Of a DNA stretch of 39,419 nucleotides, positions 1-39,419 are shown piece after piece. The notes under the pieces were generated by a model that saw only the letters and a program-made list of their open reading frames with translations, had not been told where the DNA came from and did no database searches. Positions within the stretch are counted from its first letter, which is position 1, and each line of letters begins with the position of its first letter. The translations under genes were made by a program, and so were the position numbers. Source of the stretch: Rhodoferax sp. OV413. GTDB lineage: Bacteria > Pseudomonadota > Gammaproteobacteria > Burkholderiales > Burkholderiaceae_C. Where the stretch lies: assembly GCF_945881795.1 (NCBI RefSeq), contig NZ_CAMCVG010000014.1, forward strand, positions 1-39,419, given 5' to 3'.

Positions 1-213
1 GAAGTGGGCCTCGCGCGAGCGGATGCGGACTTTCTTGGCCTTGCGCTGCATGTCCACGGTAAAGAGGTGCGCCTTGAAGCGCCGCCCCGCCGGAATGCGC
101 ACCACCGTGGTGTTCAGCTGGTATCGCTTCCACTCGGAGTACAGGTACAGCGGCACCCCTATTGCAAAGGCAGCACCGATGCTCCACAAAATCCAGGACA
201 GTTCGTCAACCAT
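1..213 (-). CDS. Small membrane protein of unknown function, 3' end outside window
   Basis: The reverse strand opens with ATG at 213 and stays open for 71 codons to the window edge, so the C-terminus is missing. The product starts MVDELSWILW. It has one hydrophobic stretch at about residues 6-26, followed by a basic, mostly polar part with several Lys/Arg pairs. This suggests a single-pass inner-membrane protein with its soluble part after the helix. It lies 37 bp downstream of recG on the same strand and could be co-transcribed with it. I do not recognise the family. Confidence 0.55.
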   Translation of the reverse strand, partial: MVDELSWILWSIGAAFAIGVPLYLYSEWKRYQLNTTVVRIPAGRRFKAHLFTVDMQRKAKKVRIRSREAHF

Positions 214-250
214 GCGGTGATATTAAACGCCGCGCTTGCGCGGCTTGTGA

Positions 251-2371
<2,121 letters not shown>

Positions 2372-2409
2372 GCGGTAATTGTGACGCAGCGCCAGCAGCC
2401 TTTTTAAAC

Positions 2410-2438
2410 TTGCAAATCATCCAGTCAAGTTCCATAAT
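2410..2438 (+). promoter_or_regulatory. Candidate sigma70 promoter for the AAA+/DUF4143 gene
   Basis: A -35-like TTGCAA (2410-2415) and a -10-like CATAAT (2433-2438) are separated by 17 bp in an AT-rich patch between divergent genes. The ATG at 2446 lies only 7 bp after the -10 box and no Shine-Dalgarno sequence precedes it, so the transcript may be leaderless. Confidence 0.5.
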
Positions 2439-2445
2439 TGCATAG

Positions 2446-3621
2446 ATGTTTTCCCGCCAACTGCTCGCCCCCTTGTTGGAATCTATTGATTCATCGCCCG
2501 CCGTTGCCCTGCTCGGGCCGCGCCAGGTGGGTAAGACGACGCTGGCGCTCGAGCTTGCCAAGACGCGGCCCAGCCTGTACCTCGACCTCGAGTCCGAGCG
2601 CGACCGGGCCAAGCTCAGCCAGCCCGAGCTATATCTGGCCGACCACCTCGACAAGCTGGTCATCCTCGACGAGGTGCACCGCGCGCCCGGCCTTTTTTTG
2701 GTGCTCCGCGGCCTGATTGACCAGGCCCGCCGCGACGGGCGGCGCAGCGGCCAGTATTTGTTGCTCGGCTCGGCGGCGCTGGACTTGCTCAAGCAGTCCG
2801 GCGAGAGCCTGGCCGGGCGCATCACGTTTTTGGAGATGGGGCCGCTGAGCTTGCTGGAAGCCGGTGCCGGGCGTGCCGACGATGTGTGGGTGCGCGGCGG
2901 GTTTCCCGACAGCCTGCAGGCCGCCAGCGGCGCGCGCAGCCTGAAATGGCGCCAGGACTTCATCCGCACCTACCTCGAGCGCGACGTGCCGCAGTTCGGC
3001 CCGCGCATCGACGCGCAGTCGCTTCGCCTGCTCTGGACCATGCTGGCGCACCAGCAAGGCGGCCTGCTGAACGCGGCACATCTGGCGCGCAATCTGGGGG
3101 TCGACGTCAAAACCGCCACCGCCTACATCCACCTGCTGACCGATTTGCTCTTGCTGCGCCGGCTCAGGCCTTGGCACCACAACCTCGGAAAGCGGCTGGT
3201 GAAAACGCCCAAGATCTATCTGCGCGACAGCGGCCTGCTGCACGCCCTGCTGGACGTGGGCAGCAAAGAAACCCTGCTTTCGCACCCGGTGGTGGGTGCG
3301 AGCTGGGAGGGGTTTTGCATTGAGCAGATTCTGGCCAGCGCGGGTAGCGCAGTGCAGGCATTCTTTTACCGCTCCAGCGGCGGCGCAGAAATCGACCTGC
3401 TGCTGCAATGGCCCGCCGGCGAGCTGTGGGCGATTGAGATCAAGCGCAGCCTCACGCCAAAGCTGGAGCGCGGTTTTCATGAGGCCTGCGCCGACCTGCA
3501 GCCCCAGCGCAAGCTGCTCGTCTACCCCGGCCAGGAGGCCTACCCCATGGCCCACAACGTGCGCGCCATGTCGCTGCACGCCTTGTGTGCGGAGTTGGCC
3601 GAGTTGCAGGCCTCGCACTAA
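2446..3621 (+). CDS. AAA+ ATPase with DUF4143 domain and PD-(D/E)XK-like C-terminus
   Basis: The 391-residue protein belongs to the common family of stand-alone ATP-binding proteins with an AAA domain followed by DUF4143; the cellular role of the family is unknown. Walker A is GPRQVGKTT at 24-32 and Walker B is LVILDE ending at 76. The DUF4143 region spans roughly 190-360. Near the C-terminus, E315, D317 and E331-x-K333 are spaced like a PD-(D/E)XK nuclease core, a fold predicted for this family. Start ATG 2446 is chosen because it gives the usual N-terminus (FSRQLL...) and fits the promoter directly upstream. It sits alone between recG and queA and is probably accessory. No antitoxin-like partner is visible. 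Confidence 0.9.
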   Translation: MFSRQLLAPLLESIDSSPAVALLGPRQVGKTTLALELAKTRPSLYLDLESERDRAKLSQPELYLADHLDKLVILDEVHRAPGLFLVLRGLIDQARRDGRRSGQYLLLGSAALDLLKQSGESLAGRITFLEMGPLSLLEAGAGRADDVWVRGGFPDSLQAASGARSLKWRQDFIRTYLERDVPQFGPRIDAQSLRLLWTMLAHQQGGLLNAAHLARNLGVDVKTATAYIHLLTDLLLLRRLRPWHHNLGKRLVKTPKIYLRDSGLLHALLDVGSKETLLSHPVVGASWEGFCIEQILASAGSAVQAFFYRSSGGAEIDLLLQWPAGELWAIEIKRSLTPKLERGFHEACADLQPQRKLLVYPGQEAYPMAHNVRAMSLHALCAELAELQASH

Positions 3622-3660
3622 CGCCCCTTCAGTCCGCCGGGACTTTGCCGATAACCAGCC

Positions 3661-4275
3661 ATGGAATTGGCTTTTCCCGACTCAGAGACCCGCACGGCCC
3701 CGGCCCAGCGGCGGGCGATGCCTATGCAAGAGGCGATTGCGGCCAGCGTGCGCGCAAGCTTGTGCAACCGGTTCCCCCACAACTTTTATTCGCTGTGCCA
3801 TGCGTTTGCGGTGGTTGGCTCCAATGTGGCCAGCATCGTCTGCAACCGCAATTACCGGCCGGTGGCGGGGCTGGCGGCGATTGACGCGGGCAACGACCAG
3901 ATCATCGTGATGGCCGACGAGCAAGCCTTTCACAGCCCGATTGGCGGCGCCTACCACTGCTGGATCGAGTCCGACGACGAAGCGCCGCTGGAGCTGGTGG
4001 ACTTCACCTTCGGCCACAACCACATTTACGCCGACGCCAACGGCTACCCCTGGGGCGGCGAAGATTCGCCGGCCTACCTGTGGGGCCTGTCGAGCGCCAT
4101 CTCCATCCGCACCCCGTTGTCAGCCCTGCGCCCGGGCTTTGGCAAGGACAAAATCTGGGTGAGCGAGCCGATTTCCGGCGTGCACTGGATGCAGTGCCAC
4201 ATGGCCGACAACACCAACGCCTACGTGCAGCTCACCTCCGAGGCGCTGGTGCAGTACAAGCGGCTGGCGGACTGA
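3661..4275 (+). CDS. Unknown protein with transglutaminase-like Cys-His-Asp arrangement
   Basis: This is a 204-residue soluble protein without signal peptide or membrane helix. I cannot name the family with certainty; it resembles a DUF2026-type protein. C46, at the start of a predicted helix (YSLCHAFAVVGSN), H99 (GAYHCW) and D114 (ELVDFTF) follow the order Cys, His, Asp of papain/transglutaminase-like folds. This could mean a cysteine hydrolase or acyltransferase, but that is inference. It starts 39 bp after the AAA+ ATPase gene on the same strand and ends about 106 bp before queA. It may form a transcription unit with the ATPase, since no separate promoter is evident. Confidence 0.75.
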   Translation: MELAFPDSETRTAPAQRRAMPMQEAIAASVRASLCNRFPHNFYSLCHAFAVVGSNVASIVCNRNYRPVAGLAAIDAGNDQIIVMADEQAFHSPIGGAYHCWIESDDEAPLELVDFTFGHNHIYADANGYPWGGEDSPAYLWGLSSAISIRTPLSALRPGFGKDKIWVSEPISGVHWMQCHMADNTNAYVQLTSEALVQYKRLAD

Positions 4276-4381
4276 ATCGCAACCGGCGGCACGCGCCAAG
4301 CCGCCCCAAAGTGAGCGTCCCGCCTGTGGGAAAATCGCGCTCCTCTCACCTTGGAACGGGCCTGTCCGGCCCTCAAGCACT

Positions 4382-5557
4382 ATGGCTTTTGTAGCACCTG
4401 GCGCACAGTGCGCCTACTCTCTCAGCGATTTTGACTTTGAATTGCCCGAGGCCCTGATTGCGCAGCACCCCGCCGCCGAGCGCACGGCATCGCGCCTGTT
4501 AGACGGCAGCGGCACGGCCCCGGCAGACCGCATTTTCAAAGAACTACCTAGCCTGCTGCGCGCGGGCGACTTGCTGGTGTTTAACGACACCAAGGTGATT
4601 AACGCGCGCCTGTTTGGCGAAAAATCCACCGGCGGCAAGGTCGAACTGCTGATTGAGCGGGTGCTGGGCGGCAACCAGGTGGCGGCACACATGCGGGTGA
4701 GCAAGAAGCCCGAGGTGGGCGCCACCATCCAGCTGCACTGCGCGCCGGGGCATGACGACGGCCTGTGCGCCACGCTGCTGGGCCGCTGGCCCACCCCAGA
4801 GGGCCCGATTTACCGCTTCGTGCTGAGCAACAACACTGGCGACGACCCCTACACCCTGATGGAGCGCCACGGGCATGTGCCGCTGCCGCCCTACATCGCG
4901 CGCCAACAAGACGGCCACGCCGACTCCCCCGAAGACCTGCAGCGCTACCAAACCGTGTTCGCCAAGCACCCCGGGGCGGTGGCCGCGCCCACCGCCGCGC
5001 TGCACTTTGACGAGGCGCTGTTTGCCCAACTCGATGCCATGGGCGTAGAGCGGGCGTTTGTGACCCTGCATGTGGGGGCCGGCACCTTTCAGCCGGTCAA
5101 GACCGAGAACATCGCCGAACACCAGATGCACAGCGAGTGGTACCGCGTGCCGCCCGAAACCCAGGCCGCCATTGTCGCCTGCAAGGCGCGGGGCGGGCGC
5201 GTGGTAGCGGTGGGTACCACCAGCGTGCGCACGCTGGAGAGCTGGGTCCGGTCCTTCCAAGGGAATGACTGGGCGAGCGGCGTAGCCAGCGGCGACACCA
5301 CCATCTTCATCACCCCGGGCTTTGAATTCAGGTTGGTCGACATGCTGGTCACCAACTTCCACCTGCCCAAAAGCAGCCTGATGATGCTGGTGAGCGCCTT
5401 CAGTGGTTATTCACATGTCATGGCGCTGTACCGCCACGCGATTGCCGGCGGCTACCGCTTTTTTAGCTATGGCGATGCGATGCTGCTCAGCCGGGTTTCG
5501 GGTGATACCGCACCGCTGGCAAGCCCTGATAGTCCACATCCTGCGTCCAGAAGCTAG
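4382..5557 (+). CDS. queA: S-adenosylmethionine:tRNA ribosyltransferase-isomerase QueA
   Basis: QueA transfers the ribosyl part of SAM to preQ1-modified tRNA, giving epoxyqueuosine at position 34. The 391-residue product has the family body throughout: an N-terminal SDFDFELPEALIAQ-like segment, FNDTKVI, a central HVGAGTFQPVK, and C-terminal TNFHLPKSSLMMLVSAF and YGDAMLL. Family members normally stop within a few residues of GDAMLL. Here about 20 unrelated residues follow (SRVSGDTAPLASP... to the TAG at 5555), read from sequence that is also the antisense 3' end of the toxin gene (71 bp overlap). The original stop has therefore probably been replaced by the inserted toxin-antitoxin module. No clear ribosome binding site precedes ATG 4382. 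Confidence 0.95.
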   Translation: MAFVAPGAQCAYSLSDFDFELPEALIAQHPAAERTASRLLDGSGTAPADRIFKELPSLLRAGDLLVFNDTKVINARLFGEKSTGGKVELLIERVLGGNQVAAHMRVSKKPEVGATIQLHCAPGHDDGLCATLLGRWPTPEGPIYRFVLSNNTGDDPYTLMERHGHVPLPPYIARQQDGHADSPEDLQRYQTVFAKHPGAVAAPTAALHFDEALFAQLDAMGVERAFVTLHVGAGTFQPVKTENIAEHQMHSEWYRVPPETQAAIVACKARGGRVVAVGTTSVRTLESWVRSFQGNDWASGVASGDTTIFITPGFEFRLVDMLVTNFHLPKSSLMMLVSAFSGYSHVMALYRHAIAGGYRFFSYGDAMLLSRVSGDTAPLASPDSPHPASRS

Positions 5558-5864
5558 CGCCAAACTCCAGCGCGGTGCTGTACATCACCGCATCGGCCAT
5601 GGCCAGTTTGTGGTGGGCGGCCAGCGCGGCGGCGGCAATGGCGCGCGGGTCAGTGAGTTCGACCACGCGGCCCATGCGCATTACGTTCAGGCATCGCGTA
5701 ACCAGCTCGGCCGGCAGGTTGCGGCTTAGCACTTTGTGCACTTCATACAACGCAATCGTGGGCACCAGCAAGGCGTGGCGGTCCTCGATGACCGGTTTGA
5801 AGGCTGGCCCGTTCGGCCCGGCCCTGAAAAACTCAATCCAACCCGAGGAATCGACGACGTTCAT
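5487..5864 (-). CDS. PIN-domain ribonuclease toxin (VapC-like)
   Basis: VapC-type toxins are Mg-dependent endoribonucleases that cut tRNA or rRNA when the antitoxin is degraded. The 125-residue product has the PIN acidic residues in order: D5 (NVVDSSGW), E41 (ALYEVHK), D91 (AMADAVMY) and D109 or D111 (TQDVDY). The full set suggests an active enzyme. Its ATG overlaps the antitoxin stop as ATGA (5861-5864), the usual translational coupling of vapBC operons. The gene lies antisense to the queA-tgt direction, and its last 71 bp overlap the 3' end of queA. Confidence 0.9.
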   Translation of the reverse strand: MNVVDSSGWIEFFRAGPNGPAFKPVIEDRHALLVPTIALYEVHKVLSRNLPAELVTRCLNVMRMGRVVELTDPRAIAAAALAAHHKLAMADAVMYSTALEFGASFWTQDVDYQGLPAVRYHPKPG

Positions 5865-6097
5865 TCAAACTCCCGGTCCGGCTCTTTCCCGGGCTCGGTG
5901 TCGCCCAGCTCGTAGTCCTTGAGCATGCCGTAGTAGGCGCTCATGGGCGGCTCGGGTTTGATGACCAGTTCGTTGCCACGCAACTCAAAATGAATGTGCG
6001 AGCCCGGCGTAATGCCCAGCCGGGCTCGCATGGCAGCAGGCAAAGTGACCTGCCCCTTGCTGGAAACAATGGCTTCAACCTCTAAGATGTCAGACAT
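5861..6097 (-). CDS. AbrB/SpoVT-fold antitoxin (VapB-like)
   Basis: This is the 78-residue partner of the PIN toxin. The N-terminal half carries the swapped-hairpin AbrB DNA-binding signature VSSKGQVTLPAAMRARLGI (about 11-29). The C-terminal half (PMSAYYGMLKDYELGD...) is acidic and is the likely toxin-wrapping tail. Such antitoxins neutralise the toxin and repress their own promoter. An AAAGGA ribosome binding site lies about 7 bases before ATG 6097, and an 18 bp inverted repeat (6109-6126) overlaps it, consistent with autoregulation. Confidence 0.9.
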   Translation of the reverse strand: MSDILEVEAIVSSKGQVTLPAAMRARLGITPGSHIHFELRGNELVIKPEPPMSAYYGMLKDYELGDTEPGKEPDREFE

Positions 6098-6108
6098 TTT
6101 TTAATCCT

Positions 6109-6126
6109 TTACTTTTTCAGAAGTAA
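6109..6126 (-). promoter_or_regulatory. Inverted repeat, likely operator of the toxin-antitoxin operon
   Basis: TTACTT (6109-6114) and AAGTAA (6121-6126) form perfect 6 bp arms around a 6 bp spacer, centred about 20 bp upstream of the antitoxin start and touching its Shine-Dalgarno region. The position and size suit an AbrB-fold dimer. Binding there could also affect the tgt promoter in the same 87 bp gap. Confidence 0.45.
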
Positions 6127-6175
6127 GGCGAATTGTAAATCCAAGCAAAAATCTGCGTAAGTCTGAGGCACGTAA

Positions 6176-7414
<1,239 letters not shown>

Positions 7415-7438
7415 GACTGAGGGCGGCCCGACGGAGCG

Positions 7439-8704
7439 CTAGGCCGTGAAGACGGTGAGCACGCCGGTGTAGCCGTAGACCTGGCCGGCGGCAATTTCTC
7501 CGCCGGCAAAAAATCCGACCAGCGGCACATCGCCCAAAGCGCGGCGCACGATCTGCATCTCCGCACTCGGCCCGCCAAAGTGCGGCCCGCCGCGACCGGA
7601 GCAGCTCACATACACCGCACCGGCAATGCGGCGCGCGGGATGGGGCGCGGCGGCGGCCTCGTCAGCATGCAACGCGCTGGCCACCTCCAAGCTGATTTCC
7701 AGCGGCTCGAGCTCTTCGCGAATTTCGGCACAAATGCGTGTCAGATCGGCGCGAGCGGCCTCCCGGCTGCGCCGGCAAAAGGCAAGCTGCCCGCCGGCTT
7801 GCACCGGCTGCGCCACTGCCACGCCGCGCCGGTTGGGGTCGAGCCCGATGATGTGGCGCACCGTGACCTCGTTACCCAGGTTGCCGGTGTTGCGCACCAT
7901 GGCGGGCGAGTCGGCATCGGCCGGCGGTTCGGCTAAAGCAACCAGGGTGGCGCGCACGGTCTCCAGCGCCTCCTGCGGCCTGTCCATGGACAGGCCCAGC
8001 GACTGAAGCATCGCATCGAGCGCGGGCTCACCATCGAGCGAGAGCACCAGGTTGTGGTCAGCCTCGGTAATCGTGTGAGTCTTCGAGACAGGGCTGCACC
8101 CCTGGGTGACGCGCGAGATGAGCGCCACGCCCTCGGCAAAGGCCACGCCGCTCAGCCCCCCGGACAGCACGCCGCTGGCCGAGCCGTGGCCGCTGAGGTT
8201 GCCATCGGCTGCCACCGCAAACTGAACGCTTTGCCACCGGCTGCTGCTCAAGCCGCCGAACAAATAACCGGACTGGGTGCGGTCTGCCATCTCGCAGATG
8301 AGTTCGGGCAGGTCGAAGGTTTGCCCGTCGGCATGTACCAGGGCGGTGTGCGCCTCAAAGCCCAGCCCCAGCGGAGAGATGCCGGAGAACACGCGGTACT
8401 GGTGCGACGGCAGTTCCAGCAACATCACCGCCAGCGCCGGCTCGTCAAAGTATTCGACATTGTTGCTGGCAATGCCCACGCCCACCGTGCCGGCCCAGTC
8501 GGTCACCAGTGGCAGCTCGCCGCCGAGGTGCTCCAGGATGTCCTGCGCGTGGGGGGCGTAGTGGTCGGTGATGTAGAGCAGCGCAAGGCTGGGCTGGGCC
8601 GCGTACTGGGCCAGCGCCATTTGCGCGCGCAGCTGCGCCAGCACCAGCGCGGCCGCCATGGGCCACTGCGGATGGGTCGCGTGCGCATAGGGGAAGAGGC
8701 GCAT
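7439..8704 (-). CDS. FIST domain-containing (putative sensory) protein
   Basis: The 421-residue protein matches the FIST_N plus FIST_C arrangement, a ligand-binding module proposed to sense small molecules such as amino acids and often linked to signal-transduction proteins. The N-terminal half has the FIST_N pattern (VTDWAGTVGVGIASNN; YLFGGLSSSR; GVLSGGLSGVAF). The C-terminal half has FIST_C signs (NEVTVRHIIGLDP; VYVSCSGRGGPHFG; VPLVGFFAGGEIA; GYTGVLTVF). No signal peptide or membrane segment is seen, so it is likely cytoplasmic. AAAGGA lies 4 bases before ATG 8704. It converges with tgt and is 38 bp downstream of the phaM start. No output domain is attached, so it must act through a partner. 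Confidence 0.88.
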   Translation of the reverse strand: MRLFPYAHATHPQWPMAAALVLAQLRAQMALAQYAAQPSLALLYITDHYAPHAQDILEHLGGELPLVTDWAGTVGVGIASNNVEYFDEPALAVMLLELPSHQYRVFSGISPLGLGFEAHTALVHADGQTFDLPELICEMADRTQSGYLFGGLSSSRWQSVQFAVAADGNLSGHGSASGVLSGGLSGVAFAEGVALISRVTQGCSPVSKTHTITEADHNLVLSLDGEPALDAMLQSLGLSMDRPQEALETVRATLVALAEPPADADSPAMVRNTGNLGNEVTVRHIIGLDPNRRGVAVAQPVQAGGQLAFCRRSREAARADLTRICAEIREELEPLEISLEVASALHADEAAAAPHPARRIAGAVYVSCSGRGGPHFGGPSAEMQIVRRALGDVPLVGFFAGGEIAAGQVYGYTGVLTVFTA

Positions 8705-8742
8705 TCAGTCCTTTAGTACTTCATTGCGACAGCTACTCGCAA

Positions 8743-9441
8743 TCAGCGGCCGGCCGGTTTACGGGCAGCGGCTTTGGCTGGTGCGGCGCGCTTGGCGGGG
8801 GCCCTTTTGGCAGCGGGCTTTTTAGCGGCGGCTTTCTTGGCAGGGGCCTTGGGAGGTGCTTTAGCAGTGGGTTTGGTGGACGCCTTGGAAGCTGCCTTGG
8901 AGGGTGCTTTCGCTGAGGCCTTGGCTGCGGCAGCGGTAGCCTCTTTCAAGGCGCTGGCCGCAATGGTCTGAAACTGCTGGGTGAGCGAGCCCCACAGTTG
9001 CAGCGGGTCAATCATCGGCTTGGGGGGCGCGGCCTCATCGGCTGCCTTTCCATCCGCATCATCAGGGCCAGCACCGGGTGCTTCTTCAGGCTCGGGCTCG
9101 GGCTCCGGTTCGGCGGGCTTGGCAGCTGGTTTGGGTCGCAGCGAATTGGCCATCTCGGCGATGTTGAAGTTCATGCCCTTGAGCGTTGCCAGGGTGAGCT
9201 TCTGCACCTCGAGGGCCTGAATGGTGGCCGAGAGCGCGCGGGAGTTTTGCTCCAGCCAGAAGAGCACGTTCTTGAGCTCTTCGATGCGTTTGTCCAGGTC
9301 TTCCACGCTGAAGCTGGGCGCCACCCAGGCGCCGAGGTTGGGCATTTGCGGAATGCCGGCACCCGAGCCTTTGGCCAGGTTTTGAAGGAAGTCAAATCCC
9401 GGCACAAACTTGCCGAAGCCGGTGGAATTGGTGTCGCTCAT
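8743..9441 (-). CDS. phaM: PhaM-type polyhydroxyalkanoate granule regulatory protein
   Basis: PhaM tethers PHB granules to the nucleoid and activates PHB synthase PhaC in Cupriavidus. The 232-residue product has the family N-terminus (PGFDFLQNL; NLGAWVAPSFSVEDLDKRIEELKNVLFWLEQN split around residues 35-65), a helical middle, a Pro/Glu/Asp-rich acidic linker (about 110-135), and a Lys/Ala/Pro-rich, histone H1-like tail (about 165-232) for DNA binding. GAGGAG lies shortly before ATG 9441. It points to PHB storage in this organism, although no other pha gene is in the window. The tail is low-complexity DNA and its length may vary between strains. Confidence 0.85.
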   Translation of the reverse strand: MSDTNSTGFGKFVPGFDFLQNLAKGSGAGIPQMPNLGAWVAPSFSVEDLDKRIEELKNVLFWLEQNSRALSATIQALEVQKLTLATLKGMNFNIAEMANSLRPKPAAKPAEPEPEPEPEEAPGAGPDDADGKAADEAAPPKPMIDPLQLWGSLTQQFQTIAASALKEATAAAAKASAKAPSKAASKASTKPTAKAPPKAPAKKAAAKKPAAKRAPAKRAAPAKAAARKPAGR

Positions 9442-9560
9442 GTTCGCTCCTCAGGCCTGCACTAGAAGCCCCGCGTACAGCTTACCCCAAGCCTGAAAGC
9501 GCCAGGGCTCGGGCCGGGGGTAAGGGCCTGCGAGGGCCAGGCCCGTTCAGGGCAGCGCGC

Positions 9561-10490
9561 TCAGTGCTTGTGCGCGCCGTGGCCTGTGGAAGCTCCATGG
9601 CCTCCAGCTGCGCCGTGACCTGCCGGCCCTACCTTCAACATACCTTCAAAACTGGCGAACAAGGCCAACTGTTCTTTGCTCAACTTGGCTTCAGCGGCAT
9701 TTACCGCGGCAGCCAGCTTCGCAGCGTGGTCTAACGGCATGCCGGTGGTTTGCAGGACTTTGGCATCTTTCAGGCCATCACCGGCGCAAACCGAGATGAA
9801 CCAACCATTGGTGTCCTTTTGCATCAATGCACGGCCACCCTTGCCCCCCTGGATCCATCCAGCCACGGCATAGTTACCCAGCACCGTAACTGGCGCCACA
9901 CTCAAAGGCGCGTCCGGCCGATCAAATTGCTTTTTCATAACGGCAGCGATCTGCTCGGAGTCCGAGCCTTTAGGAGCAGACGCAGTGCCATGTCCCTTCG
10001 CACCGTGATCACCATGCATTCCGCCTGCAGCCGCACCAGCAGGTGCTGTCTGCGACACCGGTACCTTGAGCTCTTTTTTAGTCTCCACTCCCTTCGCGTC
10101 TTTGAACACGAGGGTGAGCGGGACGGTAGTGTCTTTTTGCAGGGGCAGCTTCAGGTCCATCAGCATGACGTGGTAGCCGCCGGGCTTGAGTTCGACCGCC
10201 TTGCCGGCGGGCAGCTCCAGACCATTGCTGAGGGCGCGCATTTGCATGACGTCGCCATTCATCTTCATTTCATGCACTTCCGCAACGCCAGCCACCGGCG
10301 AGCTCACCGCGACCAGCCGGCCCGCGGATTGTGCCGTCAGCGTCATGAAGGCGCCGGTGGCCTTTTGGCCCTGCACGGTGGCGCGCGCCCAGGCGCCTTG
10401 AACGTCCACCGTCTGGGCCGACACGCCCGCAGACAGGACAGAAAAACCAAGCGCCGCCAAAGCTGCAGCGGTACGACGAGTCGATGTCAT
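9561..10490 (-). CDS. Periplasmic PCuAC copper chaperone fused to a second copper-associated domain
   Basis: This protein probably binds Cu(I) in the periplasm and may deliver it to cytochrome oxidase or an uptake system. ATG 10490 is preferred over an in-frame GTG at 10505 because AAGGA sits 7 bases before it. A signal peptide ends at about residue 25 (VSA/QT). The PCuAC domain (about 26-140) has the copper set H73, M84, H107 and M109. A His/Gly linker follows. Next comes a second domain (about 180-280: SEQIAAVMKKQFDRP; GWIQGGKGGRALMQ; GWFISVCAGDGLK) that I associate with copper-uptake-linked proteins. The chain ends in a His-rich tail. At 309 residues it is about twice the usual PCuAC length. 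It is the last gene of the copper cassette, 17 bp after the ycnI-like gene. Confidence 0.88.
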   Translation of the reverse strand: MTSTRRTAAALAALGFSVLSAGVSAQTVDVQGAWARATVQGQKATGAFMTLTAQSAGRLVAVSSPVAGVAEVHEMKMNGDVMQMRALSNGLELPAGKAVELKPGGYHVMLMDLKLPLQKDTTVPLTLVFKDAKGVETKKELKVPVSQTAPAGAAAGGMHGDHGAKGHGTASAPKGSDSEQIAAVMKKQFDRPDAPLSVAPVTVLGNYAVAGWIQGGKGGRALMQKDTNGWFISVCAGDGLKDAKVLQTTGMPLDHAAKLAAAVNAAEAKLSKEQLALFASFEGMLKVGPAGHGAAGGHGASTGHGAHKH

Positions 10491-10507
10491 ATGAGGGTCC
10501 TTCACGA

Positions 10508-11053
10508 TTAATGGGAATGACCGGCGGCCTGCACGTCCAGCACATCCAGACGCGCGGCGGGGTACTTCAGGCTGTGGGCGTTCTGCCCGGCGGCGGGTAT
10601 TTCCGTCCAGCTATTTGCGCCCTTCACACAGCCCTGCACCACTTTGAACCACATCGTGCCGGGCTTTTTCGGGGTGGTGCCGCGGAAGACGAATTCATCG
10701 GCATAGGCGTCGGGTAATGTGTCATCGGCCGTTTTGGCGGTCCAGGTGATTTCCAACACGCCTTCGGTGTACTTGGTGCCGTGCATTTCATAGGCTTGGT
10801 CGAGCTTGCCCACCTTGGTGCTCAGCGCCCAACCCGGCTTGACCAGGGGCTGCGCGCCGTTGAAGCCTTGGGGAATGGTGACGGTGATGGCGTTGGTAGC
10901 CGCACCCGCGCAGCCGTGCCCCACCCGCAAAACGCCGCGGTACGACGCGCCGGCCGCCGCCGCCTGGTCTTGCAGGGTTACATGCGCAAAAGCACTGCCA
11001 ACGCCCATGGATACTGCGCAAGCAGCTACGAATTGAATAGCAAAACGGTTCAT
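10508..11053 (-). CDS. YcnI-family (DUF1775) periplasmic copper-binding protein
   Basis: YcnI proteins are exported copper-binding proteins in which the N-terminal histidine of the mature chain holds Cu(II). ATG 11053 is chosen because GAGGT lies 5 bases upstream and it places a clean signal peptide (1-23, ending AFA) directly before H24, so the mature protein begins HVTLQ. The open frame upstream of it is non-homologous. DUF1775 follows, with the KPGWALSTKVGKL-like, EITWTA and PGTMWFKVVQGC segments. There is no C-terminal membrane anchor. At 181 residues the length is normal for Gram-negative members. It lies between the DUF2946 and PCuAC genes. Confidence 0.9.
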   Translation of the reverse strand: MNRFAIQFVAACAVSMGVGSAFAHVTLQDQAAAAGASYRGVLRVGHGCAGAATNAITVTIPQGFNGAQPLVKPGWALSTKVGKLDQAYEMHGTKYTEGVLEITWTAKTADDTLPDAYADEFVFRGTTPKKPGTMWFKVVQGCVKGANSWTEIPAAGQNAHSLKYPAARLDVLDVQAAGHSH

Positions 11054-11233
11054 GAATACCTCAAAGAAAAGAGAACAACAAAAATAACGGGGAGGCGTCT
11101 GGCCGCGGCGTTGCAGGCGCAAGCCGATAGCAGACCAACAGGCCACGCGAGCCGGGATGGCCCGCGTCGCCGGTGTACAGCGAGATCGGTGGTACGGATG
11201 GGCCCGTGTCAGCAGCGCAGGCTGCCGCGGGGC

Positions 11234-11611
11234 CTAGTGCAGGCTGGGTGGCCCGCGTGCCGAGGCGGGCCCGAGCAGCCCGGTAGGCAGCGCAACGGCG
11301 TGGGCGGACGGCATAACCGCCGCGGGTGACAAGTGCGCACATGCCGGCAGCGGCTGCACGGGCAAGGCGCCGGATGGGAGGCACAAGACGCAGTCCAGAC
11401 CGTGCGTCTGGGTGCCGGCGGGTGCGATGCCTGCGCTGTTGGTGCTGCCGGCAGCCACCCATTTGACGCTGCCCGCAGTGGTGCAGATCAGCGTCATGGC
11501 CTGCGGATGCACCACCGGCGCGGCCACGGCCACACCGATGGACAGCGCAAACCACACCAGCATCCAACGGACGATGGTGCGTGCTTCGCGCAGAGTTTGC
11601 AGGCAGGACAT
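11234..11611 (-). CDS. DUF2946 family small exported protein
   Basis: The 125-residue product has an N-terminal hydrophobic segment (about 14-30, ending VAAP), then HPQAMTLICT and a CVLC pair (HGLDCVLCLP), the metal-binding-looking pattern of DUF2946 proteins. These often accompany copper transport genes. The function is unproven; copper binding in or at the periplasmic membrane is likely from context. It begins 27 bp after the FAH-like gene and is followed by 180 bp with no gene (11054-11233) before the ycnI-like gene. The copper genes may therefore have a separate promoter there, although I see no clear -35/-10 pair. No good Shine-Dalgarno precedes ATG 11611. Confidence 0.75.
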   Translation of the reverse strand: MSCLQTLREARTIVRWMLVWFALSIGVAVAAPVVHPQAMTLICTTAGSVKWVAAGSTNSAGIAPAGTQTHGLDCVLCLPSGALPVQPLPACAHLSPAAVMPSAHAVALPTGLLGPASARGPPSLH

Positions 11612-11638
11612 GGCGCGGATTATGAGCCAGTCTGCGTT

Positions 11639-12634
11639 TTAGGAGGCGACCACGGTCTGCTCGATGGCGCCGAAAACGCTCACACCATCACGGCCCTTCA
11701 CCTCGATACGGATGGTGTCTCCCACCTGCAGGTAGCCGGTGGCGGGCTGGCCGTCTTGCAGGGTTTCCATGGCGCGTTTGTCGGCAATGCAGCTGTAACC
11801 GTGCGGCCAGTCGGTCCCGCTTTTGCGGGCTACGCCCTCGTTGCAGACTGTGCCGCTGGCCAGCAGCGTGCCGGCCCGCAGGCGCCGGGTGGCGGCGGCA
11901 TGGGCGATGAGCTGGCCGAAATGAAAGTGCATATCGGCGCCCGCCTCGCACAGGCCCACTTTGCGGCCGTTCCAGCTGCACTGCACCGGCAAGTGCAGCC
12001 GCCCGCGCAGCCAGGCATCGCCCAGCGCATCGGGTGTGACCACCACCGGCGCCAGCGCGGTGGCAAGCCGGATTTGCACCGGGCCTGCGTGCGACTCAGC
12101 GGGCGGCTGCTGCAGGGTGACCGCGTTGACCAGCGCCAGCAGGCGCACCGCATCCAGCGCACGGTCGGGCGCGCAGGCTGCCGGTACGTCTGCGGCAATG
12201 ACCGCCAGCTGGGCCGAGAAGTCGGGGCCCCAGGCGGGGTCGACGCAGTGAATAACTTGCCGGGGCCCGGACAGATCGTCGCAGGCGACCTCGCTCAAAT
12301 CGGGCGCAGCGCGGCGGCTTTCGGGCAGCGCCTCAGCGCGGGCACGGTAGGCCAGTTCGTCATGATGCAGGTAGGCGCCGCCCTCCAACAGGCGGCAGGC
12401 ACGGGGCAGAGGGGCCATGCACTGCGCCGGGTCAAACGCAAACGCGTGGCGGGCGCGGCCCTGGTTGAGCTGGGTGTAGAGGTCTTGCAGCGCGGGCGAG
12501 AGGTAATTCCAGTCGTCCAGCACCTGCTGCAGGCGGTTGGCAACATCGGTGGCGTAGTGGGCCTGGGTCAGGTCCCGCGAGACGACGACCATCTGCCCGT
12601 CGCGGGAGCCGTCCTGGTAGGTGGCAAGTTTCAT
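11639..12634 (-). CDS. Fumarylacetoacetate hydrolase-fold protein, catalytic metal site apparently lost
   Basis: The 331-residue protein aligns along its length with the Burkholderiales FAH-like enzymes: N-terminal MKLATYQDGSRDG, a middle with TPDALGDAW (200-208), LIAHAAATRRLRAG, and a C-terminal FGAIEQ. These enzymes normally cleave or hydrate acylpyruvates using a divalent metal held by an E-x-E pair and an Asp. Where relatives, as I recall them, read DFEAEVAV, this protein reads DFSAQLAV (S140, Q142). Where they read NDVSL it has NAVTL (A171). The SKPATAF lysine segment is changed to IRLATAL. It may be inactive or have a new role. Start ATG 12634 gives the standard N-terminus; an upstream in-frame extension is non-homologous. 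It shares a 55 bp divergent gap with the DUF3108 gene. Confidence 0.85.
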   Translation of the reverse strand: MKLATYQDGSRDGQMVVVSRDLTQAHYATDVANRLQQVLDDWNYLSPALQDLYTQLNQGRARHAFAFDPAQCMAPLPRACRLLEGGAYLHHDELAYRARAEALPESRRAAPDLSEVACDDLSGPRQVIHCVDPAWGPDFSAQLAVIAADVPAACAPDRALDAVRLLALVNAVTLQQPPAESHAGPVQIRLATALAPVVVTPDALGDAWLRGRLHLPVQCSWNGRKVGLCEAGADMHFHFGQLIAHAAATRRLRAGTLLASGTVCNEGVARKSGTDWPHGYSCIADKRAMETLQDGQPATGYLQVGDTIRIEVKGRDGVSVFGAIEQTVVAS

Positions 12635-12689
12635 GGACGTATTTTCGCTGGATGTCTGCCGTACACTGGACTTTTGCGTTGCATACCCT

Positions 12690-13904
12690 ATGCCACCCCC
12701 CCACACCGGCACCACGCTGCCCCGCGCCTTTGCCTCCAAAGTCCGGGCCCTGCTGAGAAGCCCGAAGCTGCGGGCCGCAGCCGTGGTGTGGGCGGCAGTA
12801 GCTGGCCTGCATCTGTGGCTGCTCGGCGGACTGGCGTTCGGGCTGCAATGGAGCCCTGCAAACGACGGTCCTCCCGCGGACAGCGCGCCGATCGCACTCA
12901 CCCTCGCCCCGCCTGCGCCGCCCTCCCCTGCGTCAGCGCCAGCACAGGGATCAGCTCCGGCGCGCTCGGCACCAGCCGCCCAGCCTGCCACCGAGCCGGC
13001 CCCTTCAACAATGCAGCCCGCACTGCCCGCCGCAGACCAAGCCCCGCAGGCGCCGGCTGCCGGCTCCCCGCCAGAAGCGCCACAGCCGCTACAGCCCAGC
13101 CCGGCCCTCGAATCTGCCGGCGCGCTTCCCCCGGCAAAACCGCTCCCCGCAACACCGCCCGTTGCCGGCGAAACACCCGCCTTGAGCCAGTCGGCGCCGC
13201 AAGACGCGCAGCCCGCTCTCGCCGGTACCGGCAACAGCGATACCGACCGTCCGACGCGGTTTGCCTTTCCGCCGCCCGTCGTGCTGAACTACGACGTGCT
13301 CGGGCGCATCGACCAGCAGGACAACACGGTGAGCGCCACGATCAGCTGGCAACACGACGGCCAGAACTACCGGGCCAGTCTGCTGATCACCAAGTTCCTC
13401 ATCCACTTGCGGGAATGGACCAGCAAGGGCGCGCTCACCAGCGCCGGGCTGGCGCCATTGCGCTTTGGCGACAAGGGCTTTCGCCGTGCCGAGCTGGCCT
13501 CGCACTTTGTGCGGGAGGAGGGGCGCGTCATCTTCAGCAGCAACAGCACGCCGGCAGCCTTGATGCCCGGCGCGCAGGACCAGCTCAGCGTGTTCCTCCA
13601 ACTCGCGAGCATGTGGGCGGGCGAACCCCGGCGGCTGGGCGCGGGGGATACCGTGTCGTTCCAGTCTGTGAGCGCAAGGCAGGCCGAAAACTGGACCTTC
13701 ACCGTAGCTGCCGAAGAGCGCATTACCGTGCCCGGCGGTAGCCTGCAAGCCATCAGACTCACCCGCGAGCCCGCCGGCCCCTTCAGCACGCGGGCCGAAA
13801 TCTGGCTGGCGCCCCAGATGGCCTATCTGCCCGTGCACATCCGGCTGAGCGAACCCAACGGCAATGTGCTGGACATGCTGTGGACCGGCAACAGCCGCCC
13901 CTGA
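12690..13904 (+). CDS. DUF3108 domain protein with N-terminal membrane anchor
   Basis: The 404-residue protein begins with a basic segment and one membrane helix (about 28-51). A long Pro/Ala/Ser linker (about 56-185) resembles the span of TonB-like proteins. A C-terminal DUF3108 domain (about 190-400) follows, with LNYDVLGR, GFRRAELASHF, GDTVSFQSVSAR and AEIWLAPQMAYLPVHIRL. DUF3108 is a beta-rich periplasmic domain of unknown function. ATG 12690 is chosen because it puts the helix near the N-terminus. A frame-consistent ATG at 12633 with AGGTGG upstream is an alternative, but it would overlap the start of the divergent FAH-like gene. Confidence 0.85.
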   Translation: MPPPHTGTTLPRAFASKVRALLRSPKLRAAAVVWAAVAGLHLWLLGGLAFGLQWSPANDGPPADSAPIALTLAPPAPPSPASAPAQGSAPARSAPAAQPATEPAPSTMQPALPAADQAPQAPAAGSPPEAPQPLQPSPALESAGALPPAKPLPATPPVAGETPALSQSAPQDAQPALAGTGNSDTDRPTRFAFPPPVVLNYDVLGRIDQQDNTVSATISWQHDGQNYRASLLITKFLIHLREWTSKGALTSAGLAPLRFGDKGFRRAELASHFVREEGRVIFSSNSTPAALMPGAQDQLSVFLQLASMWAGEPRRLGAGDTVSFQSVSARQAENWTFTVAAEERITVPGGSLQAIRLTREPAGPFSTRAEIWLAPQMAYLPVHIRLSEPNGNVLDMLWTGNSRP

Positions 13905-13983
13905 GACACCGGAGGCAAGCTAAACAGCCAGCGTGGCCAACAATCCGCATCGCGGAATAAGGGCGAAGCTTTTGCTGCTACTC

Positions 13984-14011
13984 TTGAAGCGTTGCAGTTG
14001 GCATCTATCTA
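13984..14011 (+). promoter_or_regulatory. Candidate sigma70 promoter for the DUF3567 gene
   Basis: TTGAAG (13984-13989) and TATCTA (14006-14011) are separated by 16 bp and end 24 bp before ATG 14036. This is the best promoter-like pair in the 131 bp gap after the DUF3108 gene. Confidence 0.4.
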
Positions 14012-14035
14012 CGGTTCACCGAACGGACACCACCT

Positions 14036-14338
14036 ATGAACACGCTCTATGAATCCGAGTCTTTCTCTGTCACCCACATGCTGGCCAACAGCGATGCCGA
14101 GGACCAGTCGCCGGAGATAACCGAGCGCCACCCCCAGGGCGTGCCGATCCTGGCCCGCTACGGCTTTGAGATTGTGGACAAGCGTTCCAACAAAGAGGTC
14201 TACCTGGACGGCTCCTGGGCCGAACTCTTCCAGCTGCACATTGAAGCCTGGCAGGAAAAAACCCCCACCCAGGAAGAAGTCGAAGACACCCTCGAGCAGT
14301 ACGCCGAGCTCGCGCAAACCCCGGTTCAGATTCACTAA
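14036..14338 (+). CDS. DUF3567 (BTH_I0359-type) small protein
   Basis: This is a 100-residue soluble acidic protein of a betaproteobacterial family. Family signs are MNTLYESESFSV at the start, GFEIVDKRSNKEVYLDG in the middle, and a helical C-terminal half (AELFQLHIEAW; EEVEDTLEQYAEL). The function is unknown. It stands alone, with its own likely promoter upstream, and ends 83 bp before purU. No signal peptide or membrane segment is present. Confidence 0.85.
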   Translation: MNTLYESESFSVTHMLANSDAEDQSPEITERHPQGVPILARYGFEIVDKRSNKEVYLDGSWAELFQLHIEAWQEKTPTQEEVEDTLEQYAELAQTPVQIH

Positions 14339-14421
14339 GCGCGCTGTCAGGGCACTCGCGGGCGGGCGCGGACACCCGCGGTCATGGCTGGCGGCACTGG
14401 TGGAACTGCGACAATCCCGCC

Positions 14422-15270
14422 ATGAGCCAGACTTTCATTCTTACCTTCTCCTGCCCCGACCGGTTGGGGCTTGTGCACGCGGTGTCGGGCTTTTTGCTCG
14501 AGCGCGATGGCAACATCGAAGAAGCCGCCCAGTACAACGACCACGACACCGGCCTGTTTTTCATGCGGGTGCAGTTCAGCTGCGACCGCCTGACCCACGA
14601 GCAACTCAAGGCCCAACTTGAGGCCTTCGCCCAACCCCTGCAGCTGCAGTGGAGCCTGCACACCCAGGCCCAGCCGATGCGCACCGTGCTCATGGTCAGC
14701 AAAGAAGGCCACTGCCTGAATGACTTGCTGTTCCGCTGGAAGAGCGGGCTGCTGGCGCTGGACATCAGGGCCATCGTCTCCAACCACCGCGAGTTCTATC
14801 AACTGGCGGCCAGCTACAACGTGCCGTTTCACCACATTCCGGTCACCGCCGGCGGCAAGTCGCAGGCTGAGGCGCGGCAACTCGAAATCATTGAGACAGA
14901 GGGTGCCGAGCTGGTGGTGCTGGCGCGCTACATGCAAATCCTGAGTGACGACATGTGCCGCCAGCTCAACGGCCGCGCCATCAATATCCACCACAGCTTT
15001 CTGCCCAGCTTCAAGGGCGCCAAGCCTTACTACCAGGCGCACGACCGCGGCGTGAAGCTGATTGGCGCAACCGCCCACTACGTGACGGCCGACCTCGACG
15101 AGGGCCCCATCATCGAGCAGGACGTGGCCCGGGTCGACCACAGCCGCACGGTGGAAGACCTGACCACCCTGGGCCGCGACACCGAGAGCCAGGTGCTGGC
15201 CCGCGCCGTCAAGTGGCACAGCGAGCACCGCGTGCTGCTCAACGGCCACAAGACCGTCATATTCCGCTAA
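14422..15270 (+). CDS. purU: Formyltetrahydrofolate deformylase PurU
   Basis: PurU hydrolyses 10-formyl-THF to THF and formate, balancing one-carbon pools and supplying formate for PurT. The 282-residue protein has the N-terminal ACT regulatory domain (about 5-85: FSCPDRLGLVHAVSGFLLE) and a C-terminal formyltransferase-fold domain with the catalytic segment INIHHSFLPSFKGAKPY, then GATAHYVTADLDEGPIIEQD. Length and domain order are standard. It converges with psd; the 27 bp gap contains a 14 bp GC palindrome (15278-15291). Confidence 0.97.
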   Translation: MSQTFILTFSCPDRLGLVHAVSGFLLERDGNIEEAAQYNDHDTGLFFMRVQFSCDRLTHEQLKAQLEAFAQPLQLQWSLHTQAQPMRTVLMVSKEGHCLNDLLFRWKSGLLALDIRAIVSNHREFYQLAASYNVPFHHIPVTAGGKSQAEARQLEIIETEGAELVVLARYMQILSDDMCRQLNGRAINIHHSFLPSFKGAKPYYQAHDRGVKLIGATAHYVTADLDEGPIIEQDVARVDHSRTVEDLTTLGRDTESQVLARAVKWHSEHRVLLNGHKTVIFR

Positions 15271-15297
15271 TGGCGATGCGGCCGCGGCCGCGGGGGC

Positions 15298-16143
15298 TCA
15301 GCCGGCGGCCGACATGGCCTCGCCCAGGCGCACCGGCCGGGTTGCCTGCCAGTCCGGATTGAACTGCGGCGCACCTTTGCGAAACAGCAGCACCACCGTG
15401 GAGCCCAGCAAAAACCGGCCCATTTCCTGCCCCTGCTGCAGGCTCACCTGCCCGGGCTCGTAGCGCCATTCGGTAAGTTGCGGGCGGCGCGGCGGGTTCA
15501 CGACCCCGTGCCACACCGTGGCCATGCTGCCCACCACCGTGGCGCCCACCAGCGTGAGCACAAACTCACCATAGGCCGAGTCAAACACGCACACCACCCG
15601 CTCGTTGCGGGCAAACAGGCCGGGCACGCCACGCGCTGTGGCGGGGTTGACAGAGAACAGGTCGCCGGGCACGTAAATCATGCGGCGTAGCTCGCCAGCG
15701 CAGGGCATGTGGATGCGGTGGTAGTCGCGCGGGCTCAAGTAAATGGTGGCAAAGCTGCCTTCGTCAAACTGCGCGGCCAGTGCTGCATCGCCGCCCACCA
15801 GCGCGGTGCAGCTGTAGTGGTGGCCCTTGGCCTGAAAAATATGGCCCCGGTCGATGGCGCCCAGTTGGCTGATGGCCCCGTCCACCGGGCAGACCAGCGC
15901 AGCCTCTGACAGGGGGCGGGCGCCGTCCCGCAGGGCGCGGGTGAAAAATGCGTTGAAGGTATCAAAGGCCGCCGGGTCGCTCTGGGCGGCCTCGTCCATG
16001 TTGACCTGGTATTTCCCGATAAACCAGCGGATCAGCGCGGTGGTGATGCGCCCGCCGCGGGCGCCGGCCACCCAGCCGCCGAAACGGGTGAGGGCCTTCT
16101 TGGGAATAAGGTACTGCGGCAAGACCGCGAGGGCGTCAGACAC
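15298..16143 (-). CDS. psd: Phosphatidylserine decarboxylase proenzyme
   Basis: Psd makes phosphatidylethanolamine by decarboxylating phosphatidylserine at the inner membrane. The proenzyme self-cleaves at the LGST motif; with the start used here the pyruvoyl-forming serine is S248. It leaves a large beta chain and a small alpha chain of about 34 residues. The start is a GTG at 16143 (VSDALAVLPQYL...), which matches the usual family N-terminus and has AAGGGA about 9 bases upstream. An in-frame ATG at 16236 would overlap the divergent LysR gene and adds non-homologous sequence. Other signs are FNAFFTRALRDGARP, CPVDGAISQLGAI and SPRDYHRIHMPCAG. Confidence 0.95.
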   Translation of the reverse strand: MSDALAVLPQYLIPKKALTRFGGWVAGARGGRITTALIRWFIGKYQVNMDEAAQSDPAAFDTFNAFFTRALRDGARPLSEAALVCPVDGAISQLGAIDRGHIFQAKGHHYSCTALVGGDAALAAQFDEGSFATIYLSPRDYHRIHMPCAGELRRMIYVPGDLFSVNPATARGVPGLFARNERVVCVFDSAYGEFVLTLVGATVVGSMATVWHGVVNPPRRPQLTEWRYEPGQVSLQQGQEMGRFLLGSTVVLLFRKGAPQFNPDWQATRPVRLGEAMSAAG

Positions 16144-16226
16144 AGGGCTATTCCCTTGAGAAAAAGAGCGCCATTCTACGGGCGGCCCGACGGTGCGAGG
16201 GGCGGCAGTGGTGGCATCATCGCTGC

Positions 16227-17099
16227 ATGAGCACATCCCGCATTCCTCCCATCCAGTGTCTGCTGACTTTTGAGGCCCTGGCGCGGTTGCGCTCGGTCAC
16301 GCTGGCGGCCGAAGAGCTGTTTGTGACGCCGAGTGCGGTCAGCCACCGGGTGCGCCAGCTGGAGGAAATCATCGGCACCAAGCTGTTCGGGAGGGCCGAT
16401 TTTTCGCTGACCACCGAGGGCAGCGAGTACTTGGCCCATGTGCGTGAAGGCCTGGCCATCTTGCAGAAATTTCCCAGCGCCAGCGCCGCGCCGGGCAAGC
16501 GCAAGCTGCGGCTGGCGGTCACGCCCACGTTCTCGCGCTCCATCCTCATCCCGCGGCTGCGCCAGTTCACCGAGGCCTACCCCGAGATCGATCTCACGCT
16601 GCAGGTCTCGATTCCGCTGCTCGATGTGGTGGCCGAAGACGCCGACCTTACCGTGCGCTTCGGGCCGGGCCGCTATGCCGACCTGGAGCACGTGTGCCTT
16701 GCCAAAGACGAGGTGACGCCTATGGCCTCGCCCAGCTTTTTGCGCGAGCACGGGCCGTTTGACACCTCGCATCAGCTGCAAACCATGCCCCTGCTGCGCA
16801 GCCCGCTGGAGCCCTGGCGCACCTGGTTTGCCGCCAACGGGCTGGACTGGCCCGAGCCGGTCGACGGCTCGCAGTTCAACGATATCGGCCTGATGTGCGA
16901 CGCCGCGGCGGCCGGCATGGGGGTCGGACTGATCCGGCTCAAGCTGGGCGCGCCCTGGCTGGAAAACGGCTCGCTGGTACGGCTCTTTCCCCACAATGCG
17001 CCCAGCCCCCATGCGCATTACCTGTGCTGGCGCACCGGCGCCATGGACCGCTGGGAAGTCGCCGCTTTCGCCGAGTGGCTCAAAAAGGCATTGCACTGA
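16227..17099 (+). CDS. LysR-family transcriptional regulator (GcvA-like)
   Basis: This is a 290-residue LysR regulator with an N-terminal winged HTH (about 8-66: LLTFEALARLRSVTLAAEEL; TPSAVSHRVRQLEE) and a C-terminal substrate-binding domain (about 90-290). The pattern, starting IPPIQCLLTFEA, is that of the GcvA/AmpR branch. It is transcribed away from psd across an 83 bp gap that must hold both promoters. LysR proteins often control a divergent neighbour, so psd is a possible target, but no symmetric T-N11-A box was recognised. It is followed by the GlcD-like gene on the same strand after 115 bp. Confidence 0.92.
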   Translation: MSTSRIPPIQCLLTFEALARLRSVTLAAEELFVTPSAVSHRVRQLEEIIGTKLFGRADFSLTTEGSEYLAHVREGLAILQKFPSASAAPGKRKLRLAVTPTFSRSILIPRLRQFTEAYPEIDLTLQVSIPLLDVVAEDADLTVRFGPGRYADLEHVCLAKDEVTPMASPSFLREHGPFDTSHQLQTMPLLRSPLEPWRTWFAANGLDWPEPVDGSQFNDIGLMCDAAAAGMGVGLIRLKLGAPWLENGSLVRLFPHNAPSPHAHYLCWRTGAMDRWEVAAFAEWLKKALH

Positions 17100-17214
17100 G
17101 GCCCTTTTTCACGCGGGGTTGCAAGTTTCTTCACGCTCAGAGCTGTCGCTTTCTCTTAGAGTGAACCGCTGGCCTGTTGCCCCGCTGCACCGCACCCTAC
17201 GGAACCCTTTCCCC

Positions 17215-18717
17215 ATGAACGCTCCCCTACCCCACTCCACCCAGGAATCGCTACAAAAAAGAGAGCTGCTCGCGCAGCTCCTGCCTGCGCTGGAGGCACA
17301 TTTGCCACGTCATGCGCTGCTCTACCAAAGCGAAGACACCACCCCCTATGAGTGCGACGGCCTGACCGCCTACCGCCAGCGCCCCCTGCTGGTCGCACTG
17401 CCGGAAACCGAAGCCCAGGTGGCTGCGGTGCTCAAGGTCTGCCACCGCCTGCAGGTACCGGTGGTGGCGCGCGGCGCGGGAACCGGCCTCTCCGGCGGCG
17501 CCATGCCCCACGCGCTGGGCGTGACCCTGTCGCTGGCCAAGTTCAACCGCATCCTGCGCATCGACCCGCGCAGCCGCACGGCGGTAGTGCAGTGCGGTGT
17601 GCGCAACCTGGCCATCAGCGAGGCGGCGGCGCCCTACGGCCTGTATTACGCGCCCGACCCCAGCAGCCAGATTGCCTGCACCATCGGCGGCAATGTGGCT
17701 GAAAACTCCGGCGGAGTGCACTGCCTGAAATACGGGCTGACGCTGCACAACGTGCTCAAAGTGCGCGGTTTTGGCGTGGACGGCGAGCCCATCGAGTTCG
17801 GCAGCGATGCACTCGACACCCCCGGCTACGACCTGATGAGCGTGGTGGTGGGCAGCGAAGGCATGCTGGCAGTGACTTTGGAAGTCACCGTGAAGCTGGT
17901 GCCCAAGCCGCAGCTGGCGCGCTGCATCATGGCCAGCTTTGACGACCTGCGCAAAGCCGGCGACGCGGTGGCCTCGGTCATTGCCGCCGGCATCATTCCC
18001 GCCGGGCTGGAGATGATGGACAAGCCCATGACGGCCGCGGTGGAAGACTTTGTGCACGCCGGCTATGACCTCAGCGCCGAGGCGATTTTGCTGTGCGAGA
18101 GCGACGGCACGCCCGAAGAGGTCGAGGAAGAAATCGGCCGCATGAGTGAGGTGCTGCGCGCCGCCGGCGCCACCGGCATTGCGGTGAGCAACAGCGAGGC
18201 CGAGCGCCTGCGCTTCTGGAGCGGGCGCAAAAACGCCTTTCCGGCCAGCGGCCGCATCAGCCCCGACTACATGTGCATGGACAGCACCATTCCGCGCGCG
18301 CGCCTGGCCGACATCCTGCTGGCCATTGCCGAGATGGAAAAGAAATACCAGCTGCGCTGCGCCAATGTGTTCCACGCCGGCGACGGCAATCTGCACCCGC
18401 TTATCTTGTTTGACGCGAACGACCCCGACCAGCTGCGCCGCTGCGAGCTGTTTGGTGCGGACATTCTGGAAACCAGCGTCGCCATGGGCGGCACGGTGAC
18501 CGGCGAGCACGGCGTGGGCGTGGAAAAGCTCAACAGCATGTGCGTGCAATTCAGCCCCCAGGAAAACGCGCAGATGTTCGCCCTGAAGGCCGCCTTCGAC
18601 CCGCTGGGCCTGCTCAACCCCGGCAAGGTGATCCCCACCCTGCAGCGCTGCGCCGAATACGGCAAGGAACTGGTGCGCGGCGGCAAACTCAAGCACCCCG
18701 ACCTGCCGAGGTTTTAA
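17215..18717 (+). CDS. glcD: FAD-linked oxidase, glycolate oxidase GlcD-like
   Basis: The 500-residue protein has the FAD-binding type 4 (PCMH) domain with ARGAGTGLSGGA (85-96), YYAPDPSSQ and IGGNVAENSGGVHCLKYG. The C-terminal FAD oxidase domain has NVFHAGDGNLHP and TGEHGVGVEKL. These match GlcD, the FAD subunit that oxidises glycolate in photorespiratory-type salvage; E. coli GlcD is 499 residues. ATG 17215 gives this length; the frame is open further upstream only by chance through the LysR end. No glcE or glcF is adjacent, so it may act with subunits encoded elsewhere or oxidise another 2-hydroxyacid such as D-lactate. It ends 6 bp before purT. Confidence 0.88.
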   Translation: MNAPLPHSTQESLQKRELLAQLLPALEAHLPRHALLYQSEDTTPYECDGLTAYRQRPLLVALPETEAQVAAVLKVCHRLQVPVVARGAGTGLSGGAMPHALGVTLSLAKFNRILRIDPRSRTAVVQCGVRNLAISEAAAPYGLYYAPDPSSQIACTIGGNVAENSGGVHCLKYGLTLHNVLKVRGFGVDGEPIEFGSDALDTPGYDLMSVVVGSEGMLAVTLEVTVKLVPKPQLARCIMASFDDLRKAGDAVASVIAAGIIPAGLEMMDKPMTAAVEDFVHAGYDLSAEAILLCESDGTPEEVEEEIGRMSEVLRAAGATGIAVSNSEAERLRFWSGRKNAFPASGRISPDYMCMDSTIPRARLADILLAIAEMEKKYQLRCANVFHAGDGNLHPLILFDANDPDQLRRCELFGADILETSVAMGGTVTGEHGVGVEKLNSMCVQFSPQENAQMFALKAAFDPLGLLNPGKVIPTLQRCAEYGKELVRGGKLKHPDLPRF

Positions 18718-18723
18718 ACCACC

Positions 18724-20001
18724 ATGACCCGCACCACCCCCGCCCTTGGCGCCTCGCTCGGCACACCGCTGTCTGCCAACGCCACCAAAGTCATGCTGCT
18801 GGGCAGCGGCGAGCTGGGCAAGGAGGTGCTGATGGCGCTGCAGCGGCTGGGGGTGGAGACCGTGGCGGTGGACCGCTATGACAACGCGCCCGGGCAGCAG
18901 GTGGCGCACCACGCGCGCACCATCACTATGAGCGACCCGTCCCAGCTCAAGGCGCTGATTGAGGCCGAGCGCCCCCTGCTGGTGGTGCCCGAAATTGAGG
19001 CGATTGCCACCCCGATGCTTGAAGAGCTGGAGGCTGCTGGTGTGGTGCGGGTATTACCCACGGCGCGCGCGGCGCGGCTCACCATGGACCGCGAGGGCAT
19101 TCGCCGTTTGGCCGCCGAAACGCTGGGCCTGCCCACCAGCCCTTATTACTTTTGCGACTCCCTCGAAGAACTACAAGCCGCCATCGACGGCACCGGTGGG
19201 AACGGCCAGCCGCGCGCCGGCATCGGCTACCCCTGCATCGTCAAGCCGGTGATGAGCAGCTCAGGCAAAGGCCAGAGCAAGATTGACGGGCCGGCGGATG
19301 TGCAAAAGGCCTGGGACTACGCCATGGCGGGCGGGCGGGTGAGCCACGGCCGCGTCATCGTGGAAGGCTTCATTGACTTTGACTACGAAATCACCCAGCT
19401 GACCGTGCGCTCGCTCGGCGCTGATGGCCACATCGTCACCAGCTTTTGCGACCCCATTGGCCATGTGCAGGTGAGCGGCGACTATGTGGAGAGCTGGCAG
19501 CCCATCGCCATGCACCCCGCCGCGCTCGAGCGGGCGCGCGAGGTGTCCAAGGCCGTGACCGACAACCTCGGCCAAGGCTCGGACGGCCAACCTGCGGGCC
19601 TGGGACTGTTCGGGGTGGAGCTGTTTGTGAAGGGCGAGCAGGTGTGGTTTAGCGAAGTGAGCCCCCGCCCGCATGACACCGGGCTGGTGACCCTGTGCAC
19701 CCAGCACCAGAGCGAGTTTGAGCTGCATGCCCGCGCCATCCTGGGCCTGCCGGTGGACACCCGCCTGCGCAACGCCGGCGCCAGCGCGGTGATTTATGGC
19801 GGCGTGGAAGGAGAGGGCTTGGTGTTTGACGGGGTGGCCGAAGCGCTGTCCGTGCCGGACACCGACCTGCGCCTGTTCGGCAAGCCCGAGAGCTTTGCCA
19901 AACGCCGCATGGGCGTGGCGCTGGCTCGCGCGGATGACACCGACACCGCCCGCAGCCGCGCCAAGCTGGCCGCGTCCAAGGTCCGCCCACGCCTGGCCTA
20001 A
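18724..20001 (+). CDS. purT: Formate-dependent GAR transformylase PurT
   Basis: PurT makes N-formyl-GAR for purine synthesis from formate and ATP, an alternative to the folate-dependent PurN. The 425-residue ATP-grasp protein shows [14 protein letters not shown] at the N-terminus, [10 protein letters not shown], the ATP-binding [28 protein letters not shown], and the C-terminal [14 protein letters not shown]. It is slightly longer than E. coli PurT (392) because of an N-terminal extension and a Gly-rich insert ([11 protein letters not shown]) before the ATP loop. It is probably co-transcribed with the GlcD-like gene, and purU, which produces formate, lies about 3.5 kb upstream on the same strand. 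Confidence 0.97.
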
Positions 20002-20080
20002 CCAGACGGCTGAGCGCATGGCCTCACAGCCTGAGTGACTGTGCGCGGGGAAATATGCGGGACAGTGCAAGGTTTCGTAC

Positions 20081-22333
20081 ATGGTCTTCCCGTACATTAA
20101 GTGTCAAGTTCAGACACAAGGCACCCGCGTGCAATCCCCCACCCCACGTCCCGTAGACACGTCGGCCCTTGCCGGCGGCGAGCCGCTTCAATTTGACGAA
20201 GGCAACCCCAAGCTCTGGAAGCTCGCGCTTGAGGCCTCGGGCGCGGGTGCGTGGGACTGGAACCTTCAGACCGGCGAAGAAATCCACTCCCCGGGCTGGC
20301 AGGAAATGCTGGGCTATGCCTTCGGTGAAATCGAATCCCTGAACCAGAGTTTTGCCGAGCGGGTCCACCCCGAAGACACCACGCTGGTCACCCGGGCACT
20401 GGAGGACTGCACAGACGGCAAGACAGAGTCCTATTCGTGCGAGCTGCGCATGCGCTGCAAGGACGGCAGCTGGAAATGGATCTTGAGCAGCGGCATGGTG
20501 GTGCGCCGCGACCCAAGCGGCCAGCCGCTGCGCATGATCGGCACACACATCGACATCCACGAGCGCAAGGAGGCCGAGGCCCTGGTGCGCCAGCAGGCCT
20601 TTTTTGACCCGCTGACCAACCTGCCCAACCGCCGCATGCTGCGCGACCGGCTGGAGCAGGAAATCAGCCGCAACCGGCGCGACGGCCGCAAGATGGCGCT
20701 GCTGCTGATGGACCTGGACCACTTTAAAGAGGTGAACGACACGATGGGCCACGATGCCGGCGACGTGCTGCTCGTCGAAGCAGCCAAGCGACTGCGCGCC
20801 TGCGTGCGCGAGCACGACACGGTGGCCCGCATGGGCGGCGACGAATTCACCCTCTTGATTACCGCGCTGGACGACGCCGCCACGCTGGAGCCGGTGCTCC
20901 ACAAGCTGCTCGAAACCATGGCCCGGCCCTTTGAGATGCAGGGGGAGCGGGTGTTTGTGTCGGCGAGTATCGGTGTGGCCTTGCATCCCGACGACGGCAC
21001 CGACGCGGAGGTGCTGTACAAGAGCGCTGACCAGGCCATGTACGAGGCCAAGGCGATGGGCCGCAACCGCTTCAGCTTTTTCACGCCGGCCTTGCAGGAG
21101 GCGAACCTGGAGCGCGCCCGCATCACCCAGGGCCTGCATCAGGCGCTGGAAAAGCAGCAGTTTGAGCTGCACTACCAGCCGATCGTGGACCTGAGCGACG
21201 GCAGCGTGCACAAGGCTGAGGCCCTGCTGCGCTGGCGGCACCCCGAGCGCGGCCTGATCAATCCGGGGGACTTCATTCCGATTGCCGAGGCCAGCGACCT
21301 GATTGTGGACATGGGCGACTGGGTGTTTGAGGAGGTGCTGGCCCTGCTGCCGCAATGGCGCCGCACGCTGCACCCGAATTTTCAGATCAGCATCAACAGC
21401 TCGCCGGTGCAATTCCGCCGGCGCCGGCAGGCCCAGGGCACCTGGACCGAGCGGCTGCGCGCGCAAGGGCTGCCGGGGGTGAGCCTGGTGGTCGAAATTA
21501 CCGAAGGGCTGCTGCTCAAGACCGACGCCTCGGTCACCGGCCAGCTGCTTGAGTGGCGGGACGCCGGCGTGCAGGTGGCGCTGGACGACTTCGGCACCGG
21601 CTACTCGTCGCTGGCGTATCTGCAAAAGCTCGACATCGACTTCATCAAAATCGACCAGTCCTTTGTGCAGGGCCTCACGCGCCACAGTACCCAGTACATT
21701 TTGTGCAAGGCCATGGTGGTGATGGCCCATGCGATGGGCCTGAAGGTGATGGCCGAGGGCGTGGAAACCGCGGAGCAGCTGGAAATGCTGCAAGAGGCGG
21801 GCTGCGATTACGCGCAGGGCTTTTATTTCTCGCGCCCGGCACCGGCCCGAGAGATCGAGGCCCTGCTGCAAACACCCGACCTGCCCCAACGCTGGATGCC
21901 CACCAGCATGTTGCGGGGTATGCAGATTCTGGTAATCGACGACCACCCCATCATTCGCCAGGGCATGCTGGCGGCCCTGCGCCTGCTGCAGGAGGGCGTC
22001 GAGGTGCTGGAAGCCGGCGACGGAGCCCAAGGCCTGGAAATGCTGGAGGCGCACCCCCGCATCAAGGCCGTAGTCACCGATCTGGATATGCACACCATGG
22101 GCGGCATTGCGACGATTCGAGAGATGCGGCTGATGATGCCCACGCTGCCTGTGCTGGTGGTGTCAGGCTCCGAGGACCCGGCCGACTACCACGCCGCTTT
22201 AAAGGCCGGCGCCAACGGCTACTGCCCCAAGTCCGCCGGCCTTGTCACCATGCGCCACGCGCTGCGCCAGATTCTGGATGGGCGGCCGTACGTGCCCGAA
22301 TTTATGGCAGAGACTCTGAGTCCGGCGGTTTAG
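20081..22333 (+). CDS. PAS-GGDEF-EAL protein with C-terminal receiver domain
   Basis: This is a 750-residue cytoplasmic c-di-GMP signalling protein with no membrane segment. It has a PAS domain (about 45-160), a GGDEF domain (about 172-335) with intact GGDEF at 252-256 and an RxxD inhibitory site at 243-246, an EAL domain (about 345-600) with intact EAL at 380-382 and DDFGTGYSS at 502-510, then a receiver domain (613-735). The receiver keeps acidic D620/D621, phosphoacceptor D667 and K717 and resembles the NarL type without its HTH. Both cyclase and phosphodiesterase sites look functional. A C-terminal receiver is unusual; these normally sit N-terminally. A GTG at 20129 is an alternative start. 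The 3' end overlaps yggS by 32 bp, tail to tail. Confidence 0.93.
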   Translation: MVFPYIKCQVQTQGTRVQSPTPRPVDTSALAGGEPLQFDEGNPKLWKLALEASGAGAWDWNLQTGEEIHSPGWQEMLGYAFGEIESLNQSFAERVHPEDTTLVTRALEDCTDGKTESYSCELRMRCKDGSWKWILSSGMVVRRDPSGQPLRMIGTHIDIHERKEAEALVRQQAFFDPLTNLPNRRMLRDRLEQEISRNRRDGRKMALLLMDLDHFKEVNDTMGHDAGDVLLVEAAKRLRACVREHDTVARMGGDEFTLLITALDDAATLEPVLHKLLETMARPFEMQGERVFVSASIGVALHPDDGTDAEVLYKSADQAMYEAKAMGRNRFSFFTPALQEANLERARITQGLHQALEKQQFELHYQPIVDLSDGSVHKAEALLRWRHPERGLINPGDFIPIAEASDLIVDMGDWVFEEVLALLPQWRRTLHPNFQISINSSPVQFRRRRQAQGTWTERLRAQGLPGVSLVVEITEGLLLKTDASVTGQLLEWRDAGVQVALDDFGTGYSSLAYLQKLDIDFIKIDQSFVQGLTRHSTQYILCKAMVVMAHAMGLKVMAEGVETAEQLEMLQEAGCDYAQGFYFSRPAPAREIEALLQTPDLPQRWMPTSMLRGMQILVIDDHPIIRQGMLAALRLLQEGVEVLEAGDGAQGLEMLEAHPRIKAVVTDLDMHTMGGIATIREMRLMMPTLPVLVVSGSEDPADYHAALKAGANGYCPKSAGLVTMRHALRQILDGRPYVPEFMAETLSPAV

Positions 22334-23012
22334 GCCGCGCCCCGAAAATCGCGCTGCCCACGCGCACCATGGTGCTGCCGCCGGCAATGGCGGCGTCCAG
22401 GTCGGCGCTCATGCCCATCGAGAGCGTGTCGAGCGCAAAGCCCTGCGCCACTAAGGCATCAAAAAGGGCTTTAGCCCCCGTGAATACTGCGAGAGCTGCT
22501 TCAAAATCAGGAGCAGGCTCGGGGATGCACATCAGCCCGCGCAGGCGCAGCCCGGGCAGCTGCTGCACCGCTTGTGCCAGCGCGGCAGCCTCCTGCGGGG
22601 CAACGCCCGACTTGGTGGGCCCGCCGTCCACATTGACCTGAATACACACCTGCAGCGGGGGCAGATGGGCGGGGCGCTGCTCGCTCAGGCGTTGCGCGAT
22701 TTTGAGGCGGTCCACTGTGTGTACCCACTGAAAGTGCTCGGCCACCAGCTTGGTCTTGTTGCTCTGGATGGGGCCTATGCAGTGCCACTCGAGCGGCAGG
22801 TCTGCCAGCGCAGTGATTTTGTCGACCGCTTCCTGGATGTAGTTTTCGCCAAAGGCGCGCTGCCCGCCGGCATATGCGGCTTGCACTGCTTGCGGCCCGA
22901 AGGTCTTGGATACCGCCAGCAGCTGCACGCTGTCAACAGGCCGGCCGGCCCGTTCGCAGGCCCGGGCAATGCGGGCGCGCACGGCATGCAGCGTGTCGTC
23001 AATCGTCGTCAT
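22302..23012 (-). CDS. yggS: YggS/PLPBP-family pyridoxal phosphate homeostasis protein
   Basis: YggS holds PLP without known enzyme activity and helps maintain vitamin B6 and amino-acid balance. The 236-residue product has the PLP lysine in LLAVSKTFG (K36), then AFGENYIQEAVDK, WHCIGPIQSNKTK, the central HTVDRLKIA, and C-terminal LSMGMSADLDAAIAGGSTMVRVGSAIFG. ATG 23012 yields the standard N-terminus. It is divergent from pilT (48 bp gap), a neighbourhood seen widely in proteobacteria. A stretch coding for FEAALAVFTGAKALFD contains a possible copy of a dispersed repeat (see 22462-22500). Confidence 0.95.
   Translation of the reverse strand: MTTIDDTLHAVRARIARACERAGRPVDSVQLLAVSKTFGPQAVQAAYAGGQRAFGENYIQEAVDKITALADLPLEWHCIGPIQSNKTKLVAEHFQWVHTVDRLKIAQRLSEQRPAHLPPLQVCIQVNVDGGPTKSGVAPQEAAALAQAVQQLPGLRLRGLMCIPEPAPDFEAALAVFTGAKALFDALVAQGFALDTLSMGMSADLDAAIAGGSTMVRVGSAIFGARPKPPDSESLP
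22462..22500 (-). repeat. Possible dispersed ~40 bp element, copy inside yggS
   Basis: Read on the minus strand, this stretch (AGCAGCTCTCGCAGTATTCA, then CGGGGGCTAAAGCCCTTTT) aligns by eye with the copies at 29013 and 25438. About two thirds of positions are identical with the 29013 copy. It is in frame within yggS. Confidence 0.35.
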
Positions 23013-23060
23013 AATCAAGCGAGCGTACCAAACAACAGCACCCAGCCAAGAGAGGATTCC

Positions 23061-24104
23061 GTGGACATCACCCAGCTGCTCGCGTTCAGTGTCAAAAACA
23101 AGGCATCCGACCTGCACCTCTCGGCTGGGCTGCCACCGATGATCCGGGTGCATGGCGATGTGCGGCGCATCAACGTCGAGCCGCTAGATCACAAGCAGGT
23201 GCACAGCATGGTGTACGACATCATGAGCGACACGCAGCGCAAGATGTTCGAGGAGTTTCTGGAGATTGACTTCTCCTTCGAGATTGACGGGCTGTCGCGT
23301 TTCCGGGTCAACGCCTTCAACCACAGCCGCGGCGCGGGCGCGGTGTTCCGCACCATTCCCAGCAAAATCCTCACGCTCGAGCAGCTCAACGCGCCGCGTA
23401 TTTTTTCCGACCTCGCGCTGCGCCCGCGCGGCCTGGTGCTGGTAACCGGCCCGACCGGATCGGGCAAGTCGACTACGCTGGCGGCGATGGTGAACTTTCT
23501 CAACGAGTCGGAGTTCGGCCACATCCTCACCGTGGAAGACCCGATTGAGTTTGTGCATGAATCCAAAAAATGCCTCATCAACCAGCGCGAGGTGGGGCCG
23601 CACACCCTGAGCTTTGCCTCGGCGCTCAAGTCGGCGCTGCGGGAAGACCCCGACGCGATTCTGGTGGGCGAAATGCGCGATCTGGAAACCATTCGTCTGG
23701 CCATGACGGCGGCCGAAACCGGCCACCTGGTGTTCGGCACCCTGCACACCAGCAGCGCGGCCAAGACGATTGACCGGATCATCGACGTGTTTCCGTCCGA
23801 AGAAAAAGAGATGGTGCGCGCCATGCTGTCGGAGTCGCTGCAGGCGGTGATTTCGCAGACGCTGTGCAAGACCAAAGACGGCCAGGGCCGCGTTGCAGCG
23901 CATGAAATCATGATCGGCACCAGCGCAATCCGGAACCTCATCCGCGAGGGCAAGGTGGCGCAGATGTATTCGGCAATCCAGACCGGCAACAGCGTGGGCA
24001 TGCAAACCCTGGACCAGAACCTGACCGACCTGGTGCGCCGCAACGTCATCAGCTCGGCCGAGGCGCGCAGCAAAGCCAAGATCCCCGAGAACTTTCCCGG
24101 CTAG
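23061..24104 (+). CDS. pilT: Type IV pilus retraction ATPase PilT
   Basis: PilT is the hexameric inner-membrane-associated motor that depolymerises type IV pili, driving twitching motility and DNA uptake. The start is GTG 23061 with AGAGG 5 bases upstream, giving 347 residues, the family length; the open frame extends further 5' only through the yggS antisense. Walker A is GPTGSGKST (130-138), Walker B is ILVGEMRD (200-207), the His box GHLVFGTLH is at 221-229, and the PilT-specific AIRNLIRE is at 289-296. It is followed by pilU after 20 bp. Confidence 0.97.
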   Translation: MDITQLLAFSVKNKASDLHLSAGLPPMIRVHGDVRRINVEPLDHKQVHSMVYDIMSDTQRKMFEEFLEIDFSFEIDGLSRFRVNAFNHSRGAGAVFRTIPSKILTLEQLNAPRIFSDLALRPRGLVLVTGPTGSGKSTTLAAMVNFLNESEFGHILTVEDPIEFVHESKKCLINQREVGPHTLSFASALKSALREDPDAILVGEMRDLETIRLAMTAAETGHLVFGTLHTSSAAKTIDRIIDVFPSEEKEMVRAMLSESLQAVISQTLCKTKDGQGRVAAHEIMIGTSAIRNLIREGKVAQMYSAIQTGNSVGMQTLDQNLTDLVRRNVISSAEARSKAKIPENFPG

Positions 24105-24124
24105 ACAGACAAGGAGGTGTTCTC

Positions 24125-25261
24125 ATGGAACGCGACCAGGCGACAAAATTCATCAACGACCTGCTCAAGCTGATGGTCAGCCGCAACGGCAGCGACTTGT
24201 TCATCACCTCGGAGTTTCCTCCGGCCATCAAGGTCGACGGCAAGCTCACCAAGGTCTCGCCCCAGCCGCTCAATGCGGCACACACCATGGCGCTGGCCCG
24301 CTCGGTGATGAGCGACAAGCAGATTGCCGAGTTCGAGCGCACCAAGGAATGCAATTTCGCTATCGCGCCGGCGGGCATAGGGCGCTTCCGGGTGAATGCA
24401 TTCATCCAGCAGGGCAAGGTCGGCATGGTGCTGCGGGTGATTGCGCAGGTGTTGCCCACGATTGACGGGCTGGGCGTGCCGCAGGTGCTTAAGGAGGTGG
24501 CGCTGTCCAAGCGCGGGCTGTGCATTCTGGTGGGCGCCACCGGCTCGGGCAAGTCGACCACGCTGGCGGCGATGGTCGACTGGCGCAATGAAAACTCGTT
24601 TGGCCACATCATCACCATCGAAGACCCGGTGGAATTCGTGCACGCCCACAAAAACTGTGTGGTGACCCAACGCGAGGTGGGGCTGGACACTGACAACTGG
24701 GAAATCGCCCTCAAGAACTCCCTGCGCCAGGCTCCGGACGTGATTTTGATGGGCGAGATCCGCGACCGCGAGACCATGGAGCACGCCATCGCCTTCTCGG
24801 AAACCGGCCACCTGTGCCTGGCCACCCTGCACGCCAACAATGCCAATCAGGCGCTGGACCGCATCGTCAACTTCTTCCCCGAAGACCGGCGCAGCCAGCT
24901 GCTGATGGACGTGTCGCTGAACCTGCGCGCGATGGTGTCGCAGCGGCTCATCCCCAAGCAAGGCGGCAAGGGCCGTGTGGCAGCGGTCGAAGTCATGCTC
25001 AACACGCCGCTGATCTCCGACCTGATCTTCAAGGGCGAGGTCACCGAAATCAAAGAAATCATGAAAAAAAGCCGGCAGGCCGGCATGCAAACCTTTGACC
25101 AGGCCCTGTTCGACCTGTACGAGGGCAACGCGATTACCTACGAAGACGCTCTGAGAAATGCCGACTCTGTGAATGATTTGCGGCTTCAGATTAAGCTCAA
25201 CAGCCAGCGCGGCAAGTCCAGAGACCTGTCCGCCGGCACCGAAAACTTTGCGATCATGTAA
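24125..25261 (+). CDS. pilU: PilT-like accessory retraction ATPase PilU
   Basis: PilU is the PilT paralogue that adds force to retraction and depends on PilT. The 378-residue protein has Walker A GATGSGKST (137-145), ILMGEIRD as Walker B, and GHLCLATLH. It lacks the AIRNLIRE box, as expected for PilU, and carries a longer C-terminal tail. A strong AAGGAGGTG Shine-Dalgarno lies just before ATG 24125, so it is well translated from the pilT transcript. The pilT-pilU order is standard. Confidence 0.96.
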   Translation: MERDQATKFINDLLKLMVSRNGSDLFITSEFPPAIKVDGKLTKVSPQPLNAAHTMALARSVMSDKQIAEFERTKECNFAIAPAGIGRFRVNAFIQQGKVGMVLRVIAQVLPTIDGLGVPQVLKEVALSKRGLCILVGATGSGKSTTLAAMVDWRNENSFGHIITIEDPVEFVHAHKNCVVTQREVGLDTDNWEIALKNSLRQAPDVILMGEIRDRETMEHAIAFSETGHLCLATLHANNANQALDRIVNFFPEDRRSQLLMDVSLNLRAMVSQRLIPKQGGKGRVAAVEVMLNTPLISDLIFKGEVTEIKEIMKKSRQAGMQTFDQALFDLYEGNAITYEDALRNADSVNDLRLQIKLNSQRGKSRDLSAGTENFAIM

Positions 25262-25287
25262 CGGAACCCCTCTTCATAGAATCCACC

Positions 25288-26241
25288 ATGCCCAACATCA
25301 ACGACAAAACTTACGAAGCCTCCCCCACTTACTCGGTCGCCTTTTTGGGCCTGGGTGTCATGGGCTACCCCATGGCGGGACACCTGGCACGCGCCGGCCA
25401 GCAGGTTCGCGTCTACAACCGCACTGCTAGCAAATCTGAAGCATGGTGCGCAGAGTTTGCGGGGGCTAGCAGCCAATTGGGCGCTCATTCTCATGCCCCG
25501 ACACCGCGCGAAGCGGTGCAGGGCGCGGACATTGTGTTTTGTTGCGTCGGCAACGATGCCGACCTGCTCAGCGTGACGCTGGGTGCCGATCTCGGCGGCG
25601 GCAGCCGCGGCACTGACGGCGCGTTTGCGGGCATGAAAGCCGGCGCCATTTTTGTAGACCACACCACCGCCTCGGCCGACGTGGCCCGCGAACTCAGCGC
25701 AGTGGCCAAGGGCCGCGGCCTGCAGTTCATTGATGCCCCCGTCTCCGGCGGTCAGGCCGGCGCCCAGAACGGGCTGCTCACCGTCATGTGCGGCGGCGAT
25801 GCGCAGGCCTTTGAGTCGGTCAAGCCGGTGGCCATGGCGTTTTCGCGTGCCTTCACCCTGCTGGGTGAGAGCGGCGCGGGCCAGCTGGCCAAGATGGTCA
25901 ACCAGATTTGCATTGCCGGCATCGTGCAAGGCCTCTCCGAGGCGGTGGCTTTCGGGCAGCGCGCCGGGCTGGACATGAACCAGGTGCTCGATGTGATCGG
26001 CAAAGGCGCCGCGCAAAGCTGGCAGATGGACAACCGCGGCAAAACCATGGTGGCCGACAAGTTCGACTTCGGCTTTGCGGTGGACTGGATGCGCAAGGAC
26101 TTGGGCCTGGTGCTCGATGAAGCCAAGCGCAACGGCGCGCGCCTGCCCATGACCGCGCTGGTAGACCAGTTCTATGGCGATGTGCAGCTCATGGGCGGCA
26201 ACCGCTGGGATACCAGCAGCCTGATCAAGCGCCTGAAGTAA
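25288..26241 (+). CDS. NAD(P)-dependent beta-hydroxyacid dehydrogenase (3-hydroxyisobutyrate dehydrogenase family)
   Basis: The 317-residue oxidoreductase has a Rossmann domain with GLGVMG (21-26), the substrate loop FIDAPVSGGQAGAQNG, and the catalytic-lysine helix GAGQLAKMVNQ, followed by an all-helical C-terminal domain. Family members oxidise 3-hydroxyisobutyrate, tartronate semialdehyde or related acids; the exact substrate cannot be read here. The segment GASSQLGAHSHAPTP (about 65-80) looks inserted relative to relatives and coincides with a possible dispersed repeat copy. It begins 26 bp after pilU and ends just before a strong hairpin at 26252. Confidence 0.9.
   Translation: MPNINDKTYEASPTYSVAFLGLGVMGYPMAGHLARAGQQVRVYNRTASKSEAWCAEFAGASSQLGAHSHAPTPREAVQGADIVFCCVGNDADLLSVTLGADLGGGSRGTDGAFAGMKAGAIFVDHTTASADVARELSAVAKGRGLQFIDAPVSGGQAGAQNGLLTVMCGGDAQAFESVKPVAMAFSRAFTLLGESGAGQLAKMVNQICIAGIVQGLSEAVAFGQRAGLDMNQVLDVIGKGAAQSWQMDNRGKTMVADKFDFGFAVDWMRKDLGLVLDEAKRNGARLPMTALVDQFYGDVQLMGGNRWDTSSLIKRLK
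25438..25477 (+). repeat. Possible dispersed ~40 bp element, copy inside the dehydrogenase gene
   Basis: GAAGCATGGTGCGCAGAGTT followed by TGCGGGGGCTAGCAGCCAAT resembles the copies at 22462 and 29013, sharing the GAAGCA...CGCAG...CGGGGGCTA...GCC pattern. It falls in frame, where the protein has extra residues relative to relatives. Confidence 0.3.
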
Positions 26242-26251
26242 GGCGCTCTAG

Positions 26252-26279
26252 ATCAAGCGCCCCCTCCCGGGCGCTTGAT
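26252..26279. terminator. Hairpin between convergent genes, likely bidirectional terminator
   Basis: ATCAAGCGCCC (26252-26262) and GGGCGCTTGAT (26269-26279) form a perfect 11 bp stem with a 6-base loop, between the stops of the dehydrogenase and the dolP-like gene. No T-run follows on either side, so it may act as an mRNA 3'-end stabiliser rather than a classic intrinsic terminator. Confidence 0.65.
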
Positions 26280-26288
26280 TCTGCTCAG

Positions 26289-27014
26289 TTACCTGCCGGC
26301 AGGCGCTGCAGAGGCAGCAGGAGCAGGAGCAGGAGCAGGAGCAGAAGGAGAAGGAGAAGGAGTGGGGGCCGGGGCCGGCATGATGCGGGCCAGCTCTTCC
26401 TCCGAAATCACTTCCAGAATGCGCACCACCCGCTGCACACCGCTGGTGCTGCTGATGATGTCGGTCGCGCGTTTCGCCTCGCGGGCTGTCACACGGCCCA
26501 TGATGTAGACGGTGCCGCGCTCGGTGGTGAGCTTGAAGGCGTTGGCAAACAAGTCTTTGGCGTCTACCAGACCTGCCTTGGCGCGGCCGCTCACCAGCAG
26601 GTCGGATGATCGCTGCTGCACGGTGCTGATGCCCATCACGCCCAGCTCGTTGACGATGTTTCGCACGTTCTCGACGCTGGAGACCACCCTCTCCACCAGC
26701 TGCTTGTCTTGCTGACTTGGCACCTCGCCGGTGAGCAGCACCTGGCGGTTGTAGCTGGTCACATTCACATGCACCCGCTCGCCGATGTTTTCGCGGATGC
26801 GGGCCGCGGCCTTGAACTCAATGCTTTCGTCCTCGAGCTGGGTGCCGGAGGTGCGACGGTCGCTGGCCACCAGCCCCGAGCCGACCATGGCGCTGCCCAC
26901 CATCAGGGGCACGCAGGCCGTGAGGCCGCTGATGGCCAAGGTGCCGAGGACAAGACCGCGGGCCAGGCGCGGGAGAGAGAGGCGGGGGAGAGCGTGGTGG
27001 GTAGCGTTTTTCAT
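26289..27014 (-). CDS. dolP: BON-domain outer-membrane lipoprotein (DolP/YraP-like)
   Basis: DolP is a two-BON lipoprotein that supports outer-membrane integrity and localises to division sites in E. coli. The 241-residue product has a signal peptide with lipobox LTAC (C34), BON1 (about 63-130) and BON2 (about 140-205), then a Pro/Ser/Ala tail (213-241) not found in E. coli DolP. The tail DNA is a run of GGAGCA/AAGGAG hexamers (26315-26363). The ATG overlaps the diaA-like stop by 4 bp. The order yraN, diaA, dolP, with rsmI divergent, matches E. coli, which supports the assignment. Confidence 0.9.
   Translation of the reverse strand: MKNATHHALPRLSLPRLARGLVLGTLAISGLTACVPLMVGSAMVGSGLVASDRRTSGTQLEDESIEFKAAARIRENIGERVHVNVTSYNRQVLLTGEVPSQQDKQLVERVVSSVENVRNIVNELGVMGISTVQQRSSDLLVSGRAKAGLVDAKDLFANAFKLTTERGTVYIMGRVTAREAKRATDIISSTSGVQRVVRILEVISEEELARIMPAPAPTPSPSPSAPAPAPAPAASAAPAGR
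26315..26363 (+). repeat. Hexanucleotide tandem repeat in the dolP tail
   Basis: Several head-to-tail GGAGCA units pass into AAGGAG units. On the minus strand they encode Ala-Pro then Ser-Pro repeats. Changes of one unit would lengthen or shorten the tail in frame. Confidence 0.6.
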
Positions 27015-27610
27015 GGGGTAGGTTCCTGTTCACCGAGGAGTTGGGCATCCACCGCATCGCTTATGCAATGCAGGGCGAGGGTATGGACTTCTTGAATACG
27101 GGCCATCCGGTCGTGGGGCACGCTGATGTGGACATCGGTGTCGCGCATCATGGCCGCCATCTTGCCGCCGCCGGCGCCGGTCAGGCCCACCACCACCATG
27201 TCGCGCTCGTGCGCGGCCTCTATGGCGCGTAGCAGGCTCTGGGCATTGCCGGTGGTGGAGATGGCCAGCAGCACATCGCCCGGGGCGCCAAGGGCGCGCA
27301 CCTGACGCGCAAAGATCACGCTGTAGTCGTAATCGTCGGCCAGCGAGGTAATGAGGGCGGTGTCGGTGGTGAGGGCAATGGCACCGAGCTCGGGGCGCTC
27401 GCGCTCGAATCGGCCCACAAATTCGGCGGCAAAACGCTGCGCATCGGTGGCCGAGCCGCCGCTGCCGCAGGTGAGCACCTTGCCGCCACTAGTCACGCAG
27501 GCCAGCACCGCTTGCACCGCGTCGGCAATGGGTTTACTCAAGGCTTGCGCGGCCTGGTATTTCAGGTCGGCGCTGTCTATGAAGTGTTGTTGAATACGTA
27601 GTTCCAGCAT
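27011..27610 (-). CDS. diaA: SIS-domain protein, DiaA/GmhA-like
   Basis: The 199-residue protein is a single SIS domain of the phosphoheptose isomerase/DiaA type: GSGGSATDAQRFAAEFVGRF (about 48-67), AIALTTDTA, ISTTGNAQSLLRAIEAA, and the C-terminal HTLALHCISDAVD. DiaA stimulates DnaA assembly at oriC, while GmhA isomerises sedoheptulose-7-phosphate; the two are hard to separate by sequence. The yraN-diaA-dolP order favours DiaA. ATG 27610 gives the usual N-terminus (MLELRIQQHFIDSADLK). It is coupled by a 4 bp overlap to dolP. Confidence 0.88.
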   Translation of the reverse strand: MLELRIQQHFIDSADLKYQAAQALSKPIADAVQAVLACVTSGGKVLTCGSGGSATDAQRFAAEFVGRFERERPELGAIALTTDTALITSLADDYDYSVIFARQVRALGAPGDVLLAISTTGNAQSLLRAIEAAHERDMVVVGLTGAGGGKMAAMMRDTDVHISVPHDRMARIQEVHTLALHCISDAVDAQLLGEQEPTP

Positions 27611-27719
27611 GGGCGGTGATGATACCGCGCACCCTGTAAGCGTCTGTGTCGCTTCGCACAGCCGCCAGCGGGCTTTTGCGGGGCAGGTGGCAAGCCTTTG
27701 CCGCAGGGGCGGGGCTGCT

Positions 27720-28106
27720 TCAGGACGCGTCAAAGGCGGCGCGCAACCACTCCACCCCATCGCCGTCAATCACGACCACATCAAATCGGCATGGCGGCAC
27801 GGTGCGCAGGGTCAGCAGGTAGTGCCGCGCGGCAAAGATGATGCGCCGCTGCTTGACATGGCCCACGCTGGCGGCGGCACCGCCGTGGTCGGTGCGGCTG
27901 CGTTTGCGTACCTCCACAAACACCAGGGTGCCGTCGGCGTCCCGCAGAATCAGATCGATTTCTCCGCCGCCGCGCCCTGGCGTCCGATAATTGCGCGCAA
28001 GGAATTGCAGCCCCCTGGCTTGCAAAAAACCCAACGCCTGCGCTTCTGCCGCATCGCCGACTTGCTTGGTGGTGGCGCGCGCCGGCCGCGATGGAAGTAA
28101 GCCCAT
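27720..28106 (-). CDS. yraN: YraN-family (UPF0102) nuclease-like protein
   Basis: The 128-residue protein has the PD-(D/E)XK-type core GGGEIDLILRD...LVFVEVRKRS, typical of YraN/UPF0102, which is related to Holliday-junction resolvases. The biological role is not established. ATG 28106 is used; it lies in the palindrome CATATATG, whose other half holds the rsmI ATG, so the two genes diverge with only two bases between start codons. 109 bp without a gene separate it from the diaA-like gene downstream. Confidence 0.88.
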   Translation of the reverse strand: MGLLPSRPARATTKQVGDAAEAQALGFLQARGLQFLARNYRTPGRGGGEIDLILRDADGTLVFVEVRKRSRTDHGGAAASVGHVKQRRIIFAARHYLLTLRTVPPCRFDVVVIDGDGVEWLRAAFDAS

Positions 28107-28108
28107 AT

Positions 28109-29023
28109 ATGAGTGCGTCGTTTTCTACAGCTGTGCAAGCCGCCTCGGAGGCCGCCGGTGGGCAGCATTATCCGCAAGGCAGTCTGTACGTGGTGGCAAC
28201 CCCCATCGGCAATCTGGCCGACATCACCCTGCGGGCGCTGCACGTGCTGGGGCTGGTGGACTGTGTTGCCTGCGAAGACACCCGCCACACCCAACAAATG
28301 CTGCGGGCCTACGGCATCGACAAGCCTGGCAGTGCCCTGCTTGCGGTGCACCAGCACAACGAAACCGAGGCGGCACAGGGCGTGATTCAGCGCCTGCACA
28401 GCGGGCAGCGGGTGGCCTATGTGAGCGACGCGGGCACGCCCGGCGTGAGCGACCCCGGTGCACGGCTGGTCGCGCAGGTGCGGGCGGCGGGCCTGCGCGT
28501 GGTGCCGCTGCCGGGGGCGAGCAGCGTGGTGAGCGCGATGTCGGTGGCCGGCGTGGTGGCGGCTGGCGAGGGGCATGGCGGCTTTGTGTTCAGGGGGTTT
28601 CTGTCGTCCAAGGCCACCGAACGCGCCAACGAAGTGGCCGCGCTGGCCGCCCAGCCCGAGGCGGTGGTGTTGCTCGAAGCGCCCCACCGGCTCGAGGCCC
28701 TGGCCAAGGCGCTGGGCGCCCTGGGTGAACGCAAGCTCACCGTGGGCCGCGAGCTCACCAAGCAGTTTGAAGAGATTGCCACCCTGCCGGCCGCAGAGTT
28801 CAGCGCCTGGCTGGCAGCCGACGCCAACCGCCTGCGGGGCGAGTTTGCGCTGGTCATTCACCCCGCTGCGCTGGCAGCAGGCGCCGCAGACGACCGGGTG
28901 CTGCTTCTGCTTTTGGAGCAGCTGCCGCTCAAGTCGGCGGTCAAGCTGGCGGCCGACATCACCGGCGAGCCGCGCAACGCGCTCTACGAACGCGCTCTCT
29001 TACTCAAAAAAGATAGCACCTAG
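28109..29023 (+). CDS. rsmI: 16S rRNA (cytidine1402-2'-O)-methyltransferase RsmI
   Basis: RsmI adds the 2'-O-methyl group to C1402 in the decoding centre using SAM. The protein shows LYVVATPIGNLADITLRAL, CEDTRHTQQML, YVSDAGTPGVSDPGARLV, PLPGASSVVSAMS and GRELTKQFEEI, the tetrapyrrole-methylase fold of this family. ATG 28109 gives 304 residues. An ATG at 28091 adds six residues and overlaps yraN, with a poorer upstream region. Divergent yraN is immediately adjacent. Confidence 0.95.
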   Translation: MSASFSTAVQAASEAAGGQHYPQGSLYVVATPIGNLADITLRALHVLGLVDCVACEDTRHTQQMLRAYGIDKPGSALLAVHQHNETEAAQGVIQRLHSGQRVAYVSDAGTPGVSDPGARLVAQVRAAGLRVVPLPGASSVVSAMSVAGVVAAGEGHGGFVFRGFLSSKATERANEVAALAAQPEAVVLLEAPHRLEALAKALGALGERKLTVGRELTKQFEEIATLPAAEFSAWLAADANRLRGEFALVIHPAALAAGAADDRVLLLLLEQLPLKSAVKLAADITGEPRNALYERALLLKKDST

Positions 29024-29053
29024 CGCAATACTGGCGGGCTCTAGGCGGCTTTT
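29013..29053 (+). repeat. Possible dispersed ~40 bp element after rsmI
   Basis: ATAGCACCTAGCGCAATACT continues into GGCGGGCTCTAGGCGGCTTTT; it covers the rsmI stop and most of the 47 bp gap to the helicase gene. It matches the element at 37445 at 24 of 41 positions without gaps, including a shared TGGCGGGC core. The following T-rich tract (29050-29066) may help terminate rsmI transcription. Confidence 0.4.
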
Positions 29054-29070
29054 CTTCCCTTTTTTTGGAT

Positions 29071-30315
29071 TCAGCCGGCCACAGGCGGTAAAGGACCGGC
29101 GGCGCGGAGTTTGTCTTTCTTGCTGGGCCTGCGGCCCTTGATGCCGCCGGCGGCCTGGTCGAGCGAAACGCGGGGCGCCGCCTCCTGCGGCTCGAAGCCC
29201 GGCACCACCTCGCGCGGCAGGCTCAGTCCGTTGCGCTTTTCAATCAAAGCAAAGTGCGCGGCCGAATCGGCGCTCACCAGACTCAGGGCCATGCCGGACT
29301 CGCCAGCACGCGCGGTGCGGCCGATGCGGTGCACATAGTCATGCGCAGCGCGTGGCAGGTCGTAATTGACGACCACCGGCAGGCCGGCAATATCAACGCC
29401 GCGGGCCGCCACATCGGTCGCCACCACCACCTGCACCACACTGGCCTTGAAGTCGGCCAGTACCTGGCTGCGCTTGCCTTGGCTGAGCTGCGCATGAAAG
29501 GGCTCGGCGCTCAAGCCCGCCCGGCGCAGCTTGTCGGCCACCATCTCGGCGGCGTATTTGGTGGCCACAAACACCAGAACCCGCGGCCACTCCTCCTGCA
29601 GCAGCAGGTGGCGCACTAACTGGGTACGGCGGGGCTCATCCACCAGAATGGCGCGCTGGCGAATGGCGGGCGCGGGCTGGCTATCAGAATCAATGGAGAC
29701 TTCTACCGGCGATTGCATGCGGGCTTCTGCCAGGCGGCGCACCGGCGCGCTGTAGGTGGCAGAAAACAGCAGGCTTTGGTGGGCCGGCAGCAGGGCATCA
29801 ATGCGGGCCAGCTCTTCGGCAAACCCGAGGTCGAGCAGGCGGTCGGCCTCATCGAGCACCAGGCAGCGCACCTGTTGCAGGGGCATGGCGTTGCGGTCGA
29901 CCAGGTCCAGCAGGCGGCCGGTGGTGGCCACCACAATGTCGGTTCCGCCGCGCAGGGCCATGAGCTGCGGATTGATGGACACCCCGCCAAACACCACCGA
30001 CACCTTGGCCGCAATGCCCGCGGCACGGGCCAGGGTGTTGATAACTGCGCCCACCTGAACTGCCAGCTCGCGGGTAGGCACTAGCACCAGCGACTGCGCC
30101 CGCCGCGGCACATGGGGGGCCGGCGGCTGCCAACGCTGCAGCACGGCGAGCGCGTAGGCCGCGGTTTTACCGGAGCCTGTCTGCGCGCACACCACCACGT
30201 CTTTGCCACCCAGCGCGGGGCCCAGGGCGGCGGATTGCACCGGCGTGGGCGTGGTGAACTGCTGCGCCATGGCGGCTGCCAGGGCCGGACTCAGGCCCAG
30301 AGTAAAAAAAGGCAT
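29071..30315 (-). CDS. DEAD-box RNA helicase, RhlE-like
   Basis: The 414-residue protein has a Q motif (FTTPTPVQSAAL), Walker A AQTGSGKT (44-51), PTREL, DEAD at 155-158, SAT at 185-187, and HRIGRTARAG, followed by a short basic tail (GRRPSKKDKLRAAG). DEAD-box helicases unwind short RNA duplexes in ribosome assembly and RNA decay. The overall pattern is closest to RhlE, but the tail is too variable to fix the subgroup. It converges with rsmI and is 44 bp upstream of the HTH-receiver gene's stop side. Confidence 0.93.
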   Translation of the reverse strand: MPFFTLGLSPALAAAMAQQFTTPTPVQSAALGPALGGKDVVVCAQTGSGKTAAYALAVLQRWQPPAPHVPRRAQSLVLVPTRELAVQVGAVINTLARAAGIAAKVSVVFGGVSINPQLMALRGGTDIVVATTGRLLDLVDRNAMPLQQVRCLVLDEADRLLDLGFAEELARIDALLPAHQSLLFSATYSAPVRRLAEARMQSPVEVSIDSDSQPAPAIRQRAILVDEPRRTQLVRHLLLQEEWPRVLVFVATKYAAEMVADKLRRAGLSAEPFHAQLSQGKRSQVLADFKASVVQVVVATDVAARGVDIAGLPVVVNYDLPRAAHDYVHRIGRTARAGESGMALSLVSADSAAHFALIEKRNGLSLPREVVPGFEPQEAAPRVSLDQAAGGIKGRRPSKKDKLRAAGPLPPVAG

Positions 30316-30359
30316 AGAGAAAACTCAGGGTGCCACAGCGGCTTGCGCCACTGCAGCGT

Positions 30360-30995
30360 TTAGGCGGACGTGCCGCGTTTGAGGTGGGCCGGCGAAACCA
30401 CCGTGTGTCCGCTGCGGTTCAGGCGGGTGGCGAGGGCGTCGAGGTAACCCAGCAAGCGCTCAGCCTGAAGGGGTTTTTGGTAGACGGTGACCCAGTTGGG
30501 CAGGCGCGGGTCGTCCTGCACTTCGGTGCGGGTCAGGGCGGTGAGCACGATGACTTCGATCGGCTGGTAGGCTGGTTCCTTGGCCATGGCCTGCACCAGG
30601 TGGTAGCCGTCAAAGGGCGTCATCATCAGGTCGGTCACCACCAGGTCGGGACGCTGGCGCTCAAGCTGAATCAGGGCTTGCGATGCGTCATTGGCAACGG
30701 TGAGCGCCACTTCGTGGCCGCCGCGGGCCAGCAGCGCCTGAAAGTAGGCGACCTGCACCTGATCGTCTTCGGCCAACAGGATCCGCAGGGGCCGGGGCCC
30801 CGCCTCGGGAGGGGCAATGTTGCCGCGCGACTGCACCAGTTTGTCGATGGCGCTGCGGAAGATCCGGCGGTGTCCGCCAGGGGTGATCCAGGCTTCGAGC
30901 TCGCCGCTGATCACCATTTTTTGCACTGACGTGGTCGACAAGCCCAGAATTCGGGCGGCTTGTTGGGTGGTCAGAACGTCGGTGCTTTGGGGCAT
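30360..30995 (-). CDS. Response regulator with N-terminal MerR/excisionase-type HTH and C-terminal receiver
   Basis: The 211-residue protein begins with an excisionase/MerR-like winged HTH (about 6-54: LTTQQAARILGLSTTSVQK; TPGGHRRI). It ends in a receiver domain (about 69-195) with D77/D78, phosphoacceptor D122 (VVTDLMM) and K174 (YQKP). Response regulators normally have the receiver first, so the order is reversed. It probably binds DNA in a phosphorylation-dependent way. No histidine kinase is adjacent; the receiver-bearing GGDEF-EAL protein lies 8 kb away. The 184 bp upstream (30996-31179) is AT-rich around 31040-31160 and likely holds its promoter. Confidence 0.9.
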   Translation of the reverse strand: MPQSTDVLTTQQAARILGLSTTSVQKMVISGELEAWITPGGHRRIFRSAIDKLVQSRGNIAPPEAGPRPLRILLAEDDQVQVAYFQALLARGGHEVALTVANDASQALIQLERQRPDLVVTDLMMTPFDGYHLVQAMAKEPAYQPIEVIVLTALTRTEVQDDPRLPNWVTVYQKPLQAERLLGYLDALATRLNRSGHTVVSPAHLKRGTSA

Positions 30996-31179
30996 GGTGG
31001 GGCCAGTCGTGAAGGGGCACGCACCGAACCGTGATTTTTTCAGATTTGGTGCTTTCGTTGCATTCTATTCAGGTACAGCGCCGTGCACCACTGGGTTTAA
31101 CGCCAAACGGGTGGTGTTTACAAAAAACAAACCTGTTTATTTGTGAATTGTGTGAGGCCTGAGTATTGCCCCGGCGCGG

Positions 31180-31392
31180 TTAGCGCTGGTCGTTGGGAGG
31201 GGGTGCGCTTTCCAGCAAGCCGGGGTCGCCCGGCACCGTCACGGCGAAGTCGGGCTCCGGCTCGCGGATGAGAATCGGCCCCTGCAGCGCTGTCTTGAAG
31301 CCCGACTGGATGCGACTAACCACATTGGGGTTGAGCCAGAAGGATGGCTCTGCGGAATCCGTTGATTTGGGGGCTTGCGGCATGGGATCCAA
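31180..31392 (-). CDS. Small protein of unknown function
   Basis: This is a 70-codon frame; a second in-frame ATG (codon 4, at 31383) may be the true start. The product is hydrophilic and Pro-rich (QSGFKTALQGPILIREPEPDF; AVTVPGDPGLLESAPPPN), with no signal peptide or membrane helix. I do not recognise it. It is supported mainly by a good promoter just upstream on the same strand (31415-31442) and by the lack of any competing gene. It lies between the HTH-receiver gene and the divergent EAL-HDOD gene. Confidence 0.5.
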   Translation of the reverse strand: MDPMPQAPKSTDSAEPSFWLNPNVVSRIQSGFKTALQGPILIREPEPDFAVTVPGDPGLLESAPPPNDQR

Positions 31393-31414
31393 TTGTGAAA
31401 ATCAGTCAATCTTC

Positions 31415-31442
31415 AATATAACGTTTTTGACCTGTTTGTCAA
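31415..31442 (-). promoter_or_regulatory. Strong sigma70-like promoter with overlapping inverted repeat
   Basis: On the minus strand, TTGACA (31437-31442) and TATATT (31415-31420) are spaced 16 bp apart, 22 bp or more before the 70-codon gene. TTTGAC (31426-31431) and GTCAAA (31438-31443) form a perfect 6 bp inverted repeat over the -35 box, a typical position for a repressor operator. Confidence 0.6.
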
Positions 31443-31502
31443 ATTGATGTCAGGGCATTCGCAGTGCCTGTTTCCGGCGCACGCTGCCGCATTCACACGG
31501 CG

Positions 31503-31582
31503 CGGCCTGTCAGGGGAATACCGGGGCTTCTTGTAAGCGGCCGCCGGGTGCGTTACGCTCACGGCCTCTTATCAGGGGAACA
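31503..31582 (+). repeat. Imperfect direct repeat upstream of the EAL-HDOD gene
   Basis: CGGCCTGTCAGGGGAATA (31503-31520) recurs as CGGCCTCTTATCAGGGGAAC (from 31562) about 60 bp later, the second copy ending at the ribosome binding region. It could be a duplicated regulatory site or chance. Confidence 0.25.
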
Positions 31583-31590
31583 TTACAGGC

Positions 31591-32829
31591 ATGTCTGAAC
31601 AAGAATCGGCCTCCGGCGAGGTGCTGGACCGTATCTCCATAGCCCGCCAACCTATTGTCAGCGCTGATAGGGTGGTGTTGGCTTATGAGCTTTTCAACCG
31701 CTCAGCCGGCACATCCGGCCACTCGCGCGAGAGCGATGTCGCACTGGCCTTACACGCGCTGGGCCATAGCGCAGCGCCATTTTCCACCTCGGTGCACGAT
31801 GTGTTTATCCACTCGGTGCATGAAGGCCTGAGCGGCCCGCAGTGGGATTTTCTGGCTCCGCACCGCACCGTGATTGAGGTGGCCCCGGCGCCTCAGCATG
31901 ACGCGGCCTTTATTGCTGCGCTGGCGCCGGCGCTGCAGGCGCTCAAGCTCCGCGGCTTTCGGCTGGCGTTCAAGCACAGCGTGGTGGCCCCTGTCTACAA
32001 GCCCTGGCAAGCCCTTGCCGACTTCGTCAAGATCAATGCGTCGGGCACTGACGTGCAGCAGCACAAGCCCTTGGTGTTGGCGGCCCAGAGCCGTACGCCG
32101 GCCGCGCTGATTGCCGAGAAGGTGGAGACCGGTGCGCAGTTCGAGGCCATGCGCGACTTGGGGGTGCAAGAGTTTCAGGGCTACTGGTTCTCGGTGCCCG
32201 AGATGGTGCAGTCGCGCGTGCTCTCGCCTGGTCAGGCCAGCGCCTTAGAAATCTTCAAACTCGCGCAGGCGGAGGCGCCCTTGGAGGAGTTGGAGACGGT
32301 CTTGAAGAAGGATGCTGCGCTGGGTGTCAGCCTGCTGCGGGTCATCAACTCCGCCGCCTTCGGCATGCGGCAGAAGATTACTTCGCTGCGCCAGGCCATC
32401 CTGCTCCTGGGCTACGCGAAGCTGGTGCAATGGTCGGCCATGCTGCTGACCAACACCATCGAGCAAGCCAGCGTGCAGGGCACGGCGGCGATTGTGCGCG
32501 GCCGCATGATGGAACTACTGGCCGCCATCAGCATGGGCCCGGAGCGGGCGGACACCGCTTTTCTGGTGGGTTTGTTGTCGCAAATTGATATCTTGCTGGG
32601 CCAGCCGATGGCTGATCTGGTGCAACAGTTGGGGCTGGACGAGGCTGTGGCACACCCCCTTATCACCCGCGAAGGGCCGTTTGGCGCCTTGCTTGACCTG
32701 GTAAGCGCCTGCGAGTCTGACGATGAAGCGGCGTTCTCAGCCGCATTCAGCGCGCACACCTTTTCGCTCAGGCAGGTCAACCTCGCGCATATGGAGGCCC
32801 TGGTCTGGGCCGACAGCATCACGGCCTGA
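31591..32829 (+). CDS. EAL-HDOD signalling protein with degenerate EAL domain
   Basis: The 412-residue protein has an N-terminal EAL-like domain (about 12-200) and a C-terminal HDOD domain (about 205-400: LKKDAALGVSLLRVINSAAFG; SLRQAILLLGYAKLVQW). Where active enzymes have the EAL signature it reads YELFNR, and the DDFGTGYS metal loop is absent, so it is unlikely to hydrolyse c-di-GMP. This YuxH/CdgJ-like class acts in motility or virulence signalling by protein contacts. AGGGGAA lies about 12 bases before ATG 31591. Two similar blocks (31503-31520 and 31562-31582) precede the gene. Confidence 0.9.
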   Translation: MSEQESASGEVLDRISIARQPIVSADRVVLAYELFNRSAGTSGHSRESDVALALHALGHSAAPFSTSVHDVFIHSVHEGLSGPQWDFLAPHRTVIEVAPAPQHDAAFIAALAPALQALKLRGFRLAFKHSVVAPVYKPWQALADFVKINASGTDVQQHKPLVLAAQSRTPAALIAEKVETGAQFEAMRDLGVQEFQGYWFSVPEMVQSRVLSPGQASALEIFKLAQAEAPLEELETVLKKDAALGVSLLRVINSAAFGMRQKITSLRQAILLLGYAKLVQWSAMLLTNTIEQASVQGTAAIVRGRMMELLAAISMGPERADTAFLVGLLSQIDILLGQPMADLVQQLGLDEAVAHPLITREGPFGALLDLVSACESDDEAAFSAAFSAHTFSLRQVNLAHMEALVWADSITA

Positions 32830-33240
32830 GGTGGGACAAGGCAGCGGCAACGCGGCGGCCACGGCTCTTCTGTTCCTGTGCAGGTGAGCGTGGCGGGCGC
32901 AGCGGGAGCGGCGGTTGGGGCGGGCTCCGGGCAGCCGCCGATCGTGCAGCAGAACTACGCCCTCCCGCAGGTCGTTGAGTCGCGCATCATCTACCAGCCC
33001 TACTACGTACGGCCTCATGTTCTGCCGCCGGTGCAGTTTCACTTCGGCCGCAATGAAGGTCGGGGCAGGCATCACCACTGGCGGTGACCCCGGGGAGCTT
33101 GCCGGAGTCCGCTTGCACCGGGCGAAAAGGATCGTGGTTGCGGACTGTGCAGGCTCAACCCTGTGCGCTGTCGAACGGAGACCGGGGAGATAACTCTTTA
33201 CTCTGGGGTACACCTTTCCCAGGAGTTCGGCTTGGTTGCC
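32830..33240. other. 411 bp gene-poor gap
   Basis: Between the EAL-HDOD stop and the flavolipoprotein start I see only one weak small frame (32878-33087) and no hairpin with a T-run, RNA gene or clear promoter. Composition becomes less GC-rich towards 33100-33240, at the border of the patch that ends at the tRNA gene. Confidence 0.5.
32878..33087 (+). CDS. Doubtful small frame, possible 3' remnant of an exported protein gene
   Basis: A GTG-initiated 69-codon frame encodes a Gly/Ala-rich start, then PPIVQQNYALPQVV, YQPYYVRP and a Gly/Arg/His-rich end (GRGRHHHWR). It lies in the same reading frame as the preceding EAL-HDOD gene after its TGA, with no stop between. It lacks a signal peptide and a good ribosome binding site. 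It could be the tail of a gene whose 5' part was lost, or noise in GC-rich DNA. Confidence 0.25.
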   Translation: MQVSVAGAAGAAVGAGSGQPPIVQQNYALPQVVESRIIYQPYYVRPHVLPPVQFHFGRNEGRGRHHHWR

Positions 33241-34365
33241 ATGTCTCGACGAGTGTTCGCGCTGTCTGCCTGTGGCATTGCGGGCACCGCATCGTTCGTA
33301 TCGGGATGCAGTTCCTTCGGCATGTCGGATGAGTACGAGGCCTTAGCAAGCCAAATCCGGCAGCCCGTCGCGCTGCCAATCAAGCTGCCGGTAACGCCGC
33401 TGGAGTTCGAGGGAAATGCCCCCACAAGCGAACTGGTCCGCTACGCCACATTGGCCCCGTCCAGCCACAACACGCAATGCTGGAAGTTCAGTGCCACCGA
33501 GACCTCCATCACCCTCCTACCAGACTTGGCGAGGCGGTGTCCGGCGGTCGATCCGGACGACCATCATCTGTTTGTCTCGCTCGGGTGCGCGACCGAGAAC
33601 CTGGTGCAGGCCGCCTTGGCCCATGGGCTGCATGCCGATGTCGTTTTTGACGATATAAGGGAGAACATTCGGGTCGAGCTCAGGCCTACTGCGCCCCGGT
33701 CTTCCGCTCTGTTTCACGCGATTCCGCTGCGCCAGGTGACGCGTGGCGACTATGACGGAGCGGCCGTGTCTGCCGCGGAGCTCGATGTGCTGCAACGTGT
33801 CGGTAGCGGGCCTCAGGTCCGGCTGGTGCTCCTGACCGGGCGGCCGGCCTTGGAGCACGTGCTAGGACAGATTATTGGGGCCAACAGCCGCCAGATGGCA
33901 GATGCCGGCTTCGTCGCCGAGCTCAAGACCTGGATCCGGTTCAACGCGTCTGATGCTGTGCTCACCCGCGACGGGCTGTTCAGCCCCACCAGCGGCAATC
34001 CCGCCATTCCGGGCTGGTTGGGCCGTTTGGCATTCGGCATGCTTTTCACACCCGTGTCTGAGAACGACAAGATTGCGCGCCAGATTCGCAGCTCGGCAGG
34101 CATTGCGGTGTTCGTGGGCCTGTCGGCGGACAAGGCGCACTGGGTCGAGGTCGGACGCTGTTATGAGCGGTTTGCACTGCAGGCCACCGCCCTTGGCATT
34201 CGGAACGCCCATCTGAACCAGCCTGTGGAGGTTCCATCCTCGCGAAGCTCTCTTGCTAGAGCGCTCGGCCTAGATGGGTACCGGCCTGATCTGGTGGTGC
34301 GGTTTGGCAGGGGCCCGACCATGCCGTTTTCACTCAGGCGACCGGTGTCAGCGGTGATGGTGTGA
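33241..34365 (+). CDS. Acg-family nitroreductase-like flavoprotein, predicted Tat-exported lipoprotein
   Basis: The 374-residue protein resembles the Acg family of FMN-binding nitroreductase-fold proteins: RYATLAPSSHNTQCWKF at about 80-96 is the nitroreductase-like N-terminal site. C-terminal signs are RCYERFALQATALGIRNAHLNQP and GYRPDLVVRFGRG. The N-terminus MSRRVFALSACGIAG contains a Tat-type SRRxF pair and ends in VSGC (C23), a lipobox. It is therefore probably folded with its flavin, exported by Tat and lipid-anchored. ATG 33241 is chosen for this signal; the upstream frame extension has no such sense. The role is unknown; quinone or nitro-compound reduction is possible. It may be co-transcribed with the quinone reductase-like gene 69 bp downstream. 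Confidence 0.82.
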   Translation: MSRRVFALSACGIAGTASFVSGCSSFGMSDEYEALASQIRQPVALPIKLPVTPLEFEGNAPTSELVRYATLAPSSHNTQCWKFSATETSITLLPDLARRCPAVDPDDHHLFVSLGCATENLVQAALAHGLHADVVFDDIRENIRVELRPTAPRSSALFHAIPLRQVTRGDYDGAAVSAAELDVLQRVGSGPQVRLVLLTGRPALEHVLGQIIGANSRQMADAGFVAELKTWIRFNASDAVLTRDGLFSPTSGNPAIPGWLGRLAFGMLFTPVSENDKIARQIRSSAGIAVFVGLSADKAHWVEVGRCYERFALQATALGIRNAHLNQPVEVPSSRSSLARALGLDGYRPDLVVRFGRGPTMPFSLRRPVSAVMV

Positions 34366-34434
34366 GAACTATCCCGCTCTCGCCTTCCATGCGGCCGGCG
34401 TCTCGATTTGCACCACCCCACTTGGAGTCCTGAA

Positions 34435-35016
34435 TTGTCAAAACGCATTCTTCTTATTCAGGGGCATCCCGACAGCAGAACTTCGCACCTGTGTCACGCG
34501 CTGGCGGCCAGCTACAAAGGCGGCGCCCAGTCTGGCGGTCACGCCGTGCGTCTCTGCCATGTTGCGGCGCTTGATTTCCCCTTGCTGCGCAGTCAGATTG
34601 ATTTCAAGACCGGCTACCTGCCCAGGAGTTTGCAAACGGCCCAAGACGATATCTGGTGGTGCGAGCACATGGTGTTCTTCTTCCCGCTTTGGGCGGGGGA
34701 CATGCCGGCGTTGCTGAAAGGTTTCTTGGAGCAGGTCTTTCGGCCCAGCTTTACCGGATCGAACCGCAATCCCTTCGCAAAGAAGCCGCTATCAGGCCGC
34801 TCGGCCCAGGTCGTCGTCACCATGGCCATGCCTGCGTTGGTGTACAGGTTGTTGTTTCGCGCGCACAGCCTGAAGTCTTTGCGGCGCAACATTCTTGGCA
34901 TGGCGGGGATCGGGCCGGTGCGCGAGACGCTGATCGGCTCAGCAGGAGGCATGCAGGCGCAGAAAGCTGCGCAATGGTTTTTCAAGCTCAGACGCTTGAG
35001 CGAAGATGGCAAGTGA
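34435..35016 (+). CDS. NAD(P)H-dependent quinone oxidoreductase, flavodoxin-like fold
   Basis: The 193-residue protein starts MSKRILLIQGHPDS and has the NQO1/KefF-type flavodoxin-like pattern: an N-terminal GHPDSRTSHLCHAL phosphate loop, WWCEHMVFFFPLWAGDMPALLKGFLEQVF in the middle (about 77-105), and a C-terminal helix. Such proteins reduce quinones with two electrons using FMN or FAD. A TTG start at 34435 is used because GGAG lies 7 bases upstream; no ATG fits. The DNA is less GC-rich than most of the window (32 of 60 bases in 34441-34500), which hints at acquisition together with the flavolipoprotein gene next to tRNA-Arg. Confidence 0.85.
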   Translation: MSKRILLIQGHPDSRTSHLCHALAASYKGGAQSGGHAVRLCHVAALDFPLLRSQIDFKTGYLPRSLQTAQDDIWWCEHMVFFFPLWAGDMPALLKGFLEQVFRPSFTGSNRNPFAKKPLSGRSAQVVVTMAMPALVYRLLFRAHSLKSLRRNILGMAGIGPVRETLIGSAGGMQAQKAAQWFFKLRRLSEDGK

Positions 35017-35132
35017 CCGCACCGTCAAGGCGCCCCGTCATTGAATCCAGATCGCATACAAAACGCTATGTCCTGCTCGCCAATTTGCAGGGGCGCCGGA
35101 CGCTCTCAGATGAGTAGCAAGCTATCAAGCTT

Positions 35133-35208
35133 TGGTGCGGCTGGCGGGGATCGAACCCACGACCCTTGGCTTCGGAGGCCAATACTCTATCCACTGAGCT
35201 ACAGCCGC
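35133..35208 (-). tRNA. tRNA-Arg (anticodon CCG)
   Basis: On the minus strand a complete 76-base cloverleaf is seen. The acceptor GCGGCTG pairs with CAGCCGC, the D arm is GCTC...GAGT, the anticodon arm is TTGGC-CTCCGAA-GCCAA with anticodon CCG, the T arm is GTGGG-TTCGATC-CCCGC, and A plus an encoded CCA end it. Its 3' end faces the two flavoprotein genes, the side where tRNA-targeted elements integrate. A TACAAT on the minus strand (35221-35226) 12 bp upstream may be its -10 box. Confidence 0.97.
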
Positions 35209-35249
35209 AACAGTGCTGGGATTGTAGGGGTTTTGAGGGGGGCGGCCGT

Positions 35250-35255
35250 TATAAT
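35250..35255 (+). promoter_or_regulatory. Consensus -10 box for the cytochrome gene
   Basis: TATAAT lies 41 bp before the cytochrome ATG. No matching -35 hexamer is clear at 16-18 bp; the upstream DNA is G-rich. It sits back to back with the likely tRNA promoter. Confidence 0.45.
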
Positions 35256-35296
35256 CAGCGGCACATTGCATGCCCCCGCTTTTATTGAGGACCCCC

Positions 35297-35821
35297 ATGA
35301 GCGACAACAGCCAATCCACTGCGCATGAAGAAGACCACACCGGGCCGATCAAAACGCCCAAGCAGCTGCTCTTTGCAGCTTTCTTTTCGTTTGTGATTCC
35401 TATTTTCGTGATCATTGGCCTGGTGGCGTATGTAACGGCTGACAACAAGCCGGCGGCCGGCGCGGTAAATGTCGAACAGTCAACCGCCCTGCGCATCCAA
35501 AAGGTGGGCGCCGTGGAAATTCGCGATGCCAACCGGGTAGTGAAAACCGGCGAAGAGGTGTACAAGGCACAGTGCGCAGCCTGTCACGTCAGTGGTGCCG
35601 CCGGCGCGCCCAAGTTTGGTGATGTTGGCGCATGGTCGCCGCGCGTGAAGACCGGTTTCGACGCCTTGTATACCTCTGCCATGAAGGGCAAGGGCGCAAT
35701 GGGCGCGCAGGGTGGTGGCGATATGGCGGACTTTGAGATTGCCCGAGCCGTGGTCTATTTGGCTAACGGCAGCGGCGCCAAGTTCGATGAGCCAAAGCAG
35801 CCAGCGGCCGAAGCCAAGTGA
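35297..35821 (+). CDS. Membrane-anchored cytochrome c5-type protein
   Basis: The 174-residue protein has a short hydrophilic N-terminus, one membrane helix (about 24-46), then a periplasmic class I cytochrome c domain with heme motif CAACH at 93-97 and likely axial Met M135 (KGAMGAQGG). It resembles the c5/CytC-like electron carriers feeding terminal oxidases in betaproteobacteria. ATG 35297 has GAGGA 8 bases upstream; an earlier in-frame ATG lacks one. It ends at a textbook terminator 24 bp later, so it is likely a single-gene unit. Confidence 0.93.
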   Translation: MSDNSQSTAHEEDHTGPIKTPKQLLFAAFFSFVIPIFVIIGLVAYVTADNKPAAGAVNVEQSTALRIQKVGAVEIRDANRVVKTGEEVYKAQCAACHVSGAAGAPKFGDVGAWSPRVKTGFDALYTSAMKGKGAMGAQGGGDMADFEIARAVVYLANGSGAKFDEPKQPAAEAK

Positions 35822-35844
35822 GCCCCCGCTAATCTCATCCTCCC

Positions 35845-35870
35845 AAAGCCGGCCTTGTGCCGGCTTTTTT
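35845..35870 (+). terminator. Rho-independent terminator after the cytochrome gene
   Basis: AAAGCCGGC and GCCGGCTTT pair as a 9 bp stem around CTTGT and run into six T residues. It is well placed after the stop at 35821. Confidence 0.9.
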
Positions 35871-35911
35871 GTGTGCATTCGGCGCCAGTGCTGGGCGAGG
35901 TGCTCCGTTTT

Positions 35912-36463
35912 TTATAGCGGCTTAGTGTTAGATTGTTCTGCCTGCGGGCTGCAAACGTAGCCGAACCGGGGCGGCATTTCATGTGCCCGGATCTCTTGCG
36001 GGAGCCAGAGACCGGCCTCAACAGCGGCTGCCGCACGACCCATATCGGCGGTGTGCACGAGTCCGAGGCCTAGAGGGGTCTGGAGGTAGAGCCGGCCGGC
36101 CTCGTCTACCCAACTCTCGGCATAGGTGGTCTGCTGGCCCGTGTGGGCGTGAATGGCGGCTGTATCGTCCACGCGCCAGATCCATGGGGCGGCTTGAAGC
36201 TCGACGTAAACGCGTTGGGGCCCGTTCTGAAAATAACAGCGGCCCTGAGCGTCTGCCGCGTAGTTGCGGCAGATGAAATCCACCAGCTTCTCATGCATCA
36301 GCCGGCTGCCCTTACTGCCTGGGAGTCCGCTACTGAAGGCGCCCGCTGCCTGCGCCGCGTCGTCACGCAAGTACCAGTCGCCACGGTTGTCCAGGCCTAG
36401 CCAGCCGAAGCAGTGGGGCACATGCGGCCATTTGGCCATGGCTTGCCGGACGATGTCATCCAT
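35912..36463 (-). CDS. Conserved betaproteobacterial protein of unknown function
   Basis: The 183-residue soluble protein starts MDDIVRQAMAKWPHVPHCFG and contains WLGLDNRGDWYLRDD, RLMHEKLVDFICRNY and CYFQNGPQRVYVELQAAPW. I recognise the pattern as a conserved Comamonadaceae family often beside a YheT hydrolase, but cannot name it or give a function. It is rich in Trp and His and has no signal peptide. ATG 36463 is 11 bp after the hydrolase stop with an upstream GGAGAATC, so the two are probably one operon. A longer in-frame start further upstream would run antisense-like through the hydrolase gene. Confidence 0.8.
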   Translation of the reverse strand: MDDIVRQAMAKWPHVPHCFGWLGLDNRGDWYLRDDAAQAAGAFSSGLPGSKGSRLMHEKLVDFICRNYAADAQGRCYFQNGPQRVYVELQAAPWIWRVDDTAAIHAHTGQQTTYAESWVDEAGRLYLQTPLGLGLVHTADMGRAAAAVEAGLWLPQEIRAHEMPPRFGYVCSPQAEQSNTKPL

Positions 36464-36474
36464 GGATTCTCCGG

Positions 36475-37446
36475 TCAGAGTACGGCGCGTGCGAGCCAGC
36501 TGCCAACAGCCTCTGGCATGGTGCGCACATGACCGGGCAGGCGACCCTGCGGAAAGCCAACGTGGCCGCCGTGCGCCGGCTGCCACAGGGTGACATGCGC
36601 ACCTACCTCGCTCTGCCGGGGCAAGCTCCAAGCGGGCACAAACGGATCGTTGCGCGCATTGACAGCCAATGTGGGAATGCGGATTCGGTGCAAATGTGGC
36701 TTGGCGGAGGCGCGGGCCCAGTAGTCGTCGGTGTTCTTGAAGCCGTGCAGCGGCGCGGTGAAGATGTTGTCAAAGGTATAGAGGTCCCGCGCTTTTTGGA
36801 GTGCTTCTGCATCGAAAAGGCCGGGAAATTGCTCTAACTTGCGCATCGCCTTGGGCATCATGGACTTCAGGAACATGCGGCTGTAGGTGTAGCGGTTAAA
36901 TCCCGCGCCGATGGCGTGGCCGCTGGAGCTCAGGTCGAGCGGGGAACACACTGCCGCTAGAGCGCGCACGGTGTTGGCGGCGGTGCTACCGGCCTCCTCG
37001 GCCCAGCGCAGCAGGGCGTTTCCGCCCAGCGAAATTCCAACGGCGACGATGGGGCCGTGGTGCCGGGTGCGAAACTGCTGCAGCATCCAGCCAATTTCCT
37101 CGTGGTCACCGGAGTGATAGGCGCGCGGCGCGAGATTCACTTCGCCGCTGCAGCCCCTGAAATGCGGCACCGCATAGGCCATTCCACGCGCGCGGGCAAA
37201 GTCCGCAAAAGCTTCCGAATAGTGGCTGCGCGACGTGCCTTCCAGGCCATGAAATTGCACCAAGAGCGGCGCACCCGCTGGCGCCTGCGGGTCCAGCCAG
37301 TCCACGTCGACAAAGTCGCGGTCGGGCGTGGTCCAGCGCTCACGGCGATAGAGGGGCCGCGGGCCCATGGTCCGGCGGGCATACAACGAGGACCAGATGG
37401 TTTGCAGATTTCCCCCGGGCAACCAAACTGGCGCTACATAATTCAT
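36475..37446 (-). CDS. YheT-family alpha/beta hydrolase
   Basis: The 323-residue protein has the YheT N-terminus (PVWLPGGNLQTIW), oxyanion region FHGLEGTSRS, nucleophile elbow GISLGG (S139), acid D267 (NARNDPFVP) and H295 (GGHVGFP). The catalytic triad is complete. YheT-type hydrolases act on esters of unknown identity and are probably cytoplasmic. It lies between the NTF2-like gene and the unknown 183-residue gene on the same strand. The 38 bp upstream of its ATG is filled by a possible dispersed repeat copy. Confidence 0.92.
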   Translation of the reverse strand: MNYVAPVWLPGGNLQTIWSSLYARRTMGPRPLYRRERWTTPDRDFVDVDWLDPQAPAGAPLLVQFHGLEGTSRSHYSEAFADFARARGMAYAVPHFRGCSGEVNLAPRAYHSGDHEEIGWMLQQFRTRHHGPIVAVGISLGGNALLRWAEEAGSTAANTVRALAAVCSPLDLSSSGHAIGAGFNRYTYSRMFLKSMMPKAMRKLEQFPGLFDAEALQKARDLYTFDNIFTAPLHGFKNTDDYWARASAKPHLHRIRIPTLAVNARNDPFVPAWSLPRQSEVGAHVTLWQPAHGGHVGFPQGRLPGHVRTMPEAVGSWLARAVL

Positions 37447-37485
37447 AGCTGTCGGCGCATTGGTGGCGGGCGCAGAAGGCCCATT
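37445..37485 (+). repeat. Possible dispersed ~40 bp element between NTF2-like and YheT genes
   Basis: ATAGCTGTCGGCGCATTGGT followed by GGCGGGCGCAGAAGGCCCAT resembles the element after rsmI, with ATAGC at the left edge and TGGCGGGC in the core. It spans the whole intergenic gap and touches both the YheT start and the NTF2-like stop. Confidence 0.4.
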
Positions 37486-37940
37486 CAGTGCAAAACCTGA
37501 GGCGCGAGGGGACCGTTCGCAGTGTCGTCGGGTGTGCCGGGACTGGCATGGTGCACCACCATACGCCAGCCTTGCGGGGTCTTGTGATACACGTTCGTTG
37601 CCAGCACATGCGCGCTGCCCGGGCCCTCGGGCGTATGGATCTCGACTTTTTCAAGCACATGGTGAACTGCGCTGGCGAGGGAGTCTACGCGGCGGATCTG
37701 CTCCGGACTGACGGGGATAGAGCCGCTATGCGCGAACATGGCCTCAAAGCTCGCGCGTATGGCGCCGGGGCCGATGATGCGCCCGCCTCCCGGATGTATG
37801 CAGGCGATGTCATCTTCATCGGCCCAGCATGACATGAGCTGGTCGATGTCTCCGCGCTGCAGGGCCTCGTAAAAGGCGGACTCCACCTCGTCAGGGGTGC
37901 CACCCATTACGGCATGCAATTTGGCTTGTTGTTTTGGCAT
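37485..37940 (-). CDS. NTF2-like (SnoaL/DUF4440-type) protein
   Basis: The 151-residue protein has the NTF2-like fold pattern: an N-terminal helix pair (EVESAFYEALQRGDIDQLMSCW), DDIACIHPGGGRIIGPGAIRASFEAMF, then beta strands ending in GWRMVVHHASPG. Such small cone-shaped domains bind ligands or act as isomerases; the role here is unknown. ATG 37940 (MPKQQAK...) matches the usual family start; ATG 37958 is an alternative, and neither has a strong ribosome binding site. Probably first gene of the NTF2-YheT-unknown unit. Confidence 0.85.
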   Translation of the reverse strand: MPKQQAKLHAVMGGTPDEVESAFYEALQRGDIDQLMSCWADEDDIACIHPGGGRIIGPGAIRASFEAMFAHSGSIPVSPEQIRRVDSLASAVHHVLEKVEIHTPEGPGSAHVLATNVYHKTPQGWRMVVHHASPGTPDDTANGPLAPQVLH

Positions 37941-37980
37941 GGAAGCATTTTCGCGCATCTCTGTGGCGCGTCTGCGGCAC

Positions 37981-38012
37981 AAAACACAAAGCCACCCGAA
38001 GGTGGCTTTGTG
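37981..38012 (-). terminator. Rho-independent terminator of the atp operon
   Basis: A perfect 12 bp stem (37985-37996 with 38001-38012) closes a four-base loop, TTCG on the minus strand, and is followed on that strand by TTTT (37984-37981). It lies 18 bp after the atpC stop. Confidence 0.92.
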
Positions 38013-38030
38013 AGGTGCCTGCGCCGGAGC

Positions 38031-38447
38031 TTATTTCTTTCTCAGGAACTTGCGGGCTGCCGAGATTTCAGCGGCCATGACGGCGATTTCGGACTGAATT
38101 CGCGCTATGTCGATTTCGCTTTTGGCGTTCTTCAAAGCTTCCTCTGCAGCCGCTTTGGCTGCGTTGGATTTTTCTTCGTCGAGGTCTTTACCGCGGACGG
38201 CCGTGTCGGACAACACGGTCACGCAGTTCGGCTGCACCTCCAGAATGCCGCCGGCAACGAACACAAACTCTTCACTGCCGTCGGCCTTCTCAATGCGCAC
38301 CGAGCCAGGCTTGATGCGGGTGATCAGCGGGGTGTGGCGCGGCTTGATGCCGAGCTCGCCAGCCTCGCCGGGAAGCGCCACGAAAACGGCTTCACCGGAG
38401 AAGATGGACTCCTCTGCACTGACCACATCAACGCGGATGGTGTTCAT
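38031..38447 (-). CDS. atpC: F0F1 ATP synthase subunit epsilon
   Basis: Epsilon is part of the central rotor stalk of ATP synthase and inhibits ATP hydrolysis. The 138-residue protein has the N-terminal beta sandwich ([39 protein letters not shown]) and the C-terminal two-helix hairpin (about 90-138, Ala/Glu/Lys-rich). Length and start are standard. AAGG lies within the end of atpD, 3 bp upstream. It is the last gene of the atp operon, directly before a strong terminator. Confidence 0.97.
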
Positions 38448-38450
38448 GAC

Positions 38451-39419
<969 letters not shown>

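Follow-up and report, generated by a model that had tools for sequence, protein, structure and literature searches.

Repeated loss of metal ligands and conservation of the N-terminal domain in a fumarylacetoacetate hydrolase-fold protein of Rhodoferax

The gene, its neighbours and its site residues

The window, that is, the whole stretch of 39,419 nucleotides analysed here, is contig C14 of a genome of 2.35 Mb in 148 contigs. A GTDB scan gave Rhodoferax bucti, along with further records of Rhodoferax and of Curvibacter, as its nearest named relatives. On its minus strand, positions 11,639 to 12,634 hold a complete gene (P0002), starting with ATG at 12,634 and ending with TAA at 11,639, which codes for a predicted fumarylacetoacetate hydrolase (FAH)-fold protein of 331 amino acids without metal ligands. 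The 531-aa frame with a TTG start proposed by the ORF finder exceeds the gene, and the orthologues start at MKLAT or MKFAS; an 802-aa ORF of the plus strand runs across the gene.

The commonest neighbour of this orthologue, a gene for a DUF3108 protein, lies divergently on the plus strand (12,690 to 13,904), with 55 bases between the two starts. Downstream and co-directional with the FAH gene are genes for a DUF2946 protein, 27 bases away, a DUF1775 (YcnI-like) protein and a PCu(A)C copper chaperone (9,561 to 11,611, minus strand), which are considered as context only. In most loci with enough flank, whether intact or ligand-poor, the FAH gene is divergent from DUF3108, which is followed by DUF3567 and often by purU and psd; outside the genus, DUF3108 was found within the fetched flank in 24 of 30 low-scoring loci. 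Adjacency to DUF3108 is not a requirement, because DUF3108 is often present without the FAH gene. Joint loss of both genes was rejected, since DUF3108 occurs in 95 of the 103 Rhodoferax-like genomes of our genus set, many of them lacking the FAH gene. At the FAH locus, a second copy of DUF3108 stands next to the first in genomes of the R. bucti clade and in G348 (L202, L203 and L196); the window genome has only one.

PF18288 matched residues 1-78 of the window protein (103.6 bits) and PF01557 residues 117-329 (73.6 bits versus a cut-off of 23.9), which together make up the FAA_hydro_N_2 architecture; among the genus matches listed, PF18288 was not found apart from the FAH gene. The N-terminal domain (residues 1-82; 12,389 to 12,634, minus strand) is conserved nearly as in the intact enzymes, and the adjoining lid segment (residues 83-135; 12,230 to 12,388, minus strand) changes fastest.

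The complete metal site D-ExE-D is absent. At the place of its first Asp, which is present in 31 of 31 full-length intact orthologues of the genus, stands E84 (12,383 to 12,385); the E-x-E pair reads S140-A141-Q142 (12,209 to 12,217) and the second metal Asp reads A171 (12,122 to 12,124). The active-site set of Lys, Arg, His and Glu is also incomplete: the catalytic-type H91 (12,362 to 12,364) is the only residue retained, while the Arg position holds Q175 (12,110 to 12,112), the Lys position R189 within the segment IRLATAL (12,068 to 12,070) and the Glu position D285 (11,780 to 11,782), all on the minus strand. We take these site positions to be those named D126, H133, E199, E201, D233, K253 and E364 in mouse FAH. 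The first-pass annotation had counted four altered catalytic positions, citing S140-A-Q142, A171 and IRLATAL. Residue by residue, these readings were correct on the minus-strand gene, and E140, E142 and D171 are lost (to S, Q and A) with respect to both the intact orthologues and 3lzk, the solved structure of a Sinorhizobium meliloti FAH family protein. The Lys change, however, is mild (K to R189, with the adjoining Pro changed to Leu and the loop before the Lys three residues shorter), and three further changes had been missed: D84 to E, R175 to Q and E288 to D, numbered after the intact G330 protein and corresponding to positions 84, 175 and 285 of the window protein.

The residue equivalences were upheld by sequence and by fold. 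3lzk_A was the sole PDB sequence matched by phmmer at E 0.001; it aligned with the window protein end to end, over residues 1-328 and including the N-terminal domain, and it has the E-G-E, the Asp and the Lys that the window protein lacks. In the alignments listed for a profile of 22 intact proteins, 3lzk, 8gsr and 6j57 kept the same register through E-x-E, Asp and Lys. The AlphaFold2 model of the window protein had a mean pLDDT of 93.7, with only loop 182-186 below 50, and in structure comparison, for which Foldseek was also used, 3lzk came first (Z 48.6, rmsd 1.7, 326 residues, 44% identity). Gaps in the alignment fall in the loop after residue 176, away from the changed positions. Neither sequence nor fold alignment places the acidic ligands elsewhere in the protein. 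From the PF01557 match and the fold matches of the model, the window protein is predicted to be a member of the FAH superfamily with its fold intact. The same may hold for L294, among the most eroded relatives, whose model (pLDDT 91.0) matched 3lzk with Z 42.7 over 310 residues and lacked helices in the lid segment; intact relatives were part of the alignment behind this model, which may favour the fold result. Fumarylacetoacetase (1qcn, 5ti1 and 4qku) shares the fold with a Z of about 32 over about 310 residues at 12-15% identity to the window protein, and is an active enzyme with a complete site.

Ligand loss in the genus and beyond

A match to the FAH protein was obtained in 73 of the 103 genus genomes and none in 30, among them 9 of the 51 good genomes; given these absences and two broken copies, the gene is dispensable. 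Seven of the genomes without a match (G303, G318, G325, G335, G346, G353 and G369; 2.2-3.6 Mb) belong to one rpoBC clade. There are 31 full-length intact orthologues, all with the full residue set at the site columns, and one more intact copy, in G327, ends at a contig end. Full-length ligand-poor orthologues number 33 and come from 32 genomes, G314 contributing a pair. Of the four metal ligands, 20 of these proteins retain one and 13 none: D84 is kept in 0, E140 in 5, E142 in 12 and D171 in 3 of the 33, and K192 in 3, while H91 is kept in 25, R175 in 29 and E288 in 27. Set against the full residue set of every full-length intact orthologue, these losses go beyond what chance would give. The seven site residues occur in 25 different states among these 33 proteins. 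Six genomes (G331, G308, G321, G342, G392 and G396) share H84, H91, S140, E142, S171 and D192, possibly a new site.

Shorter ligand-poor copies with an open frame were found in G324, G374 (contig end) and G287; the last (L180:3905-4699) is a 265-aa ORF with an N domain almost unchanged and a remainder hardly recognisable. The broken copies are those of G343 and G394, and the type of the latter cannot be told. In the single-contig 5.2-Mb genome G343 (L179, G343:C1:2497800-2506830), the FAH gene is split over three frames with its catalytic residues still readable, and the neighbouring DUF3108 match has an in-frame TGA; both may be young pseudogenes or assembly errors.

Four genomes (G322, G326, G333 and G341) have only a paralogue of about 44% identity, a class that is present in 11 of the 103 genus genomes, the window genome not among them. 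No genus genome listed carries an intact and a ligand-poor orthologue together. The window gene is one of many ligand-poor orthologues. A search of its genome for a second, intact paralogue had been suggested as a check: the genome has one match to the FAH protein, no close paralogue and only three distant FAH-family members. A heteromer with a close intact paralogue found no support, with that single match and the paralogue class absent from the genome.

Outside the genus, 97 loci were picked by score (27 high, 40 middle and 30 low), and 67 of them have all four ligands, 3 have three and 27 have two or fewer; as the loci were drawn by score, 27 of 97 is not a frequency. This set includes two loci of the paralogue class (L289 and L291) and five that are cut or split (L271, L292, L295, L296 and L299). 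Compared with the G330 protein, ligand-poor low-scoring loci kept 68-79% identity in the N domain, with the lid down to 13% and the C part to 37%, whereas the intact paralogue-class L289 and L291 had N domains only 51-52% identical.

Ligand loss arose at least twice in the genus. In the rpoBC tree (rpoB plus rpoC, 60 genus genomes and 5 outgroups), read without support values and with G311 and G336 left out of the count, ligand-poor genomes stand in about eight places. An FAH protein tree built without residues 83-196, which leaves out G327, G324, G374, G287 and the paralogues, required 4 changes, at least 2 of them forced by starred branches; here the window protein and G348, the latter on a long branch, fell inside the intact R. 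bucti clade at starred branches. In a first FAH tree with the catalytic segment included, the window protein fell among the ligand-poor ones, which we took as long-branch attraction. A quick family-wide tree (omitting L271, L292, L295, L296, L299, G305, G348, G368 and G374), in which long branches meet, gave 8 changes with 4 forced by starred branches.

AU tests rejected all 33 ligand-poor proteins as one clade (p 0.0037). With the window protein (G000) and G348 removed, the remaining 31 as one clade gave p 0.387, and G000 and G348 as a pair gave p 0.385, so that the loss in these two may be one event. Groupings taken from the species tree gave p 0.025 for G362 with the G373 group, p 0.031 for G309 with G350 and p 0.42 for G323, G329 and G379. 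Eight losses in the genus are a possible reading, with interspecies transfer as another option.

As a side observation, G312 sits among the rpoBC outgroups on a long branch, and G311 and G336 fall into different groups depending on whether rpoBC or the FAH gene is used, with G382 joining them by rpoBC; the placements of these four (L234, L251, L224 and L263, respectively) suggest mis-binned contigs.

Selection along the protein

Pairwise codon-model estimates gave an overall dN/dS (omega) of 0.02-0.06 for 14 intact pairs and, among 16 ligand-poor pairs, of 0.05-0.14 in 13, for which the likelihood ratios against an omega of 1 were 31-206; pairs share sequences and hence are not independent. 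The three remaining pairs were G336/G314 (0.63, nearly identical), G376/G374 (0.21, partial) and G000/G348 (dS saturated). Within the 13 ligand-poor pairs, omega was 0.00-0.12 in the N domain (0.05 or less in 12), 0.06-0.48 in the catalytic segment where unsaturated, and 0.03-0.14 in the C part; the median catalytic-segment omega was about 0.13 versus 0.04. The window gene against G330 gave an omega of 0.08, and its neighbour genes 0.03-0.13 where dS was unsaturated. In the window pairs the catalytic-segment dS is saturated, and every window-to-intact pair includes time before the loss. Since the window-G330 pair spans both before and after, pairs in which both members are ligand-poor are the better evidence: G308/G392, G331/G396 and G314/G314b, with a whole-gene dS of 0.5-1.0, had an omega of 0.08-0.10 overall and of 0.01-0.05 in the N domain.

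Identities told the same parts of the protein apart. Between genomes with an rpoBC divergence of 0.12-0.16 (24 intact and 20 ligand-poor with rpoBC data, excluding G311 and G336 as possibly mis-binned), N-domain identity was 86% for intact pairs, 80% for ligand-poor pairs and 82% for mixed pairs. The corresponding values were 80, 35 and 36% in the lid, 82, 51 and 56% at the site, and 83, 60 and 64% in the C part. The ligand-poor proteins retained 95% of the intact-invariant columns of the N domain and 35% of those of the lid. In the intact paralogue class the order is the opposite, the N domain being least conserved (58% versus 63-67% elsewhere), which indicates that the strong N-domain constraint is specific to this orthologue.

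The metal ligands of the window protein are gone, its gene is under purifying selection and conservation lies above all in the N-terminal 82 residues; selection maintains the N domain, a portion of the core and a large share of the C part. With an intact frame and an omega of 0.08 against G330, the gene does not behave as a pseudogene, and the pseudogene-like evolution that would have refuted the first-pass reading is not observed. It combines a lost catalytic motif with purifying selection as pseudoenzymes do. Judged by its residues, this protein is very unlikely to function by the known metal mechanism. These findings are consistent with the non-enzymatic role put forward by the first-pass annotation, but place the constraint mainly in the N-terminal domain.

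Possible function and known systems

The reading that we favour, with moderate confidence, is that the window protein is a pseudoenzyme descended from a metal-dependent enzyme of the FAH family, a state reached more than once, with a non-catalytic job mainly in its N domain, probably the binding of a partner. The N domain would carry a second, non-catalytic function that is also present in the intact enzymes and predates the ligand losses. In lineages that could do without the reaction, the catalytic half would have lost its ligands and lid, and the N domain and the scaffold would have been kept. The most likely role of the N domain is to bind a partner protein (or a small ligand), with the rest of the fold serving as a platform. 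More tentatively, throughout the sampled bacterial family (Comamonadaceae-type), the N-domain job may be the main selected function, the intact enzymes being bifunctional and catalysis dispensable and given up many times over, with the domain hardly changing. For the intact enzymes, a homogentisate pathway context was rejected in all genomes except G312, the only one of 103 with HgmA (PF04209); given this distribution of homogentisate dioxygenase, they would act outside that pathway in nearly all genomes.

The strongest rivals are a remodelled pocket and slow decay. The first of these, a new or metal-independent activity that uses His91, Arg175, Glu288 or new side chains, is unlikely in our view. 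The retention of H91 (well above the 35% lid average), R175 and E288 in most ligand-poor proteins leaves room for a pocket function, as does the site shared by six species of one clade. Loss of the ligands also need not abolish every family reaction since, in PMC10825186, the tautomerase activity of FAHD enzymes was unchanged by added divalent cations or EDTA. However, the residue set varies between clades, as the number of site states indicates, the window protein itself carries Q175 and D285, the lid changes faster than any other part, and the retention of E288 (82%) is no better than that of an average C-part column (81%). By motif spacing, D171 and R175 would correspond to D102 and R106 of FAHD1, where the window protein has A171 and Q175, and PMC10825186 reports less than 0.1% tautomerase activity for FAHD1 D102A/R106A.

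About equally unlikely is a slowly decaying enzyme gene, in which catalysis has become useless, the gene is on its way out and the purifying signal is a leftover from before the loss. The raised catalytic-segment omega and the long branches do indicate that part of the protein is relaxed, and the genomes without a match and the broken copies of G343 and G394 would fit a gene that is being lost. Against this, the three pairs with both members ligand-poor show the low omega values given above, lowest in the N domain, and the 33 full-length ligand-poor genes stand against three shorter open ones (G287, G324 and G374) and one broken, untypable copy (G394). The broken gene of G343 keeps its catalytic residues, so that decay of the frame without prior ligand loss is possible.

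Two further explanations are very improbable. If the 5' end of the gene doubled as regulatory DNA of the divergent DUF3108 gene, whose start is so close, the N domain might only look conserved; N-domain dS was indeed lower than C-part dS in 11 of the 13 ligand-poor pairs and 11 of the 14 intact ones, 22 of 27 altogether, with a median ratio of about 0.7, and constraint at the nucleotide level may thus add to N-domain conservation in both kinds alike. Nevertheless, N-domain omega is low even on this lower dS, four-fold sites of ligand-poor pairs show no clear difference (0.25-0.30 in the N domain versus 0.22-0.39 elsewhere), and the N domain is conserved in the G331 group, in which DUF3108 lies on other contigs. 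A copper-related role with DUF2946, DUF1775 and PCu(A)C, whose cassette had rightly been noted as lying downstream and is on the same strand, draws on this close linkage and on its persistence in the G331 group, where one of these genes still adjoins the FAH gene, but all three are missing from 13 of the 34 ligand-poor loci whose flank is long enough, many intact loci have them and most loci of other genera do not, so the copper genes are not diagnostic.

The favoured reading, a pseudoenzyme with an N-domain job, has its best precedent in YisK of Bacillus subtilis (8sky, 8sut and 8suu), to which the model aligned from its residue 1 with Z 28.9 over 278 residues. PMC10825186 describes the N-terminal extension of YisK as involved in protein interactions that affect localization, which by analogy makes YisK the nearest precedent for a separable non-catalytic role of this region. 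According to the same paper YisK is an active tautomerase, unlike the ligand-poor window protein. MreB, suggested as a partner by YisK, occurs in 102 of the 103 genomes, and its co-occurrence therefore says nothing. The oxaloacetate tautomerases FAHD1 (Z 20.5), FAHD2 and YcgM have the catalytic core in common with the window protein, but they are enzymes, and FAHD1 is without the N-terminal domain. For FAHD1, X-ray data in PMC8398924 suggest that the metal holds the substrate, and the residue networks E71-R106-Q109, K43-D102-K123 and H30-E33 are described there.

The usual picture of a pseudoenzyme is a paralogue that went its own way after a duplication. In the present case it is the orthologue, at a conserved genomic place, that has lost its site on more than one occasion, with one domain remaining under nearly the same constraint as before. 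The window protein resembles pseudoenzymes in general, as described in PMC10211241, in that the motif is lost with fold and gene kept; it differs in that a single-copy orthologue has been disarmed repeatedly and one domain has stayed conserved. That review makes no use of the word fumarylacetoacetate. Full-text searches, which mostly leave out subscription papers and are thus weak evidence of absence, found no paper that pairs fumarylacetoacetate hydrolase with pseudoenzyme, or with an inactive homolog and metal-binding residues, nor any on PF18288 or its domain name, or on Rhodoferax and fumarylacetoacetate hydrolase. The repeated losses would amount to a natural domain-deletion experiment that marks which half of a supposed metabolic enzyme is needed, and they would open the second function suspected for FAH proteins with an N-terminal extension to direct testing. 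Many annotations as 'fumarylacetoacetate hydrolase family' in these bacteria may not be hydrolases.

Two of the three distant FAH-family members of the window genome have an intact-looking site. The third, a fumarylacetoacetase-like protein (L004, contig C93:5601-6350), does not: by eye, its E-x-E region reads SFE and its lysine segment ARSF, and the Asp (VNDW) is kept.
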